Assembly: GCF_900110495.1 (NCBI RefSeq)
Contig: NZ_FODX01000001.1
Location: 682,001-746,000, forward strand
Source: Nitrosovibrio sp. Nv6
GTDB taxonomy: Bacteria > Pseudomonadota > Gammaproteobacteria > Burkholderiales > Nitrosomonadaceae
Reading direction: 5' to 3'
DNA: 64,000 nucleotides
The position numbers were made by a program, and so were the translations under genes. Below, one piece after another: positions 1-64,000 of the stretch. Below the pieces are notes generated by a model that saw only the letters and a list, made by a program, of their open reading frames with translations, searched no databases and was not told where the DNA came from. Each line of letters begins with the position of its first letter. Position 1 is the first letter of the stretch.

Positions 1-2243
1 CCCGTTCGATTGCCTGGGCGCTGGCCTACATCTGCAAAACTCGCCTTGCGGATTCCCACTATGACCTTGACTGGCTGCTGGCCAAGGATGCGACCTGGAC
101 TGCCCGCGGGGATAATTTCGACGCAATTTTCGATGCGGAAATGACGTTTGGCGAGGCGCTGAGCGCCACTGCTCGCGCAGGGCGGGCGAAATGGTTTCAG
201 CATGGGATGATGGTCCGGTTTTTCCGCGATGAGCCGGCTTCCATGCCGGTAGCGCTATTCAACATGCGCAACACTGTGCGCGGGAGCTTCAAGACTGATT
301 ATCTGATGAGCGGAGATGAAACCGCAGATTCGGTGATCGTCGAGTATTTCGATGAAACCACCTGGACACCAAAGGAAGTGCTGTGCCAGCTGCCAGGGCA
401 CAGTGCGGACAAGCCCGCGCGCCTGAAACTATTCGGCGTGATCAACCGCGATCATGCCTGGCGTGAAGGAATGTACGAAGCGGCCACCAACCGGTACCGG
501 CGCATGCTGCCTTCGCTGACAACTGAGATGGAGGGATTTATTCCGCTGCCGGGGGACCTCGTGGCGTTACAGCGCGACCGGCCGGGTTGGGGGCAATCCG
601 GCGACGTGATGGCCTACGATCCGGTGACCAAGACTTTGACGCTATCCGAACCGCTGGTATGGACTACTGGCACACACTATTTCGGGTTCAGGAAACGTGA
701 TGGCAGCTTATCCAGTCCTTGGAGCGCAACGGCGGGAGCGGATGATCACCAAGCCGTGCTGGATCTGGCGCTCGATTTCACCCCGGATACCGGCAATACC
801 CGCGAGCGGACTTCCTATGCGTTCGGCCCGAGCAGCAGCTTTTATCAACAAGCGAGAGTCATATCGTTGCGACCGCGATCCATGGAGCGGGTCGAATTGC
901 TGTTCGTGAATGAAGATTCCGCTGTCCATGTCGCCGATACCGGCAGTGCACCGACTCCATCGGCCGTCTGGAACCTACCCGCAAAAATCACCAGGCCCGT
1001 GGTGAACGGTCTCAATGTCACCCTGGGAGGGACGGCCGCAACCCCAATGCTGCTGGTTTCATGGATTCCCTCACCTGGCGCGGACCATTACTACGTGGAG
1101 TGGTCGTACAACAACGGCACCAGCTGGAATCGGGCGGGAACGGCATCCGCCCCGAACGCAGCCATTCCCGCGCAGCGTGGCGCTGTGCGCATTCGCGTGG
1201 CAGGTGTAGGTATTGCGGTGGGTAACTGGTCGGAGTGGTCCGGGGATCCATTCGCGGCTCCGCCTCCGGATGTGTCTCTGTTCCTGATATCGATCCAGGC
1301 GGACGGTACCCGGCAGTTCGACATGGCAATGCCAGGTACGCCACCGCCTGATTTTGCCGGGTATGCCATCCGCTACCGTCTCGGTACCGGATGGACGGAT
1401 TACTGGGGCGAGCTGGACCCGCTGCATACGGGGTTGTTGACAGCATCTCCCTACGAAACCAACCAGCTGGCGGCGGGCGCGTATACCTTTGCAGTGAAAG
1501 GCTTTGACGATTCGGGCAACGAATCCGAGAACGCGGTCTTTATTACGTCCGAACTCCCAGATCCGCGCATGGCTGGAATCATTACGATGGTGGAACCGCA
1601 TCTGTTGGGCTGGCCAGGAACAAAAACCAATTGCGCAGTGGAGCCTGAAACCAATGTGCTGGCTGCGACCGACACCGAGGCATGGGCCGATCTGACCACA
1701 TGGGATGCCTATACCCGCTGGGTGCTGACACCCAATGGCAGCACGACCTATGAGCATGTCGCAATCGATGTGGGCATATCGCTGCCATTTACGCCCCTTG
1801 TGTCCGCGATGGGAGACGGCGCGCAAACCATCGAGGAGCAGCACTCTGATGACAACGTGAGCTACAGCGCATGGGCAGCCGTGGGGCCAGTGATCACCGC
1901 CCGCTACGTGAAGATTCGGATCACCCTTGCAGGCACCTTCCCGCGCCTTTCGCAGCTGACGATCAAGCTTTCCGGGGAACCGATCACCGAGATAATCAAC
2001 GATCTGGATACCTCTACTCTGACTGGGGCATACCGGATTGGGGTGGGTGATATCCGCCTGCCGATGGTCAAGGCCTACAGCGTGATACGCCAGGCATCCG
2101 TTATGGCATTACAGAACGTCGGGCCGGGCTGGAGCTGGGTGTTGATCGACAAGGACACCGCTGTCGGCCCCCGCATCAAGATTTATAACGCAAGCAACGC
2201 ACTTGCGGACGCCATCATAGACGCGAACATCCAAGGATCGTAA
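1..2243 (+). CDS. Phage tail-tip / host-specificity protein J-like, C-terminal part
   Basis: The frame is open from base 3, before the first in-frame ATG at 141, so this is the 3' part of a longer gene cut by the window edge. The visible ~747 residues resemble the central tail-tip attachment protein (lambda J / TipJ type), which sits at the end of a non-contractile tail and sets receptor specificity. Around residues 320-380 of the visible part there is a fibronectin-III-like stretch (VEWSYNNG, then WSEWS). The far C-terminal region, with a possible discoidin-like segment, should be the receptor-facing variable part. The collar fibre gene follows 12 bases downstream, consistent with a tail operon. 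The family call rests on context and overall resemblance. Confidence 0.8.
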   Translation, partial: RSIAWALAYICKTRLADSHYDLDWLLAKDATWTARGDNFDAIFDAEMTFGEALSATARAGRAKWFQHGMMVRFFRDEPASMPVALFNMRNTVRGSFKTDYLMSGDETADSVIVEYFDETTWTPKEVLCQLPGHSADKPARLKLFGVINRDHAWREGMYEAATNRYRRMLPSLTTEMEGFIPLPGDLVALQRDRPGWGQSGDVMAYDPVTKTLTLSEPLVWTTGTHYFGFRKRDGSLSSPWSATAGADDHQAVLDLALDFTPDTGNTRERTSYAFGPSSSFYQQARVISLRPRSMERVELLFVNEDSAVHVADTGSAPTPSAVWNLPAKITRPVVNGLNVTLGGTAATPMLLVSWIPSPGADHYYVEWSYNNGTSWNRAGTASAPNAAIPAQRGAVRIRVAGVGIAVGNWSEWSGDPFAAPPPDVSLFLISIQADGTRQFDMAMPGTPPPDFAGYAIRYRLGTGWTDYWGELDPLHTGLLTASPYETNQLAAGAYTFAVKGFDDSGNESENAVFITSELPDPRMAGIITMVEPHLLGWPGTKTNCAVEPETNVLAATDTEAWADLTTWDAYTRWVLTPNGSTTYEHVAIDVGISLPFTPLVSAMGDGAQTIEEQHSDDNVSYSAWAAVGPVITARYVKIRITLAGTFPRLSQLTIKLSGEPITEIINDLDTSTLTGAYRIGVGDIRLPMVKAYSVIRQASVMALQNVGPGWSWVLIDKDTAVGPRIKIYNASNALADAIIDANIQGS

Positions 2244-2255
2244 TAGGAGAGATAC

Positions 2256-2996
2256 ATGGCCTGGCCAACAGTCGCAATCGATACCACCAGCATGGATGCG
2301 GGGACAGACTCCCCTGCCACCGCTCGCGTCCAAATCAAGCAGATGGCGGACAACGTCAACAGCATCAAGGACGCGAAGGGCGTGGCATCGGGTATTGCAG
2401 AGCTCGATGCTGAGAACAAGGTGCCGACCGGGCAGCTGCCCACCATCCCGGCAAGCCAGGGCGGCACCGGTCAAACCGGTTATGCCATCGGCGATCTTCT
2501 GTATGCCAGTGCAAGCAGCATATTAAGCAAACTGCCCTCCGGAACATCCGGTTATGTGCTCAAGTCAGGCGGGCCAGGCGCCGCGCCGTCCTGGGCAGAT
2601 CCGGGCGCTTTCCCAACCGGCACTCGGATGTTATTTCAACAGACCTCGGCACCGACGGGGTGGACCAAAGAAACCAATGCGGCATACAACGATATCGCGT
2701 TGCGAGTGGTTACTGGCACGGTTGGAGCCGGTGGCGCCACCCTGTTTAGCAACACATTCTCGGGAAGCAAGAGTACCGATGCGCTTACGCTTACAACTGG
2801 ACAGATGCCGTCACATGGACACACTTACAACGTTTTAGCCACTAGTGGCGCGGGGCCTAATGATAGCGGCGGCGGCGGCGGATCAGTTACCGGAACCCCA
2901 CCAACAAACTCAACAGGCGGCGGCGGTTCGCACTCCCATACCATCAGTAATTTCAATCTCAAATATAGCGATGTAATTATCGCGTCCAAGAATTAA
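2256..2996 (+). CDS. Phage tail fibre protein with collar-type C-terminus
   Basis: A 246-residue protein with a good ribosome site (AGGAGA, six bases before ATG). The N-terminal half carries a tail-fibre-like repeat region (GGTGQTGYAIGDLLYAS). The C-terminal half resembles the phage tail collar fold: a GTRMLFQQTSAPTGW segment, then the metal-ligand-like motif PSHGH near residue 190 and a second HSHT near residue 227. Glycine-rich linkers lie between the His motifs. Such proteins form trimeric fibres or tips with metal-bound His clusters. It lies directly behind the tail-tip gene and probably acts in host recognition. Confidence 0.8.
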   Translation: MAWPTVAIDTTSMDAGTDSPATARVQIKQMADNVNSIKDAKGVASGIAELDAENKVPTGQLPTIPASQGGTGQTGYAIGDLLYASASSILSKLPSGTSGYVLKSGGPGAAPSWADPGAFPTGTRMLFQQTSAPTGWTKETNAAYNDIALRVVTGTVGAGGATLFSNTFSGSKSTDALTLTTGQMPSHGHTYNVLATSGAGPNDSGGGGGSVTGTPPTNSTGGGGSHSHTISNFNLKYSDVIIASKN

Positions 2997-3005
2997 GGCC
3001 CGCCC

Positions 3006-3314
3006 ATGTTCGGATCCAAGAAGCCGGAAACCATCTGCCCCTTGCTCAAGGGCGCATGTATCGAAAGCCGCTGCGTATGGTGGACGCAGATCCGCGGCAA
3101 GCACCCGCAAACCGGCGCCGATATCGACATGCCAGATTGCGCTATCAAGTGGCTGCCGGTGCTGCTGATCGAAACCAGCAAGGAAACGCGGCAAGCTGCC
3201 GCAGCAGTGGAGAGCCTGCGCAATGAGTCGGTAACCGCCTCGCAACAGGTTGCCGGCGCAATCGTGCACCTGGCAGAGAGCAATCACGTGAACAAACTGG
3301 AGAACAAGTCATGA
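3006..3314 (+). CDS. Phage hypothetical protein with N-terminal Cys cluster
   Basis: A 102-residue protein I do not recognise. Four cysteines near the N-terminus (C-x5-C-x4-C, then one near residue 44 in DMPDC) suggest metal binding or a redox cluster. The C-terminal half is predicted helical. It starts nine bases after the fibre gene and its last codons overlap the next gene by four bases (ATGA), so it belongs to the tail operon. The ribosome site is weak, so translation may depend on coupling. Confidence 0.65.
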   Translation: MFGSKKPETICPLLKGACIESRCVWWTQIRGKHPQTGADIDMPDCAIKWLPVLLIETSKETRQAAAAVESLRNESVTASQQVAGAIVHLAESNHVNKLENKS

Positions 3315-3913
3315 AAATAACCATCATCCAGGACGATGGCCTGGTGGGCGTGGATAGCGTCTTCCGTACCGTAGACTTGGCAGACCTCGACCCTGACATA
3401 CACGCTATCCAGTTTGATACCGGCACCGGTACCGGGCATATCGAGTACGACCCGGAAGCGCAGGTACGCAAGCCAAACCGGCCTGTTGGGGTCACAGCCT
3501 TCCGTCCTTACCAGAAATACGTTACCCGCTGGAAGGCGGCGGGCGCGCCACCTAAACGGACACTGGCTGAGGTGAAGGCAGACGCGCGCAGGCAGATCAA
3601 CTCACGCCGGGACACGCTGGAGGCGGCAGGCTTCGCTTATCTGGGAAAGACGTTCGATTCGGATAACCGCAGCGTGCAGCGTATCAGCGTTGCCGCCCTG
3701 GCCGCGAGCACAGCCCTTGCGGCAGGGCAGCCGTGGTCCATGGACTGGACAGCCCAGGATAACAGTGCGATCACGCTCGATGCCGAAGCAATGGGCGCCA
3801 TGCCCGATGCGCTGGCCAGTTATGCGCTGGACCTGCACAACCACGCAAAGGCAAAGAAGGCGGAGATCGACGCCTGCACCACTATCGCGCAGGTGGAAGC
3901 AATCCAGTGGTAG
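3311..3913 (+). CDS. DUF4376-like phage protein, probable tail fibre assembly/attachment factor
   Basis: A 200-residue protein overlapping the previous stop by ATGA. The C-terminal ~110 residues (KADARRQINSRRDTLEAAGF, then DNRSVQRIS and a C-terminal ...AIQW) look like the DUF4376 domain found after tail fibre genes in many phages. The N-terminal ~60 residues look like a small beta-rich module with a GTGTGHIEYD stretch. Position directly behind the fibre genes supports a role in fibre assembly or decoration. Family assignment is by eye. Confidence 0.7.
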   Translation: MKITIIQDDGLVGVDSVFRTVDLADLDPDIHAIQFDTGTGTGHIEYDPEAQVRKPNRPVGVTAFRPYQKYVTRWKAAGAPPKRTLAEVKADARRQINSRRDTLEAAGFAYLGKTFDSDNRSVQRISVAALAASTALAAGQPWSMDWTAQDNSAITLDAEAMGAMPDALASYALDLHNHAKAKKAEIDACTTIAQVEAIQW

Positions 3914-4179
3914 AGGTGGCGAAACCAAAAAAACCCGTTTGGGCCGAGATCCGGGACCAGGTAGCGCACGTCATTGCCGCCATCTTGCTGATGTATTTGT
4001 TCGTGCGGTTCCCGCTACTGGCGCTGGCAGCGGTAGTGATGATTATTGCGCTGATCAGGGAGCTGCGCCAGCATGAATGGAGGGACTTCGGGAAGCTGGA
4101 TATGACCTTCTGGGGAGTGGGCTGTCTGCTGTTTCTGGTGGCCTACTACACGCCGATATCAATCATCTTCCGGTACTAA
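3907..4179 (+). CDS. Small phage membrane protein (lysis-region candidate)
   Basis: A 90-residue protein with a GTG start that overlaps the end of the DUF4376-like gene by seven bases. Two hydrophobic stretches are visible: residues about 18-46 (long enough for one or two passes) and about 68-86. It sits where lysis genes often lie, after the tail genes, so a holin or accessory lysis role is possible, but there is no endolysin in the window and no family motif. Topology and position are the only evidence. Confidence 0.6.
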   Translation: MVEVAKPKKPVWAEIRDQVAHVIAAILLMYLFVRFPLLALAAVVMIIALIRELRQHEWRDFGKLDMTFWGVGCLLFLVAYYTPISIIFRY

Positions 4180-4216
4180 TTAACCTTACTTTTAACCACA
4201 GACGAAGGAGATGCAC

Positions 4217-4444
4217 ATGAACATAGACGAAATCAGAGGACAGATAAAGGCGCTTCAGGACACTCTGACGAACGCCCTGGCCGAGGCAAAAAACCTCAAT
4301 GCCAGAGCTGACACGGTAGTGGACAAGGGGCTGGATGCCATCGAGCAATCGCGGTACTCCGCACCGATCGTGATCGGGATTTCGGTGGCGATGCTGACGG
4401 CGGGCGGGCTGCTCGGCTACGCGGTGAAGGTGGTGGTGGGATAA
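4217..4444 (+). CDS. Small phage membrane-anchored coiled-coil protein
   Basis: Two in-frame ATGs occur at 4211 and 4217. The AAGGAG at 4205-4210 abuts the first and sits six bases before the second, so 4217 is the better start (75 residues). The first ~45 residues are a charged helix with heptad character. One hydrophobic helix follows (VIGISVAMLTAGGLLGYAV), ending four residues before the C-terminus. This is the layout of tail-anchored ElaB/YqjD-like proteins and also of some small phage lysis proteins. It closes the rightward late block. Confidence 0.6.
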   Translation: MNIDEIRGQIKALQDTLTNALAEAKNLNARADTVVDKGLDAIEQSRYSAPIVIGISVAMLTAGGLLGYAVKVVVG

Positions 4445-4483
4445 ATCCGTGTCTGGTTGGGTTGTACGATAAAACCGGACAAC

Positions 4484-4846
4484 TCAACTGCAGCCTGTCT
4501 TGCCTTCATTTACCCAACCCTTGAAAATACCAGTATATCTTCGCATCAATGGGAATGCGGAATAGAAATCAGCAATTGAAGAATCACTTCCATTTTCTTT
4601 AATATCCATCGAGATCGCTATCACGCCGTCGCCAATATTGATGTTGGCACGCTTCTGGTCGGGATAAATCACGCTGCTTACCCCATCAAGCGCCATACAT
4701 TTCTTCAGATTCTCGTCAACTATGCGAAACGCGGTCTCGTAACCCGCATTTAACGTAAAGGTTGTCAGGTTTTCCGGTTGCCTAGTTGATGACATGGAAG
4801 CGCAACCGGAAAGTATCACTGCAAGAAAAAGCATATATCTTGTCAC
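4484..4846 (-). CDS. Prophage lipoprotein, candidate lysogenic-conversion or exclusion factor
   Basis: A 120-residue protein with a GTG start, a short hydrophobic signal and a lipobox LSGC at about residues 12-15, so the mature protein should be lipidated at Cys15. No known domain is recognised in the mature part; two further cysteines are present (KKC and the C-terminal TGCS). The start overlaps the stop of the 55-residue gene upstream (GTGA), and both lie downstream of the repressor on the same strand. Co-transcription with the repressor would express it in the lysogen. Phage lipoproteins in this position often block superinfection (Cor/Llp-type), but that role is inferred. Confidence 0.75.
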   Translation of the reverse strand: MTRYMLFLAVILSGCASMSSTRQPENLTTFTLNAGYETAFRIVDENLKKCMALDGVSSVIYPDQKRANINIGDGVIAISMDIKENGSDSSIADFYSAFPLMRRYTGIFKGWVNEGKTGCS

Positions 4847-5010
4847 CGATGTGCTCCAGACCCGGAATTAGATATTAGCCCAATGGAAAAAATGGCGCGT
4901 GAGACGCTGAATGGCTGGTGGTCATTGGTGAGAATAGCACGTCCTCTATCTGATTTAACAACGCCAACGCTTTTATTACCTTGGTTTGATTTGTTTTTAT
5001 CGTCGCTCAT
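4843..5010 (-). CDS. Small phage protein (55 residues) in the lysogeny operon
   Basis: A short frame starting at 5010, with AGAGGG five bases before the ATG, and ending in a GTGA overlap with the lipoprotein start at 4846. The N-terminus is polar and Asn/Lys-rich (MSDDKNKSNQGNKS), followed by a basic stretch and a modestly hydrophobic C-terminal third. I do not recognise it. The ribosome site and the coupling to the lipoprotein gene argue that it is translated. Confidence 0.5.
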   Translation of the reverse strand: MSDDKNKSNQGNKSVGVVKSDRGRAILTNDHQPFSVSRAIFSIGLISNSGSGAHR

Positions 5011-5053
5011 ATTTCCCTCTCGTTAGTTATTCTTTGCGATGGCGGTCACTGAA

Positions 5054-5824
5054 TCAGCTTGCCATCTCATCGTTTTTTGGTTGAGCCAGCGCATCGCCAA
5101 TCGATTTATATGCTGCCTTTTGTTCCGCCGCCATATGGCGAAAATTATCCACAAGGATTTGTTCCTCTGGAGTGAGTGGTATGTTTTCTTCTGGCCACTC
5201 GAAAATCTTGTGTTCCTTTAATACTGAAACATCCTGATGCAATAGGGGTGAACTGGAATACAGCAGTCTGTAGGTCCCTATTTGCCCGCGAGACAGATCG
5301 TGCATCGTGTGCGGATAGGTATTGATCAAAAACACACTGCACACTGGAATTTCCGCCCTCACCCGGTTCAATGTTTTTCTGCCGCATCTACCAGCCAATA
5401 CTTCTACAACCATGTAGCTGACCCATTCCTCCTTGACCTTGTATCGCGCTGGCATAGTCAGCACCAAGGCCAGTCGTTTCTGGTCTGTGACGAGATATAC
5501 CGTCCAGCTTTTCTCATCGAATAGCGCGTCGAGGTAATCAGCGCACTCTTCGTCATCCGCAAATTTGTGAACGATGTATGGCTCCCCTCTCCCATCCAGC
5601 AACCAAGTTGTGTTGATATTTTCGTGACGGCTGATGGCGTTAAGAGTTTCGGACGTCGGAATGGTGCCGGTAAACATATTGCCGATTGTTCCCCGGCCTA
5701 TCCCCAGCATCGCGCCCCAGGGATGTTTTTCCCTTTCCCCAAGTACCGTCGTAAGCCTATTCAGAAATGTATTCAACTTTTCTTGCATAAATCTATTGAC
5801 CATTCCATAAAACTGGAATAGCAT
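5054..5824 (-). CDS. Phage repressor-like helix-turn-helix regulator
   Basis: A 256-residue leftward gene divergent from the early genes. The N-terminal ~70 residues look like a lambda-repressor-type HTH of the Bet/CI kind (GIGRGTIGNMFTG, then LNAISRHENINTTWLLDG). The remainder (~180 residues) has no visible S24 protease Ser-Lys motif, so induction by RecA-stimulated self-cleavage is not supported. The first ATG (5824) places an inverted repeat inside the coding region, and later Met codons at 5803 and 5788 are plausible true starts. Expected role: lysogeny maintenance by binding the operator in the divergent region. Confidence 0.75.
   Translation of the reverse strand: MLFQFYGMVNRFMQEKLNTFLNRLTTVLGEREKHPWGAMLGIGRGTIGNMFTGTIPTSETLNAISRHENINTTWLLDGRGEPYIVHKFADDEECADYLDALFDEKSWTVYLVTDQKRLALVLTMPARYKVKEEWVSYMVVEVLAGRCGRKTLNRVRAEIPVCSVFLINTYPHTMHDLSRGQIGTYRLLYSSSPLLHQDVSVLKEHKIFEWPEENIPLTPEEQILVDNFRHMAAEQKAAYKSIGDALAQPKNDEMAS
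5796..5824 (+). promoter_or_regulatory. Early rightward promoter with embedded operator (lysogeny switch)
   Basis: A sigma70-like promoter is visible: TTGACC at 5796-5801, a 17-base spacer and TAGCAT at 5819-5824. A perfect 6-bp inverted repeat ATTCCA-N6-TGGAAT (5802-5807 and 5814-5819) fills the spacer. Binding there would block the promoter serving the rightward early genes. Repressor control is inferred from this geometry. Confidence 0.55.
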
Positions 5825-5857
5825 CGGCTTTCATTCAAATAAACAGGGATTCTAAAC

Positions 5858-6046
5858 ATGAGCCAAGTCAATAGCAAACGACGCGATCCCCCGCTACTCG
5901 TCCATTTTCTGGGCAATGACAAAGCGCGCCTGAAAAAGCTGGCTGAGCGAGAGCACCGCAGCCTCAGCAACATGGCGGCCAAGCTTCTGCGTGACGGCAT
6001 GGACGAGCTGGAGCGGCAACCAGCCCAAGCTGAGCAAACCGTTTAA
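5858..6046 (+). CDS. Ribbon-helix-helix (Arc-like) small DNA-binding protein
   Basis: A 62-residue protein, first gene of the rightward early operon. The pattern PPLLVHFLGNDKARLKKLAE followed by HRSLSNMAAKLLRDGM fits an Arc/MetJ ribbon-helix-helix fold: one beta strand then two helices. Such proteins bind operators as dimers and in this position usually play the Cro or anti-repressor-control role. The early promoter/operator lies 34 bases upstream. There is no strong Shine-Dalgarno. Confidence 0.7.
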   Translation: MSQVNSKRRDPPLLVHFLGNDKARLKKLAEREHRSLSNMAAKLLRDGMDELERQPAQAEQTV

Positions 6047-6063
6047 TCGACAGGCAGACCGTC

Positions 6064-6309
6064 GTGTGCAGCCGCCCCATCCCCAAATCCCTTTCCAAGA
6101 AAGGCATAACGATGATCGAGGACAACTTACTGCCGGGGCAGGAGGTGAGCTTCGGCAGAATGTTCTGTCTGATCTACCGCTCCGAACTCGAGGCGATCAT
6201 TTTTCTACCAAAACAAAAGCTGTTGGCGGACCAGCAAGCTAACCAGATTACTGATGGTCCGGATGAAATGTCCGAACCATCCGATCAAAACAATAGGGAG
6301 ACAACGTGA
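6064..6309 (+). CDS. Small early phage protein, copy A of a duplicated family
   Basis: An 81-residue frame with a GTG start at 6064; an alternative ATG lies at 6112. The GTG start is preferred because the protein at 7511 aligns from its own first residue: both have a P-x-P-x-SL-x-K-x-G leader followed by IEDNLLPGQ, VSF-x-R, MFCLI and RSELEA-x-IF. The C-terminal ~30 residues are polar and not shared. The function is unknown. The 3' end overlaps the next gene (GTGA), so the two are probably translated together. Confidence 0.6.
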   Translation: MCSRPIPKSLSKKGITMIEDNLLPGQEVSFGRMFCLIYRSELEAIIFLPKQKLLADQQANQITDGPDEMSEPSDQNNRETT

Positions 6310-6929
6310 AATCAATACTCGAATTGCAGATAGCGGTGATGAACGGTGACAAATCCGGAGTACACACCGTGCTGGATGAAATGGACCGACGCACCGAAAA
6401 CGAAATGCTTCTGAGAGCGGCGGAGCATTTTAAGTTTGAAACCATCGAATGGAACGGACGGCGCATAGCCTATCGGCCTGACTTATCCCGCGTTTTCGGT
6501 TACTCGGACGAATCCGGACTACGTAAGTTGGGTGAAAGATACGATCTGGAGGCCATCCAACTGGGGTGGTTCGGACAAAATGTCCGTACCATCGCCCTTG
6601 AAACCTTCAAAATTGAAGGTAAAACTACTCGGGCCTGTTTCGTTACGTGGCCCACCTTCCTCGTCGCCGGTATGGTCTCCACGACTGCTGCCGCCGACTC
6701 CATCAAGCTGTATCTCCTGCAAGCAGAAAAAGCCGCTCGCATCGCTGCCGGAACTCTCGAAATCAAGCGCGACCAATCGCGCTTCGACTCGGCCGCCAAG
6801 GTGGTGAACCTAATTTCCAAGGCCGAGCGCATCAAGGATCAAAAGCTCCGTGAATTTGCCCTTCGTCACATCGACGATCTGCTGGATGGCGCCCTGGAAT
6901 TAGGACAGCAGGGAGATTTATTCAGCTAA
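6306..6929 (+). CDS. Early phage protein, possible BRO-like antirepressor
   Basis: A 207-residue protein with a GTG start overlapping the preceding stop. The central part has a W-x-G-x-x-I....DLSRVFGYSDESGLRKLGERY stretch, similar in layout to the N-terminal DNA-binding domain of BRO or Rha-type phage antirepressors. The C-terminal part is helical (AEKAARIAAG, then RIKDQKLREFALRHIDDLLD). Position in the early operon behind the RHH gene suits an antirepressor or regulator. The family link is tentative. Confidence 0.6.
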   Translation: MKSILELQIAVMNGDKSGVHTVLDEMDRRTENEMLLRAAEHFKFETIEWNGRRIAYRPDLSRVFGYSDESGLRKLGERYDLEAIQLGWFGQNVRTIALETFKIEGKTTRACFVTWPTFLVAGMVSTTAAADSIKLYLLQAEKAARIAAGTLEIKRDQSRFDSAAKVVNLISKAERIKDQKLREFALRHIDDLLDGALELGQQGDLFS

Positions 6930-6937
6930 AAAATTGA

Positions 6938-6965
6938 CCTATCACACGTTGACGCGCGTGATAGG
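6938..6965. promoter_or_regulatory. Inverted repeat between early genes
   Basis: A perfect 8-bp inverted repeat, CCTATCAC at 6938-6945 and GTGATAGG at 6958-6965, separated by 12 bases, lies just after the BRO-like gene. No T-run follows, so a classical intrinsic terminator is unlikely. It may be an operator for the CII-like regulator transcript that starts downstream, or a structured RNA element. Confidence 0.4.
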
Positions 6966-7049
6966 CCGGTGCGGGGTACTGCTATCGCAAGCCTAGTGTC
7001 CCCGCAAAAAACAATAAGCAATAGGTTAATTGTTCAAGAGGGGTAACAC

Positions 7050-7514
7050 ATGGGACGTTCTATTCCCAAGAACGTGCAGGACGCGTTCTATCGGGTGGTT
7101 CACGACTATCCGGAAGGGGTCGAGGCGCTGGCGAATCTGATGGGCATCCCGCCCGGGACGCTTTACAACAAAGCCAACGCCAACGAAACCAGTCATCACA
7201 AGCCTACCTTGGCAGATGCGGTGTTGGTCACAGCCATCAGCAACGATAAACGCATTCTGCATGCCTTCGCGGCCACCGTCGGCGAGGTCTGTTATTCGCT
7301 GCCGGACCTCTCCAACCTCTCCACTACCGCACTTATTTCCCACATTACCCGCACCGAGGCGGAAGGCGGCGATTGCTATCGCGCCATTCACCAAGCGCTG
7401 GAAAAAGACGGCCTGATCAACGGGGCCGATTACAAGGTAATCGAGCGTGAGACCTATGAGTGGGTATCAGCAATCCTTGAAGGACTGGCCCGGATGAAGG
7501 AGATGGCGCAGTGA
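7050..7514 (+). CDS. CII-like phage regulatory protein
   Basis: A 154-residue protein preceded by GAGGGG. Its N-terminus (FYRVVHDYPEGVEALANLMG followed by GTLYNKANANETSHHKPTLA) closely fits the phage regulatory CII family (Pfam Phage_CII_2 type). In this family a helical HTH-like region binds DNA and favours lysogenic or replication decisions. It starts a new cluster after a 120-base gap, and its stop overlaps the GTG of the following small gene. The family assignment is by motif. Confidence 0.75.
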   Translation: MGRSIPKNVQDAFYRVVHDYPEGVEALANLMGIPPGTLYNKANANETSHHKPTLADAVLVTAISNDKRILHAFAATVGEVCYSLPDLSNLSTTALISHITRTEAEGGDCYRAIHQALEKDGLINGADYKVIERETYEWVSAILEGLARMKEMAQ

Positions 7515-7711
7515 GCGCCAATCCGGTACCCGCATCGCTGGCAAAGCACGGCCTGATGACCATTGAAGACAACCTGCTGCCAGGCCAGCAGGTGAGCTTT
7601 GCCAGGATGTTCTGCCTGATTTTTCGTAGCGAGCTGGAAGCGCGAATTTTCCAGAAGAAAAAAACATGCGCCGCGAACCACGGCAACAGCTTGCCCTCCC
7701 CCTCGGAATAA
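7511..7711 (+). CDS. Small early phage protein, copy B of a duplicated family
   Basis: A 66-residue protein with a GTG start overlapping the CII-like gene's stop. It shares the core IEDNLLPGQ, VSF-x-R, MFCLI and RSELEA-x-IF with the protein at 6064. The two diverge completely after that core. The shared core at protein level and visibly similar DNA indicate a duplication inside this prophage or recruitment from a relative. Function unknown. Its 3' end overlaps the next gene. Confidence 0.6.
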   Translation: MSANPVPASLAKHGLMTIEDNLLPGQQVSFARMFCLIFRSELEARIFQKKKTCAANHGNSLPSPSE

Positions 7712-7860
7712 ACGAGGTGCCGGAGCAGCTGCTCCGCGCAGCCTATGCGCGCTGCGGGCTGGCTATGAGTTTTGACGAGGCAATGCAAAAAGAGGTGCTG
7801 CGCATTTGTTTCCGTGCCATGGCGCGGCGGGCACCAAAACTTAAACGGAGCAAGCAATGA
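7666..7860 (+). CDS. Small phage protein, unrecognised
   Basis: A 64-residue basic protein whose ATG lies 46 bases inside the 3' end of the previous gene, and whose TGA overlaps the next ATG (ATGA at 7857). The overlap chain argues that it is real. The sequence (EQLLRAAYARCGLAMSFDEA, then a basic tail) suggests a small helical protein. No family is recognised. Confidence 0.5.
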   Translation: MRREPRQQLALPLGINEVPEQLLRAAYARCGLAMSFDEAMQKEVLRICFRAMARRAPKLKRSKQ

Positions 7861-8084
7861 AAACAGTGGATGAATTCATGATTGAGGCGTTCGGCCAGCC
7901 TCGCGACCCGCGCAGCCCGGAATACAAGATTGGCGTGTGGGCAGCACTCGAATACCGCGTCAATGGGAAAAAAACCGCTTTCCCATATGTGTTGGGAACC
8001 GCCGCTGCCGACGCTTATTTTTCAGGCATGGATGAGGGGCACAGGATCTGGCGCCAAGCCTCCTATACGGGTACGCAAGATTAA
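7857..8084 (+). CDS. Small phage protein, unrecognised
   Basis: A 75-residue protein coupled to the previous gene by ATGA. It has an N-terminal TVDEFMIEAFGQPRDPRS segment and aromatic residues spread through the rest (FPYVLGTAAADAYFSGMDEG). No motif identifies a function. Similar small proteins are common in early phage operons, where they are often host-takeover or accessory factors. Confidence 0.55.
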   Translation: MKTVDEFMIEAFGQPRDPRSPEYKIGVWAALEYRVNGKKTAFPYVLGTAAADAYFSGMDEGHRIWRQASYTGTQD

Positions 8085-8166
8085 AAAACGAATCCCCGCG
8101 CTAGCTGCCGGCAAGGGGAATCGGATCCACAAAGGCAGCATGACTGATCACCTGGAGGAGCGAGCG

Positions 8167-8844
8167 ATGAAACGTAACAGATGTTTGACCAATGATGAGG
8201 AAGTGACCCTGCGCCGGATGATGAAGCGCAGGGGCGATGCGCAGGGGCGGCGCGACTATGCGTGGGTGCGGCTGCTGCTGACCACGGGCATGCGGCTGAA
8301 TGAATTCAGTCTGCTGACGATAGGCGATGCGCGGGCGTCCTTTGTAAGCGGGCGGTTGTTCATCCCGAAGGAGCAGCGCAAGCGGGAGGCCTGCGACCTC
8401 GCGGTGTACGCCAAGGGCGAAGCGCTGGATGCATTGCGGGACCTTGTTGGGGTGTGCGCCGAGATGGCGGATATGTCCGCCGCACGGTTGCCGGATAGCC
8501 ACCCGCTGGTGCTTTCGCGTAACGGTAAGGCGATGTCTCCCCGCGCATACCAGCAGCGCATGAAGGAGTTGGCGCGAGAGGCCGGGATAGACCCGGCAAT
8601 CTCTCCCCACTGGTTGCGGCATACGTTTGCCGTGACCTTCCTCGAGGCGAGCGAGGGCAGTCCCCAGGCCGCGCTGCTGCGGTTGAAAAACCTGCTCGGC
8701 CATACGAGCATTGCCTCGTGCATGGAGTACCTGACCATGAGCCGCGGCGATGTCGGCACTGAGATCGAGCGCATTTTTCCTTCCCGCCGGCGCTTGCGTG
8801 CACCGGCCCTGCGGAAGGCCTACGAAGCGAGGACAGGGGCATGA
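8167..8844 (+). CDS. Tyrosine recombinase, catalytic-domain-only
   Basis: The start at 8167 follows GGAGGAG; longer in-frame extensions overlap the previous gene and lack a ribosome site. The 225-residue product carries the full tyrosine-recombinase signature: Arg in TTGMRLNE, HWLRHTFA, LLGHTS and the nucleophile region CMEYLTM. It lacks the N-terminal core-binding (SAM-like) domain of ordinary integrases, or has only a rudiment of it. It sits deep in the early operon rather than at an attachment site, so it may act in genome resolution, dimer processing or DNA inversion rather than integration. All catalytic residues appear present. Confidence 0.8.
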   Translation: MKRNRCLTNDEEVTLRRMMKRRGDAQGRRDYAWVRLLLTTGMRLNEFSLLTIGDARASFVSGRLFIPKEQRKREACDLAVYAKGEALDALRDLVGVCAEMADMSAARLPDSHPLVLSRNGKAMSPRAYQQRMKELAREAGIDPAISPHWLRHTFAVTFLEASEGSPQAALLRLKNLLGHTSIASCMEYLTMSRGDVGTEIERIFPSRRRLRAPALRKAYEARTGA

Positions 8845-9227
8845 GCACGACACCAACAATGACGCTGGACGAATACCACTCCGCCCTCAAGGCCCAGGGT
8901 GTTCCCCGTGATCATCTGGCGATGAAATGCCCGATCTGCAAAACCATCCAGTCAGCCTCGGATCTGATCGCAGCCGGTGCCGGAAAGAACTTTGATGAGG
9001 TTGAGAAATATCTCGGTTTTTACTGCATTGGCCGATTCACCAGAGCCGGCGGGCATAAGAAAGGAGTTCCTCCGGGTCGCGGATGTGATTGGACCCTTGG
9101 TGGATTCCTGCAGGCCCATGAGTTGGAGGTTGTTACTCCCGATGGTGTCCACAACCCGAGATTTGCGCTGGCCACACCAGAAGAAGCGCAGGCACATATG
9201 AATGCAAAAAAGGGAGTGACAGCATGA
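8841..9227 (+). CDS. VVA0879-like phage zinc-binding protein
   Basis: A 128-residue protein coupled by ATGA to the recombinase gene. The motifs KCPICKTIQSASDL, FYCIGRFTRAGG and GRGCDWTLGG match my recollection of the VVA0879 family of phage proteins, with two CxxC-like pairs probably holding zinc. Function of the family is not established. The C-terminus ends in a charged tail overlapping the next start. Confidence 0.65.
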   Translation: MSTTPTMTLDEYHSALKAQGVPRDHLAMKCPICKTIQSASDLIAAGAGKNFDEVEKYLGFYCIGRFTRAGGHKKGVPPGRGCDWTLGGFLQAHELEVVTPDGVHNPRFALATPEEAQAHMNAKKGVTA

Positions 9228-9640
9228 CAACCGATGCACCTGACATCCTGATTGCTGCCGCAGATGCCATCACTAACCGCGCCGATGGGCGGGATGGCGA
9301 AAACGGCGAACGCAGTATGGCCCGGACAGTGGCCACCTTCAACGCGCTCACGGGCTATGCACTCAGCGAGCGCGACGGATGGGTATTCATGGCTATGGTC
9401 AAGTTGGCCCGCTCCCAGGTAGGCCGTCACGTCCTGGACGATTACATGGATGGCGCCGCTTTTATGGCGTTGGCCGGCGAGAGCATGGAAAGAAAGCCTG
9501 AAAACAAAGGTGGCGAAGTCGTGATGTCACAGCAGGAACCTCATCGCCACCCCGAGCCCCGTTTCCCTACGCGTGGGGCTGGCCTTGTCGGGCTTGTGAT
9601 GGTGCTTTCATTTGCATCCATAGCCGCAGTGCTGAATTAA
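9224..9640 (+). CDS. DUF6378-like phage protein with C-terminal membrane segment
   Basis: A 138-residue protein. Residues ~5-90 (ILIAAADAITNRADGRDGEN, then LSERDGWVFMAMVKLARSQV and DDYMDGAAFMALAGES) match the DUF6378 pattern of phage proteins distantly like MazG-type helical bundles. An unexpected hydrophobic helix closes the protein (GLVGLVMVLSFASIAAVL). A second start within the frame, near residue 100 (VMSQQEP), could produce a separate small membrane peptide, as the tail is unrelated to the domain. Overlap with the gene before is ATGA-type. Confidence 0.6.
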   Translation: MTTDAPDILIAAADAITNRADGRDGENGERSMARTVATFNALTGYALSERDGWVFMAMVKLARSQVGRHVLDDYMDGAAFMALAGESMERKPENKGGEVVMSQQEPHRHPEPRFPTRGAGLVGLVMVLSFASIAAVLN

Positions 9641-9652
9641 CGGAGACATAAC

Positions 9653-10051
9653 ATGGAGACTAATCATGAACAGATTGTTACTGGCGTATCGATTATGGCG
9701 GGATCACGGCCTTTCTTACACGTGGTGGCGGGCATGGCAGAGCGCGAAGAGATTCCCTGTACGCTGACGGCCAAAATTCATCCAAGCATCGGTTCTGAAA
9801 ACCAGGGAATGATGGACGCGCTGACCGCCTCCAAGCGCGTCGCCACGATTCTTGCACATCGCGGTTTTGTTGTTCTGGAAGCGCATATCGGCTGGCGTAA
9901 TTCACGCATCGCCATCGAGGCGGCGCCGAAATGCGCGAACCTCGGCGGGGCCGAGATCATGCGCGTTGTCACGGCAGAATTCGACGAGCGAACCATGTCC
10001 GTGAGTATTCACGGCGTGCAGGTGGAATGGATAATGAGGCGGCCGCTATGA
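9653..10051 (+). CDS. Phage hypothetical protein
   Basis: A 132-residue protein starting at ATG 9653 shortly after a CGGAGA site. It is mixed alpha/beta with a central RVATILAHRGFVVLEAHIGW and a C-terminal VSIHGVQVEWIMRRPL. No family recognised. The stop overlaps the next start by ATGA. Confidence 0.55.
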   Translation: METNHEQIVTGVSIMAGSRPFLHVVAGMAEREEIPCTLTAKIHPSIGSENQGMMDALTASKRVATILAHRGFVVLEAHIGWRNSRIAIEAAPKCANLGGAEIMRVVTAEFDERTMSVSIHGVQVEWIMRRPL

Positions 10052-10338
10052 CTCAGCATGCCCAACCGGAAATCGGCATTGTCGGTTTGCTCGTCGTTCT
10101 TGTGGTCGCTGGGCTTACCGGGCTCGTTTCATGGATGAGCCATCGTGACCATGACCAAAGACGAGAAATAGCGCACCTCTCCACAACTTGCGCAGATTCG
10201 CAAGCCGGGGAAAAACTGGCTTCGACAACTCTCTCTCATACGCCACACGGAACATGGGAGCTGCGCTGCACCTATTCCCCTGATTCCGGATATGGCCGCA
10301 CATCGCGTGTCCGTCTGGCGCCGAGGAAGACATCATGA
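10048..10338 (+). CDS. Small phage membrane protein
   Basis: The ATG at 10048 overlaps the previous TGA, giving 96 residues. One transmembrane helix lies near residues 9-29 (IGIVGLLVVLVVAGLTGLVS), followed by a polar soluble part with two cysteines (STTCADSQ and ELRCTYS). This is a type of single-pass protein seen in phage early regions, possibly a spanin-like or exclusion protein, but no motif supports a specific role. The stop overlaps the next ATG. Confidence 0.5.
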   Translation: MTQHAQPEIGIVGLLVVLVVAGLTGLVSWMSHRDHDQRREIAHLSTTCADSQAGEKLASTTLSHTPHGTWELRCTYSPDSGYGRTSRVRLAPRKTS

Positions 10339-10610
10339 ATGGAAGAATTGAGCTACTCAACCCCGACAGTATCGGGGGAGAACAGGCGTGTCATGAACTG
10401 AAGCGCGTAAATAAAATAGTGAGACTGCTTGAAGAGCAAAACGATGTTTATCGTCGCGTGATGACTGATGTATCAAGCGACCTCGCAAATATTATCGTGG
10501 CAAGAAGCAAGAATGATCTGGGTGCGTTGTTAGAGATTATTGACAGATATCTCGAAAACTGCTCTGGCGGCAAAGAGCATGCACCTTCCAATGAGCCAAA
10601 GGTGCACTGA
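10335..10610 (+). CDS. Small helical phage protein
   Basis: A 91-residue protein, coupled at both ends by overlaps. The middle (CHELKRVNKIVRLLEEQNDV) is predicted alpha-helical with coiled-coil character, so it may oligomerise or act as an adaptor. No known family. Confidence 0.5.
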   Translation: MNGRIELLNPDSIGGEQACHELKRVNKIVRLLEEQNDVYRRVMTDVSSDLANIIVARSKNDLGALLEIIDRYLENCSGGKEHAPSNEPKVH

Positions 10611-11389
10611 TGAGCGAGATCACGTCAGTGGATCAGACCTCTACGAGGTTCTGGACAACAGCGGAGGAACGCGTGCTGAGCCAGCATTACGTGGATGGGG
10701 GCATTGAAGAATGCCTGGCCAAATTGCCGAATCGTAGCGCTTCAAGCATTTATGCCCGTGCGGGAAGGCTGGGGCTTAGAACCAAAATCAAATGCTCGCC
10801 TTACAAGTCATGGGAGAAATCCGAGCATGTTGATGAGTCGATCCGGCGTGGATATCAAACCACTCCGGAACGTGGAGATGTTGAATCGCTGGCCAATCAG
10901 TTAATGCGCCCGCGCTGGTGGATTTCGAAGCGTGCGCGAGAACTCGGACTTACCTCTCCGCGATTTAAAGAGCCCCGATGGACAGATGCGGAAGTAGAGC
11001 TGCTTGCGAAGCATGCTCATAAAACTCTGGATACGATCGCAAGGATTTTTAAAAAGCAGGGCTATGTCCGTAGCCCGGTGGCAATTGGGGTAAGACGAAA
11101 ACGCCTGCACCTTGGACCTCGCGAGAACCCCGATCCTGATTTTATAAGTGCGCGGCAGCTTGGCGTTCTGATGGGTGTAGACGCCAAAACCATTACACGC
11201 TGGATCCGCATGGAAGGACTCCCGGCAATCCCCGGAGGCACGAAACGCACCCCGCAACAGGGCGGCGATATGTGGCGGATAAACCTCAAGAAGCTGCACT
11301 TATGGATAGGCGAGCATGCTGTTCAGGTGGATCTGCGCAAGGTCGACAGGTTCTGGTTTATCGATTTGATGATGGATGGGAGGGCGTAA
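10610..11389 (+). CDS. Phage DNA-binding protein with two SANT/Myb-like segments and a C-terminal HTH
   Basis: A 259-residue protein. Two Myb/SANT-like segments appear: FWTTAEERVLSQHYVDGG with a following R-x-x-SIYARAGRLGL, and RWTDAEVELLAKHAHK with AIGVRRKRLHLG. A MerR/excisionase-like HTH (FISARQLGVLMGVDAKTITR then WIRMEGLPAIPGG) is near residue 180-215. Such phage proteins are probably transcription or replication regulators. Start overlaps the previous stop (TGATG), and the stop overlaps the MazG-like gene's ATG (TAATG). Confidence 0.6.
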   Translation: MSEITSVDQTSTRFWTTAEERVLSQHYVDGGIEECLAKLPNRSASSIYARAGRLGLRTKIKCSPYKSWEKSEHVDESIRRGYQTTPERGDVESLANQLMRPRWWISKRARELGLTSPRFKEPRWTDAEVELLAKHAHKTLDTIARIFKKQGYVRSPVAIGVRRKRLHLGPRENPDPDFISARQLGVLMGVDAKTITRWIRMEGLPAIPGGTKRTPQQGGDMWRINLKKLHLWIGEHAVQVDLRKVDRFWFIDLMMDGRA

Positions 11390-11721
11390 TGGCGCGGATA
11401 GAAACCCAAGAGAGTATCGCTATCTGGGCTGAGCAAGCATTTGGACCAGCTGTGACCAATGCTCGCGTTGTTGGCCGGGCTAACGAGGAAATGGCTGAAT
11501 TGATTCGGGCTGCGACCAGTGACAAACCGATACATGAGCTGATCGAAGAAGCAGCCGATGTTGTGATCGTGCTGTATCGACTGGCCGCGCGTAATAGCGA
11601 GAGCCTCGATGCGGCTATCGACGCAAAGATGGCGCTTAACCGAATGCGGGAATGGAAGCGCGACGGAACAGGTCACGGTTATCACGTACGCACCGATAAA
11701 ACGGGGGCTCACCATGGGTGA
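11389..11721 (+). CDS. MazG-like nucleotide pyrophosphohydrolase-type protein
   Basis: The start is chosen at 11389 because TAATG couples it to the preceding gene. The 110-residue product has the helical MazG-like pattern: ANEEMAELIRAATS (ExxE) and IEEAADVVIVLYRLA (ExxD). These acidic pairs bind magnesium in all-alpha NTP pyrophosphohydrolases. Phage copies may clean up modified or unwanted nucleotides or lower alarmone-like signals. The ordering with DUF6378 genes is typical. Activity is not proven by motif alone. Confidence 0.65.
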   Translation: MARIETQESIAIWAEQAFGPAVTNARVVGRANEEMAELIRAATSDKPIHELIEEAADVVIVLYRLAARNSESLDAAIDAKMALNRMREWKRDGTGHGYHVRTDKTGAHHG

Positions 11722-12670
11722 GCGCACCAAGATCGAGTGGGCCCACCACACCTTCAATCCCTGGTACGGCTGCCAGAAGGTTGGACCGGGCTGTGATCAC
11801 TGCTACGCAGAAGCATGGGCCAAGCGTTCAGGCCTGGTTAAATGGGGACCGGGCGCTGAGCGCCGCCGGAGTTCGCCGGCGAACTGGCGGAAACCGCTCC
11901 AGTGGAATCGTCGCTCTCAAATTGCTCATGACGCATGGCAACACGGCATCGAGCTTACAGGTGGCAATGAAAAAGAATTACTCGCCCGCGGTTTCGTGAA
12001 GCCGGAACGGCCGCGAGTTTTCTGCGCATCGTTGGCCGACGTGTTCGACAACGCGGTGCCGGCCGACTGGCGCATGGATCTGTTCTCTCTAATCGCGCAG
12101 ACGCCTTATCTCGACTGGCTGCTGGTAACCAAGCGCGTCGGTAACGTGATGCCTATGTGTTCGAGGGATAGCCTGATGTTCGACATGCTCAGCTCGCGCG
12201 TCTGGCTTGGCATCACGGTATGCAACCAGCAAGAGGCTGACCGGGACATTCCTAAGCTGCTGCAGATCCCCGCCAAGGTGCGCTGGTTGAGCATGGAGCC
12301 GTTGCTTGGGCCGGTTGATATAAGCGAATGGATTGATCCTGATTATTTTACTGGCTGTGCAGACGATGGAATTAAAGCTCTGCATTGGGTAGTCGCCGGC
12401 GGCGAGTCTGGCTCCAATGCCCGCCCGATGCACTCCGGTTGGGCGCGCTCACTGCGCGATCAGTGCCAAGGTGCCGGCGTGCCGTTTTTCTTCAAGCAGT
12501 GGGGCGAATATTCAGAGGATCTTCAACATGGCCTTAACACGGGGGTATTTGCCCCCATTCGCTATTACCAATTCGCGGACGGCGTGATTGTAGAGCGCGT
12601 CGGTAAAAAATATTCTGGCCGAATGCTTGACGGCATTCTGCATGAGGCATATCCGGAGCGATGCCAATGA
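11714..12670 (+). CDS. DUF5131 / Gp37-Gp68 family phage protein
   Basis: The start at 11714 overlaps the preceding gene by eight bases. The 318-residue product begins TKIEWAHHTFNPWYGCQKVG and has PGCDHCYAEAWAKR, then RPRVFCASLADVFD, DWLLVTKRV, RWLSMEPLLGPV, WVVAGGESG and GVPFFFKQWGE. This is a very recognisable DUF5131 (Gp37/Gp68) protein. The early Cys residues (GCxxxGxGCDHCYA) resemble the iron-sulfur cysteines of radical-SAM-like enzymes. The biochemical function is not settled; these proteins are widespread in phages and mobile elements. Confidence 0.85.
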   Translation: MGERTKIEWAHHTFNPWYGCQKVGPGCDHCYAEAWAKRSGLVKWGPGAERRRSSPANWRKPLQWNRRSQIAHDAWQHGIELTGGNEKELLARGFVKPERPRVFCASLADVFDNAVPADWRMDLFSLIAQTPYLDWLLVTKRVGNVMPMCSRDSLMFDMLSSRVWLGITVCNQQEADRDIPKLLQIPAKVRWLSMEPLLGPVDISEWIDPDYFTGCADDGIKALHWVVAGGESGSNARPMHSGWARSLRDQCQGAGVPFFFKQWGEYSEDLQHGLNTGVFAPIRYYQFADGVIVERVGKKYSGRMLDGILHEAYPERCQ

Positions 12671-13242
12671 CCGCTACTGCCTACCCACTCACTTGGCCCA
12701 ACCGGTTCCCGCGGGCACGGACTCCCCGAGATCCCGGTCGCTTCAAAACAACTTTGTCGTCAGCTCTCAAAAATGTACAGGACAGCCTGCGGTTGTTTGC
12801 CGTGGACTCCGGCAAAAAGCTGGAGGAACTGGTGATCAGCAGCAACGTTACTTTAGGTGTGAATCGCCCGAAGGATCCGGGCGTGGCTGTCTGGTTTACC
12901 TGGGATGGTATGCAGGTATGCATCGCTGTCGATCGCTACAGTTCGGTGGAGAGCAATCTGCAGGCCATTCACCACATCATTGAAGCGCGACGCGTTGAGC
13001 TTCGGCATGGCACTTTGGCGCTGGTGCGCGCCACCTTCCAGGGATTCCTGGCGCTGCCGGCACCGACAAAGCGGACCTGGTGGGAAGTGCTTGGCATCGG
13101 TGAAACGGCCACGCCAGAACAGATCAGGAGCGCCTATCGTTCGCTGGCCAGCCAACATCATCCGGATAAAGGCGGCGATCACGCAAGGATGGCGGAAATC
13201 AACCTGGCGTATGTGGAAGCGGGGCAATCCCTATATGACTGA
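12661..13242 (+). CDS. Phage J-domain protein
   Basis: A 193-residue protein with a J domain at the C-terminus (about residues 138-190): TWWEVLGIGETATPEQIRSA followed by the HPD triad at residues 167-169 (QHHPDKGG). The N-terminal ~135 residues form a separate domain of unknown identity. J domains stimulate Hsp70 ATPase, so the phage may recruit host DnaK to replication or packaging complexes. Start 12661 or 12667 both overlap the previous stop; a short overlapping frame starts at its 3' end. Confidence 0.75.
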   Translation: MPMTATAYPLTWPNRFPRARTPRDPGRFKTTLSSALKNVQDSLRLFAVDSGKKLEELVISSNVTLGVNRPKDPGVAVWFTWDGMQVCIAVDRYSSVESNLQAIHHIIEARRVELRHGTLALVRATFQGFLALPAPTKRTWWEVLGIGETATPEQIRSAYRSLASQHHPDKGGDHARMAEINLAYVEAGQSLYD

Positions 13243-13306
13243 GCTCGCTCCGTTTGCCAGGACCTTCGCGCTGGTGTTCTTTCTTGGCGCCGGATGCCAG
13301 TGGTAG
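13235..13306 (+). CDS. Possible 23-residue hydrophobic micropeptide
   Basis: An ATG at 13235 inside the end of the J-domain gene opens a 23-residue frame ending at 13306. The peptide is hydrophobic at its centre (FALVFFLGAG) with a Cys near its end. It fills the gap before the next gene's ribosome site. The tight spacing supports translation by coupling, but chance cannot be excluded. Confidence 0.25.
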   Translation: MTELAPFARTFALVFFLGAGCQW

Positions 13307-13317
13307 GGAGATGGACT

Positions 13318-13749
13318 ATGAATAGCATCATCAAGCCAAAGCGTCCAACCATATCGGGGTGGGTGCAGTGCGCAACGCCGCCCGCATGGGTATCACTCGG
13401 GTATGACGCTGAATCATGGTTTCACCCCGAAACCAAACTTTGCGTAATCAGCGCCGTCGAGGTTGCCAAAGATGGCGATGGCATCGACCGCGGCCCTGAG
13501 TACCACATCAGCATCAGCAAGGACGGCCGCAAGCGATGCGGTAGCTATGAGGCTCAGAAAGTCCTGAAACAGTTCGGCCTGGATGGGGCGGAGGAAGATA
13601 ACCATGTGCCGTATGGCATCGTCCGAAACTTCTGGCGGCCGGTAGCGGAAAACCTCGTCGGGCTGGAATGCGCTTGCAAAGAAACCGAATCAGCGATTGT
13701 TGAGGACAAGGGCGATTATGTGTGGCGGACAATCGGAAGGAGTAAATAG
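13318..13749 (+). CDS. Phage hypothetical protein
   Basis: The start at 13318 is chosen over 13294 because GGGAGA lies just upstream of it. The 143-residue product has an aromatic N-terminal region (GWVQCATPPAWVSLGYD) and a charged middle (EYHISISKDGRKRCGSYEAQ), with several cysteines. The Trp-rich C-terminal portion suggests a compact fold. No family is certain. It lies between the J-domain and ASCH genes in the same operon. Confidence 0.5.
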   Translation: MNSIIKPKRPTISGWVQCATPPAWVSLGYDAESWFHPETKLCVISAVEVAKDGDGIDRGPEYHISISKDGRKRCGSYEAQKVLKQFGLDGAEEDNHVPYGIVRNFWRPVAENLVGLECACKETESAIVEDKGDYVWRTIGRSK

Positions 13750-13751
13750 CA

Positions 13752-14222
13752 ATGGATGAACAGATTTTAGTAAACAAGGAAGCCTTGCGCCAAGTGCTTG
13801 ATGCATTGATGGGCCCGCCACACCTGATCCTGGAATTGCACGCGCTGAATAAGCCTTACTTCCCGGGCAACCCGGTCGGGATTCTGATTGAGGAGTACAA
13901 CAAGGCAGTCAGCTCACCACCAGCACCAAAGGTTGAGCCGGCTTATGCCGCAAAGGATTATCGCACAGGCAAATTTGGCTATATCTGGCATGAGAAAGAT
14001 GACGTGGTCGGCTGGATAAATTTGCAGCATCAATCACGCGACGATGTTACCTATGTTCTTGTTGAACTCCACACGGGCCACGCCCTGAGCGACGAACTGA
14101 GGAAGGATGCGGAGGAGTTGTGCGATTACATGGATGGCTACGACTTCGGCGAAGGTAGTCCCCAAAAACACATCTGGGATGCTGTCCGTAAACTCCTCGC
14201 CACTCTGACCAAGCTCAAATGA
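13752..14222 (+). CDS. Phage hypothetical protein
   Basis: A 156-residue protein preceded by GGAAGGAG. The N-terminal helix pair (VLDALMGPPHLILELHALNK) and acidic C-terminal region (ELRKDAEELCDYMDGYDF) are visible, but no motif identifies a role. The stop overlaps the ATG of the ASCH gene. Cluster membership is its only functional hint. Confidence 0.55.
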   Translation: MDEQILVNKEALRQVLDALMGPPHLILELHALNKPYFPGNPVGILIEEYNKAVSSPPAPKVEPAYAAKDYRTGKFGYIWHEKDDVVGWINLQHQSRDDVTYVLVELHTGHALSDELRKDAEELCDYMDGYDFGEGSPQKHIWDAVRKLLATLTKLK

Positions 14223-14623
14223 AAGCCCTATCCATCCGCCAGCCCTGGGCCTGGCTAATCCTGCATGCGGGCAAAGACATTGAAAACCGCAACTGGTCCA
14301 CTCAGCTTCGTGGCCGCGTGCTGATACATGCCGCCAAGGGCATGACAAGGGACGAATATAGCGACGGTATTGATTTTATCGTTGATCAAGGCTTGCCGCC
14401 GCTTCCGTTCGACCTTCCTTCTTTCGAACAGATTGAACGCGGGGGAATCATCGGCTCAGCAGAGATCGTGGATTGCGTAGCGGACTCAGAGTCGCCTTGG
14501 TTCATCGGAAAATTCGGTTTCGTACTCCGTGACCCAAAACCTCTCCCATTTATTCCATGGCGCGGGCAGCTGGGGTTTTTCGACATTCCAGATACTGTAA
14601 TGGTGCCCCATGGCAACGATTGA
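14219..14623 (+). CDS. ASCH-domain protein
   Basis: A 134-residue protein with the ASCH fold signature: MKALSIRQPWAWLILHAGKD, then IENRNW, GRVLIHAAKG, GGIIGSAEIVDCV and PLPFIPWRGQLGFFDI. ASCH/PUA-like domains bind RNA or act on nucleosides (some are N4-acetylcytidine amidohydrolases). In phages they may read or process modified nucleosides. It overlaps the following primase gene by 14 bases. Confidence 0.8.
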   Translation: MKALSIRQPWAWLILHAGKDIENRNWSTQLRGRVLIHAAKGMTRDEYSDGIDFIVDQGLPPLPFDLPSFEQIERGGIIGSAEIVDCVADSESPWFIGKFGFVLRDPKPLPFIPWRGQLGFFDIPDTVMVPHGND

Positions 14624-17327
14624 GGAGCTCAAGCAGCGCATAGATCTGCATGAGCTGGCCGACTGGCTTGGGCTTGAGCGACCCCGCGGCCAGGGCAATT
14701 ACAAAAGTCCTTTTCATGAGGATAAAGGCCCATCCCTATCGATCTACGCTGATGGCCGTAAGTGGAAGGATCACTCCAAAGATGTGGGCGGGAGCTGCAT
14801 CGACCTTGTTTGCCAAGTTCGCGGGATAGAGGTAAATGAAGCGATCGTGCTACTGCATGAATATCTCGGCATTCCGCTGGACAAGCCCGAGCGCAGCGGA
14901 GAGCAGCGTGAGAAGTCCCGTGCCGAGTACATCGCTGACCGCTGCCTGGGCCAATCGGAGCGTGCGATCGAGTATCTGGCCAGCCGCGGCATTAGTGAAG
15001 AGGTCATTCAGCGCGCAATAAAGAAAGGCACTGTAGGTTTCAACGATTGGCGATCCGACAAGGTTGCTGAGGGTGAGCCTGGCCACGGCGGCCCAGCTGC
15101 TGCGTTCATTGTACGCAGCCTCAACCCTGGCCGCGTGATGGCTGTGGATCTGCGCTATCTGGATCCCGTAATCAACGGCAACGTCAAAACGCAATGCCAG
15201 GGTGAAAAATCCGGCTATGGCTGGACCAGCGATATTCGGCGATTGATGAATGCACAAACCGTGTATCTCGTGGAGTCGCCGATCAATGCGTTATCGATCG
15301 AGAGTGCCGGCATCCCCCACAGCGCCGCTTTCGCCACACGCGGTACCGGCAATGCCCAAAATATCGATCTGAATTGGATTAAGGGCAAGCGCGTTGTAAT
15401 AGCGATGGACAACGACGTCCCCGATAAGGATGGGCATCGCCCCGGTCGCGCTGCCGCCTGGACCCTGCATGAGCGTCTGACGGCGCTCGATGTGGCGGCA
15501 ATGATGGTTGATCAGTCTGAGTGGATGGGTGATGACGATGAGCCCATCAACGATGTGAATGACTATCTTAACTCGCAGGGCGTCGACGCCCTCAAGCGCG
15601 CGTTATGGAAGCTGGAGCCCTGGCTGATCCAAGGTCAACCGGGGAAAGTGGAAGAGGATTTCGGCAAGCGCCGGGTTTATCTTCCATACCACGACGATAC
15701 CAAATACTGGCGCTACCGCGTCCGGGAAGACTTTACCAGCTACATTTCCGAAGTTAAAAAGGATGAGGATGGGAATGAGAAGCTGGAGTTTACGGATCTG
15801 GCCGGTTTCCGGATAGCGGCGCTATCGCGGGTCACCATCGCCGGCGCCACGGCGACTATGAGCGGGGAAACGGACACGCAGCCGCGGACGTTGTTCGCTA
15901 TCAGCGTGCAAACCCCGCGGCACGGCGCCAACCTGGTGCGACGCGTGGTGGAAGATGAGCGTCTCCATAACGTTGATACCTGGAAGAAGATCGGCCCCGT
16001 ATGGAATCAGTCCGCTTTCCTGCGGATGATCAATATTCTGGAGCGTGGCGCGCATATCGGCGCGCGCAATGCCGCGAACTTTGTCGGTTTGTGCTACCGC
16101 GAAGGCAAACTGATCCTTAATGAAGGTCCTGACTGCTATTTCACCAATCCCGAGCAGCAGTGCCCCTACCATAATTTGACCTTCCCCTCCGGAACGCGCC
16201 AGGACGCACGAAAAGTCATCGAGCAATACCAGATGACCTTCAAGCGCAACGCCGCAACCCTGCCCCTTATATGGGGCCTGGGAGGCCATCTCAAGGTTTT
16301 GCTGGGTTTCTGGCCACATTTGATGATGCAAGCGGACAAGGGGCACGGTAAATCCACCTTGATCAAGCGCCTGGAGCGCACCATCGGCTTCACGATGTTT
16401 TCTGGCCAGTCCCTGCAGACCGAGTTCCGGCTGCTCACCTCGATTTCGCACACGTCGCATCCAGTCGGTTGGGAGGAGCTGTCCGCCCGCAAGCAGGAGA
16501 TCATCGACAAGGCCGTGGGCCTGTTGCAGGAGAACTATCAATACACCCTGAACCGGCGCGGTACCGAGATGACGGAATTCCTGAGCTCGGCGCCAGTGAT
16601 GCTCGCCGGCGAGGATGTGCCTGTACGCAGCCTGATCGGCAAGATCGTGCGTACCGAGCTGACCGGCAAGAAAGGGCCGCTGATGCCCGAGGATATGCCC
16701 CGCTTCCCTGTCCGGCAATGGATTGAGTTCCTCACAGGGCTCACCCGTGGCCAGGTGCTGGGCGTCTACGACAGGCTGAAGGAACATTGCCTCCGCAACA
16801 GTCGCGCCAGCGGCGCCGACGACGGCGCAGTGCGCATGGCGGGTAACTATGCCGCGCTGCTCACCGCCTGGCGTTTCCTGTGCGAGTTTGCCGAGATAGA
16901 TGTGAAACAGGGCGACTTTATCGAGGATGTGGTTGCTGAGATGAATGCCCACATAACGGAGACCAGCTCCGACCGCGAACCGTGGGTGTGGATCCTTGAA
17001 ACCGTGCTGTCGGAGATGGCGCGCCAGGAGTTCAAGTATCCCTATCAATGGGACAAGGTAGATGGCGAACAGTGCCTGCTGGTGCGTACCAGCCACATTA
17101 TGGAGCATCTGGCGCATACGCCGGCGCTGCGCGAGAAATGGAACGGTCTGCCGGTCAAGTCTGATCGTGTATTCAAGAAGCAGCTCCAGAAAGCCGGCGT
17201 GATCCTCTCAGATACTGTTGAACGCACTATCGGCCAGCGACGGATATCACACCTATCAGCATTGAGCCTGTCACGGCTCGATCAATACGGCCTGCACGCC
17301 ACGCCACACATCGACTCCGGTTTTTAA
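14610..17327 (+). CDS. Phage primase-helicase
   Basis: A 905-residue protein with three recognisable parts. Residues ~10-90 resemble a CHC2-type primase zinc domain (SPFHEDKGPSLSIY), but the usual Cys/His ligands are largely missing. Residues ~215-300 form a Toprim domain with Glu222 (VESPINAL) and Asp267-Asp269 (IAMDND). Residues ~540-750 form an ATPase with Walker A ADKGHGKST at 575-583. A C-terminal winged-helix-like tail (LRTSHIMEH..) may bind DNA. It should make primers and unwind DNA at the phage origin, placed as the iteron array immediately downstream. Confidence 0.8.
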   Translation: MATIEELKQRIDLHELADWLGLERPRGQGNYKSPFHEDKGPSLSIYADGRKWKDHSKDVGGSCIDLVCQVRGIEVNEAIVLLHEYLGIPLDKPERSGEQREKSRAEYIADRCLGQSERAIEYLASRGISEEVIQRAIKKGTVGFNDWRSDKVAEGEPGHGGPAAAFIVRSLNPGRVMAVDLRYLDPVINGNVKTQCQGEKSGYGWTSDIRRLMNAQTVYLVESPINALSIESAGIPHSAAFATRGTGNAQNIDLNWIKGKRVVIAMDNDVPDKDGHRPGRAAAWTLHERLTALDVAAMMVDQSEWMGDDDEPINDVNDYLNSQGVDALKRALWKLEPWLIQGQPGKVEEDFGKRRVYLPYHDDTKYWRYRVREDFTSYISEVKKDEDGNEKLEFTDLAGFRIAALSRVTIAGATATMSGETDTQPRTLFAISVQTPRHGANLVRRVVEDERLHNVDTWKKIGPVWNQSAFLRMINILERGAHIGARNAANFVGLCYREGKLILNEGPDCYFTNPEQQCPYHNLTFPSGTRQDARKVIEQYQMTFKRNAATLPLIWGLGGHLKVLLGFWPHLMMQADKGHGKSTLIKRLERTIGFTMFSGQSLQTEFRLLTSISHTSHPVGWEELSARKQEIIDKAVGLLQENYQYTLNRRGTEMTEFLSSAPVMLAGEDVPVRSLIGKIVRTELTGKKGPLMPEDMPRFPVRQWIEFLTGLTRGQVLGVYDRLKEHCLRNSRASGADDGAVRMAGNYAALLTAWRFLCEFAEIDVKQGDFIEDVVAEMNAHITETSSDREPWVWILETVLSEMARQEFKYPYQWDKVDGEQCLLVRTSHIMEHLAHTPALREKWNGLPVKSDRVFKKQLQKAGVILSDTVERTIGQRRISHLSALSLSRLDQYGLHATPHIDSGF

Positions 17328-17416
17328 TGTCCCCCCGCACCCCCCAAATAGGAACGCAGCCGCTTTTTTTTGCGCTTTGCGCAATTTCTCAAAAGGATGG
17401 GGGGCGTGTGTGCGCT

Positions 17417-17784
17417 AACCCGTGGATTTATGCCTTTAAGTTATATAAGTCTTTGATCGTGGAGAGGAACCTCCCCACGGGTTCAAGCCGTTTTTCCACG
17501 GATTGCGCTTCCGTTTCCACGGATTCAACCGTTTTTTCCACGGGTTCACTTTTCCAGTCCACGGCTTATATCTATATCTATCTCTCTCTTTTAAAAGAAG
17601 AAAGAAGAAGAAAAAGAGCCTGGAAAAGAAAGGCGCCAATCCACGGGTTAGCAGAGCTGCTTAAAAATGCATCCACGGGTTATGACCCACATCCACGGGT
17701 TATCCGTGGATTTACGCGGGATAAATATCGTGAATAATCATGCTGTTATGGTTAATATTAGGGTGATCCACGCATCCACGGAAA
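17417..17784. repeat. Iteron-like array, candidate phage replication origin
   Basis: About eleven copies of the 10-mer TCCACGGRTT or close variants are visible. Five start at 17474, 17495, 17516, 17537 and 17558, exactly 21 bases apart, i.e. two helical turns. An A+T-rich, then purine-rich, tract fills 17566-17620. Further copies occur at 17640, 17672 and 17692, partial ones at 17767 and 17775, and reverse-orientation copies at 17417 and 17701. The layout (spaced direct iterons, a melting-prone tract, more iterons) fits a replication origin, and a primase-helicase is adjacent. The 136-residue frame across 17327-17737 seems to be a product of the repeats. Confidence 0.7.
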
Positions 17785-17829
17785 GATTTGCGTGTGGGTA
17801 TTTTTGGTTTTGTTTCGGGAGGAGATGAA

Positions 17830-18057
17830 ATGGGCAAGAGTTATCACATGTGCCTCGATGTCAGAGGCGCTTTAACGAACTGGTCGGATAGAAATTTCAG
17901 GGGAGTATTCACGCATGACGATGGTCGTAAGATGACGCCGGCTGAGGCTAAATCCAATTTACTGGACGAGTTATCCAAGGGGCATGAGGTTATTCCTTGT
18001 GGGAAGTGTGACAACTTTGATTTCTCGGGAGAGGGATGCCTTGGGCATGATGCTTAA
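17830..18057 (+). CDS. Small Cys-rich phage protein
   Basis: The start at 17830 is chosen because GGGAGGAG ends six bases upstream. The 75-residue product ends with a putative zinc-binding cluster (PCGKCDNFDFSGEGC). It is coupled to the PAPS-reductase-like gene, which starts inside its last codons. The arrangement suggests a partner or small subunit, but function is unknown. Confidence 0.6.
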   Translation: MGKSYHMCLDVRGALTNWSDRNFRGVFTHDDGRKMTPAEAKSNLLDELSKGHEVIPCGKCDNFDFSGEGCLGHDA

Positions 18058-19000
18058 CAAGAAAATCCGCCATGTCGTCAGCATTTCAGGTGGGAAGGAC
18101 AGTACGGCAACATTAGAGCTGGCGCTTTCCAATTGTCCGCGGGAAAGCATCATCCCTATTTTTTGCGATACCGGAAACGAGCACGAAGCCGTAGATGAGT
18201 ATTTGGGCTACTTGGAGAAAATGTGCGCCATTCGTGTCATGCGATTAAAAGCGGATTTTTCCGAGCAGATCGCCGCAAAGCGTATGTTTATTGCGCGTGA
18301 CCAGCGTACACGACGTGACAACAACGGCCGCAGAGTTAGATGGAGCAACAAGGCCAAGCGTCGGGCTCTAAGCGTGCTACACCCAACCGGAAACCCGTTT
18401 CTAGATCTCTGCTTATGGAAAGGCCGTTTCCCTAGCCGCAAAGCCCAATTTTGCACTAAAGAGCTTAAGCGAAACATGGCAGTCGAGTTTCAGCTGAACC
18501 TGATTGACAAAGGTTTTAGCGTGCTGAGTTGGCAAGGTGTGAGACGAGATGAATCCCTGAACCGCCGCGATGCAAAGAAGATAGAGCGGGTGGGCCCAAG
18601 GCTTTGGGTTTTTAGGCCAATAATTGATTGGACGGCCCTGGATGTTTTTGAGTACTGCGCCAAGCGAGGATTGGACCACAATCCGCTCTATAAGCAGGGG
18701 ATGAAACGCGTCGGGTGTATGCCGTGCATCAATGTGAATAAGGGCGAACTCAGGCAAATAGCGGTCAGATTTCCTGAGCACATCAGCCGTATAGCTGGGT
18801 GGGAAAAACTTGTATCGGCTGCGAGCAAACGACAGGTTTCCACGTTTTTTGCTGCGTACAAAGACCCAACTGTGGAAATAGGCGACGTGCATAAGATCGT
18901 CGAATGGGCGCAAACCTCAAGAGGTGGACGCCAATATGATCTTCTTGGCGGTCTATCGGATACGTCAGCTTGTGCATCGGCTTATGGATTGTGCGAATGA
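18047..19000 (+). CDS. Phage PAPS-reductase-like (PP-loop) protein
   Basis: About 317 residues starting at 18047 or 18050, overlapping the Cys-rich gene. The PP-loop ATP-pyrophosphatase motif SGGKDST is near residue 15. Downstream are CDTGNEHEAVDEYL and a C-terminal Cys pair GCMPC that may hold an iron-sulfur cluster, as in DndC-like and phage PAPS-reductase family proteins. Likely chemistry is adenylation or sulfur transfer to a nucleotide or tRNA base. No Dnd or Queuosine partners are in the window, so the target is open. It is coupled to the next recombinase (ATGA). Confidence 0.75.
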   Translation: MMLNKKIRHVVSISGGKDSTATLELALSNCPRESIIPIFCDTGNEHEAVDEYLGYLEKMCAIRVMRLKADFSEQIAAKRMFIARDQRTRRDNNGRRVRWSNKAKRRALSVLHPTGNPFLDLCLWKGRFPSRKAQFCTKELKRNMAVEFQLNLIDKGFSVLSWQGVRRDESLNRRDAKKIERVGPRLWVFRPIIDWTALDVFEYCAKRGLDHNPLYKQGMKRVGCMPCINVNKGELRQIAVRFPEHISRIAGWEKLVSAASKRQVSTFFAAYKDPTVEIGDVHKIVEWAQTSRGGRQYDLLGGLSDTSACASAYGLCE

Positions 19001-19998
19001 CTAATCTGATCGAAAACTTCCTCGAGTTCAAGCAGCGCAACGCCGGCAGGTCCGATCGCACTATTCACGCTTATCGCCTGGCGCTTAGGCGGATGGTTGA
19101 ATACTTTGGCGATCAGGATCTTCGCCAGATCACGCAGGATGAATTGCTCGCGTTCACTGGGCCATATCTCCACAAAATGGGGTTGCGTGACCCGGTAAGC
19201 CGTCGCCCGCACGTTGCCGCAGTTCGTGGTTTCTACAGCTGGCTGGCTTCGACAAAGCGGATCCGTAGCAACCCAGCCGAGAATTTGCCTTATCCGGATA
19301 GAGGTCGCCGGATCCCGCGCGTGATGACGCTGGCCAGCGCCACCAAGCTTATGTGGGAGCCGGACTTTAATACCTTTGCTGGGGTGCGCGACGGCGCTAT
19401 TCTCGCGCTGCTCGTAGGTTGTGGACTGCGTGTGTCTGGCCTGATAGCCCTCAACGAAGGCAATATCATCCAGGATGAGATCGACGGCAAGGTGCGCATG
19501 CTGATCAAGGTGGTCGAGAAAGGCGATAAGCAGCGCAAGCTGCCTATCCCGCCAGAGGCGGACTTGCTGCTACGGCTCTACCTTGATCATGCGGATCTTA
19601 AACAGATAAACCGGCGCCTGCCTGATGGTGATCAAGTTTTGTTTGTGAGCCTGATGAACAGGACAGTCACGCCTGATCAGTACCACGGCGAGCGCCGGCG
19701 TCTTAATCGTAGAGCAGTGCTGCAGATGATCAAGAAATACGGCAAGCGGGCCGGCATATCCGAGGATCAAATCCATCCGCACGCCATGCGTCACCTGTTC
19801 GGTACCGAGCTGGCCGAGGATGGGGTTGATATCATCGCCCGCCAACGCTTGATGGGACATGAGGATGCCAAGAGCACAGCCATCTACGACCACATGGCCA
19901 TGCGCAAGCTGACCCGCGAAGCGGATCGGGCCAACCCCCTGGCTAAAATAAAAACGCCGGTCAGCGATCTTTTGAAGAGACTCAACAAGCAGTCGTAA
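18997..19998 (+). CDS. Tyrosine recombinase
   Basis: The 333-residue product starts at 18997 (ATGA overlap with the previous stop). It has an N-terminal core-binding domain (EFKQRNAGRSDRTIHAYRLA) and a complete catalytic set: Arg in VGCGLRVSGLIAL, HPHAMRH, LMGHEDAKST and Tyr in AIYDHMA. It looks like a XerC/D-type integrase. Its own attachment site is not visible near it. Because the outer end of the prophage is served by a serine integrase, this protein may catalyse a second event such as dimer resolution or may be inherited from an earlier element. Confidence 0.85.
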   Translation: MTNLIENFLEFKQRNAGRSDRTIHAYRLALRRMVEYFGDQDLRQITQDELLAFTGPYLHKMGLRDPVSRRPHVAAVRGFYSWLASTKRIRSNPAENLPYPDRGRRIPRVMTLASATKLMWEPDFNTFAGVRDGAILALLVGCGLRVSGLIALNEGNIIQDEIDGKVRMLIKVVEKGDKQRKLPIPPEADLLLRLYLDHADLKQINRRLPDGDQVLFVSLMNRTVTPDQYHGERRRLNRRAVLQMIKKYGKRAGISEDQIHPHAMRHLFGTELAEDGVDIIARQRLMGHEDAKSTAIYDHMAMRKLTREADRANPLAKIKTPVSDLLKRLNKQS

Positions 19999-20223
19999 TA
20001 CAAGGCAGGCATCGAAGCACGTGATTCGGGTTTGTGGATGGCGCAACCCATATAAGGGGATGCATCATCGGAGAGAGGAAGTAAGCAGCAGTAGGCTTCT
20101 TGTGGTGATCTGGCAGGTGTCGACAACTTTGACAAATATCGGGCTAAATCTGTCTGGTTCCCACAACTAGGGTAATGCGCACTTTGGTGATAAAGCGCAA
20201 TTGGGCAACGGCAACATGAGGGT

Positions 20224-20727
20224 TTGAGAGTGATAAACGATGATGAAAAGCGAAGTTCAGATGGGGGAATTGGCGCATCAGGTCAGCCAGCCGACTCACC
20301 TGCCGATGGGGTGGGGGGTCGGCAGGCATCCTCACCCCATCCCGACAGGGGGGGTGGGTACCAGAATAACTGCACGGTTTTGAACTTCGGGCTTTCGGAA
20401 GAAAAAAAACGCGACCAGCGTCTGGATGAATTGCAAAAAATGGGACTACAGCGCATCTGGATAGATATCGCGGAAAAAATTGGCGTGGATAATTTGTTGA
20501 TAGCCTGGCGCATGCTCGATTCGGATCAAGCTAACCATGCCGATGACGGGCGCTTACTCATCCCGATCAGGCGGTACCGGACTTACATAAGATACCAACG
20601 GAATCGGTATATCGAGTCTCTGGTCGAGATGAATCTTTCCCCGCGCGAGATAAAGGAGAAAATTGAACGGCAGTTATGTGAAAAGATCAGCGTCCGTAAC
20701 ATATTGCGGATTTCGAAGCGGGGATAG
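20224..20727 (+). CDS. Putative DNA-binding protein upstream of the integrase
   Basis: A 167-residue protein; the first codon is TTG (20224) or GTG (20230). The N-terminal ~60 residues are Gly/Pro/Ser-rich and unusual, encoded by a GC-rich region with a TCGGCAG/CTGCCGA inverted repeat. The C-terminal ~90 residues are basic, with SPREIKEKIERQLCEKISVR, which could form an HTH. It ends eight bases before the serine integrase, so it is a candidate recombination directionality factor or regulator. That role is inferred only. Confidence 0.5.
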   Translation: MRVINDDEKRSSDGGIGASGQPADSPADGVGGRQASSPHPDRGGGYQNNCTVLNFGLSEEKKRDQRLDELQKMGLQRIWIDIAEKIGVDNLLIAWRMLDSDQANHADDGRLLIPIRRYRTYIRYQRNRYIESLVEMNLSPREIKEKIERQLCEKISVRNILRISKRG

Positions 20728-20735
20728 GATCAGTT

Positions 20736-22313
20736 ATGGCAGAACAGACGGCGATCATTTACGCTCGGGTTTCCACATCGCGCCAGGCTGATGACGGACT
20801 CCCGATTGCAAGCCAGATCGAGCAAGGGCATAAAAAGGCCGGTTTACTCGGAGCCCTGGTGGTCAGAGTATTCACGGACGCCGGCATTTCCGGCAGAACC
20901 GACGAGAGGCCAGCCTTCCGCGATGCTGTTGCCTATTGCAAAGCGTATGGCGTGGATTACTTCGTTTGTTGGAGCACGTCGCGTTTCGCTCGGAACAAGC
21001 TCGATGCCGCCCTCTATAAGCGTGACCTGGAGAAATGCGGTACTCGAGTAGTGTATGTCAGCGTAGACCTGGACAATCGGACCGATTCCGGCTGGATGAT
21101 GGAATCAATGCTCGAAATCTTCGACGAGCATTACAGTCGACAGGTCAGCGCTGATACGCTACGCAGTATGATAAAGAATGCGCGGGATGGATATTTCAAC
21201 GGTGGCCGGGTACCCTTTGGTTATATGGCGGTACCGGATGGCAAGCGGAAGCGGCTGGCAGTACTGGATGTGGAAGCTCAAATTATCAGGGACTTATTTG
21301 GGCTATATGTTGAGGGGATTGGGTGTAAAGCGATCGCCATGACGCTGAATGAGCGAGCCCGATTGCGTCGCGGCATGCGGTGGAACAAGAACGTGGTTAC
21401 CGCTACATTGAAAAATGAGGTTTATACCGGCAAGGTGGTATTCAATCGAACCGATAGCCGAACCGGGAGAGCCAGATCCAGGGAAGAGTGGATAATCACT
21501 CAGAGTCACCCTGCAATCATCGAGGAGGGAGTTTTTATGAGCGTTCAGGAATTGTTTGGCGAGCGGACCCCGGTTGACGGTGGTGGATCCCCGCATAGCG
21601 GGCTTGTTTTTACAGGGCTATTGCGGTGCGGGAAATGTGGACTGGCAATGCGATCGGAGAATGGTACCGGACGGAGCCGACGTTACCATTACTACAATTG
21701 CCAGACAGCGCAAAAAGGGGGTGGCTGTGAAAATCGGCGAATAGCCGCCCCTGATCTTGATCAATGGCTCATTCAGGCGATCATGGACAAGGTGCTTACC
21801 CGAGAAAGGCTGGTTGAGACGATTTCTGAATTGCACGAGATTACCGGACGCTGGGTAAAGGACCGTGCCAGGCGACGGGAGGAAATAGTAAAAACCCTGC
21901 GCGATGTAGAGTCTAGGTTAAAAAAACTCTTTGATGTGCTTGAGCTGCATGGGAAAGATGCCCCGAACATGGGCGACCTCACTGAGCGTCTGCGTGAGCT
22001 GAAGCAGCAGCGGAGCAGCCTTGATCTTCAGCTTGTTACCATTGAAGAGGAGGAAATCCCGATCATCCCGATCACTGAAAGCGATGTGCAGGAGATGGCG
22101 GATTTGCTGCGGGATATTGTGGAGACTACAGGCGATCAGAAAAAACTAAGGCTGTTCTTCTCATCATTCATCGATCAAATTGTGGTGAATGACAAGGGCG
22201 TGAGGATCGAATACCGCGCGGAAAAATTGGTAAACCAAACCGGATTTGATACGGTTCGTAGTAAGGCTCGGTGGCTCCCCGACCAGGGCTCGAACCTGGG
22301 ACCTGCGGATTAA
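20736..22313 (+). CDS. Large serine recombinase (integrase)
   Basis: A 525-residue large serine integrase. The catalytic Ser13 sits in YARVSTSRQ, followed by the resolvase domain (RPAFRDAVAYCKA, CWSTSRFARN), the recombinase domain with GGRVPFGYM, a zinc ribbon (RCGKCG ... NCQTAQKGGGC) and a coiled-coil region (~375-470). The last ~15 residues are read from the tRNA-Asn gene in the antisense direction, so the original reading frame may end upstream or has been extended by integration. Expected role: integration and, with a directionality factor, excision. Confidence 0.9.
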   Translation: MAEQTAIIYARVSTSRQADDGLPIASQIEQGHKKAGLLGALVVRVFTDAGISGRTDERPAFRDAVAYCKAYGVDYFVCWSTSRFARNKLDAALYKRDLEKCGTRVVYVSVDLDNRTDSGWMMESMLEIFDEHYSRQVSADTLRSMIKNARDGYFNGGRVPFGYMAVPDGKRKRLAVLDVEAQIIRDLFGLYVEGIGCKAIAMTLNERARLRRGMRWNKNVVTATLKNEVYTGKVVFNRTDSRTGRARSREEWIITQSHPAIIEEGVFMSVQELFGERTPVDGGGSPHSGLVFTGLLRCGKCGLAMRSENGTGRSRRYHYYNCQTAQKGGGCENRRIAAPDLDQWLIQAIMDKVLTRERLVETISELHEITGRWVKDRARRREEIVKTLRDVESRLKKLFDVLELHGKDAPNMGDLTERLRELKQQRSSLDLQLVTIEEEEIPIIPITESDVQEMADLLRDIVETTGDQKKLRLFFSSFIDQIVVNDKGVRIEYRAEKLVNQTGFDTVRSKARWLPDQGSNLGPAD

Positions 22314-22347
22314 CAGTCCGTCGCTCTACCGACTGAGCTATCGGGGA
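22272..22347 (-). tRNA. tRNA-Asn (GTT anticodon)
   Basis: The minus-strand sequence begins TCCCCGATAGCTCAGT and ends GGGGAGCCA, with an anticodon loop CTGTTAATC giving anticodon GTT. The 76 bases fold as a full cloverleaf with an encoded CCA (22272-22274). The acceptor and T-arm half faces the prophage. This is the apparent prophage insertion site; an intact tRNA remains, as usual when the element carries a matching 3' segment. Confidence 0.95.
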
Positions 22348-22362
22348 ATTGAAGAGGTGCAT

Positions 22363-22391
22363 ATACTAATAGCTTGGGCCCACCTGGTCAA
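22363..22391 (-). promoter_or_regulatory. Promoter of tRNA-Asn
   Basis: On the minus strand TTGACC (22386-22391), a 17-base spacer and TAGTAT (22363-22368) form a good sigma70 promoter 15 bases upstream of the tRNA 5' end. Confidence 0.65.
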
Positions 22392-22742
22392 TGCTGTAGG
22401 CCAAGTAATTACGATAGCGAAAGTATTAGTGGGTCGGCTGGTACTGCGGAAACGCAGGCATTCCATTCCGAATGAATCTGCTGCCACTGGTCGATACGAG
22501 TGGGTAAAGCTGGGCAGTAGCAGGATTTCACGCTACTGGAGGCCCCTCGTCACGCTACACTTCGCAAATCCGGCCCGGTTATCTGCACCCTTGTGCGGTT
22601 CGTCTGAGGGGAATTAACAGTAGACTTTCTGCTGAGTGAAAGAGGCTGGATCATGTTGAATTACCGATGCCTGCGCCGCCAGCGCATTTCAGAAATATGA
22701 ACGTGCAGGCCGCAGACGATCGTTTTTCGTTTAAATCGTCGC
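22392..22742. other. Intergenic region beyond the prophage
   Basis: No convincing gene. A frame crossing the tRNA into this region (22246-22617) is an artefact of the tRNA sequence. No repeats stand out. Confidence 0.5.
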
Positions 22743-22904
22743 TCAATATTCTTTCTCTGGCACGACGATAACCTTCTCGCTGGCCCCAGGTTCTCCTTGG
22801 GGGCCTTGGGGACCCTGAGGGCCGGGTTTACTTGAGCCTATCGATATGCAGCCGGTAATTCCTGCAAGCATTACTACTACCGCAAGCAGCTTTAAGTTTT
22901 TCAT
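22743..22904 (-). CDS. 53-residue lipoprotein with collagen-like repeats
   Basis: A very short frame starting at 22904 with an AGG-containing ribosome site. It has a signal (KLLAVVVMLAGITG) and a Cys at position 19 in a lipobox-like ITGC. The mature peptide begins ISIGSSK and then has a Gly-Pro-Gln series (GPQGPQGPQGEPG), a short collagen-like triplet run, and ends with VIVVPEKEY. It is too small to be a complete collagen-like protein, so it is probably a surface peptide or a decoration anchor. It is a real coding-like sequence because signal, lipobox and repeat are all in frame. Confidence 0.6.
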   Translation of the reverse strand: MKNLKLLAVVVMLAGITGCISIGSSKPGPQGPQGPQGEPGASEKVIVVPEKEY

Positions 22905-22956
22905 AGGATAACCTTTTTTAGGTTGATTTTAGTCGCCACTGCATCTAAAACATACC

Positions 22957-23178
22957 CTAAAGCTGTAGCTGTAACTGTTCGTTGCCGCACACTCGCACGT
23001 AGTGGGCCCTCTTCTGCTTACCGTGTTGAGAGGACATCTTTGCATTCAAGTCAGCGAAAAATCCCAACTGAATAGCAGCCGCTGGATCATCTCCGGCTAA
23101 CTCCGCTCCTGCCGAGGTTCTATCCATTTTTCCTGCCGATCTGTTGGAAATTTTTCTTGACATTTCATAGTAATCCAC
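22957..23178 (-). CDS. Small hypothetical protein
   Basis: A 73-residue frame (GTG 23178, or ATG at 23163). Sequence is polar with KISNRSAGKMDRTSAGAELA and ends in a Gln/Leu repeat. The ribosome site is weak, and there is no family. It lies 53 bases behind the collagen-like lipoprotein. It may be real or a chance frame. Confidence 0.3.
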   Translation of the reverse strand: MDYYEMSRKISNRSAGKMDRTSAGAELAGDDPAAAIQLGFFADLNAKMSSQHGKQKRAHYVRVCGNEQLQLQL

Positions 23179-23282
23179 ATAGTCACAGAAATATCATAAT
23201 CACCCCTGATTACCAGCGATAAACCCGCGCGAAACATGGCTTTCAATTCAACTCATTGATAATAAATGTAATTTACAAATGT

Positions 23283-23386
23283 TTAAAAAATGGCCAAACG
23301 GGAAAATATTGTTACAACTGGGTGACTTACCCACCGTGTACAGAGGTTATCAACAAACTTATCCACAGCAATTGTGGACAATAAAA
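23283..23386. repeat. Non-coding repeat with DnaA-box-like cluster, copy 1
   Basis: A ~105-bp sequence with about two-thirds identity to 25734-25837. Near its end are TTATCAACA (23347-23355), TTATCCACA (23359-23367, perfect DnaA box consensus) and TGTGGACAA (23373-23381, inverted). TCCACA-N5-TGTGGA is a palindrome. The core CTTATCCACAGCAATTGTGG is identical in both copies. The surrounding 322 bases (23179-23500) show no gene. Confidence 0.7.
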
Positions 23387-23500
23387 CCCCTCCTGCCCAT
23401 GGGAATACAGATCTTTGCAACGCAGCATTTATGAGGGTCTGGCTGAACTATTGATCCCGGGGAAGTACAAGAGTTAGGTAGCGATTAATGCAACAGCAAC

Positions 23501-23728
23501 CTATTTCTTGATCTCGCCAAAATTCTCATACTCCTCCAAACGAAGAGCCGCTTCTACTACTTGCTTCGCTTCCTCGACGGTTTTTGCATGGGAGAGATCT
23601 ACCGCCGGATTGGGATAGCTGTGCCAAAATGAAAAACCGGCGGTTGTAATCCAGAGCAAGCCTCTTACATGTTGCTCTACAAATACCTCTTGATGATTTT
23701 CATCAACTACTTTCCATTCAATATCCAT
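23501..23728 (-). CDS. Small conserved-looking hypothetical protein
   Basis: A 75-residue protein starting at 23728 with GAGGAG eight bases upstream. N-terminal aromatic-rich half (IEWKVVDENHQEVFVEQHVR then WITTAGFSFWHSYPNP) and a helical C-terminal half (HAKTVEEAKQVVEAALRLEE). It looks like a small alpha/beta protein. No function is recognised, and no operon partner is visible. Confidence 0.6.
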   Translation of the reverse strand: MDIEWKVVDENHQEVFVEQHVRGLLWITTAGFSFWHSYPNPAVDLSHAKTVEEAKQVVEAALRLEEYENFGEIKK

Positions 23729-24105
23729 GGTTCACGCTCCTCGACACGTTACAATATCACAGGGGGCCGGGTATCCGCCTCCGGCCAAGGCAATTGTGCA
23801 GCGCATATTTCATGTGTTTGCCAGATCAATATGAAACGTTGCACTCTTGAACTAATTGCCGGGTAACAGGAAGACTGACATTTTCATAGACTCATCAGTG
23901 AATTTATCTTATCTATTGTGCCTACCTTTGCTTACCTCTTGAGGTCGGACCATGCAGGGGTAGAACCATGGGGACAAGCTCCCCATACAAGTCAAGCACA
24001 ACGCATGGCTTGAGAAAACACCCCAAGCAGGCAATAAACAAAGGCGGGCCGGTGTCTCGTCACGCTTTAAGTATATTTGTTTAATCTCAGCACGGAAAAA
24101 AATCT
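23729..24105. other. Intergenic region upstream of the haloperoxidase
   Basis: No convincing gene. It should contain the promoter of the downstream secreted enzyme, but I see no clear -35/-10 pair. Confidence 0.5.
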
Positions 24106-25368
24106 ATGATCCAAAACATCAGGACACGCTCCAAGACCGGATTGCTGGTCACTGTCTTGGCAATTGCCGCCGCCACTTTGTTTGTCTGTCCTATGGCCAA
24201 GGCGGATGCAGTTACCGATTGGAACCGCGTGGCCGGGGGTATTGTTGTCGATGCGAACTTGGGACCGCTGCCGGCCGACCGGGTGTTGGCCATTGTTCAT
24301 ACAGCAGTATACGAGGCTGCAAACGCAATTACTAGACGCTATCCAGGTGACCCATCAAACGGACCCAAGCTGAAGGCGCTACCGGGAGCCTCGGTAGATG
24401 CCGCCATTGCATCTGCAGCTCGCACCGTGCTGGCGGAACTCGTCCCGTCGGGAAAGACAGCTATCGAAGCTGCTTACCACGCTGCGCTGGCCCTGGTCCC
24501 CGGCGGTTCGGCGAAGACCGAGGGAATCTCCGTCGGAGAAAAAGCTGCGGCTGCGATCCTGACGCGACGCGCGAATGACGGCATCGCGGGGGGAGAGACG
24601 TATCGGCCTCATACGTCACCAGGCATGTACGTGCCTACCGTAATACCGGAAGCTCCGCACTGGTTACAGATCAAGCCATGGCTGATGGCGAGTGCTTCCC
24701 AGTTCCGCCCCGGCCCTCCCCCACCGCTGACCAGTGAGTTATGGGCGCGCGATTATAACGAGGTCAAAACCCTCGGCAGCAAACACAGTACGCGCCGCAG
24801 TGCGAAACAGACCGCTATTGCCCATTTCTGGGAGGAAGTGATGCCGCCCATCTATCACGGAATCGTGCGCTCCGTTGCCGACGTTCCGGGAAGAGAGATT
24901 ACGCAGAATGCACGCCTTTTTGCGATGGTGACTCAGGCCAGCAACGATGCCCTGATCGCGGTCTTTGATGCGAAGTACCACTATGGCTTCTGGCGGCCGG
25001 TCACGGCGATTCGCAACGGCGACATCGACGGCAACGACGCAACCGAACGGGACCCGTCGTGGCTGCCCTTTATTGACACGCCCATGCATCCCGAATATCC
25101 ATGTGCACACTGCATTGTTTCCGGAGCTGTCGGCGCGGTGCTGCAAGCGGAGATTGGCGTAGGACCCACCCCGCTTTTAACGACTACCAGTCATGCTGCT
25201 GGCGGCGTAGCACGAAGCTGGACAGGAATCGATGAGTTTATTCAGGAGGTTGCCAATGCACGCATTTATGATGGTGTGCACTACCGTAACTCCGCAGAGG
25301 TGGGCACCGCCATGGGAAAACAGATTGGCGAGTTGGCGGCCACGAAGTATCCCGGACCGATCAGGTAG
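24106..25368 (+). CDS. Vanadium-dependent haloperoxidase-like (PAP2 superfamily) exported protein
   Basis: A 420-residue protein with an N-terminal signal peptide (TGLLVTVLAIAAATLFV, cleavage near AKADA). The fold is a vanadium-chloroperoxidase-type PAP2 bundle: KYHYGFWRPVTAIR (~290), HPEYPCAHCIVSGA (~328-341) and YDGVHYRNSAEVG with His392. The usual serine of the vanadate-binding P-S-G-H loop is replaced here by C333-A334-H335. The axial His of canonical enzymes may be His392. Expected to be a periplasmic or secreted oxidase/phosphatase, but the motif change weakens the activity assignment. Confidence 0.8.
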   Translation: MIQNIRTRSKTGLLVTVLAIAAATLFVCPMAKADAVTDWNRVAGGIVVDANLGPLPADRVLAIVHTAVYEAANAITRRYPGDPSNGPKLKALPGASVDAAIASAARTVLAELVPSGKTAIEAAYHAALALVPGGSAKTEGISVGEKAAAAILTRRANDGIAGGETYRPHTSPGMYVPTVIPEAPHWLQIKPWLMASASQFRPGPPPPLTSELWARDYNEVKTLGSKHSTRRSAKQTAIAHFWEEVMPPIYHGIVRSVADVPGREITQNARLFAMVTQASNDALIAVFDAKYHYGFWRPVTAIRNGDIDGNDATERDPSWLPFIDTPMHPEYPCAHCIVSGAVGAVLQAEIGVGPTPLLTTTSHAAGGVARSWTGIDEFIQEVANARIYDGVHYRNSAEVGTAMGKQIGELAATKYPGPIR

Positions 25369-25733
25369 AACGCAACCGGGTACTGCGCTTCGCACTATTT
25401 GAGCATTATGCCGGGCAGCAAACTCGATCGTGGGCGGCGCGAGTTTGCGCGTATCGGTTTTACAATGACAACCCCCGTTTTACCTTTACCTCCCGCATGT
25501 AACTTGCGGGCGCCAAGCTCGTTTGCACTCTGCACGCGGTTACTTTTCGGAATAACAAAATTGTTGTTGACCCTTGGGACAACAATTCACATCCGGGCAG
25601 CAATCTACATCCGGCAGTATCCATACCGTAACAAAATATCGCGCAATTGACGCCATCGTTCAACCACGTCTAGCAAACCAGTATTATTGCTGGTTTTCCC
25701 GTATGTTTTTGATAAAAAATATTATTTCTACAG
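25369..25733. other. Intergenic region after the haloperoxidase
   Basis: Two short frames (25399-25650 and 25574-25858) overlap in different phases and have no ribosome site. No gene supported. Direct repeats of a TCACATCCGG-like type occur near 25590-25610. Confidence 0.4.
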
Positions 25734-25837
25734 TTCAAAAAATAGCCGAAAGGAAAATACCATTGCGGGAGGGTCACTTACGGATCGTGTTCATGGATTA
25801 TCAACAAGCTTATCCACAGCAATTGTGGACAATGAAA
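25734..25837. repeat. Non-coding repeat with DnaA-box-like cluster, copy 2
   Basis: The second copy of the ~105-bp element, in the same orientation as copy 1. DnaA-like boxes: TTATCAACA (25798-25806), TTATCCACA (25810-25818) and TGTGGACAA (25824-25832). The spacing of the three boxes is identical to copy 1. Upstream shared blocks include TTCAAAAAATAGCC vs TTTAAAAAATGGCC. Confidence 0.7.
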
Positions 25838-26017
25838 GTTGCACTCAGGCTCTGGTAAGTTCCTCCACACGTATTAAAGACAGATCTCAGGGCAAATTCG
25901 GGGAACCAATACCAAGGCTTGCTGACTAAATTTATTGGATGGAACGTTCCTGGGAGAACGTAGTCCAGGAGGGCTGGTCTACTGTTGGAGGTTTTTTCTT
26001 TTGGGAAGGAGGAAAAA

Positions 26018-26218
26018 GTGAAAAAACGTAATCACCACGAAGCATTCACCACGTTTTCCGGTTTACTTGATCAAGGAGCTGAAGTCTTTACGAAAAAAAT
26101 GTTCAAACATTCTCAATCAAAGACTCAGGAACACTGGGGCGACATGAAAAAAAACCGGCAGGACAAAATATCCGCCAGCAGATCGCGGTCCCGAAGGGAA
26201 GGACTAAACCGAGGTTAG
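26018..26218 (+). CDS. Small basic protein, paralogue of 31324-31512
   Basis: The start is GTG at 26018 because AAGGAGG lies five bases upstream. The 66-residue product begins VKKRNHHEAFTTFSGLLDQG. Over the first 39 residues it aligns without gaps to the protein at 31324, with 13 identical positions, including F10, L16, D18, F24, KM at 27-28, KH at 30-31, Q33, Q37 and H39. It is highly basic in the C-terminal half (KNRQDKISASRSRSRREG). No function known. Confidence 0.65.
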   Translation: MKKRNHHEAFTTFSGLLDQGAEVFTKKMFKHSQSKTQEHWGDMKKNRQDKISASRSRSRREGLNRG

Positions 26219-26432
26219 CGCGCTACAATCAAGGCATGCGTCAACACGATTAATTGTAGTTGCTGCATGCAATTGCGGAAGGCTTTCCCCGCCATCCCAG
26301 AGCTTCCCCTCGTTATGTCATAAATCCCACAATGCCAGCAATCCTTTAGTCCCGGCTTCGATCGGACTCTCCAGCCCGTGCACGAATCAGCACACAGTCC
26401 CGCACGCCGAGAACGTCCATGACCCTCAACCC

Positions 26433-27869
26433 TCATGTCACCCGGATATTCTTGAACTGCCAGGGGTCGTCCCAATCCACGTTCTCGCTGAATAGCCATC
26501 CTCTATCACGCAGCGGCGTCCAATCGGTATATAAAGCCACCAGTTCTCCAAGATAAGGCCGTGCGATTTCCAGAATGACCTCATGGTCTATGTCGTCGGG
26601 CTCGACCACGCCGGCATTGGGATTTTGAAGCACCCATACCATGCCAGCCAGAACTCCGGCCACGACCTGCAAACTGGTCGCATTGTTATACGGCGCGAGC
26701 CGTCGCGCTTCCTGGATAGACAAGTGTGATCCGTACCAGTAGGCGCCCTTGGCGTTCCCCATGAGCAGCACGCCCAACTCATCCACCCCATCCACTATCT
26801 CATCCCGGAGGATTCGCTTGTTGGATTGCAAGCGCCAGTTTCTGCCTGCCAATTCGTGGACGGAAAGCACAGCATCATCACACGGATGATATGCGTAATG
26901 CACTGTCGGGCGGTAGATCACCTTTCCGTTTTCTTTCAAAGTAAGATGATCCGCTATAGAAATGGATTCACCATGCGTAATCAGAAAACCATGGTAAGAA
27001 CCGCTGAATGGCACCCAACTGCGCACTCGAGTAGCTGCCCCAGGCCGGTTAAGGTAAATGGCTGCATCACAGCCAAATCCGTGACGTGCCCCGTCTGCCG
27101 GAAAATGACGCTCATGACTGCCCCACCCCAGCTCTGAAGGCTGAAGGCTTTCGCCGACAAACCCATCTACCGACCAGGTATTGACGAATTCGTTAGACTG
27201 TTTACGCCGTGCGGTATTCTGTGTATCCCGCTCCGCGACATGAATGGCTTTTATTTCAAGGCGAGACGCCAACTCCGCCCACTCTCCAGAGCTTGTCGGC
27301 TTTTTTACGCTCATACCGCTATCGGCAGCGATATTAAGCAGTGCCTGTTTGACAAATGTCGAGGCAAGTCCGGGGTTCGCGCCGTGTGCCAGGAGGGCTG
27401 TAGCCCCCCGCTGCTTTTCGCGAGCAAAAGCGAGGGCTTTTTCCCGCAGTGCATAATTGGACCGCAATGATACCGAAATCGATTTGTCGGTGTACCCACC
27501 CAACCATGGTTCGATGCAAGTGTCGAGGTAGAGAGAACCACGCCGCCAGCACAACTCCATGAGCGCCAGGCTGGAAACATCCACTGAGAGATTGAGCAGG
27601 AAGTCTCCCTTGCTCAGGCATGGCTCGAGCACCGCATGGTAATTCTCCTCGGTCAGCATGTGGGGAGTGAATGCAACGCCGAATTCTCTAGCGATATCCT
27701 CCCCATTCTCATCCCCGGAGATTATCCTGACCTGTTCCGGGCGTACCTCAATGTTTTGGAACAACAGCCTGAGCATGGCCTGGCCTATGCTGCCAAACCC
27801 AACTATTATCAAACTCCCCTGCAAGTGCGCTTGTTTGATATGTGCTTTTTTATGTGCTTTCATTTCCAT
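26433..27869 (-). CDS. hss: Homospermidine synthase
   Basis: A 478-residue protein with an N-terminal Rossmann fold (LIIVGFGSIGQAMLRLL) and long matches to homospermidine synthase: NLSVDVSSLALMELC, YLDTCIEPWLGGY, LLAHGANPGLASTFVKQAL, and a C-terminal NNATSLQVVAGVLAGMVWV. The enzyme joins putrescine units with NAD as hydride carrier to make sym-homospermidine, a polyamine replacing spermidine in many proteobacteria. An AAGGAA lies nine bases upstream of the ATG at 27869. It is transcribed alone, leftward. Confidence 0.92.
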   Translation of the reverse strand: MEMKAHKKAHIKQAHLQGSLIIVGFGSIGQAMLRLLFQNIEVRPEQVRIISGDENGEDIAREFGVAFTPHMLTEENYHAVLEPCLSKGDFLLNLSVDVSSLALMELCWRRGSLYLDTCIEPWLGGYTDKSISVSLRSNYALREKALAFAREKQRGATALLAHGANPGLASTFVKQALLNIAADSGMSVKKPTSSGEWAELASRLEIKAIHVAERDTQNTARRKQSNEFVNTWSVDGFVGESLQPSELGWGSHERHFPADGARHGFGCDAAIYLNRPGAATRVRSWVPFSGSYHGFLITHGESISIADHLTLKENGKVIYRPTVHYAYHPCDDAVLSVHELAGRNWRLQSNKRILRDEIVDGVDELGVLLMGNAKGAYWYGSHLSIQEARRLAPYNNATSLQVVAGVLAGMVWVLQNPNAGVVEPDDIDHEVILEIARPYLGELVALYTDWTPLRDRGWLFSENVDWDDPWQFKNIRVT

Positions 27870-28231
27870 GCTTATATTTTCCTTGCTAGCTCAACCTGAA
27901 TTCTCTTCGTCCCAACTCCCGCTGAATACCGGTACACCAGGGCACAGATAAAACCTCAATCACACCGCTCGCTCAGTCCTGCTGCTGCGGGCATGAAACT
28001 GCGCCGATCTGTTGCGCGGACAATAGCAGGAACTGCGAGTAACAAAATATGTCGAACCTGTAGTTTAATATGTGGATATCGCAGGCGGCATGGCTGAGCC
28101 AAGTGATTGGACCGATCTGGCTTTCACGCAGCGCAAACTGAGATTGGAGTCGGTAGCACTGTTTTTTTTATTGCTCTATATGCAGCACCTATTGCGGATT
28201 AATCCAAATTCTATTGATAAGGAGAGCGGAA
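27870..28231. other. Divergent promoter region between hss and the His-rich protein
   Basis: No gene. It must contain both leftward and rightward promoters. The right side ends in AAGGAG at 28219-28224, seven bases upstream of the ATG at 28232. Confidence 0.5.
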
Positions 28232-28597
28232 ATGACTAATTGTATCCTGCCCCAGCACGAAAATCACACTCATCCCCACGGCCCGGAGTGCGACCACACA
28301 GGTATTGTGCATGGCAACCATGTCGATTATCTGCACGATGGCCACCTGCATCACCCGCACGGGGATCATATCGATGAACATGTGATAGATATAACGGAGA
28401 TCAATCCGGACAGCTGCACGCCCGCCCACAAATGCGCGGGACACCAGCAGGAACATATGCACGGGCCTGATTGTGGACATGAAAGAGTCCCGCACGGCGA
28501 CCACATCGACTATCTGGTCGATGGGCACCTCCATTACCCCCACGATGATCATTGTGACGATCACGGCCCCGTAACGCTGGCCGATCCGCTTGCCTGA
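28232..28597 (+). CDS. His-rich tandem-repeat metal-binding protein
   Basis: A 121-residue protein starting at 28232. It has two ~35-residue tandem units: HGPECDHTGIVHGNHVDYL with DGHLHHPHGDHIDEH, and HGPDCGHERVPHGDHIDYLV with DGHLHYPHDDHCDDH. A Cys-containing linker (SCTPAHKCAGH) joins them. Histidines make up roughly a quarter of the residues, so the protein should bind several Zn, Ni or Cu ions. It has no signal peptide, so it is likely cytoplasmic, a buffer or metallochaperone. The repeat suggests internal duplication. Confidence 0.8.
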   Translation: MTNCILPQHENHTHPHGPECDHTGIVHGNHVDYLHDGHLHHPHGDHIDEHVIDITEINPDSCTPAHKCAGHQQEHMHGPDCGHERVPHGDHIDYLVDGHLHYPHDDHCDDHGPVTLADPLA

Positions 28598-28740
28598 TCC
28601 GCTCCCGCTCGATCCTCAAGTTTCTGCGAGAGTTGGCTTATTGCTGCCGCCTGCCGCCCGCCGACGCCTGATTTTTTCGTCCCTGCGGTTGGAAATCGGC
28701 TACCGCGGGTTCAAAAGATCGTACGCACACACCCTGCTCG

Positions 28741-30771
28741 TCAGATTGTATTAATCAATGCAGGATGAATTAACTCGATCTCGTGAATATGACGGCCTTG
28801 TTGTGGGGGTGAATAGGCGCTGTAGCTGGAAATAGCAGAGGGCTCCAGATCGCCTACAATTTGTTCAAGATCCGATAATCGCAGCCCTTGACGTACAAGA
28901 TAAGCGATATAGCTATGTCGAATCGCTTCAGCAGTAATTTCCTGGGAGTCTGGCAGACCCGAGTCCACTGCAGCACAGACCAAAGCAGCCGACAGGTCGA
29001 TACGCGTTCCAGGATCATCAGCACTCCATACTGGCCTGCCATCCGACTGCATAAGCAGCGATTTAAGCGAATTGCTCAGGGGAATGGTTCTCGGCGACGC
29101 TCCCCTCAGGTTGATGGTTCCTGCTGCCAGATTGATTTGATCCGGTGTTAAAGATGCGGCCTCATCAATATTCATGCCGCTAAGCAATAACCCGATCAAC
29201 TGCTTTCCTTTAAGGTTTGAAGCGTTGATCAAAGTCCTTAACTGATGACTGGAAAGTTCTCTATAAGGAGGAACAGTCGGGCCCGACAGGGTATTGGTTG
29301 TTTTCTGTTCCAGTGAACCGGCCGCAGTACCGAGCGCAGTATGAGGAGGATGGTCGATCAATTTGGCGGCAGGCTCTGGATAATTCTGTACACCGAAAAT
29401 CGCAATAGATGGCTGCTGTTCTTTCTTTTGAGTCAAATATTCGAAAATCCACACGCTGAAGAGTCCCAGCAGTAAAGAACCCGCTACCGCTATCAAAGCT
29501 TCACGGCTATAGTCAGGCCTCACCGGTTTGGCGGACTCATAAGCCCGGTTGATGACGGTTACCTGCGGATATTTATCCTTGCGGCCGGTTTTGACTTGAA
29601 CCAATCGCTCCTGGGCGTCACGATAGAGTGTTTCCAAACCCTCCAGATCGGTTTTTAACGCGTCGTGCTCGGCAAATTTCGATGTGAATGCGAACGCCTG
29701 CTTTTTATGCGCGTCCAGTTGGGCCCGAATGCCGCTAGTGGTTTGTTGTGCAGCGGCATAAGCCATTTCGGCATCCGTCAATACCACGTTTTGACCATAC
29801 CGGCGCTTGCTATTGACCGCAGCTTCCAGTTCCTTGATTTGCTCAGGAATAGATTTCAAATCGGGTTGCAGGTTTAAATATTCGCGGGTGAATTTTTTGT
29901 CGAATTCGGCAAGTTTCTCGCGCAAATTCTGCAATCGCGTTTCGAGATCGACCAAACTGCCCTTTTCGTCGTCAGGCACCACCGCTTTTCCCCGGGCAAT
30001 AGCCACTCTGACAGAGTCCAGCTTCGATTTCGCCTTGACTTCTTCCTCGCTGGCTTTGTTGAGCGACTCATTCAGGCCTCTAAGCCGGGCGGCTGCTTCA
30101 TTTTCTTCGCGTTGGGTAGAAGAGATATCATGATTTCGTCTGAACGTCTCCAGCGCTACCCGTGCGGAATCTACCTTGTCAGCAAGTCCCTCCAGCTCGT
30201 CCTCCACAATACGCTGAGTATTGCTTGTCAATTTTTTGACTTCTTCAGCCCTTGCATCGAGGTACACATCGATCCAGGTATTGATGAGCAGCGGCAAAAA
30301 TTTCGGATCGGTACCCTCTGCCACTATTTCGACGAGATTGGTTTCCGAGACGGGCTCGACATTCAATAAATTCTGAATATCCGATGCCGTCAACTGGGAT
30401 AGAAATTTGCCTACAGGCGAGGCCTTGAGTCGCGACACAGTCTCGGCAGCGATCTCATGCCCTAAAAAAATCTGTCGTTGAATAGCCACGTGCTGAATGT
30501 CCGCATCGCTGCTTTCGCGGTCTATGGCCGTCATAGCCGAGGTCAGCAAGGTTGCGCTGCTACGATAAACGGCGGGTTGGCTGTAGATATAAGCCAGGCT
30601 GATCGCGGCGCTGATTAAAAACGCCAAACTGAAAATGCTGAATCTGCGTGACCGGTACCACGGCTGCTCATGCCCACCTGCCAATTGCTGGCTACTACCG
30701 GCCAGGCGCGAACTGATCCTGTTTCTCATAAACCGGGGTAAATTCCCAAAGTTCGATAAACGCGAAAGCAA
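28741..30771 (-). CDS. Wzz/GumC-type chain-length protein fused to a degenerate tyrosine-recombinase-like domain
   Basis: A 676-residue protein; TTG start at 30771 or Met15. TM1 lies near residues 44-64 and TM2 at 424-445. Between them is a periplasmic region with Wzz-like N-terminal fold and a long coiled coil (~190-385). The cytoplasmic tail, residues ~505-655, follows the tyrosine recombinase plan: GMNIDEAASLTPDQINL, RTIPLSNSLKSLL, AEAIRHSYIAYLVRQGL, then LEQIVGDLEPSAISSYSAY. Catalytic positions are mostly lost (first Arg is Asn534, the paired His positions are Ala/Leu-like), but Arg618 and a Tyr at 650/653 remain. In Wzc proteins this location holds a BY-kinase. It is not beside other polysaccharide genes. 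Confidence 0.8.
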   Translation of the reverse strand: MLSRLSNFGNLPRFMRNRISSRLAGSSQQLAGGHEQPWYRSRRFSIFSLAFLISAAISLAYIYSQPAVYRSSATLLTSAMTAIDRESSDADIQHVAIQRQIFLGHEIAAETVSRLKASPVGKFLSQLTASDIQNLLNVEPVSETNLVEIVAEGTDPKFLPLLINTWIDVYLDARAEEVKKLTSNTQRIVEDELEGLADKVDSARVALETFRRNHDISSTQREENEAAARLRGLNESLNKASEEEVKAKSKLDSVRVAIARGKAVVPDDEKGSLVDLETRLQNLREKLAEFDKKFTREYLNLQPDLKSIPEQIKELEAAVNSKRRYGQNVVLTDAEMAYAAAQQTTSGIRAQLDAHKKQAFAFTSKFAEHDALKTDLEGLETLYRDAQERLVQVKTGRKDKYPQVTVINRAYESAKPVRPDYSREALIAVAGSLLLGLFSVWIFEYLTQKKEQQPSIAIFGVQNYPEPAAKLIDHPPHTALGTAAGSLEQKTTNTLSGPTVPPYRELSSHQLRTLINASNLKGKQLIGLLLSGMNIDEAASLTPDQINLAAGTINLRGASPRTIPLSNSLKSLLMQSDGRPVWSADDPGTRIDLSAALVCAAVDSGLPDSQEITAEAIRHSYIAYLVRQGLRLSDLEQIVGDLEPSAISSYSAYSPPQQGRHIHEIELIHPALINTI

Positions 30772-31323
30772 CCCGGAATTTCCATGGATAGGAAAATATC
30801 AGCCGAATACATTCAAGAATGGCAATTACGCATAATTTTCAGGTACGCCGAATTTAAGCTGCGGGGGAAGTAAGAATCGATTTGTTATTTTTTTCTGCCG
30901 GCATTCTTATTCATTTTTCCAGCAGAGTGCGGGTTAAACAGTATGTCAATAACAATTGATAACGCATCTCCCCGCGCGCTCAGCCGAACAATGGCCAATC
31001 ATCGGTAGAAATACCAATACTGTAAATGCCACCTAATTAATGGAGCTTCCGTTCGGTTCCGCACAAACGGGACGCGGTTCCTCCCGTGACAATGTGCGCA
31101 ATTCGAAATGAAGCTTTTCATAATATTGTAAAAGTCCTGTTTTATGCTGACCACCTGGCAAGTGCCGGAATACGGTAGTAAATTTTGGAAGAACTGAAAA
31201 ATCGTTACCACCTTAAAGAACCGCCTTAAAGAACCCTTGGCCAGCCCTATTGGTACGCGGGAGAGTCGCCGATTGTGCAATAGCTCAGTCTACTTTTTAA
31301 TTATTCCCTTCAGGGGCTGAAAA
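30772..31323. other. Intergenic region, no gene seen
   Basis: Non-coding stretch of about 550 bases. It carries the promoters of the leftward Wzz-type gene and possibly of the small protein at 31324. No tRNA or other ordered feature seen. Confidence 0.4.
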
Positions 31324-31512
31324 ATGAAAAAACATCATGATCAAGATGTGTTCGGCATTGCTTTTACCTTGTTCGACCACAGATCGGCGGCTTTTCGGCA
31401 AAAAATGGTAAAACATTTCCAGGCGAACAGCCAAACGCATTTGACAAATGTTGAAAAAATACCGGTAAGAAAAAGAGACGAAGCCGCGATATTTTTTAAA
31501 GAAAGTGCTTGA
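31324..31512 (+). CDS. Small basic protein, paralogue of 26018-26218
   Basis: A 62-residue protein with AGGGG upstream of ATG 31324. It begins MKKHHDQDVFGIAFTLFDHR and continues KMVKHFQ with QTH, matching the 26018 protein position by position through residue 39. The last ~20 residues are basic and differ (KIPVRKRDEAAIFFKESA). The conserved F..KM.KH.Q pattern suggests a helical DNA- or RNA-binding or nucleoid-type peptide, but this is only a hint. Confidence 0.65.
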   Translation: MKKHHDQDVFGIAFTLFDHRSAAFRQKMVKHFQANSQTHLTNVEKIPVRKRDEAAIFFKESA

Positions 31513-32308
31513 CCGCCGTGCTTGACCCATAGTCCCAATCCAATCCGGCATTTCTCATTTTTCTGCTATGTTGCTGAGGGGCTGATTCCTAGCAGAAAAG
31601 ATTATGCTTGATATCCTGGCTTATCGGGCGGTTCCTGATTAGAGAATTAAGATGGACTGCCGCCTCCACACTCGTCTCCCGCTCTCTCTCCTGCCTCCCC
31701 CACTTTCATAGCTACGCCACCTCGTGGGCGTCCATGCTCCTTTGCCGTATGTAGCAGCCCGACGAATGCGCTTTCACAAAATTATATTCCCATACCCGGC
31801 CCGCGATCCCACCCCTGGTTATCGCTGGATGCCAGCGGCACAGCCGACTTCAGCACCGGCAAGCAAATTCAATAATTAAAAAACGAGCGTGAATCGTACT
31901 CGGCTCTGTCTAATATTCCAAGAGGAAGAATGGACTACTCAAATGTTTCACGGGATAATCGAAGTGTCAGGGGGCCGGGGGTGTTATTGGCAGCCGAAAG
32001 TTCAAGTGCGTTTTCCCATACCAGTGGATCGAAAGAGGACAACAGAGTACGCGATTATGTTACACGCTTCCGCTGATGACGTGATAATGCGTTTGAGAGC
32101 CTGGAAGCTTGCAAGTCCGCGGTACCGTGCGCTGATACGGCCGTTGCATTAATACCATAATCAGAATATGGTTATAAGAAAAGAGGTCATTTGCCTTTGG
32201 GCAAAACAACGGCAGTCCAACTTGCCGCTAATCAAATCTGATTTTCCGCTGTATTTGCAAGAACGGAATGCAGTTCCACCCCATATTGTTCCAAAACAGG
32301 AGTAGACA
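31513..32308. other. Intergenic region with one doubtful frame
   Basis: About 800 bases without a supported gene. One GTG-started frame (31889-32152) has no ribosome site and no similarity I can see. There are C/T-rich stretches near 31670-31700. Confidence 0.4.
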
Positions 32309-32965
32309 ATGACCCAACAGCTTTTTTGCTCGGTGCTCTACTTCCGCTACGCGATACTGATGTCTCTGGCATTTTCGCAGGTCACCCATGCCCAACAAAC
32401 TGAAGCCCTTCAGCTTCATCGCCCCGACAATCACGCGACACAAAAAGAGTCCATCTCCGGGGGCGCGTGTATCGTCCAGACGGGCGCATTCCCGGTCGGC
32501 TTCAATGCATATGTCGTGCCGGATGGCGATCATCCATCCTACCCTCCGTTTTGCTCACCGGTCCCAGCCGGCGCCCTGAATCTGGTAATAGATATACTGG
32601 CATCAGAATTTCGCGAGATGCCGCTGGCAGTGAGACTGATGAAAATAGAAAACGGGGAAGAACGCGAGGTATTGTCGGTGCCGGCCGTGGAATACACTTC
32701 AGGAAACATTCCGCTGGTAGTCAATCTGGAGCCGCTGGGCAGGTATCGTGTGCTGTTGGTTGGCGACGACGCCTCGGGGAATACAGGTAATCTGGTTACT
32801 ATTCCCCTGGATGTAAGAAAAGCCGGGGATTATGTCCATACCGGCAATGGCGGTACCGGCTGGGGTTTTCTGCTACTGGTGGTAGGCCTTGCGGGACTTG
32901 CCGGCGGCTTGATTCACTTCTGGCGCCCCAAGTCGGCAACAACGGGCACCGGCGCATCCAGTTAA
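32309..32965 (+). CDS. Exported protein with C-terminal membrane helix, unrecognised
   Basis: A 218-residue protein with AGGAG upstream and a signal peptide (YAILMSLAFSQVTHAQQ). The mature part is beta-rich (LNLVIDILASEFREMPLAVR and VVNLEPLGRYRVLLVGDDAS), followed by a Gly-rich linker and a C-terminal TM helix (GWGFLLLVVGLAGLAGGLIH). The cytoplasmic tail is short. Likely a periplasmic beta-sandwich anchored to the inner membrane. Function unknown. Confidence 0.7.
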   Translation: MTQQLFCSVLYFRYAILMSLAFSQVTHAQQTEALQLHRPDNHATQKESISGGACIVQTGAFPVGFNAYVVPDGDHPSYPPFCSPVPAGALNLVIDILASEFREMPLAVRLMKIENGEEREVLSVPAVEYTSGNIPLVVNLEPLGRYRVLLVGDDASGNTGNLVTIPLDVRKAGDYVHTGNGGTGWGFLLLVVGLAGLAGGLIHFWRPKSATTGTGASS

Positions 32966-33033
32966 ACATCGAACGGCGCTCGACCTCTCCCGCCGGCTAA
33001 TAAATATCCGCCCGATGCTCGCGGTTTTTCTAT

Positions 33034-33063
33034 TTGACAAAACAAGACAACCGGTCGTATTAT
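33034..33063 (+). promoter_or_regulatory. TetR-gene promoter overlapping an operator
   Basis: TTGACA at 33034-33039 and TATTAT at 33058-33063, 18 bases apart, form a strong promoter. The sequence ACAACCGGTCGT (33047-33058) between them matches the operator palindrome found after the gene (33685-33696). The ATG is at 33070, six bases after the -10, so the transcript is probably leaderless. Confidence 0.6.
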
Positions 33064-33069
33064 TAGCAC

Positions 33070-33666
33070 ATGCCTAAATCGATAAAGAAAGAAATAAATA
33101 GAGAAAATCTATTGAATCAGGGGGTAACCATGCTCATGGGGCAAGGTTACCATGGTACGGGGCTGCAGGAAATTCTGGATGCGGTCAATATTCCCAAGGG
33201 CTCTTTTTACAATTACTTTGGCAGCAAAGAAAATTTTGGCGCTGAAGTCATTCAACACTACATCGATCCTTTTATTACACAACTGGCCGCTCATTTGCAG
33301 CAATCCGAGACTGATGCGCTTAGTGCAATACAGCTTTACTTCACCGAACTCATTGCCGAGCTTGAAAAGAATCAGTTCAAAGGCGGCTGCTTGCTGGGCA
33401 ATCTGATGGGAGAAATAGGTGATACAAGCGAGGTTTGCCAGAAATCGCTTCAATCAGCAGTCAACCGTTATCGGAAACTGCTTCAGTCCGGGTTGGCCAA
33501 GGCACAACAACAAGGCACTGTGAGGTTGGATAAATCAGCCGAAGACATGGCCGATCTATTGTTGAATAGTTGGCAGGGCGCGCTACTGAGGATGAAAATA
33601 GAAAAATCGTCCGCGCCGGTCAAACAGTGTTGTAATCAGTTATTAGGGGAGTTTTTCAGAGCATAA
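33070..33666 (+). CDS. TetR/AcrR family regulator
   Basis: A 198-residue TetR-type repressor. The N-terminal HTH is typical (ILDAVNIPKGSFYNYFGSKE with the preceding GYHGTGLQE). The C-terminal ligand domain is helical with Cys residues (GGCLLGN, EVCQKS, KQCCNQL). The gene lacks a ribosome site; the promoter places the transcription start near the ATG. Palindromes ACGACCGGTCGT-like occur before and after it, suggesting autoregulation and control of the next gene. Confidence 0.85.
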   Translation: MPKSIKKEINRENLLNQGVTMLMGQGYHGTGLQEILDAVNIPKGSFYNYFGSKENFGAEVIQHYIDPFITQLAAHLQQSETDALSAIQLYFTELIAELEKNQFKGGCLLGNLMGEIGDTSEVCQKSLQSAVNRYRKLLQSGLAKAQQQGTVRLDKSAEDMADLLLNSWQGALLRMKIEKSSAPVKQCCNQLLGEFFRA

Positions 33667-33684
33667 TTTTTATCTTGTATAAAT

Positions 33685-33696
33685 ACGACCGGTCGT
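33685..33696. promoter_or_regulatory. TetR operator palindrome
   Basis: ACGACCGGTCGT is a perfect 12-bp palindrome, extended by A/T-rich flanks, 25 bases before the DUF4242 start. The same half sites sit in the tetR promoter. Confidence 0.6.
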
Positions 33697-33720
33697 TTTT
33701 AAATTAGCGAGGAAATTTGG

Positions 33721-33996
33721 ATGCCTAAATATATTATCGAACGCGATATCCCGGGAGCAGGTTCATTTACCACACCTGATCTACAGATCATTTCCCAGAA
33801 ATCTTGCGCCATACTGAGTGATATAGGTCCACGAATCCAATGGCTGGAAAGCTATGTGACAGACGACAAAATCTACTGCATCTATATCGCGCCCGACGAA
33901 GCCGCCGTCAGAGTGCATGCTGAACAGGGCGGATTTCCTGCTAATCGTATTTCCCGCATCAAATCCGTGATTGACCCGACGACTGCAGAGAATTAA
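33721..33996 (+). CDS. DUF4242-family protein
   Basis: A 91-residue protein with the DUF4242/SCO4226 signature: MPKYIIERDIPGAG, SYVTDDKIYCIYIAPDEAAV and HAEQGGFPANRISRIKSVID. Family members form ferredoxin-like dimers, one of which binds nickel. The TetR operator before it suggests that the TetR protein controls it. AGGAAA lies upstream of ATG. Confidence 0.85.
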   Translation: MPKYIIERDIPGAGSFTTPDLQIISQKSCAILSDIGPRIQWLESYVTDDKIYCIYIAPDEAAVRVHAEQGGFPANRISRIKSVIDPTTAEN

Positions 33997-34064
33997 CGAT
34001 TGATCCGAGCAGGAAGAAATATCCGGCTGCTCGTTAAATTAAGTCTTTTTACAGGAGGTGTGTA

Positions 34065-35825
34065 ATGCAATTCCATGCGCTTAATTTCTGGTTGGCAGGG
34101 CTGGTGCTCGCTGCCGCAAGTGTCCCCTGCTCATCCGCTCAGCTTGGCGAAGAAGCACCCGCCAAAGAAAAGGCGCTCGTTGAATCCAAACGCTCCGCGG
34201 TACACGGAGCCGGCCACAAACATTATGAGGCCTCCGATATGGCAGAGCAGCCAGGACCAGGCGGCCAGCTTGCACCCAGGCTGCAGGATCTCGGTCCTCA
34301 TACATTCCCGGTCAGCACGCGGAACAAACAAGCACAGCTATTTTTCAACCAGGGACTTAATCTCGCCTACGGTTTCAACCATGCTGAAGCACGGCGCGCT
34401 TTCCGGGAAGCCGCAAGGCTCGACACCACGCTGGCGATGGCTTACTGGGGTCAGGCACTCGTGCTGGGCCCCAACATCAACGCGATGATGGAACCAAACG
34501 AGGAACCACAGGCTTATGAGATGGTGCAGCAGGCCAGGTTGCTTATGACTAACGCTTCGCCGAGAGAGCAGGCTCTTATCCGCGCCCTCGAAAAACGTTA
34601 TTCCGGAAAGACCGAGCACCGTATGGCAAACAACAAGGCGTACGCGGACGCAATGCGGGACGTACACCAGCGTTTTCCGGACGATCCCGACATTGCAATG
34701 CTTTATGTGGAGTCGATGATGGATCTCCGCCCCTGGGGCTACTGGATGCCTGATGGCCGGCCACATGAGGGAACGGCTGAAATTGTGGCCCTCACAGAGG
34801 ATGTAATGCGCCGATACCCGACCCATCCTGCCGCGCTGCATATGTACATTCACCTCATCGAACCGACGGCCACGCCCGAGCTCGCCGAGAAGGCAGCAGA
34901 TACCCTGCTGACTCTGATGCCGGCTGCGGGACACATGATACATATGTCATCGCACATCTATCAACGGGTTGGACGGTATGCGGACGCAATGAAAAGCAAC
35001 CAGTTGGCAATCGCAGCCGACGAGGATTACATCACGCAGTGCCGCGCCCAGGGGCTGTACCCTATGGCGTACTATCCGCATAACATCCACTTTCTCTGGT
35101 TCGCTGCTACGGCAGGGGGCCAAAGCAAAATTGCGATCAAATCAGCGCGAGAGCTTGCCGCCAAGATAGATGATGCAGTGCTGAAAGAGATGCCGCTGAC
35201 CGCAGTATTCCGGATGGTGCCGTATTGGGCGCTGGCACGGTTCGGGCACTGGGAGGAGATTCTCGAGGAGCCGGCGCCACCAGCCACAAACGCATTTCTG
35301 AAGGGCAGCTGGCACCATGTACGCGGTCTGGCATTTGTAGCGACCGGGAAGATCCGCCAGGCCGAGCAGGAACTGGAAGCCCTGCGTGAGATCATGAAAG
35401 ATCCTTCGCTTGACGGCGCGCTCTTTTCGAAAAATACCCCGCGCACCGTACTGCAGATCGGGCCCGAGGTTCTGGCCGGCGAAATCGCCGCTGCATACGG
35501 ACAATTCGATTCCGCCATCGCTCACCTCGAACGTGCGGTCCGCCTTGAGGATGCACTGGTTTATACTGAGCCTTTGGAATGGCACTATCCGCCAAGGCTT
35601 GCGCTGGGCGCCATCTTGCTTGAGGCCGGACGTCCGGCCGAGGCAGAGACGGTTTACTGGGAAGACCTGCGACGGAATCGCGATAACGGCTGGGCGCTTT
35701 ATGGGCTGTTGCAGGCATTGCGTGCACAGAAGAAAGAGTACGAATCAGGGCTCATCGAGGCACGTTTCAGGAAATCATGGGCGCGCGCCGACGTGAAACT
35801 CAACTCATCTCGCTTCGGACGTTAG
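34065..35825 (+). CDS. Exported TPR protein
   Basis: A 586-residue protein with AGGAGGTG before the ATG and a signal peptide (GLVLAAASVPCSSAQ). The first ~80 mature residues are low-complexity (His/Gly/Pro). From ~95 on, TPR-like helical repeats appear: FFNQGLNLAYGFNHAEARRA, EEPQAYEMVQQARLLM, and later RQAEQELEALREIM and AIAHLERAVRLED. The conserved MIHMSSHIYQRVGRYADA block is typical of this family. Periplasmic scaffold or metal-related protein; its specific partner is unknown. Confidence 0.8.
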   Translation: MQFHALNFWLAGLVLAAASVPCSSAQLGEEAPAKEKALVESKRSAVHGAGHKHYEASDMAEQPGPGGQLAPRLQDLGPHTFPVSTRNKQAQLFFNQGLNLAYGFNHAEARRAFREAARLDTTLAMAYWGQALVLGPNINAMMEPNEEPQAYEMVQQARLLMTNASPREQALIRALEKRYSGKTEHRMANNKAYADAMRDVHQRFPDDPDIAMLYVESMMDLRPWGYWMPDGRPHEGTAEIVALTEDVMRRYPTHPAALHMYIHLIEPTATPELAEKAADTLLTLMPAAGHMIHMSSHIYQRVGRYADAMKSNQLAIAADEDYITQCRAQGLYPMAYYPHNIHFLWFAATAGGQSKIAIKSARELAAKIDDAVLKEMPLTAVFRMVPYWALARFGHWEEILEEPAPPATNAFLKGSWHHVRGLAFVATGKIRQAEQELEALREIMKDPSLDGALFSKNTPRTVLQIGPEVLAGEIAAAYGQFDSAIAHLERAVRLEDALVYTEPLEWHYPPRLALGAILLEAGRPAEAETVYWEDLRRNRDNGWALYGLLQALRAQKKEYESGLIEARFRKSWARADVKLNSSRFGR

Positions 35826-36000
35826 CTCGGGTATTTACGGGGTAGCAGGATGATGAGGGCGGCTTATGATTGACTTCGCATCGAGGACAAAGCCTGAAAG
35901 TCAAGACTGAAAGCTAAGCCTCAAAACCAAGCCCGCTGCCCCACCCCGGCAAGCAGGATATACGGGGAATAGCGTTTTTTGCCCGCTTTTTTGCTATACC

Positions 36001-37125
36001 CTACTTGTACTTCGACTCCTGCAGCCACCCATAATGCTGAGCTGCTGTTTTACCATGTCGCGTGGCGTGCGCGCTCACTGCATCGTCATATTCCGCAAAA
36101 GCTGCAGTTGACCCGCGTTGCATTTTCCGCTGCATTGCCTCCAGCAGCGCGTGAGCGCCAAGCTGGGCCGATTCAATCGCCCACTCGATTCCCATGCCAC
36201 TGAGAGGATCTGATGCAAAAGCAGCATCGCCGACGGCAATCCAGCCGTCTCCCGCCGCTCGGTTAAACGTTATGGCGCCAGCCGTACGACCGCATATTGG
36301 CGCGATGCTTGTCGTGCCTGACAGTAGAGGAGAGAGCAGACTGGTGCGTTGCAACTCCTGGAAAAAAAAATCCTTCAACGGCACCCGTCGCTGCTTGAGC
36401 TCATTACGGTCAATACAAAAACCGGCGAAATAACCACCATCCGCGGCGGGCAAGGCATACCACCAACCGCTACCCGTGGCTTCGATATAGAGGGCATCAT
36501 GGGATCTCAGCGCTGGCGCACAGGCAGGCTCAGCATGTTGCGCCTGCAGCGATGTCATCAGAGCAATTTGAGAGGATTCGGCCACTGATGACCGGTCGAG
36601 AAACGCTGTCGCCGCACGCCCGGTAGCAAGAACTAGAAAACGCGCGCGTATCGAACTCCTTTCCGTATCCGCGTCACCTGAGGAGGCTCCCGTCGAGCGC
36701 GTCAGGAGCCGCCATCCATCACCCGTACGTTCAATTTCCACCACCTTGGCGTCCGCAATCATAGATATGCCTGCGGCAGAGGCCAGATTGCGCAGTGCGC
36801 CGTCAAAGAGCGGACGCTCTATCGCCACGCCCGGACCCCAAGGATTAAACATGGCGTTAAATGTAACGGGCTTACGCGTATTCCAAAGGGAAACGGTTTC
36901 GTGGATTTCTACTCCAGGCGCTGCCTGGCTGAAGAAGTCGGAACAATGTTGTTCAATAAAGCGGCGCGCCCGACCCGACACAAGCTCGATGCCCTCAGTG
37001 GCGTAGCCGCCCCAATGCAGGAGGCTGACGCAGGCGCCGCCGCGAGCGAGCATGAGGGCGCATATCGCACCGGCCGGTCCGCCGCCCACGACAATGACAT
37101 CTGCGTTGGGTCTACTTGTGGACAT
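36001..37125 (-). CDS. FAD-dependent oxidoreductase (halogenase/geranylgeranyl-reductase-like fold)
   Basis: A 374-residue protein with an N-terminal dinucleotide-binding motif (IVVGGGPAGAICALML) and the second FAD motif GDAAFASDPLSGMGI. The fold class includes flavin monooxygenases, geranylgeranyl reductases and LodB-type maturases. Specific substrate cannot be told. It is transcribed leftward alone between a TPR gene and the divergently placed dioxygenase. Confidence 0.8.
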   Translation of the reverse strand: MSTSRPNADVIVVGGGPAGAICALMLARGGACVSLLHWGGYATEGIELVSGRARRFIEQHCSDFFSQAAPGVEIHETVSLWNTRKPVTFNAMFNPWGPGVAIERPLFDGALRNLASAAGISMIADAKVVEIERTGDGWRLLTRSTGASSGDADTERSSIRARFLVLATGRAATAFLDRSSVAESSQIALMTSLQAQHAEPACAPALRSHDALYIEATGSGWWYALPAADGGYFAGFCIDRNELKQRRVPLKDFFFQELQRTSLLSPLLSGTTSIAPICGRTAGAITFNRAAGDGWIAVGDAAFASDPLSGMGIEWAIESAQLGAHALLEAMQRKMQRGSTAAFAEYDDAVSAHATRHGKTAAQHYGWLQESKYK

Positions 37126-37407
37126 CGCCCGCCACCTGTGTCACTCCAATACAAACCCCGGATCCAGCTCTTGAGTCTCTCGCCGCCCTGAAAGTAAAAG
37201 CAGCGTCGAAATATGAATACCGGGACATGGGGAAAAGCTGATTGCCTGTGCCGGGAATATGAATACCAGGCCCAGCGCATCAGCATCAGTTTAGCTGGTA
37301 AATTCGCATATTCTGTACTAATGTAATTTAGTATGGAAGAACTTATAAAGGTGACACATGGGCCGATTGGGAATAAGCCCCGGACATTCTGAAAATGGAT
37401 CTCGGCC

Positions 37408-38088
37408 ATGAGCGTTGATAATGGACCGCAAAATCGACGCGCGGCGTCGAACCGTCGTACGGTATTAAAGGCATCAGCGGCGTTGCTCGCCGCAGGCTTG
37501 TTACCGTCCGCGGCTGTTTTTGCAAAGACCGCGCTGAATCGGACCCAAGACCAGATCCTGGGCCCGTTTTACCCCATCATGAGCAAGCCTGATCGCAGTG
37601 GAGACCTGACCCGGGTGCCAGGCGGGTCCGGCCGCGCTAAGGGACAGCCTCTCATTATCACGGGACATCTGCGGGATCCTTCGGGAGAGCCTGTAGCGGG
37701 GGCGGAAATTGAAATTTGGCAAGCCAACGCAGCTGGTCGTTATGCCCATCCCGACGATACAAACCCGGCGCCCCTCGATCCCAACTTCCACGGCTTCGGC
37801 GCAATAACTACCGGTGCCGATGGCCTCTATCGGTTCAAAACAATAAAGCCGTTACATTATCCCGCAGGAACCATCGGAATCCGCCCAGCGCACATCCATT
37901 TCGATGTGAGAGGCCGTCACGACGAACTGGTAACGCAGATGTACTTCGAAGGAGATCCGTACAATGAAAAGGATGCGTTTCTCCAGAGCGCACTCAATCC
38001 GGAAGCGCTTATTGTAAAGCTGCGCTCACCGGCGCCGGAGGAGCCTGAGTTTATGGTCGCTGTATTCGATCTCGTAATCAGAGGCTAA
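37408..38088 (+). CDS. Tat-exported intradiol ring-cleavage dioxygenase-like protein
   Basis: A 226-residue protein with a twin-arginine signal (NRRTVLKASAALLAAGLLPS). The mature part is an intradiol dioxygenase fold related to protocatechuate 3,4-dioxygenase: Tyr112 (AGRYAHP), Tyr151 (PLHYPAG), His162 and His164 (RPAHIHFD) match the non-haem Fe(III) ligands. Expected chemistry: cleavage of catechol-type rings, in the periplasm. All four ligands appear present. No partner subunit is in the window. Confidence 0.85.
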   Translation: MSVDNGPQNRRAASNRRTVLKASAALLAAGLLPSAAVFAKTALNRTQDQILGPFYPIMSKPDRSGDLTRVPGGSGRAKGQPLIITGHLRDPSGEPVAGAEIEIWQANAAGRYAHPDDTNPAPLDPNFHGFGAITTGADGLYRFKTIKPLHYPAGTIGIRPAHIHFDVRGRHDELVTQMYFEGDPYNEKDAFLQSALNPEALIVKLRSPAPEEPEFMVAVFDLVIRG

Positions 38089-38222
38089 ACATCGTCTGCA
38101 AATCACGGAATCTAACGTCGGCCGGCAGCATAAGGGAAAAGGGAGAAAGGGGAAATTTTTTACGAAGATCCCCCTGAATGCATGACCTTGAGAATTTTCA
38201 TGGTTACTGCTATCAATAAACC

Positions 38223-39221
38223 ATGGAATACCTCGGCCATCTATCGACGGATGACCCTTTTTATGCATATCTCCGTGACGATATTATTCCCCAGCTGAAT
38301 GTTAGGGTAGATTCCCCCAACTTTCGGGTTTTCCGGCTCCCGGCTTCCAACAATGTCTACCTATACGAAGAAAAGTACAGCCAGACGCGGATTATCGGGA
38401 AATTTTTTGGCGGCGTCCGAGGCCTCGACTCTGAGACAGCCTTGCGCCACATGGAACGGGAGTTCAACAATTTAAACCATCTGCGTGATTTGGGTTTTAC
38501 CGGCTACCCGCATTATGTTGCGCGGCCACTCGGACGAAACGCAAGCCTTAACAAGGTACTGGTTGAGGAATTCTGTTACGGCGCGCCTCTCATGCATTTC
38601 ATCGTCGAGGCGATCCGAAAAGGCGCACGGGACGCTCTTTTCCAAAAACTGACCGCATTGGCATATTTTCTCGCCACTCTGCACAACCGCACCGCGCAAG
38701 ACAGCAAGGTGGACTTCAATAAAGAATGTGAATACTTCGCTCGCATTCTTGAACAATTAACAAATGCCGGAAGAGCTGAATGGGGCGAGGTTCGGGAGTT
38801 CCATCGACACAAGGATCGGTGGCGAGGGAAAGCCTGCATGTGGGAAGACCGGCAAGTCCTTGTCCACAGTGATGTGACGCCAGCCAATATCCTCTTTGGA
38901 GACGGTCTCTGGGTGATCGTCATCGATCTCGAGCAGATGAAATCTTCAGACAGGGCGTTTGATCTGGGACGTGTAGTCGGCGAACTCCAGCACTTCTTCA
39001 TGGAGCAAGCCGGTGACAAATGGCTGGCAGAGCCTTTTATCGGGCACTTCCTGTGGGAGTATGCCTGTCATTTTCCGGACCGCGGCGCTGCTTTCGCTGC
39101 GATCACCCGGCGTACGCCGTTTTACACTGCGCTCACGCTACTGCGCATCGCGCGCAACACCTGGATTGACGCAAGTTATAGCCGTCAGTTACTGGACGAA
39201 GCCAGGAAAACATTGAGGTAA
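38223..39221 (+). CDS. Aminoglycoside-phosphotransferase-like kinase
   Basis: A 332-residue APH/choline-kinase-fold protein. It shows the N-lobe (VYLYEEKYSQTRIIGKFF), the catalytic loop VHSDVTPANILFGD and the metal-binding VIDLEQM. APH-like enzymes phosphorylate small molecules. It is followed six bases later by a HAD hydrolase, which suggests that the pair acts on the same metabolite in opposite directions or in sequence. The substrate is unknown. No ribosome site is visible. Confidence 0.8.
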   Translation: MEYLGHLSTDDPFYAYLRDDIIPQLNVRVDSPNFRVFRLPASNNVYLYEEKYSQTRIIGKFFGGVRGLDSETALRHMEREFNNLNHLRDLGFTGYPHYVARPLGRNASLNKVLVEEFCYGAPLMHFIVEAIRKGARDALFQKLTALAYFLATLHNRTAQDSKVDFNKECEYFARILEQLTNAGRAEWGEVREFHRHKDRWRGKACMWEDRQVLVHSDVTPANILFGDGLWVIVIDLEQMKSSDRAFDLGRVVGELQHFFMEQAGDKWLAEPFIGHFLWEYACHFPDRGAAFAAITRRTPFYTALTLLRIARNTWIDASYSRQLLDEARKTLR

Positions 39222-39227
39222 ATTATC

Positions 39228-39950
39228 ATGACGATAAAAGGAATAGTGTTCGACCTCTACGGCACGCTGATCGACATCGAGACCGATGAATCAATGGATG
39301 AAATCTATCGGACCATTGCGCACTATCTAACCTATCATGGCGTGTACCTGCACCGCTGGGAAGTGCGGGAACGCTATTATCGAATCATGAAACAGCAGAA
39401 AGAAGCGAGCGGTGAGGAACACCCCGAAATTGACGTGGAGGCCATATGGAATGAGTTCCTCATACAGGAAGGAATTCGCTCGGATGGTATCCGGGGACAG
39501 TTGGCCAAGGTTGTCGCGCACATTTACCGTGGCGTCTCCCGCAATCGCCTTCAGCTGTATCCCGACGTAAAGAGAGTATTGAATGAACTGCAGGCAAGTT
39601 ACCGTCTCGCGCTTATCTCGGATGCCCAATCCTGCTACGCGCTGCCGGAAATCCGCGCCGTGGGCCTGACCGGTTATTTCAATCCAATCATCATTTCCAG
39701 TCACCACGGTTTCAGGAAACCTGATCAAAGGCTTTTCAAAAAAGCGCTCGAGCGCATGGGCCTTGAACCCTCAGAGGTGATCTCCGTAGGTAACGATATG
39801 TTCCGGGATACATACGGAGCAAACCTGCTCGGCATAAAGACGATTTTCATTGACTCCAACCAGGGCGCCAAATCTTATGAAGAGGTTGCGCCAAGCTACC
39901 GAGTGCAACGGTTTGACGAGATTCTGACGGGGATAGCATCACTGGCATGA
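39228..39950 (+). CDS. HAD-superfamily hydrolase
   Basis: A 240-residue protein with the HAD motifs: nucleophile Asp9 in FDLYGTL, motif II Ser in ALISDAQS, Lys in GFRKPDQR, and acidic GNDMFRD. The cap region is helical (type I). It is likely a phosphatase or dehalogenase-type enzyme. Placement directly after the APH-like kinase gene gives a probable two-gene operon. Confidence 0.85.
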   Translation: MTIKGIVFDLYGTLIDIETDESMDEIYRTIAHYLTYHGVYLHRWEVRERYYRIMKQQKEASGEEHPEIDVEAIWNEFLIQEGIRSDGIRGQLAKVVAHIYRGVSRNRLQLYPDVKRVLNELQASYRLALISDAQSCYALPEIRAVGLTGYFNPIIISSHHGFRKPDQRLFKKALERMGLEPSEVISVGNDMFRDTYGANLLGIKTIFIDSNQGAKSYEEVAPSYRVQRFDEILTGIASLA

Positions 39951-40104
39951 AGATATGCAGTTCTTCCTATTACCGATGCGACCGCTTATTGCACCCCACC
40001 TTCTCTTTTCGCCCCTCATCCTCGCATGAGGAAGCTGCGGTCGAAGCCGCAGTCGGAGCTGCAGCCGCCCCTTCCATTGCAGCTCCCTGATGGCAATGAT
40101 CCTT

Positions 40105-40980
40105 TTATCCGGGATACTTGATCTTCAATCGGTTAACGAAAGGTTCTGACAGTTGAAAATCCCGTTCCCCGGGGATAAAAACCTTGCAGCTATGTTCCGT
40201 TCCCTCGTGATTTACCTTGAAGCTTGCGAATATGCCTGCATCCGCTGGCCTTGTGACAGGAATCTGCAAGGTTCCAGGGCTTAACTTATAGCCGGCCGGT
40301 AAAGCCCTTTTGGGTGGGGCACCTGCGAATTTCGAGACAGCGCCTCGTGTCAAAAAGGAATACGCAACCTCGGGCTGTGCCTGCGATTGCGCGGGCCCAG
40401 CCTTATTCCAATTGACATTCAGCAGAATATCATCGCGTTGTGACGCGTCCGGTGTGGCGGATGTGCCGGGTGTGGCCCAACATGTCAACCCTTGGCGCTT
40501 CTTCAGGCAGGTGGCTTGAGCATCGACCACGGATATCCCGAACTCCGGCTTTCGATCTGCAATCTTATGCATGAGAAATTCTGCAGCCTGCGCAGACTCA
40601 ACCGGTGAATTCCTGGAGCAATAACCGCCTTTCCACTGAGTGAACCGTTCTTCGCTAATGGTATTGGCCAACGGAGTTGGCGCAGTTTCAGGGTCGCCGT
40701 CGTCCAGATTGACCAGGCCATACCATAGACCCAGCGATCGATCGCTGCCGAACTTCTGCGTCTGCTTTATCGTATTCATGGCCTGCGGGTAGTTTAAAGA
40801 GCACAGCTCGGCGTACATAACGCGGTCTCTAACCCGACCGTCGGTTTTGGAATACTGGTCGTAAAACCCGCTTGCAAGAATCTCACGGCAGGTTTCATCG
40901 GCGCCCGCCCGCTCTGACAGAGCGGACAAAACGAGCGACATAGGCAAAATGAAGGCAATAGCGACAATCCGGTTTTTCAT
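40105..40980 (-). CDS. Exported protein, unrecognised
   Basis: Start at 40980 is chosen because a GGGAGGAAC site lies just upstream and the product then begins with a good signal peptide (RIVAIAFILPMSLVLSALS). The 291-residue protein has several Cys pairs (LCSLNYP, GGYCSRN, ATCLKKRQGLTCW, HSCKVF) that could form disulfides in the periplasm. The C-terminal half is beta-rich. No family is recognised. Confidence 0.7.
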   Translation of the reverse strand: MKNRIVAIAFILPMSLVLSALSERAGADETCREILASGFYDQYSKTDGRVRDRVMYAELCSLNYPQAMNTIKQTQKFGSDRSLGLWYGLVNLDDGDPETAPTPLANTISEERFTQWKGGYCSRNSPVESAQAAEFLMHKIADRKPEFGISVVDAQATCLKKRQGLTCWATPGTSATPDASQRDDILLNVNWNKAGPAQSQAQPEVAYSFLTRGAVSKFAGAPPKRALPAGYKLSPGTLQIPVTRPADAGIFASFKVNHEGTEHSCKVFIPGERDFQLSEPFVNRLKIKYPG

Positions 40981-41379
40981 GGTGTTCCTCCCGCGGAAGT
41001 ATGCATTATATAAAAGATGCGCCTCCTGCATAAGGTGTGGCGTTTTAACAGCGCTGCCGGCTACCGCGGCTGTACCCAGCCGTATCTTGAAAATAGACTG
41101 TTCCCACGGAGGAATATGGATGATCGCGTTCCCGCAAAGCGCTCCTGGAGGGAAGTCTGTTTCATATATTTCCAAGGCATAGCAGGTATTGTTAGGGATC
41201 ACACAGACAGCCGTGCCTTCTTATGCTCAACTAGGCTGCGCTGAGCCTGCCATTTTTCCAGTTGGTGATTGGGCATCAAATAGGCAAACCCAACCAAAGC
41301 AGGAACACTATCGTCTCTTGAAAACGCTCCATCTTTTTTATATCCGGATGATAAAGTTTCTCTTGCCCTCCACCGTTAT
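40981..41379. other. Intergenic region upstream of GGDEF-EAL gene
   Basis: About 400 bases between divergent genes. Short frames here have no support. The right end lacks an obvious ribosome site for the ATG at 41380. Confidence 0.4.
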
Positions 41380-44300
41380 ATGATGAGTCGCCACCCCTGG
41401 CTCATCGTCTTGCTGTACGCCGCCTTTTCAACGCTGTGGATCACGGTTGCGGGCTATCTGATTTCGCTCACCTTTGATGATCCGGTGTTGCGGAGCCGTG
41501 CCTATCTGGCAAAGGAACTGATTCTTGTCGCAATCAGTAGTGGCATGTTTTATATGCTACTCAAGTTGGGGCGGGACACGCTTATCCCACCGATTGTCCA
41601 GGGATCCGATTCGGGACGCTTCCCTCTGAATCGGCTAGTGCTGATGTTTTTCTCATTGGCAATGGTCGCGCCATTGGTGAGTATCGGCATTGTCAAGGTG
41701 TACGGACCGGAGATCGAACGGGGAGCCTACGCGGACCTTCAAACTATTGTTGACCTTAAAGCGGAGCAGCTCGAACTTTGGCTGGCCGAGCGCCACGGTG
41801 ATGCAGAAGCAATAGTGGTTAGTCAGGCGTTCATCGAACGCGTAGCGAACATGGTGCGTAATAGGGATGAAACACTGCAAGAACCCGTTCGCAACCGGCT
41901 GGAAGCCGTTCGGCAAGCCTATAGTTATGAGTCTGTGCTGTTGATGGATACGGCAGGCCTGTCTCTGCTGGCCTTGGGCGAGAAACATGAACTGCCGCCC
42001 ATTACCGCGGAGTTGTTGCCTGCTGCTTTGCGTACACGCCAGATACAGAGCAGCGATCTGTTCAAGGATGAAAGTGGAGAAGCATGGCTTGATATCGTGG
42101 TACCTCTGGTGCCTGACGTGATGGGTGAAGAACCCGTGGCAGTTGTGGTTTTACGTGCGAATCTGGCGCAATTCCTTGTCCCGCTGATCGAGAAATGGCC
42201 AGGCGGCAGCCCAAGCGCCGAAACTCTGCTAATACGCAAGGACGGCGAAGTCATTACTTACCTTAACAAATGGCGCCACTCGGCGGGTCCCGCTGTGCGG
42301 CGTCAATCGTTGGCTGCAAGAAACGACCTGCCAGGCGCTATTGCGGCGCATGAGGGACGGCGCGGGACAGCGGCTGGAATGGATTATCGCGGTGAGCCGG
42401 TCTTTGTTGCTTACCGGCCAGTCGCCGGCACCGACTGGCGCCTCATCACCAAAATTGACCAAAGCGAAGTACTCGCTCAATTGTGGACGCTGGTGTTCTG
42501 GGTCAGCGTGGTTATTCTGATCGCGATGGCTGCGGTAAGCATAGCCCTTTTGTTGTTATGGCGCCAGCAGCACCGTGCTCACCAATTGGCTCTCATTGTC
42601 CGTACTGCCGAGCAGGACCGTCTCCTCAAGTATTTTTATGAATTGCCATTCATCGGAATGGCAATCACCTCTCCAGACCAAAGGCGCTGGCTGCGTTTCA
42701 ACAATCAGCTATGCGAGATGCTCGGCTATTCGCGCGAGGAGCTTGCAAAAAAAACCTGGGTTGAAATAATTCATCCCTCGGATATCGAGAAAGACACCGC
42801 TGAGTTCGAACGGGTCATGCGCGGCGATTCTGAAGGTTATGGAATGAATCAGCGCTTCGTCCGCGAAAACGGATCAATTGTCCTTGCCAATATCGACGTC
42901 AAATGTGTGCGCAGGGACGACGGTAGAGTGGACTACTTTGTCGCCATGATCCGCGACATTACCGAGCAGGAACGCCAAAAAACCGAAATTCTGGCGGCGA
43001 GGAGCCAATTGCAGGCCACCCTGGACGCCATCCCCGATCTGCTGTTCGAGCTTGATACGGACGGCTGCGTCCATGCCTGCCACACTGCCCGCCGCACTGA
43101 TTCACCGGCCGCGCGTCTTGAAGAACTGGTTGGTAAAAAAGTTTCGGACGTCCTTTCTCCCGGCGCGACAGATGTCATCATGTCGGCGCTGCAGGAAGCG
43201 CAGGCAAAGGGCCTTTCATCCGGCAGGCAATTGGAACTGGAGCGTTCCGAAGGAGAAGACAAGTTGTGGTTCGAGCTTTCCGTGTCGCGTAAACGCCTCG
43301 ATCCTGGACTGGAGCCTCGTTTCATCGTTCTTGCACGTGACATTACCGAACGCAAGGCATCCGAACAGCGCATCCTGAATCTTGCACACTATGATTCCCT
43401 TACCCGGCTTCCCAATCGCGCGTTATTGGCGGATCGTATGAAAGTCGCCATTAAGCGTGCCGCACGGCAGTCCACCCGTCTCGCTGTCCTTTTCGTGGAC
43501 CTCGACCGTTTCAAGCCAATCAATGACTCGCTGGGCCATGATATTGGCGACCATTTGCTGAAAGCCGTCGCGGAACGCATGCAAACCTCGGTTCGGAGCG
43601 TCGATACGGTAAGCCGGGTAGGAGGCGATGAATTTGTTGTTCTCTTGAGCGAGATCGAAACAACAGAGGACGCCGCACGGGTCGCGGAAAAGCTCATTGC
43701 CGGCCTGGCGCATCCTTACTGCATCGAAGAGCACGAACTGCTGCTGACCGCAAGCATCGGTATTTGTATCTATCCGGATAACGGCACTGAACCCAATATC
43801 CTGTTACGCAATGCTGACGCCTCTATGTACACAGCCAAGGAAGCCGGCCGCAACCGCTATCAATTCTACTCCGACGACATGACAGCGCGCGCCATCGAAC
43901 GGCTGAGCCTTGAACGCGATCTGCGAGGTGCGGTTGAGCGGGGTGAAATGTTCCTGGTGTACCAACCGCAGATCGAGCTTGCCACAGAGCGCATTATTGG
44001 TGTTGAAGTGCTGATGCGCTGGCGGCATCCGGCGCGTGGGCTAATTTCGCCGGTTCGATTTATTCCCGTCGCCGAGGATACGGGTTTGATTCTCGCGATT
44101 GGGGAGTGGGCTTTGCGCGAATCCTGCCGGCAAGCGCAGTTGTGGCGCGACCGTCGATTGCTGGACGGCTGCATCTCAGTCAATGTTTCCGCGGTGCAGT
44201 TCCGTCAAACCGATTTCGTGAATACCGTTGCGTACGCGCTCGAGGAATCTGGCTTATTGCCAGCCAGCCTGGAACTGGAACTCACCGAAAGCGTGGTGAT

Positions 44301-44712
44301 GCAGGGGGTGGAGCCCAATCTGGAGAAATTACGGGAACTGGACAGGCTTGGCGTAAAGGTCGCTATCGATGATTTTGGCACCGGCTATTCAAGTCTGTCA
44401 TATCTCAGGCAATTCACCGTCGACCGATTGAAGATTGATCAGTCCTTCGTTCGCGATTTGCCCGGCAACACCGACGCGGAAGCCATCGCCGCAGCCATTG
44501 TCGCAATGGGGCTCAATCTCGGCCTGCGCATTATCGCCGAAGGTGTGGAAACCGAAGCGCAGGCAGAATTTCTGCAAAGCGTCTTATGCAAGGAAGGTCA
44601 GGGCTACCTCTATGCCTGGCCGATGATCGCAGATGATTTTGAAGCGTGGGTGGGGGTATGGCGGAATCGCGCCGACGAAAACGATGAGCTGCATTCTCAC
44701 GGGTCGAAGTGA
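41380..44712 (+). CDS. Membrane-bound GGDEF-EAL cyclic-di-GMP signalling protein with sensor and two PAS domains
   Basis: A 1110-residue protein. Three N-terminal TM helices are followed by a dCache-type extracytoplasmic sensor (~110-365), TM helix (~370-390), PAS domains (~405-525 and ~535-655), a GGDEF domain with an intact GGDEF motif at 748-752 and an EAL domain with EVL at 876-878, DDFGTGYSSL and EGVET. Intact GGDEF residues suggest cyclase activity; the EAL motif is the EVL variant also seen in active enzymes. It probably tunes c-di-GMP in response to an external ligand. Confidence 0.92.
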   Translation: MMSRHPWLIVLLYAAFSTLWITVAGYLISLTFDDPVLRSRAYLAKELILVAISSGMFYMLLKLGRDTLIPPIVQGSDSGRFPLNRLVLMFFSLAMVAPLVSIGIVKVYGPEIERGAYADLQTIVDLKAEQLELWLAERHGDAEAIVVSQAFIERVANMVRNRDETLQEPVRNRLEAVRQAYSYESVLLMDTAGLSLLALGEKHELPPITAELLPAALRTRQIQSSDLFKDESGEAWLDIVVPLVPDVMGEEPVAVVVLRANLAQFLVPLIEKWPGGSPSAETLLIRKDGEVITYLNKWRHSAGPAVRRQSLAARNDLPGAIAAHEGRRGTAAGMDYRGEPVFVAYRPVAGTDWRLITKIDQSEVLAQLWTLVFWVSVVILIAMAAVSIALLLLWRQQHRAHQLALIVRTAEQDRLLKYFYELPFIGMAITSPDQRRWLRFNNQLCEMLGYSREELAKKTWVEIIHPSDIEKDTAEFERVMRGDSEGYGMNQRFVRENGSIVLANIDVKCVRRDDGRVDYFVAMIRDITEQERQKTEILAARSQLQATLDAIPDLLFELDTDGCVHACHTARRTDSPAARLEELVGKKVSDVLSPGATDVIMSALQEAQAKGLSSGRQLELERSEGEDKLWFELSVSRKRLDPGLEPRFIVLARDITERKASEQRILNLAHYDSLTRLPNRALLADRMKVAIKRAARQSTRLAVLFVDLDRFKPINDSLGHDIGDHLLKAVAERMQTSVRSVDTVSRVGGDEFVVLLSEIETTEDAARVAEKLIAGLAHPYCIEEHELLLTASIGICIYPDNGTEPNILLRNADASMYTAKEAGRNRYQFYSDDMTARAIERLSLERDLRGAVERGEMFLVYQPQIELATERIIGVEVLMRWRHPARGLISPVRFIPVAEDTGLILAIGEWALRESCRQAQLWRDRRLLDGCISVNVSAVQFRQTDFVNTVAYALEESGLLPASLELELTESVVMQGVEPNLEKLRELDRLGVKVAIDDFGTGYSSLSYLRQFTVDRLKIDQSFVRDLPGNTDAEAIAAAIVAMGLNLGLRIIAEGVETEAQAEFLQSVLCKEGQGYLYAWPMIADDFEAWVGVWRNRADENDELHSHGSK

Positions 44713-44737
44713 AATTCCAGCGCTCTCCATGATTTTT

Positions 44738-44923
44738 TCAGTCCTCCTCCTGCTGTTCGCTGGGCCTCTCCTTTTTGACTGGATTCCGCAGCGTGTAGCC
44801 CTCCTCTTTCGCCTTATAGCCCCCATATGCTCCCGCACCTCCCGCTGCGAGCAGCCAGCACCCCGACAAGGCTGGAGTCACCAGTACAAGCATTCCTAAA
44901 CAGAGTAATGTCTTTGCTTTCAT
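44738..44923 (-). CDS. Small lipoprotein
   Basis: Start at 44923 (GGGGGA six bases upstream). The 61-residue product has a signal (TLLCLGMLVLVTPA) ending in lipobox LSGC. The mature part begins WLLAAGGAGAYGGYKAKEE and ends in an acidic tail (SEQQEED). Similar small Gly-rich lipoproteins are common in beta-proteobacteria. No specific role is known. Confidence 0.75.
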   Translation of the reverse strand: MKAKTLLCLGMLVLVTPALSGCWLLAAGGAGAYGGYKAKEEGYTLRNPVKKERPSEQQEED

Positions 44924-45294
44924 AACCATCCCCCAGAGAACTTGGCAAAACGCCATATTTTTATATGTGCCGAGTACCGGCAATATATATTCATAGTATT
45001 GAGCGATATAGCCTGAAGTCTGTGCGGTCGCAAACATTTGTCATGATGCATGCAGGTTATACTGCGGAGAGCATGGAGTACAACAGGCTGCCGCGGCGAG
45101 GGTGACGAGAGCAGCGTATGGAGCGTTTTGAAGCCTGGTCCGCTTGAAAAAAATACCCATGATAAACTAAAGGCGATTTTCCGATTCTAAACTGAAAGGA
45201 GGCGCCACCGTATTTCCCTTATTCCCCAATTGGTCATGTCAGTCGCGGGCGACCGGAAGCGTTGATGTGACGGAACTATCATAAGGAGAAAATT

Positions 45295-45609
45295 GTGAAA
45301 GTATCCGAGCTTAAAGACGAACTGCTCGATTATTGGGTGGCGAAAGCCAATGGTGCAGCAGAAGTGCACGTTATTGATTCGCACTGTGTCATCAACCATG
45401 TCCGCTGGGAACCATCAGTTGATTGGTCTCAGGGAGGGCCTATTATAGAAAGGGAAGGAATAAATCTCAGTCATAGTCTGGAAGCAGGTTCGGAGCACTG
45501 TACCGCGTATATGCGATCGGGCAGAAACCGGCAAAAGGGACTCTCCCCTCTGATTGCCGCAATGCGCTGCTATGTCGACTCAAAATTCGGCGAGGAAGTA
45601 ACAGACTGA
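45295..45609 (+). CDS. NinX-like (DUF2591) phage-type protein
   Basis: A 104-residue protein with a GTG start and AAGGAGA upstream. Motifs MKVSELKDELLDYWVAKANG, WSQGGPIIEREGI and SPLIAAMRCYVDSKFGEEV match NinX/DUF2591, a small protein from lambdoid and other phages. No other phage genes are nearby, so this is a stray copy, perhaps from a decayed prophage. Function unknown. Confidence 0.75.
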   Translation: MKVSELKDELLDYWVAKANGAAEVHVIDSHCVINHVRWEPSVDWSQGGPIIEREGINLSHSLEAGSEHCTAYMRSGRNRQKGLSPLIAAMRCYVDSKFGEEVTD

Positions 45610-45691
45610 ACAACAACCCGCACTGCCATTGAAGTTGGAATATATTTTGATGCTTTTTGCTGTGTAATCACGAAAACGTAAAACGAATCAT

Positions 45692-47290
45692 ATGGCCAAA
45701 GTCAAGCTGACAGAGTATCCGCGTGAAGCAACCCATGCGACGCGCATTCTGGCGGCACAAGCGTTTTCACGCGCGGCAGGCGCCCCGCTCGTACATGGCA
45801 ACAGCATCCGCCTTCTCAAGGATGCAAGCGAGAATTATCCCGCGTGGCTTGAGGCGATCCGTTCAGCGAAAAAGAATATTCATTTCGAAAACTATATTAT
45901 TCGCGATGATGATATTGGGCAGCAATTTGCCGATGCGCTTATTACAAAAGCAAAGGAAGGCGTCAGGGTAAGGGTGCTCTACGACTGGCTCGGCTGCCTG
46001 ACACAAACATCCAACAGCTTCTGGCGGCGGTTGAGTGGCAGTGGCGTCGAGGTGCGCTGCTTCAACCCCTTGCGCTTCGATAGTCCTCTGGCCTGGCTGA
46101 GCCGGCTTCATCGTAAATCGCTCAGCGTGGATAATCGCGTCGCCTTTGTCAGCGGATTATGTGTCGGAGAAATGTGGAGAGGTTATCCCAAGCGAGGTAT
46201 TCCGCCATGGCGTGATACCGGGATTGAGATATGCGGCCCCGTCGTAGCCGATGTGGTGCATTCTTTTTCCCGCGCCTGGGCTGAGACTGGCGGCGAAGTG
46301 CCAGCGGATGACCTTCCGGACAGGGGCTCGATCCCCCTCGCGGGTGTTGTCGATTTGAGGGTTTTGGGTAACATTGCCGCCACCGCCGGACTATACCGGC
46401 TCGAACAGCTGATTACGGTATTAGCCCAGAAAACGCTCTGGCTCACCGATGCATATTTTGTCGGTACCACCAGCTATATGCAAGCGCTGAGGGGCGCGGC
46501 AATGGATGGCGTGGATGTCCGATTACTGGTTCCAGGTTCGAGCGGCGACCTCAAATTCCTGCGGCCGATTTCCCGTACCGGTTATCGCCCCTTGCTGGAA
46601 GCCGGCGTGCGCGTATTCGAATGGAATGGGTCCATGTTACATGCAAAGACCGCTGTAGCTGATGGCCGGTGGGCTCGCGTGGGCTCGAGCAACCTCAACA
46701 TGTCCAGCTGGCTTGGCAATTGGGAACTGGATGTGGTGGTCGAAAATCACGAGTTTGCGCAGGAAATGGAACAAATGTACCTGCAGGATTTGAATAATGC
46801 GACTGAAATCGTACTCAGCGAAAAGAACCGTGTTCGTCCGGTAGCGCAGTCCGATTCCGTAGCCGGTTTACGTCGCGGGAATAAGGCGGGCCCCAGGCCA
46901 GGAAGTGCCAGCCGATTGACGGCAGGGGCCATTCGCGTGGGCAATACTGTTGGGGCCGCTATTACCAGCCGGCTCGTGCTCGGCGCGGCTGAAGCAAAAA
47001 TCATGTTGTTTGGCGGTGCTACCTTATTAGGTCTGACTGCGCTTGCATTGCTGCAGCCGCTGCTGATGGTGATCCCTTTCTCCCTGCTCGCCGGCTGGAT
47101 AGGTGTTTCGCTGTTGATCCAGGCCTACCAGTTGCATAAAACCGGGCAAAAGGATATTGCATCGGATAGCACATCGAATATGGCGCCCAACGAAATGAGG
47201 GAAAAGGTAGCCGAGGTTCCCCGTTTGTTACAGCAGTCGGCCTCCGAACCACCGGCTCAAACGCCCCATGACGCCTCAGGCAAGCCTTGA
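45692..47290 (+). CDS. Phospholipase D / cardiolipin-synthase-like protein
   Basis: A 532-residue protein with two HKD motifs, at residue 140 ([10 protein letters not shown]) and 317 ([10 protein letters not shown]...[10 protein letters not shown]), characteristic of PLD-superfamily phosphatidyltransferases. The C-terminal part has long hydrophobic helices ([20 protein letters not shown]) and a Lys/Pro/Gln-rich tail. This could be a cardiolipin synthase variant working on the inner membrane. No clear ribosome site before ATG 45692. Confidence 0.85.
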
Positions 47291-47328
47291 GGCGCGCCGA
47301 ACGAACTGTCTCCGCGTTACATCGTGCA

Positions 47329-47967
47329 TTATTGACTTGCGACGTTCATCTGCTTTCTTCTGATGATCTCACCTACTATTGCCTGAAATTGATCCTGCGC
47401 TTCCCGCTTTATGAACACCTTCGCTATCCCGGGTGGAACCCCAACACCAGGAACAAACACGGCGTGGTAGCTGATGCGCGTTTCATTTCCTTCAGGCAAT
47501 AGCTGCGTCGTCTCCTCCATTTTGCGCATGCTGCCACTGATCATGCGTTCCTCGATTTTCCTGAAAGGAAGCAAATTTATTTCCCGTACGGACTCGAACG
47601 AAAAAGTGAAGAAACCATATTTGGTGACGCCTTTTTGTGAAACATGAACATTGTTGCCTGTTCTGTCAGTGACTTTACTGAACAGAACGCTGGAATTGAA
47701 CTTGGGTATATTGTCGAAATCAGTCAATACCGCCCATGCCTGCTGGGGCACAACCGGAACAATAAAGTTCGCATCCACAACAATTTGTTCACCGTCATTC
47801 TGTATATTGATCGCAATGTTTTTGTCGTGGGGATCCATGACTTGTCTCACAGGATTCAAAGTTGGCGTTTTCTCGCTCCTGGCCTTTTTTTCTTCCTCGG
47901 CCAGAACTGGGCCTCCAAGAAACAGATTTAACAGAACAGCGGCGAACGTGATTTGAAGTTTAGTCAT
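47329..47967 (-). CDS. Exported SRPBCC / polyketide-cyclase-like protein
   Basis: Start at 47967 is chosen for its signal peptide (KLQITFAAVLLNLFLGGPVL); an upstream extension to 48057 lacks support. The 212-residue product has the START/SRPBCC layout: IVPVVPQQAWAVLTDFDNIP, then FSFESVREINLLPFRKIEER and the C-terminal helix (FQAIVGEIIRRKQM). It probably binds a hydrophobic ligand in the periplasm. No strong ribosome site. Confidence 0.7.
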   Translation of the reverse strand: MTKLQITFAAVLLNLFLGGPVLAEEEKKARSEKTPTLNPVRQVMDPHDKNIAINIQNDGEQIVVDANFIVPVVPQQAWAVLTDFDNIPKFNSSVLFSKVTDRTGNNVHVSQKGVTKYGFFTFSFESVREINLLPFRKIEERMISGSMRKMEETTQLLPEGNETRISYHAVFVPGVGVPPGIAKVFIKREAQDQFQAIVGEIIRRKQMNVASQ

Positions 47968-48270
47968 CAAGATCGGTTCAAAACCGGATAAAGTGTTGTT
48001 TGTGCATGTCGCTGTGTCCTGAAAAAGACAGATTGCGACATGATTTTGATTTCGCAAGCGCAGGCTTCACCGTGCGTCAATCCTGCTGCCCGGCATAGCC
48101 CGAGCTGCTCCCACACCGGTTTGGCTGAGTCAATCTTCGTAGTCTACAATAATAAAAACGATGGGCTGAAAAAAGTTACTGGAGAGAACAAATAAGCTAT
48201 CCGGATCTATAGCATATGATCTGTCGGTTTTTATGCTATTCCGAAGGAGGGTGGACATGAGACGGACGGA

Positions 48271-48414
48271 ATGATTGCGGAAGGCTCGGAAGATGAGATT
48301 GAAGAAGGGTATGCAGAAAAAGAGCGTCGCGGAACAAAACGCGCTCATTCCTACGGCGTCCTTGACCCCGACAAACTGGGACCGGAACTGCCAAGGGTAG
48401 AAACGTGGGGATGA
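48271..48414 (+). CDS. 47-residue acidic protein (small gene)
   Basis: A short frame starting MIAEGSEDEIEEGYAEKERR and ending GPELPRVETWG. A GAAGGAGG at 48243-48250 is followed by ATG 48257, whose frame stops after five codons; its TGA overlaps ATG 48271, so translation could restart. The Gly-rich C-terminal VLDPDKLGPELP looks like genuine protein sequence. It could also be the end of a longer gene broken by a frameshift. Confidence 0.4.
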   Translation: MIAEGSEDEIEEGYAEKERRGTKRAHSYGVLDPDKLGPELPRVETWG

Positions 48415-48499
48415 TTTGATGACATTATTGATGACCGAGGACAGTGTTCACTGTGATTCCGTACGCCGGATGGGACGGACTCTGTTGCGACAAGATGGG

Positions 48500-48815
48500 C
48501 CAGGTGCTGCTTGGCCCGTTGTTCGAAACCTGCCCGGCGTCATTGATGCTCCTACGCGCAGCTGGAATTACCGCCTAGAGTGCCAATGTCTTTCATGCCC
48601 ATCCCACCGGGACTGGTGATGAAAGCATGCGGCTCGGCCTGACTTGTCGTCGATTCCCTACCACTCGGCCGGCAGCGTTGATACAAAGGCCTGCTCTCCA
48701 CTCCGCCTAACGTACCCAGATCGGTTATGCCCAGACCATCGAGGTCGGTGATGTAGGCAGCAGAGGGATGAGCCTGGCAAAAGCAATCGTCTCCGTGACG
48801 ACTATAGCTGGATTG
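48500..48815 (-). pseudogene. Decayed HAF-repeat fragment
   Basis: Read leftward, the segment gives HAFITSPGGMGMKDIGTLGG and, nearer the intact gene, AYITDLDGLGITDLGTLGGV. These are HAF-repeat units of the kind present in the gene at 48821-49975. Frameshifts and stops separate the units. It lies immediately downstream of the intact gene on the same strand, so it is probably a broken duplicate. Confidence 0.65.
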
Positions 48816-48820
48816 TATCC

Positions 48821-49975
48821 CTAGCTAAAGGCACCAGCATTCATCTTCTTTCCCCGGACCATAAGTCCGACCAGGCCAAGTCCAGCAAGCAGCATGGCAT
48901 AGGTTTCGGGTTCGGGAATAGGATTGATAGCACGAGCAAAGCCATGGACTAGAACCTGGCCCTTATCATTAATAGCGAAGGCATGCTCTAGAGTAATTCC
49001 ATCCGGCAGATCCACTAATAAATTGAGATCTATCATTCCCTCGCCATCGGGGCCGGTGACGAAAGCGTGCTGCCGAAAGGGGCTATCTGTGTAGGAATAG
49101 CCTACCACCTGCCCGGAATCGTTGATGTCGTATGCGGTGCTCCAATATCCACCTAAAGTGCCGAGCTCGGTCACCCCTACACCATTGGGGCCAGTGATGA
49201 ATGCACGCTCCCCGGAAACACCGACTACCTGCCCAGCGTCGTTAATACCTTCCGCTATGCTGTGCGTTCGGTCCCATGTGTCCAGGTCGGTCACGCCTAT
49301 GCCATTAGGGCCAGTGATGAAGGCATAATAATCTCCGTTGGCTGCGTAGGAATGGCCTACCACTTGCCCAGCATCGTTGATGGCATGACCCCCAGAATTT
49401 CCTCCATCATGAGGCGTGCCAAGGTCTCTCATGCCTATGCCATTGGGACCGGTGATGAAGGCATGATTCTCTCCTGAGATCGTTTCGGAAAATCCCACAA
49501 CTTGACCTACGTTGTTAATGTCCGCCGCCTCGTTGTGCATTCCGCCAAAAGTGCCCAGATCGGTCATCCCTATGCCATTAGGCCCGGTGATAAAGGGATG
49601 GGTTCCTCCTGTAGTCATGCTGGAAAAGCCCGCTACCTGCCCAGCATCGTTGATGCCCTCGGCCCAACTGGAGGTTCCACCCAGCGTGCCGAGATCGATC
49701 ATCCCTGCTCCATTGGGGCCGGTGATGAAAGCATGGCCCTCTCCTGTCGCCGTTCCAGCACGTCCAACCACCTGCCCGCTATCGTTCATGTCTACCGGAT
49801 AAATGAAGCTTCCACCCAAGTTTCCCAATTGGATCCAATCCTTGCTGTTGATGTCAACAATAAAATATACATATGCCGATTGCGCGAACGCGATGGGGGG
49901 ATATGAACCGAAACCAATGCCAAAAACGACAATCAGGAAAAAGCTGCGGACTTTGAGACAATAGTTAATTATCAT
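48821..49975 (-). CDS. HAF-repeat secreted protein with PEP-CTERM anchor
   Basis: The start at 49975 is preferred over 49990 (TTG) because CGGAG sits seven bases upstream. The 384-residue protein has a signal peptide (FFLIVVFGIGFGSYPPIAFA), seven or eight repeats of the type GHAFITGPNGxGMTDLGTLGG...INDAGQVVG, and a classical PEP-CTERM tail: PEPETYAMLLAGLGLVGLMV followed by basic RGKKM. The tail directs exosortase-dependent sorting to the surface or matrix. Repeats form a beta-propeller-like array. Confidence 0.85.
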   Translation of the reverse strand: MIINYCLKVRSFFLIVVFGIGFGSYPPIAFAQSAYVYFIVDINSKDWIQLGNLGGSFIYPVDMNDSGQVVGRAGTATGEGHAFITGPNGAGMIDLGTLGGTSSWAEGINDAGQVAGFSSMTTGGTHPFITGPNGIGMTDLGTFGGMHNEAADINNVGQVVGFSETISGENHAFITGPNGIGMRDLGTPHDGGNSGGHAINDAGQVVGHSYAANGDYYAFITGPNGIGVTDLDTWDRTHSIAEGINDAGQVVGVSGERAFITGPNGVGVTELGTLGGYWSTAYDINDSGQVVGYSYTDSPFRQHAFVTGPDGEGMIDLNLLVDLPDGITLEHAFAINDKGQVLVHGFARAINPIPEPETYAMLLAGLGLVGLMVRGKKMNAGAFS

Positions 49976-50423
49976 TGTTTGCTCCGACAAGAGGGCGTTG
50001 AGTATTAAGAGTCTATTGCTTCAAATTAGACCACTACATTTAAGTTGCCGAAGAGGCAGGCTCTTGTGCGGCCTCCCCCATTCGCAAGCCCGGATAGAAT
50101 ATCGACGCGGCAATGATATTAAACCGCGCTTTCTGTTTTTCTTACGCGCCATAAACCCCAAGTCCAACCCTGGGAGCAGCAGCAAGGGTGGAAGTAATGT
50201 CTACAATATCAATTTAGATGACCAAAATCGAACAGTCAAGCGATGGGTGCGCCAAGGATGGGGAAGAGGTTGGCTTTGCTCTCTTATTATTAAATCAGCG
50301 GCTCATCCCCTAATCTCTACCTCCACCTACCCATACCGCCCATCCTCCCGTCCGGTTCAACAAGCTGCGTGTGAGTTTTGTGGCATCTTCCGAATCGTAG
50401 TGTCCGGTTAAAACCCGAACAAA
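49976..50423. other. Intergenic region upstream of the HAF gene
   Basis: Includes the leftward promoter of the HAF gene and, to the right, the end of the IS4-like remnant. A rightward 137-residue frame (49998-50411) has no ribosome site and a composition unlike real proteins. Confidence 0.4.
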
Positions 50424-50830
50424 TTAGTTGGTTACTAAAGCCACCTGTTCGTGAGTGTTGCTAATGCCCGCGAAGACTTGGTGTAGCTGGGTTTTCTCGA
50501 ACATAGGGACTGACAGAATCTGAAGCAAAGTGTAAAGCGAGGCACCGATTTACAACTCCTTTTTGACGATGGTAATCAGTATATAGGTGGATTTTCGTCT
50601 TTATTGCGTTCTCGCTGTTGCCAATAAAGCGCTTGATGCACAGATGCTGCTTGATCCATTTGAAGAACAACTACACCTGCCCGCGGCTCTTGTACTATGC
50701 GGCAATGGTCGAAGCCGACAATGTCGTGTTGTTGGTCAAGAACAACCGTCTTGCCGGACTCCGGATCTTTTGAAACGAATATGCCGCAACGGGTCGGGAT
50801 GGGTCTCCTCAATGCTATCCCTTCGGAAAG
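50424..50830 (-). pseudogene. IS4-type transposase remnant
   Basis: Leftward translation gives LFFKWIKQHLCIKRFIGNSE and, in another frame, ASLYTLLQILSVPMFEKTQ, which are the C-terminal landmarks of IS4-family transposases. Several frameshifts and stops break it, and only the 3' third of the gene remains. TGTCCGGTTAAAA at 50401-50413 may be the residual terminal repeat. The right side abuts the DUF488 gene. Confidence 0.7.
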
Positions 50831-50831
50831 T

Positions 50832-51176
50832 CTAGCGGCGCAGGAACTCTTGAAGAACGACAGCTTCGTTATGCGCTTCGTCCTTGGCGCCATACACCAG
50901 TGTGACCACCCCATTCTTTATTTTTTCCTTGAGCAGTGCGACTTGCTCATCGTTTCCCTTGAGTTCGGCCCGGTAACGCTTCTTGAACTCCACCCACTTA
51001 TCGGTATCATGACTGAACCACTTTCGGAGTTCGGTGCTGGGGGCGATTTCCTTGAGCCAGAGGTGAACATCGGCTTTTGCCTTTGTCAGACCCCGGGGCC
51101 AGAGCCGGTCGACCAGAATGCGCGTCCCATCCTCTTTTTCTGGCGGCTCATAAACCCGTTTTATCCTGATGTTCAT
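50832..51176 (-). CDS. DUF488-family protein
   Basis: A 114-residue protein with the DUF488 (YeaO-like) landmarks: [55 protein letters not shown] and [18 protein letters not shown]. The biochemical role is unknown, though relatives are linked to stress and nucleic-acid-related roles. The transposase remnant begins right after its stop, so its original downstream context is lost. Confidence 0.85.
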
Positions 51177-51515
51177 TTTTGTCTGCGGCTCTCTCTCAAA
51201 GATTTAATGACGGGGATTCGTCGAATTTAGTCATCCTTACTTTGAAGCTTATCGAGAGTTCCGCACTATCGCAATGGCTTTGGAATTTCAAGTAAGCGTG
51301 GAATTTCAATCGGTGTTGTACCATGAATCGCTTGCCGCGATTTGCGGGGCTGAACTGCGGGTTTCAAAAAGTGAATTTAGAGCGGGCAGCCCGCATAATA
51401 GAAATGGAAAAATGCATATGGGTGAAGACCTCGAAATAGGACATGAACACTACGTCTTTACAGCTCGGCCGTTCGACTCGTCCATATTGGTCGAGAATTT
51501 AACAATGGAGGAAGA
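51177..51515. other. Intergenic region, one doubtful frame
   Basis: An 83-residue frame (51274-51525) without ribosome site overlaps the start of the CreA gene. I see no real gene. Confidence 0.4.
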
Positions 51516-51992
51516 ATGTCGGTAATAAGAGTTACAGCAGGAATACTGGTTATGACAGCGTTCTGCACGATGGCAAAAGCAGAGCTGATCGGTGAAGTGG
51601 ATACCGCCTTCCGGTGGCTGGGAAAGGATGATCGCGTGGTGATAGAAGCGTATGACGACCCCAAGGTACAGGGAGTGACTTGCTACGTTTCGCGCGCAAA
51701 GACCGGAGGCGTCAAAGGCACCGTGGGATTGGCGGAGGATAGAGCGGAAGCATCCATTGCCTGCCGGCAGGTGGCCGAAGTCCAGTTTCTGGAAAAGCTC
51801 CCCCGGCAGGAGGACGTGTTTACTGAACGCATGTCGATTCTGTTCAAGCGTCTGCACGTGGTCAGAGTGGTCGATTCCAGGCGCAACACGCTTATCTATC
51901 TTACCTATTCCGACAAATTGATAGAAGGAAGTCCCCAAAACAGTATTAGTGCTGTTCCCGTGGCACACCGAACGCCTGTTCCTGTCAAATAG
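51516..51992 (+). CDS. creA: CreA-family exported protein
   Basis: A 158-residue protein with ATGGAGGAAGA just before the ATG and a signal peptide (VTAGILVMTAFCTMAKA). The mature protein begins ELIGEVDTAFRWLGKDDRVV and has CYVSRAKTGGVKG, SIACRQV and FKRLHVVRVVD, matching the CreA family of periplasmic proteins of unknown function. The two Cys could form a disulfide. Monocistronic. Confidence 0.85.
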   Translation: MSVIRVTAGILVMTAFCTMAKAELIGEVDTAFRWLGKDDRVVIEAYDDPKVQGVTCYVSRAKTGGVKGTVGLAEDRAEASIACRQVAEVQFLEKLPRQEDVFTERMSILFKRLHVVRVVDSRRNTLIYLTYSDKLIEGSPQNSISAVPVAHRTPVPVK

Positions 51993-52402
51993 ACTGCCTG
52001 ATAGCAACTTGATAATGGCAGGTGTCAGTTCGCCACTACAAAGCCAGCATGTGTGACCAAACTACTACGAAGCACGACGCCCAACCGTTCCCATCCTGCA
52101 AGGCGATGAATGCCGCCACAAGAGAAAACGAAAACCCTTGCGGGCGCCGCCCTTTTCAAAAGACGATCTCCCAACATTTTTTAACAGCGCCGCTGCTTGA
52201 AAGACTGTGGACCAAGGTGAATGAGAATCGATAACTTACGTACGCTACCGTACGGACTCATTCTGGAGGGCTAAATAAAATAACAGGAATTGGCTTCACC
52301 ATCCGCAGGCACGACGACGCAGCTAATAGAAGCGGACGCGGGTGGAACCAGTCAAGGAGCCATCAAAATCCATAATTTATCATTCTGAAGGAGGCAAACT
52401 AA
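51993..52402. other. Intergenic region between creA and the CHRD gene
   Basis: No supported gene; a frame at 52022-52234 lacks a ribosome site. The right end has GAAGGAGG before the CHRD gene. Confidence 0.4.
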
Positions 52403-52855
52403 ATGAGCGCAATTGTTCAAAAATCCAGATTCTCCCTGGCTATCGTTGCATTGATTGCTGGCGCACTGACTCTGGCTGGAGGCGCAGGACTAGCGACTGC
52501 GGGTGAAATCAAGGTAAATCTGAGCGGAGACCAGGAAGTGCCGCCCGTCCAAACCTCCGCGACCGGCAGCGGCGCCATAACGGTCGAGGACGATAAATCT
52601 GTCAAAGGCAAGATCACCACGTCCGATATAAAAGGCACAGGAGCGCATATTCACGAGGGAGCAGTGGGTAAAAATGGCCCTGATATCATTACGCTCAAAA
52701 AGACCGGTGACAATGAGTGGTTGGTTCCAGATGGCGCACAATTGACCGATGCGCAATACGACGCCTTCAAGGCAGGAAACCTGTACGTCAACGTGCATAG
52801 CGACGCGCATAAGAGCGGGGAAATACGCGGTCAGTTGAAACGGGTGCTCCACTGA
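52403..52855 (+). CDS. CHRD-domain exported protein
   Basis: A 150-residue protein with a signal peptide (LAIVALIAGALTLAGGAGLA) and a CHRD domain: KVNLSGDQEVPPVQTSATGS, IKGTGAHIHEGAVGKNGPDI and NLYVNVHSDAHKSGEIRGQL. CHRD domains appear in secreted and extracellular-matrix proteins. Role likely at the cell surface. Strong ribosome site (AGGAGG). Confidence 0.88.
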   Translation: MSAIVQKSRFSLAIVALIAGALTLAGGAGLATAGEIKVNLSGDQEVPPVQTSATGSGAITVEDDKSVKGKITTSDIKGTGAHIHEGAVGKNGPDIITLKKTGDNEWLVPDGAQLTDAQYDAFKAGNLYVNVHSDAHKSGEIRGQLKRVLH

Positions 52856-52935
52856 AACTCTGATATAGGCCGTCAGCGCCGCTGGTCCCTCAAGACTGGC
52901 GGCGATTCGAATATATTTTCCTAGGCGAGCACATC

Positions 52936-53181
52936 ATGACGAAGTATTATTCTCAAAATCGGCCGAATGGACCGAATGGACCGGGTAAGCCGGACAGGCC
53001 CGATGGCCCCGAACCCCATCCCGACCGCTCCCCCGACAGACCTGTGGAAGACCCTCCTCGTCCTATCGATCCTGACAAACCAAGAAGGGATCCGGAGAAA
53101 CCTGTAGACCCTCGGCCGTATGATCCTGATCCAACGCCAGGTGATCCGATCACAGACCCGGCGGATGAGCCTTTACTATAA
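52936..53181 (+). CDS. Pro/Asp-rich low-complexity protein
   Basis: An 81-residue frame, 81 bases after the CHRD gene. Composition is strongly biased to Pro, Asp, Arg and Gly (GPNGPGKPDRPDGPEP, PDKPRRDPEKPVDP), indicating an unfolded charged chain with no signal peptide. Coding bias matches such repeats, but an antisense frame over the same bases is also open, so the gene call is moderate. Confidence 0.55.
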   Translation: MTKYYSQNRPNGPNGPGKPDRPDGPEPHPDRSPDRPVEDPPRPIDPDKPRRDPEKPVDPRPYDPDPTPGDPITDPADEPLL

Positions 53182-53223
53182 AATTCAAAGTTCAAAGGTA
53201 CGACCGTTGATCCGAATCGTACA

Positions 53224-54540
53224 TCAATGTATGCCTTCCCGGCTCTTGTCGACTTGAGCTGCCGTAATCAGGCTGGCACGATTGCCCCATGCGTTGCGGA
53301 TATACGATAAAACCAGCGCGACCTCGCCATCATGTAGAGCCTGTGCGAATGGCGGCATGCCGTAAGGACGCGGATTACCCGCGGTAACTGGCGGATAGCC
53401 CCCATTGAGAACGCTGCGAATCACGTTAATCGGGGGAGTCATGGTGACAGCGCGATTACCCGCCAGAGGTGGATAGATGCCCGGGGCGCCTTGCCCCGAA
53501 GCCCCATGGCAATCCTGACAATATTGTTTGTAGATTCTGGCGCCCTGCCGCAACCAATTCTGCACTTCCTCGGTAAGAGCTGGAGCGTTTGCTCGCGAAC
53601 GCGGCTTGCTCTCGGGTAATGATTTCAGATAAACGGCCATTGCAAGTGCGTCCTCCCTTGTCAAATGCTGAAGGCTTTGCCCCACGACTTCCGCCATGGG
53701 ACCCGACATAGTCGCTCGCGACGAGACGCCAGTGACGAGTAACTGCACAATCTCTCCCACCGTCCAGTCGGCCGAGCCTGCTTCCACACTCGAGGTTAAC
53801 GATGGGGCATACCAGTTCGAGCCCATGATCTGTCCTCCCCCAAGAGTAGCGTCCCCCTCGGCACTTCTCATACCGACAAGAGGATTGCGTTCCGTATGAC
53901 AAGCACCGCAATGCCCGAGTCCCTGCACCAGGTAAGCGCCGCGGTTCCATTCGTCGCTTTTGTTACGGTCCAGCTGATAAAGGCCGGGCTTGAAATAAAT
54001 TGCGCGCCAGAGACTCAGCAGTGGCTGCAAATCGTAGGGAAAATTGATCCGACTGGGTGGATTACGCTGGGCGACGGGCGCAAGCGATTGAAGATGGCTA
54101 AAAATGGCGTCGGAGTCCTCGCGCGTGACTTTTGTGTATTCTGTATAAGGAAAGGCCGGGTACAAGGGACGACCATCGCGGGACTTGCCCTCGTGCATCG
54201 CCTTCCAGAAATCCTCTTCATTCCAGTCGCCGATACCGGTTGCCTTATCGGGCGTGATATTAGTCGTGATAAACGTCCCGAAGGGCGTGGACAGGCTTCG
54301 ACCACCGGCGTAGGCCGGACCACCTTGAGCTGTATGGCATCCCACGCAATTAGCTGCTCGCGCAAGATAAGCACCCCGGGCGCGCTGCTGCTCCGCGGGT
54401 ATAATCATTTCAGGCTTTCCTTCCTTTTCTGTGATCGGTGCGCCCATCAATTCAAATGAAAAGCCCGAATCGATTAGAGCCGCCAAAGCTGCCAAACCAA
54501 GCAGGCATGTGAGCGTCGCGGCAACAAGGTACAGTTTCAC
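53224..54540 (-). CDS. Membrane-anchored three-haem cytochrome c
   Basis: A 438-residue protein with an N-terminal TM anchor (YLVAATLTCLLGLAALAAL) and three CxxCH haem-binding motifs: CVGCH at 65-69, CGACH (~213) and CQDCH (~342). Overall layout resembles the cytochrome subunit of alcohol/aldehyde dehydrogenases. It should pass electrons from a periplasmic dehydrogenase or from its partner cytochrome to the respiratory chain. It overlaps the upstream gene by four bases, forming an operon with it. Confidence 0.88.
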   Translation of the reverse strand: MKLYLVAATLTCLLGLAALAALIDSGFSFELMGAPITEKEGKPEMIIPAEQQRARGAYLARAANCVGCHTAQGGPAYAGGRSLSTPFGTFITTNITPDKATGIGDWNEEDFWKAMHEGKSRDGRPLYPAFPYTEYTKVTREDSDAIFSHLQSLAPVAQRNPPSRINFPYDLQPLLSLWRAIYFKPGLYQLDRNKSDEWNRGAYLVQGLGHCGACHTERNPLVGMRSAEGDATLGGGQIMGSNWYAPSLTSSVEAGSADWTVGEIVQLLVTGVSSRATMSGPMAEVVGQSLQHLTREDALAMAVYLKSLPESKPRSRANAPALTEEVQNWLRQGARIYKQYCQDCHGASGQGAPGIYPPLAGNRAVTMTPPINVIRSVLNGGYPPVTAGNPRPYGMPPFAQALHDGEVALVLSYIRNAWGNRASLITAAQVDKSREGIH

Positions 54541-55274
54541 CGAAGTGAGCCCCCGTGAACGATGCTTTCACAACGCTTTGCCATCTCGATGGGCAGAACG
54601 GTAGCCGGGCTACCATTCTGTGGAACAGGCTGCGCTGCCAGCCATGCTGCAACAGCGTTCGCCTCCTCGGTGGTAAGCTGTTTTGCGATTTCCGACATGC
54701 AGTCCGCCGTTTGCCCACGTATCAATCCGCCGTTCCTCCAGGCGCCCAACTGGGCCACCATGTAAACGCGCGGAAGACCCAACAAACCCGGAATAAATGG
54801 TGCCGTACCCATTAACTCTTTACCGTGGCATTCGGTGCACGCCGGAATTTTTCGCGTGGGATCTCCCTGATTGATGAGCTTTTGGGCAAGCCTGATTTCG
54901 GCTGGCGATGAAACCATGCGTTCTGGTGGCGGGTAAGGCTGCTTAAGTGTGGAAAAATAGGCGGCCATTTCCACAAGATATGAGTCAGTCATATTCGAAA
55001 GCAGCAGGGCCATAGGCCGGTAATAGCGCTGCCCATCGCGGAAATTGCGCAACTGATTGAACAAATAGCCTTCTGGTTTTCCCGCGATACGCGGGTAATA
55101 GTCCCCCCGCCCTTTTTTATCTTCCAGATCATGGCAGACAATGCAGGGTTTTACCCGCTCCGCCATGGTGTCCGGCACATCGACCGGACCCATGGTGGCG
55201 GCTAACCCGCTTGCATTGGCGAGCCCGCTATAAATACCGAATAAAAAAAGAGTTATAAAAACCGGTCGTCTCAT
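54537..55274 (-). CDS. Exported di-haem cytochrome c
   Basis: A 245-residue protein with a signal peptide (VFITLFLFGIYSGLANA) and two CxxCH motifs (CIVCH and CTECH), typical of cytochrome c4/c553-like two-domain proteins. Its 3' end overlaps the three-haem cytochrome gene start (ATGA type), so they are co-expressed and probably form an electron-transfer pair. The promoter should lie right of 55274. Confidence 0.88.
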   Translation of the reverse strand: MRRPVFITLFLFGIYSGLANASGLAATMGPVDVPDTMAERVKPCIVCHDLEDKKGRGDYYPRIAGKPEGYLFNQLRNFRDGQRYYRPMALLLSNMTDSYLVEMAAYFSTLKQPYPPPERMVSSPAEIRLAQKLINQGDPTRKIPACTECHGKELMGTAPFIPGLLGLPRVYMVAQLGAWRNGGLIRGQTADCMSEIAKQLTTEEANAVAAWLAAQPVPQNGSPATVLPIEMAKRCESIVHGGSLR

Positions 55275-55608
55275 GAGTCACCGCTTACAGCTACAGGATT
55301 TTACTGATGAGACTATGACAGCCTGACGAAGTTGCCGCAAGGGATGTCTCCAAGTGACGTCTTTCCCGCAGGTTATTTCAAAGCCCGTACACTACTGACG
55401 CGTTATGGCGGCCATGACAATAGAATCGCCGCGGAATGCAGGCGATTATTGCTTGCTCTTTCACTCTTTCGGACGCATTGGCGCTGCTCCAATTACGCTC
55501 TTCGCTCCCTGCTTGTGCTTGCATAAGCCGCCTCCGCGGCGAAATAGCGTTATTCTGCTAGACTGAACCATGCATGACGCGCTCGGGTTTCTATGGATGG
55601 AGGCGTAA
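55275..55608. other. Divergent region between cytochrome operon and membrane protein gene
   Basis: About 330 bases. A frame at 55332-55526 has no ribosome site. The region should hold promoters for both flanking genes. Confidence 0.4.
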
Positions 55609-57084
55609 ATGTTCGGTTCAAATATATTGGAAGTCGCGATCGGTATCATATTTGTCTACTTGCTGCTCAGCCTGATATGCACCGCACTCAACGAGGGGAT
55701 CGCATCGTTAATTGACAAGCGGGGAAAAAACCTCGTGGAAGGTATTAAAAACCTTCTCAACGATCCGAAATTTACCGGATTGGCGCAGCAAGTCTACAAT
55801 CACGGACTGATAGGCGGCATTTCGCAGTACGCGTCCAATCCGGACAAACGGACTCGCTTGCCATCGTACATGTCCTCTTCGAATTTCTCGCTCGCTTTGC
55901 TGGATATTCTTGCTGCCCGCGGCGCTATTGCAGGCAAATACGGCGAACTACTGGATAATGCCGAAAGCGCGGAAGACGCATATGAAGAAGCTCGGGAAGC
56001 AGCGGCAGGATCGCCTAACGATCGCAATCTTGCTGACGCCGCCAATCAGGCGAAAACTGCTCGGGACCAGACCCGCGCAAGGCTGGAAACTCTCGCTGAC
56101 CAGGCAAAGACGGCATATGATCAGGCCCTGCAAGCTTCCAGTGCAGCGCCTGGCGACGCCGATCTCGCCAGGAAGACAGCACAGTCCAGGAATAGCATCA
56201 ACAGTATAAACGCTGCCGTGAAAATGCTGGACGCGCGCCGAGCCGCTGTTGCTTCCGCAAAAAATCCCAGGGAGGTCAAGTTGCTGCTGACGGCAAGCGC
56301 CACTTTGAAAGAGGCGCTTGCCTATGCCCGCGAGTTTGCCGCCCAGCATCCAGATCCACTGGGCAACATTCAGGAAGGACTGAGGAAGCTTCCCGAAGGG
56401 CATACCAAAGAAACCCTTCTTGTCCTTGTCGATAAAACCCGCCGTGAAGTCACTGCCATCGAACACCAAGCGGAAGCCTTCCGGGAGAATCTTGAAGGCT
56501 GGTTCAACAACGCCATGGAAAGGGTTGGCGGCTGGTACAAGCGCTGGACGCAACGGGTGCTGCTTTGTCTTGCCGCCATAGTCGTTGTCATTTCCAACGC
56601 AGATACTGTGATGCTTATTCAGCGGCTTTCCAAAGACAACGCTCTGCGCGCATCACTCGTTGCTGCCGCACAGGACGCGGTGAAGACCCAGCCCGCCGTA
56701 AAGCTGGCCGAGCCAACATCGGAAGGAATGTCGCCTGCACCCGCGGAATCACAACCCGGTCCAAGCACAGGAATGAGCGGCGCACCGGGTTTGCAAGCGG
56801 TTCTTGAAGCGGCCGAGAACATCAAGTTACCAGTAGGATGGTCATTTGATCCAAATAACCGCGAGGATCCCGGATATTTTGAAAGCCCCGAGCTGTCGTG
56901 GAAATTCGCCCGCTGGACGTTTTACAAATTGTTCGGCCTGCTGGTTTCCATACTCGCCGTCTCAATGGGAGCGCCCTTCTGGTTTGATACATTAAACAAG
57001 TTCGTCAATCTACGCAGCGCGGGCACCCGGCCAGGCGAGACAAGCAAGGGTGGCGGTCGGAGCGCCCGTCGGGGTGGGCAGTAG
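55609..57084 (+). CDS. Membrane protein with coiled-coil region, unrecognised
   Basis: A 491-residue protein (GGAGG five bases before ATG). TM helix at ~8-28 (EVAIGIIFVYLLLSLICTAL), a long Ala-rich coiled-coil-like stretch (~105-270), a second TM (VLLCLAAIVVVISNADTVML ~325-345) and a third (LFGLLVSILAVSMGAPFWF ~445-465). The C-terminal tail is Gly/Arg-rich. A conserved FDTLNKFVNLRSAG segment ends the core. Function unknown. Confidence 0.75.
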   Translation: MFGSNILEVAIGIIFVYLLLSLICTALNEGIASLIDKRGKNLVEGIKNLLNDPKFTGLAQQVYNHGLIGGISQYASNPDKRTRLPSYMSSSNFSLALLDILAARGAIAGKYGELLDNAESAEDAYEEAREAAAGSPNDRNLADAANQAKTARDQTRARLETLADQAKTAYDQALQASSAAPGDADLARKTAQSRNSINSINAAVKMLDARRAAVASAKNPREVKLLLTASATLKEALAYAREFAAQHPDPLGNIQEGLRKLPEGHTKETLLVLVDKTRREVTAIEHQAEAFRENLEGWFNNAMERVGGWYKRWTQRVLLCLAAIVVVISNADTVMLIQRLSKDNALRASLVAAAQDAVKTQPAVKLAEPTSEGMSPAPAESQPGPSTGMSGAPGLQAVLEAAENIKLPVGWSFDPNNREDPGYFESPELSWKFARWTFYKLFGLLVSILAVSMGAPFWFDTLNKFVNLRSAGTRPGETSKGGGRSARRGGQ

Positions 57085-57181
57085 CTCATCTTCGAGTCGC
57101 GCAGCGAAGAAACCGGCCTCAGCCCGAGCATTAACCTTGGGGAAGAGATGACGAACCAGGCAGGCTCAACAGCCGAACTTT

Positions 57182-58711
57182 ATGAATATACTCATTATCG
57201 TTGATGAACCTGAAGACTGGCCTCTGCAGATTCCTGATGTAACGATTGTCGCGGCGCAAACCTATCTGACCGATCCCGCTTTCGCCGTTGACGATACCGT
57301 TGACCATGCCATAGGCCATGGGACCAACACCGACCGTGGCAGGAATGCGATGAGCCGCTCTGTCAAATTATTCAATCTTTGCAAATCCTACCACTACCAG
57401 GGCTCGGGTTATTACGTTTCGTTGCTTGCCGAGGCACGGGGGCATAAACCGCTGCCGAAGGTCGGCGCCATCGAAGATTTACAGTCCTGGAATCTGGTGC
57501 GCCATCTTACCGAGGACATGAATGACCTGATCCAGCGGAAACTGTCGCCGCTGCCCGCGGACAGTCTCGAACTCGGCGTTTACTTCGGCCGCGATACAGC
57601 CGGCTACCATCCACTCAGCCATCAACTTTTCAATTTGTTGCAGGTGCCTCTCCTGTCGGCTCGTTTTGAACGCCATCGCAACCGATGGAGCCTGCGAAGT
57701 GTTCGGGCCATTGGCGCCGGCGATATACCTTCTGATCACCAGGAGTTTGCAGTGCGTGCGGCTACCGAGTATTTCACGGGACGCAGGCAATGGTCGGAGA
57801 AACATCCGCCGCGCTTCGATCTTGCCATCCTCCACGATCCAGATAATCCCGAGCCCCCTTCCAATGCAAAAGCCTTGCAAAAATTCAAAAAGGCTGCGGA
57901 AGAACTGAGCATGCGAGTGGAATTCATCACACGTTCGGACATGCGCCGACTACCTCAGTTCGACGCCTTATTCATTCGCGACACAACCTTTGTCAACCAC
58001 TATACATACCGTTTCTCCAGGCTGGCAACAGCAGAAAGACTAGTGGTAATCGATGACCCGGACTCCATCCTCAAGTGCAATAACAAAGTCTATCTGGCGG
58101 AACTCCTCGCTCAGCATAATTTACCGACCCCAAAAACGCTATTGGTGCACCGTGACAATATTTCCCGAATCGTCCCGGAACTGGGTCTTCCCTGTATTCT
58201 GAAACAGCCGGACAGTTCGTTCTCGCGCGGGGTGATAAAGGTCGAAACAGAAGCCGAACTGATACCCAGGGTAACCGAACTGCTGGCAAAATCGGTACTG
58301 ATTATTGCCCAGGAATGGCTGCCTACCCGATTCGACTGGCGGGTTGGCATACTCGACCGGAAAGTGTTATTTGTCGCCAAATACTACTTTCCCGCAGCAC
58401 ATTGGCAGGTCATCAAGCGCGACGAAGGCCGGCGCAAGCTGAGCGAAGGTCCAACACAGGCTGTTCCGATAGACGAGACGCCTGAAGAAGTAATCAGGAT
58501 TGCGCTTGAATCGGCCAATCTCATCGGTGCGGGATTCTACGGCGTGGATATCAAGCAGGTGGGTAACCGCTGCAGTGTAATCGAGGTCAATGACAATCCG
58601 AATGTGGATGCCGGCAATGAAGATGCCGTGCTGAAGGATGTGCTCTACCGGGAAGTGATGGGTGTTTTCCTGAAGCGCATCGAAACACACAAACAAGGCA
58701 ATCCTCGATGA
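57182..58711 (+). CDS. RimK-type ATP-grasp protein with N-terminal RLAN domain
   Basis: A 509-residue protein. Residues 1-200 match the RimK-like N-terminal domain (KLFNLCKSYHYQGSGYYVSL, EARGHKPLP). Residues ~280-500 are an ATP-grasp domain: DDPDSILKCNNKVYLAELLA, LPCILKQPDSSFSRGVIKVE, and VIEVNDNPNVDAG. ATP-grasp ligases join a carboxylate to an amine using ATP. Substrate is probably an amino acid or peptide; no partner GNAT is visible here. Starts 97 bases after the membrane protein gene. Confidence 0.85.
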   Translation: MNILIIVDEPEDWPLQIPDVTIVAAQTYLTDPAFAVDDTVDHAIGHGTNTDRGRNAMSRSVKLFNLCKSYHYQGSGYYVSLLAEARGHKPLPKVGAIEDLQSWNLVRHLTEDMNDLIQRKLSPLPADSLELGVYFGRDTAGYHPLSHQLFNLLQVPLLSARFERHRNRWSLRSVRAIGAGDIPSDHQEFAVRAATEYFTGRRQWSEKHPPRFDLAILHDPDNPEPPSNAKALQKFKKAAEELSMRVEFITRSDMRRLPQFDALFIRDTTFVNHYTYRFSRLATAERLVVIDDPDSILKCNNKVYLAELLAQHNLPTPKTLLVHRDNISRIVPELGLPCILKQPDSSFSRGVIKVETEAELIPRVTELLAKSVLIIAQEWLPTRFDWRVGILDRKVLFVAKYYFPAAHWQVIKRDEGRRKLSEGPTQAVPIDETPEEVIRIALESANLIGAGFYGVDIKQVGNRCSVIEVNDNPNVDAGNEDAVLKDVLYREVMGVFLKRIETHKQGNPR

Positions 58712-58932
58712 GCAATCAGTGACCTTCCTCAGGCACACAGCTCATACTTTTATAGGGCCGCCTGGAAAATAATGTGCCGAAGGACAGCACAATTACGGGC
58801 TCCCAATACCGGAATAGGGGATACGAAACGCAGGAATGCGTGTGTTGCGCTTGCATGGCAACCAATATTAAAAAGCTCCTTGTATCTATGTAACAAGAAG
58901 GCTACAAGCGTGCGGATGATTGAAAAGTTGCC

Positions 58933-61900
58933 TCAAGCCAGGCTGTATCCCGTTGAGGAAAGGGAATCGTGGCTTTCGCCAAGATTTAGCAAGTGTTCCC
59001 GCAAGGGGTCTGATACTTGAAGAGAGTTGAGCAGTTGATCGATCTCATCCTGTTTTTTTGATCGGCAGTGGCTCATCCTTCTCACATCATCCAGCCGGTG
59101 ATACAGTTTTTCTCCAGTCGCGTAGACCTTCCACGCGGCAAGGGGAGTTTCCGCGCTTTCCACGATTTCGAGCGCCTCCGCAATATGTGAATGCGCTTCG
59201 TCCAAAGCCTCTTCCGTTATCGCAATCTCGGCAAACAGGCGGTGCCCGAGTGCAAGATAGGTGCGCTCGGGCGGACCGCTGGAAAGATCACATAAGCGCT
59301 GCGCATAGTGACGCGCCTTATCCAGTTTTCCCAGTGCGAGCCATGTTTCCCCCGCTCCAAGGCAGGCAGGGAAGAAATAGTTGGAGAATATCGGGAGAGC
59401 CTTATTCTTTTCCGCCTGAAAAAAAGCGTCAAAGCATCGAATGGCGCCAGCATAATCCTTTAGTCCGTACAGGGCATTTCCCAGGATTGCGGAACAATGA
59501 ACCGTGACGAAATCAGCCCAGGCACCGACGCCTTCCGACAGCGCTTCCTCGCAATACGCTTTAGCACCCAAAAAATCACCGCCCGCCACATGCAACCAGC
59601 CCATCAAGATGTGCCGATGCAACCGAAGCAGCAAACCGCCGTCATGCCACTCGAATGCACGCCTGCTTTGCTCTGCAGTCTCGCGCAATCTGCCCCAATC
59701 ACCGCTATGCAGCAGAGTTAAACCATAGTAGTAATGGCCCGCCATGAACATGTAGCCATCTCCCAACAGGCGCGATAACGCTAGCGCTTCAACTGCTGTC
59801 GTCGCAGCGCTCTGGTAATTCGAGGCTAGCAATTCAACGTAAATGTGCTGGGTCAACCGCGAGTGAAGCGCTAGCGGATTTCCCGTTGCGCGAACCGCAT
59901 CCATGGATTCGTGACATGCGGCAGAATATTCCTTCCGCCACGGCCGCAACAATAGGTTCAGGCCGCCCCACATGCCCTTGACAATCGCCTGAAGGACCTT
60001 GTCTTCAAGGGCTACGGAAGCTGAAAGCGCTTGCTCCGCGAACTCGAGACACTCAAGGCGATTCAACAAAACAAGGACTCGACTTAATTCGAGGAGCCCT
60101 ACAACCTGTTCCCGGCTATTTCCCAAGGCTCTTGCCACCGCCAGCATTTTCTCCAGATCGGTTTTCGCTCCCGCCATGTCGCCCATCGAACGCCTTACCG
60201 CCGCTGATTGCTTGAGGAGGCTCATGCTTGTTTTCGCCTGTTGCTCCGTAGGTAAACGTTCTATTACCTGAAAGGCGTGCACCAGGTAGTCGTGCGCCTG
60301 CCGATTGGCAAAGCGCCGGGTGCTGTTGTCAGCTGCCTGTACCAGATAGCGGATCGTTCGAAGCCAATCCCACCCGTTTTCAAAGTGCAGAGCGAGTTCA
60401 CCTGCGTGCTCGACGTTTTGCTCGCCGTATAACGCTTCAAGGCATTCTCCAATGCGAAGGTGCATTCGTATCGCTTCAGCGGAAGAAAGCCGCTGGTAGA
60501 GGACTTCAAGATAAAGGCATGGCGGAATGCATAGTGGCCCGCAACATCCCCTTTCGCGCTTTGCTCCATTCCATCGAATACCAATATCTGGCCGCGTCTG
60601 ACCAAGGTATTGCAGCAACGGTCTACCTCGACGATCTCCATACTCAGGACAGCGCAAAGCAGGCTCGCCCGAAACTGCATTCCGGCCACACTCGCTGCCG
60701 TCAGAATGCGCTGCTCCTCCGGACTCAACCGCTCGATTTCACGTTCTATAACCCTGCGGATTGTTTCCGGCAGCGCTGTATCCACCGCAATTTTTTGAGA
60801 CGACGGCGACCATTGATGCTGGTTTATCAAGTATTCGATCAGATTGGATATGAACAAAGGATGCCCGCCGGTTCTGATAAAAAGCGATTGGCTCATCGAG
60901 TCGGGAATGTCTGTGCGTGGAAAACGCCGAGTGAGGTAATGTTTGACTTCGTCGCGGGAAAACGGCTCAAGCGCAACTTCGGAACAAATTCCCCTCAGTT
61001 GCAAATCCCGATGGATCATCGTAACCGGGTGCACCTGCTGGCTTGCATCGACGGGCCGATATGTCGCGAGCACCATCAGGCACGCCGACACATGACGCTG
61101 TGCAAGCAGACTTAAAAAATCCAGTGTTGCGTGATCACTCCAATGGACATCCTCAAGCACGAGAATCAAAGGCACCTTGCTCAAGGTTTCCAGCAACTCG
61201 CAGCCTTCTCGCACCATGCGTTCACGGTTTGCGCCGAAAATCTCACGCTGAAGCGCTGCGCGCTCCTCGGGTTGCAGCACTGACGGCAATTGCGCAAGCC
61301 AAACCGGCGCGTACCGATACAACAGCTCGACGAGTCTCCTTCCCTCAGGCGCACTGCAACGCTTTTCAATAGCCTCGATCATAGGGAGCAGCGCTTCACC
61401 CTGGCCAAAGCGCTCTACGCAACGCATGCGCAAGACGCCCGGATTTTGGCTGGATACCGCGGAGAGAAACATCTCGATCTGCGTCGTTTTGCCGATTCCG
61501 CTCTCCCCTGTGACGAAAACGACCTGGCGTGAACCTTTCATTGATTTCTGCCAAATAGCCAGCAGACGAGTTTGTGGCGACCCCCGGTCTATCCAATATG
61601 CGGCTGCATCAGGTAGCTGGTTTTTGGGGAAAATCACGGAGACTGCTTCTTCCGTTTCCTGTGGAGATTTAGTAACCGGTGCAATGAAACGGTAGCCGCG
61701 CCTGGGGACGGTTAAAAGGTAGCTTGGAGCTGAAACACTGTCACCGAGGGTCCGGCGCAATTCGTTAATGCACACTTTCAGCACTGCTTCCCCAACGCAG
61801 CGGTGCTGCCATACCTCATCAAGCAACTCATCCTTCGTCACAAGCGTGCCCGACCGCTCCGCGAGATAGCACAACATGGCGAAACTCTTCGGACGTAACC

Positions 61901-61982
61901 GCACTACCTGATCGCCGCGCCACAGGATCGCGTTGGTTTTATCCAGCCTGAAAGGATGGAATTCCAAGTAATTTGTCTGCAC
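58933..61982 (-). pseudogene. wHTH-ATPase-TPR transcriptional regulator, broken by a single frameshift
   Basis: The 5' part (61982 leftward) codes for an OmpR-type winged helix (VLKVCINELRRTLGDSVSAP, RRGYRFIAPV) and an AAA/STAND ATPase with Walker A GESGIGKTT and Walker B-like LILVLEDVHWSD. At about 60515 the frame shifts: the first frame runs FRHAFILKSSTS while the next gives LYLEVLYQRLSSAEAI, which continues as a TPR-like helical domain to 58933. Restoring one base in GCC-TTT joins them (A-L-Y-L-E-V). Total ~1015 residues. Type of protein: a large ligand-sensing transcription regulator. It may be a real mutation or a sequencing error. Confidence 0.8.
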
Positions 61983-62103
61983 TCCATTGCTCCTGGCACA
62001 TCTTGACCTTGTGGAAGAGGTCGAAAAAATAAACTCAGCAATATTTAACCGATATTTAACCGAATCTTTATGAATTTTCCTTTCAATTCCGCGATTCTAG
62101 CTG

Positions 62104-62472
62104 ATGAATAATCAAGAGAAGCACGTAATGAAGAAATCAAATTTACTAGACATGTTTGGCCTGAGCGGTGACCCGTCGGAAGTGGACCGGTTGGAAAAAT
62201 TGCTTCCCCATCTTGCATCAGTCGCGCTTGATGCGCCTGCGGCGGGTTCCAGCACTGCCTGCTTGCCGCTCATGATTACAATAATTGCCTCCGGGTATGA
62301 GCCGGGCGTGTTGTTTTCTGGTTCTCTACTGGCCCCGCTCCCAAGCTCATGCTCAGGCGTTACATTTTATCAACTGTTAGGAAGAAGAGGGAAATATGAA
62401 GATGTGGAAAGCAATACCGGTTTTATTCGCTTCAACTGTACTGGCCGGCTGTGCCACCATCATGGGGAATAG
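62104..62472 (+). CDS. Doubtful small hypothetical protein
   Basis: A frame of 122 residues (ATG 62104 or 62128). The first ~40 residues look coherent (KKSNLLDMFGLSGDPSEVDR), but the later half loses coding character and its last 77 bases overlap the lipoprotein gene in another frame. If real it is probably a short protein ending earlier by frameshift. Confidence 0.25.
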   Translation: MNNQEKHVMKKSNLLDMFGLSGDPSEVDRLEKLLPHLASVALDAPAAGSSTACLPLMITIIASGYEPGVLFSGSLLAPLPSSCSGVTFYQLLGRRGKYEDVESNTGFIRFNCTGRLCHHHGE

Positions 62473-62902
62473 TGCTCATGAAACCTTGAATGTCCGGAGC
62501 GCACCTGATCAGGCGACTATTGTGATCCTGGATGAATCCGGCACCAAAATATTCGAAGGCAAAACGCCTACCTCGTTGCCCCTTGAGAAAAAGAAGGGCT
62601 ATTTCAGCGGTAAAAAATATTCGGTAAACATCAAAAAAGAAGGTTTTGCAGAACAAAATATTACTGTGGATACAAAGGTTAATGGCTGGTATGTTGCGGG
62701 CAATCTGGTTTTTGGAGGAGTTATCGGCTGGCTCATCGTTGATCCTGCAACGGGAGCCATGTGGAAACTGGACACCAATGAAATAGACGTTACATTGCAA
62801 GCACCGAGGCAGGGTAGAACAATTGAGAATACAACTCGCATCGTTCTTTTAGAAGATGTTCCGCCATCTCTGCGTAGCAAGATGGTTAGAGTCTCGCAAT
62901 AA
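62396..62902 (+). CDS. Lipoprotein with PEGA-like domain
   Basis: A 168-residue protein with AGAGGG four bases before ATG. Signal WKAIPVLFASTV and lipobox LAGC at about residues 16-19. The mature part begins ATIMGNSAHETLNVRSAPDQ and shows the PEGA-type pattern (ATIVILDESGTKIFEGKTPT, KYSVNIKKEGF). A hydrophobic segment (VAGNLVFGGVIGWLIVDPAT) follows. Similar proteins are common as small outer-membrane lipoproteins. Confidence 0.8.
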   Translation: MKMWKAIPVLFASTVLAGCATIMGNSAHETLNVRSAPDQATIVILDESGTKIFEGKTPTSLPLEKKKGYFSGKKYSVNIKKEGFAEQNITVDTKVNGWYVAGNLVFGGVIGWLIVDPATGAMWKLDTNEIDVTLQAPRQGRTIENTTRIVLLEDVPPSLRSKMVRVSQ

Positions 62903-62948
62903 CAAGTACTGTTACACCTCGATAAACCTTCATACTGGAGTCCGAACC

Positions 62949-64000
62949 ATGACGTTTAGACGCATTCACGAGATCCGTATATTTAGTACGCTCTTTGGGG
63001 CTGCCTTGGGTGGATTTATTTTTTCAACTCCCACATTCGCCCAAAGCTATACCGCTTTTGATATTGGCACTTTAGGTGGACCCGGCACGTACGCTACCGC
63101 AATCAACGAACACGGGCAGATAACAGGCAATTCCGATTTGGCTGACCGTTCCTATCACGCCTTTATCACTGAACCTAACGGCAAGGGAATCACCGATCTC
63201 GGCACCCTTGCAGGCGGGAATTTAAGCTGGGGTTTTGATATTAATGCAAGCGGCCAGGTTGTGGGTGAATCTGACTACACCAACTCACTTGGTACCTTAT
63301 ACCGACAGGCAGTTATTGTCGATGCTAACGGCATGAGAGGTTTTACCGGATGGAGCTATAGTCATGCCTCGGGCATTAATAATGCTGGACAGGTAGCCGG
63401 CCACATTACCGCTATATCCCATTCAGGAAGTGATGCATTTGTTACTGGCCCGAATGGGGAAAATCCGTTGCCTCTTGGGAGTTTGCATGCCAATGGCGAT
63501 GCGGTTGCTGATATTAATTCTTCGGGGCAAGTGGTGGGCCATGCTCATCTCTCTTCCGGTCTGTATATGCACGCGTACATTACAAGCGCTAACGGTGGGT
63601 TCGCATCCGACTTGGGCACGTTGGGCGGGGCCACAAGCTCTGCCTTAGCTGTCAACGATGCGGGCAAAGTTGTAGGCTATTCCGAAATAAGAACGGGGTT
63701 CGAGTCACCAATTCATGCCTTCATCACCGATATCGATAGCAATATGACAGACCTTGGGACACTGGGAGGAGCAAGCAGTAGTGCCTATGGTATCAATTCG
63801 TTTGGACAAATCGTGGGGTGGGCGGATACAGGAATAGCAAATCGCAGACATGCTTTTGTCATAGGAGCGGATGGCGAGGGTATGACTGACCTTAACTCGC
63901 TTGTTAAGCTGGAGGATGGAATCTTCCTGTCTGATGCAACGGATATTAATGATCTCGGCCAGATTATCGCCAACGCTAGTAATGGGCGCGCTTACCTGCT
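62949..64000 (+). CDS. HAF-repeat exported protein, N-terminal part (runs off the window)
   Basis: ATG at 62949 with GGAG eight bases upstream; the frame is open to the right edge (350 codons). Signal peptide (STLFGAALGGFIFSTPTFAQ). HAF-type repeats: YHAFITEPNGKGITDLGTLA, then GQVVGESDY, GQVAGHIT, DLGTLGGATSSALAVNDAG and MTDLGTLGGASSSAYGINS. Repeats resemble those in the gene at 48821. A PEP-CTERM tail may lie beyond the window but cannot be seen. Confidence 0.85.
   Translation, partial: MTFRRIHEIRIFSTLFGAALGGFIFSTPTFAQSYTAFDIGTLGGPGTYATAINEHGQITGNSDLADRSYHAFITEPNGKGITDLGTLAGGNLSWGFDINASGQVVGESDYTNSLGTLYRQAVIVDANGMRGFTGWSYSHASGINNAGQVAGHITAISHSGSDAFVTGPNGENPLPLGSLHANGDAVADINSSGQVVGHAHLSSGLYMHAYITSANGGFASDLGTLGGATSSALAVNDAGKVVGYSEIRTGFESPIHAFITDIDSNMTDLGTLGGASSSAYGINSFGQIVGWADTGIANRRHAFVIGADGEGMTDLNSLVKLEDGIFLSDATDINDLGQIIANASNGRAYL

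Follow-up and report, generated by a model that had tools for sequence, protein, structure and literature searches.

In PCP-2 co-polymerase systems it is the cytoplasmic module that determines the oligomeric state, and the BY-pseudokinases EcpK and HfsB have been proposed to be scaffolds that work without phosphorylation (PMC12004946). Octamer cycling has been described for Wzc (PMC8285477), and the oligomeric cycling of PCP-2 proteins is thought to be set by the cytoplasmic kinase. Tyrosine-recombinase folds have been studied in another context. The C-terminal helix of the archaeal recombinase XerA packs in cis, with delivery in trans proposed, and its loss impairs higher-order assemblies (PMC3646895). 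MrpR keeps the Glu, the Lys, the Tyr and possibly an Arg and has lost the remaining catalytic residues; it is inactive as a recombinase and is a DNA-binding repressor (PMC10516654). The reuse of a dead recombinase as a repressor and the reuse of a dead kinase in PCPs are thus already known, each separately. No description of a PCP fused to a recombinase fold was found in the open-access PMC literature searched (subscription papers and protein-database annotations were outside the scope). To our knowledge no tyrosine-recombinase fold has previously been seen built into envelope machinery, and the fusion presented here would be the first.

The open reading frame at 28741-30771 on the reverse strand of the window, the 64,000-nucleotide stretch of Nitrosovibrio DNA analyzed here, was intact and open from a TTG at 30771 to the stop at 28741. 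The ATG at 30729 was the probable start, as its position was conserved in an alignment of 25 homologues, which gives a protein of 662 amino acids (CDS 28741..30729, reverse strand, as are all features of this protein below). The N-terminus read MRNR in the window protein and MKNR in many homologues. Residues are numbered from this ATG, and the numbers of an earlier first-pass annotation run 14 too high.

The N-terminal part of the protein was compared with known PCP families. The first transmembrane (TM) helix (residues 28-50; 30580..30648) was a helix in the AlphaFold model and a hydropathy peak, with the basic motif YRSRRF just before it in an N-terminus of net charge +3. The second (residues 407-433; 29431..29511) was likewise a modelled helix and a hydropathy peak. 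Between them lay the periplasmic helical region (residues 51-406; 29512..30579), in which the AlphaFold2 model placed long helices between residues 144 and 381. By model and hydropathy the protein thus fits the criterion for a PCP, a large helical periplasmic region with a TM helix on either side. The nearest sequence families were EpsF (NCBIfam TIGR03017; E 1.9e-16) and the XrtA chain-length protein (TIGR03007; E 2.1e-14), yet the scores of 59.8 and 52.6 bits were far under the respective curated cut-offs of 422.75 and 278.85 bits. When members were scanned singly against Pfam at E<=0.01, Wzz was found in 14/70 and GNVR in 12/70, and neither was found in the window protein. An EpsF-like protein of the same genome is a separate gene, and its open frame of 491 amino acids is too short to hold a recombinase tail.

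Model residues ~21-434 matched Wzc (Foldseek, 9r68, E 1.1e-9; VIA Z 13.4-15.3 across Wzc entries). The rmsd of these matches varied widely, from 3.4 to 23 A, and a Z near 13 can reflect an arrangement common in helical proteins; despite this caveat the Wzc match was backed by the EpsF sequence match. Like Wzc of E. coli (PCP-2a), the fusion protein has two TM helices, a mostly helical periplasmic region and a C-terminal cytoplasmic domain in the same position. However, the cytoplasmic domain of Wzc is a tyrosine autokinase, whereas the fusion protein has a recombinase fold there: no kinase-domain family was found in it in Pfam and NCBIfam scans, and the kinase place was modelled as a Xer catalytic domain. 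The protein is therefore predicted by the model to be a Wzc-like (PCP-2-type) inner-membrane PCP without a BY-kinase, and its role in polymer length or export, with Wzy/Wza, is inferred.

The tail (residues 486-662; 28744..29274) was then assigned to the tyrosine recombinases by HMM, PDB profile, model and conservation, the resemblance being above chance. On its own, it matched NCBIfam XerA_Arch (E 1.9e-7) and Pfam Phage_integrase (E 7.9e-5), both below the curated cut-offs. A search of the PDB with the single tail sequence gave XerA (4a8e) at E 5.7e-8, and a 70-row tail profile gave 1.8e-11 for the same entry; the profile also picked up the integron integrase 2a3v (9.5e-10) and, at E<=1, twelve further distinct sequences, nearly all of them tyrosine recombinases. 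Phage_integrase was detected in 33/70 family members (Pfam, E<=0.01), and the window protein showed only a weak integrase match. With matches weak or absent in the window protein and patchy among members, we infer that annotation pipelines could miss either half.

Modelled alone, the tail reached a pLDDT of 83.0 overall, with block means of at least 93 over residues 61-230 of the 233 modelled, and matched XerA with a VIA Z of 15.5 (2.9 A, 152 residues). Residues 486-662 of the full-length model gave the same Z (2.7 A, 151 residues). The full-length model had a pLDDT of 80.3 and a pTM of 0.39, so the relative placement of the domains was unreliable. The MrpR/YopR and SroF structures were also among the fold matches of the tail (Z 11-13). 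The core-binding domain of a recombinase was missing: at its place the model had a disordered cytoplasmic linker (residues 434-485; 29275..29430), with pLDDT <50 at 435-486, and no SAM-like Pfam match was found.

The first-pass annotation had claimed a Wzz/Wzc-type PCP, with two TM helices around a periplasmic region, that carries a degenerate tyrosine-recombinase domain at the cytoplasmic kinase position. Both halves of this claim held, the first by model, hydropathy, HMM and Wzc fold match, the second with the named motifs present. Two findings would have refuted it. The absence of any structural match between the tail and tyrosine recombinases was one, and the tail did match (XerA, Z 15.5); a fusion unique to this assembly and due to an error was the other, and the fusion recurs in many independent assemblies, which rules out an artefact as its source. 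With the folds predicted by the model, the fusion is very likely real, a Wzc-like PCP fold and a dead tyrosine-recombinase site both being present.

The active-site positions were examined in 71 sequences, the window protein and 70 loci; from a set of 74 loci, L096 and L117 were omitted because they lie at contig ends, L115 because its frame is broken and L109 because it has no tail. The 70-row alignments (69 loci and the window) also lack L119, which has a run-on C-terminus. Arg was found at the Arg-I position in none of the 71 sequences (Thr 41, Ser 22, Asp 6, Asn 2); the window protein has Asn520 there (29170..29172). The neighboring acidic residue was Glu in 71/71. His was absent from the His-II position in all 71, and the His-III position held Tyr in 34, His in 14 and other residues in the rest. 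The catalytic Lys, between G543 and R547, was present in only 9/71 and missing in 62, including the window protein, and the hairpin looks shortened. Arg-II (Arg604 in the window protein; 28918..28920) was Arg in 70/71; this conservation is partly ascertained, as one of the two search patterns used to fetch the set contained that Arg. The nucleophile Tyr (Tyr636; 28822..28824) was kept in 67/71, with Phe in two and Leu in two. In L046 it was replaced by Cys, and a profile search added three more distant members (L038-L040), which had lost both Arg-II and the Tyr. An Asn in place of the first Arg, a retained later Arg and a late Tyr had been read in the first-pass annotation (as Asn534 and Arg618 for the first two), and these assignments held as N520, R604 (Arg-II) and Y636.

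The loss of these residues makes recombinase catalysis very unlikely in these sequences; this is an inference from the established tyrosine-recombinase mechanism, and we take the tail to be dead as a recombinase on that basis. Other positions were strongly conserved. Six residues (G518, E523, R547, Y607, L611, and G626) were invariant in 70 sequences, and the C-terminal extension (residues 641-658) was conserved, with P641 in 68/71 and P656 in 70/71. A phosphotyrosine role for Y636 and Y639 was weighed only; both tyrosines are replaced in some members. Compared with XerA (4a8e and 5hxy), the tail shares the catalytic-domain fold (Z 15.4-15.5). However, it has lost Arg-I, His-II and mostly the Lys, it has no core-binding domain, and it is membrane-tethered and acidic.

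The charge of the tail bears on a first alternative, that the fusion is a membrane-tethered DNA-binding regulator in which the tail binds a DNA site and the PCP senses the state of the polymer or envelope, like a one-component transmembrane transcription factor. In its favor, dead tyrosine recombinases can be repressors (MrpR, PMC10516654), MrpR/YopR and SroF are among the fold matches, and Arg-II and the Tyr are mostly kept. However, the net charge of the tail had a median of -5 (range -13 to +2) and was negative in 70/71 sequences, while 12 recombinase domains of the window's own genome had net charges of 0 to +11. These 12 were drawn from 16 integrase matches, and the two halves of one gene, the window tail and a 27-residue fragment were omitted. 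The catalytic Lys is mostly gone from the tail, which also lacks the core-binding domain. MrpR possesses that domain, and it forms the DNA groove together with the catalytic domain. Like the tail, the phage repressors MrpR/YopR and SroF are reused tyrosine-recombinase folds, but they are not fused to a membrane PCP, and MrpR has a core-binding domain and binds DNA. The acidic tail and the absent core-binding domain argue against DNA binding, and this regulator is unlikely. DNA binding, an idea raised in the first-pass annotation, is disfavored and not excluded; there are no binding data, and the charge is that of the whole domain, with the local surface unmapped.

The distribution of the fusion was investigated in several genome samples. 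In the window's genus (g1) the full fusion was present in 22/23 genomes, the missing genome being 80% complete; in the same sample it was found in 3/5 genomes of genus g3 and in 0/9 of g2 and g4. Across the window's family 48/125 genomes matched, 22 from g1 and 26 from g3, with one of the g3 matches cut at a contig end. The order, class and phylum samples overlap. In the order sample 12/399 genomes matched at E<=1e-10 (10 full-length or nearly so, and 2 PCP-only), in the class sample 6/369, all full-length, and in the phylum sample 19/398 at E<=1e-12, with the tail in only 3 and the PCP only in 16. In the order of the methanotroph G674, 60/151 genomes matched; counted by eye from the table, 48 reached the tail (one split over two frames), 11 were tail-less and 1 was cut at a contig end. 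All 11 tail-less matches belonged to genus g607. A scan of genome contigs, which kept the best 80 of 88 relatives and gave 74 loci, several of them the same as other surveyed genomes, covered Nitrosospira, Nitrosovibrio, Nitrosomonas, Methylobacter, Methylotuvimicrobium, Methylomonas, Methylocaldum, Lamprocystis, Thiodictyon, Aromatoleum, Rubrivivax and others. The carriers are ammonia oxidizers, methanotrophs, Chromatiaceae and a few others, and the presence of the fusion in nearly all genomes of the window's genus and in many methanotrophs may bear on their biofilm or capsule biology. This spread prompted a possible link to intracytoplasmic membranes, which was dropped; Aromatoleum also carries the fusion, and so does Nitrosospira, which is not known to have such membranes.

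The history of the tail was analyzed on a PCP-core tree of 91 rows (a quick reconstruction with SH-aLRT support only and several long branches flagged), from which L027 and L133 (branch lengths >7, probably wrong frames) and one duplicate were left out. Thirteen outgroup PCPs all lay to one side of a branch whose support was 100. The presence of the tail required 3 changes on this tree, which fits one gain and two losses. The tail-less rows lay in two places: seven belonged to genus g607 (support 98), and the other, L109 from Litorirhabdus, fell in another subclade. Reading of the seven g607 loci (L169-L175) showed that the frame stops within the linker. These loci and L109 are natural tail-less orthologues, and L176-L179, also from g607, bear the tail; species of both kinds exist, in some cases in a single genus, and allow a direct functional comparison. 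That the tail had split off as a separate gene was unsupported, as no convincing separate tail gene was found in the 6 of 11 tail-less genomes searched. The best match there (7.4e-11, in G1334) overlaps an ordinary integrase fragment with the usual active-site motifs; the remaining tail-less genomes gave matches of 3e-5 or weaker, which were not examined, or none, and the tail-bearing controls gave 6.4e-43 to 7.7e-93.

In an earlier PCP-core tree, which omitted 13 near-duplicates and in which two of 16 outgroup rows were bad (L027 and L133), the Nitrosospira-type rows nested with Methylobacter (support 100), apart from Nitrosomonas. From this nesting we infer that the gene probably moved between methanotrophs and ammonia oxidizers, and it suggests separate transfers of the fusion gene between methane and ammonia oxidizers.

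Selection was estimated by the Nei-Gojobori method from 21 same-genus genes, using pairs with dS 0.15-1.2. Median dN/dS was lowest in the core (0.08, 24 pairs), followed by the tail (0.14, 20 pairs) and the linker (0.42, 62 pairs). The tail is therefore constrained and under purifying selection; the fusion is old and has been kept by selection. These data bear on a second alternative, in which the tail is a passive relic: an integrase that was once active, joined the PCP by accident and now drifts with no function. Three observations would suit a relic: the tail changes a little faster than the PCP core, the tree shows it lost twice, and its active-site residues vary. However, its low dN/dS, its confident fold in the window protein, the six invariant residues and its retention over deep divergences make this explanation very unlikely.

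The source of the tail was sought by tblastn against 72,556 plasmid and 50,697 phage records, in which no match was found at E<=1e-3, and among viral contigs, where none of 52 pattern matches was a relative of the tail. The source recombinase is therefore unidentified, and a mobile-element origin with close living relatives was rejected as far as these records go.

We propose that the tail is a protein-protein assembly module. This is inferred, and no oligomer model, partner or polysaccharide is known. The dead recombinase domain would occupy the cytoplasmic BY-kinase place of a PCP-2-type co-polymerase. The catalytic domains of recombinases are known to sit side by side and swap the C-terminal helix with a neighbor. 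Membrane-tethered copies (eight, if the PCP forms an octamer as Wzc does) could therefore bind one another, or a partner, beneath the membrane. Such association could govern PCP oligomerization and polymer growth without tyrosine phosphorylation, as proposed for the pseudokinase scaffolds. The reading is favored by the role of the PCP-2 module in setting the oligomeric state, the role of the C-terminal helix in XerA and the conserved C-terminal extension. Like the fusion, EcpK/EpsV and HfsB/HfsA (PMC12004946) combine a PCP with a catalytically dead cytoplasmic module, whose proposed mode of action is protein contact with no phosphorylation. However, their module is a BY-pseudokinase and a separate protein, whereas that of the fusion is a dead tyrosine recombinase in the same chain; the relation is one of analogy and not of homology. 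Against the assembly module, some members have lost the tail and retained the PCP, so not every member needs it, and the Tyr and Arg-II are more conserved than a pure scaffold would require, though this is partly ascertainment. Resting on analogy with EcpK and HfsB, a phosphorylation-independent PCP variant of this kind could as readily prove wrong as right. The suggestion in the first-pass annotation of a binding or regulatory module is compatible with the data and unproven.

A bolder form of the assembly reading is possible and no more. It would make the fusion a further phosphorylation-independent PCP-2 class, with a dead tyrosine-recombinase domain standing in for the kinase ring; neighboring protomers might exchange the conserved C-terminal segment (residues ~641-660), docking it in the groove that the alphaN helix occupies in Xer/Cre synapses. 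If true, DNA-synapsis machinery would have been turned into a clamp on a polysaccharide exporter, fixing its oligomeric state. A natural and widespread protein with an unrelated, inactive DNA-enzyme fold in the kinase place suggests that the job of the kinase can be done without phosphorylation.

The gene neighborhood bears on a third alternative, that a separate cytoplasmic partner, be it a stand-alone kinase, a pseudokinase or a glycosyltransferase, docks on the tail, which does not self-assemble. PCP-2b proteins work with separate partners (PMC12004946), and a glycosyltransferase gene adjoins the PCP gene in 12 methanotroph loci (family TIGR04283 where tested, in L048 of Methylotuvimicrobium buryatense 5G only). 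However, the neighbors of the fusion gene differ between genera and are common only to relatives; no family is widely shared, the largest being present in 17, 14, and 13 of 75 loci, and the Nitrosospira and Nitrosomonas loci have no glycosyltransferase neighbor. A docking platform remains possible. A Pfam scan of 18 window proteins turned up no polysaccharide gene, which, like the differences in neighbors between genera, also counts against the assembly reading. In the methanotroph locus L070 the next downstream genes encode an XrtA/PEP-CTERM-system amidotransferase, GalE and a TIGR04063 glycosyltransferase, and each of these matches exceeds its NCBIfam cut-off; these neighbors fit a polysaccharide role for the fusion, though as a single case.

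Several further features of the loci were recorded. In L048, L058, L069, L083 and eight more, the glycosyltransferase gene (TIGR04283, 'arsenosugar biosynthesis', confirmed in L048 alone) lies just downstream in an apparent operon with the PCP gene, and in several such loci it is followed by genes for an apparent sterol-desaturase-like protein and a TIGR04282-like protein. A saccharopine-dehydrogenase-like gene neighbors the fusion gene in 13 loci. Some methanotroph loci have GH17-like ORFs, recognized by eye, no more than 9 kb away (10 ORFs across 7 loci); a link to a GH17 glucan system was dropped, as the GH17 query matched 0/125 genomes of the window's family and had no positive control.

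Within the window, a PAPS-reductase-domain gene overlaps an ordinary tyrosine integrase (18970-19998; Pfam 3.9e-26), which is followed by a serine recombinase (20736-22313), all within 17984-22313 on the forward strand. A second tyrosine integrase (8.4e-21) lies at 7882-8844 on the same strand, and both regions are likely mobile elements near the fusion gene. A His/Asp-rich protein with HxDH-type repeats (28214-28597, forward strand), for which no Pfam or NCBIfam match was found and which is possibly metal-binding, adjoins the fusion gene and is kept in 8 loci. A vanadium-haloperoxidase/PAP2-like protein (24106-25368, forward strand; VCPO_2nd 6.8e-07) is also conserved with the fusion gene in 8 loci.
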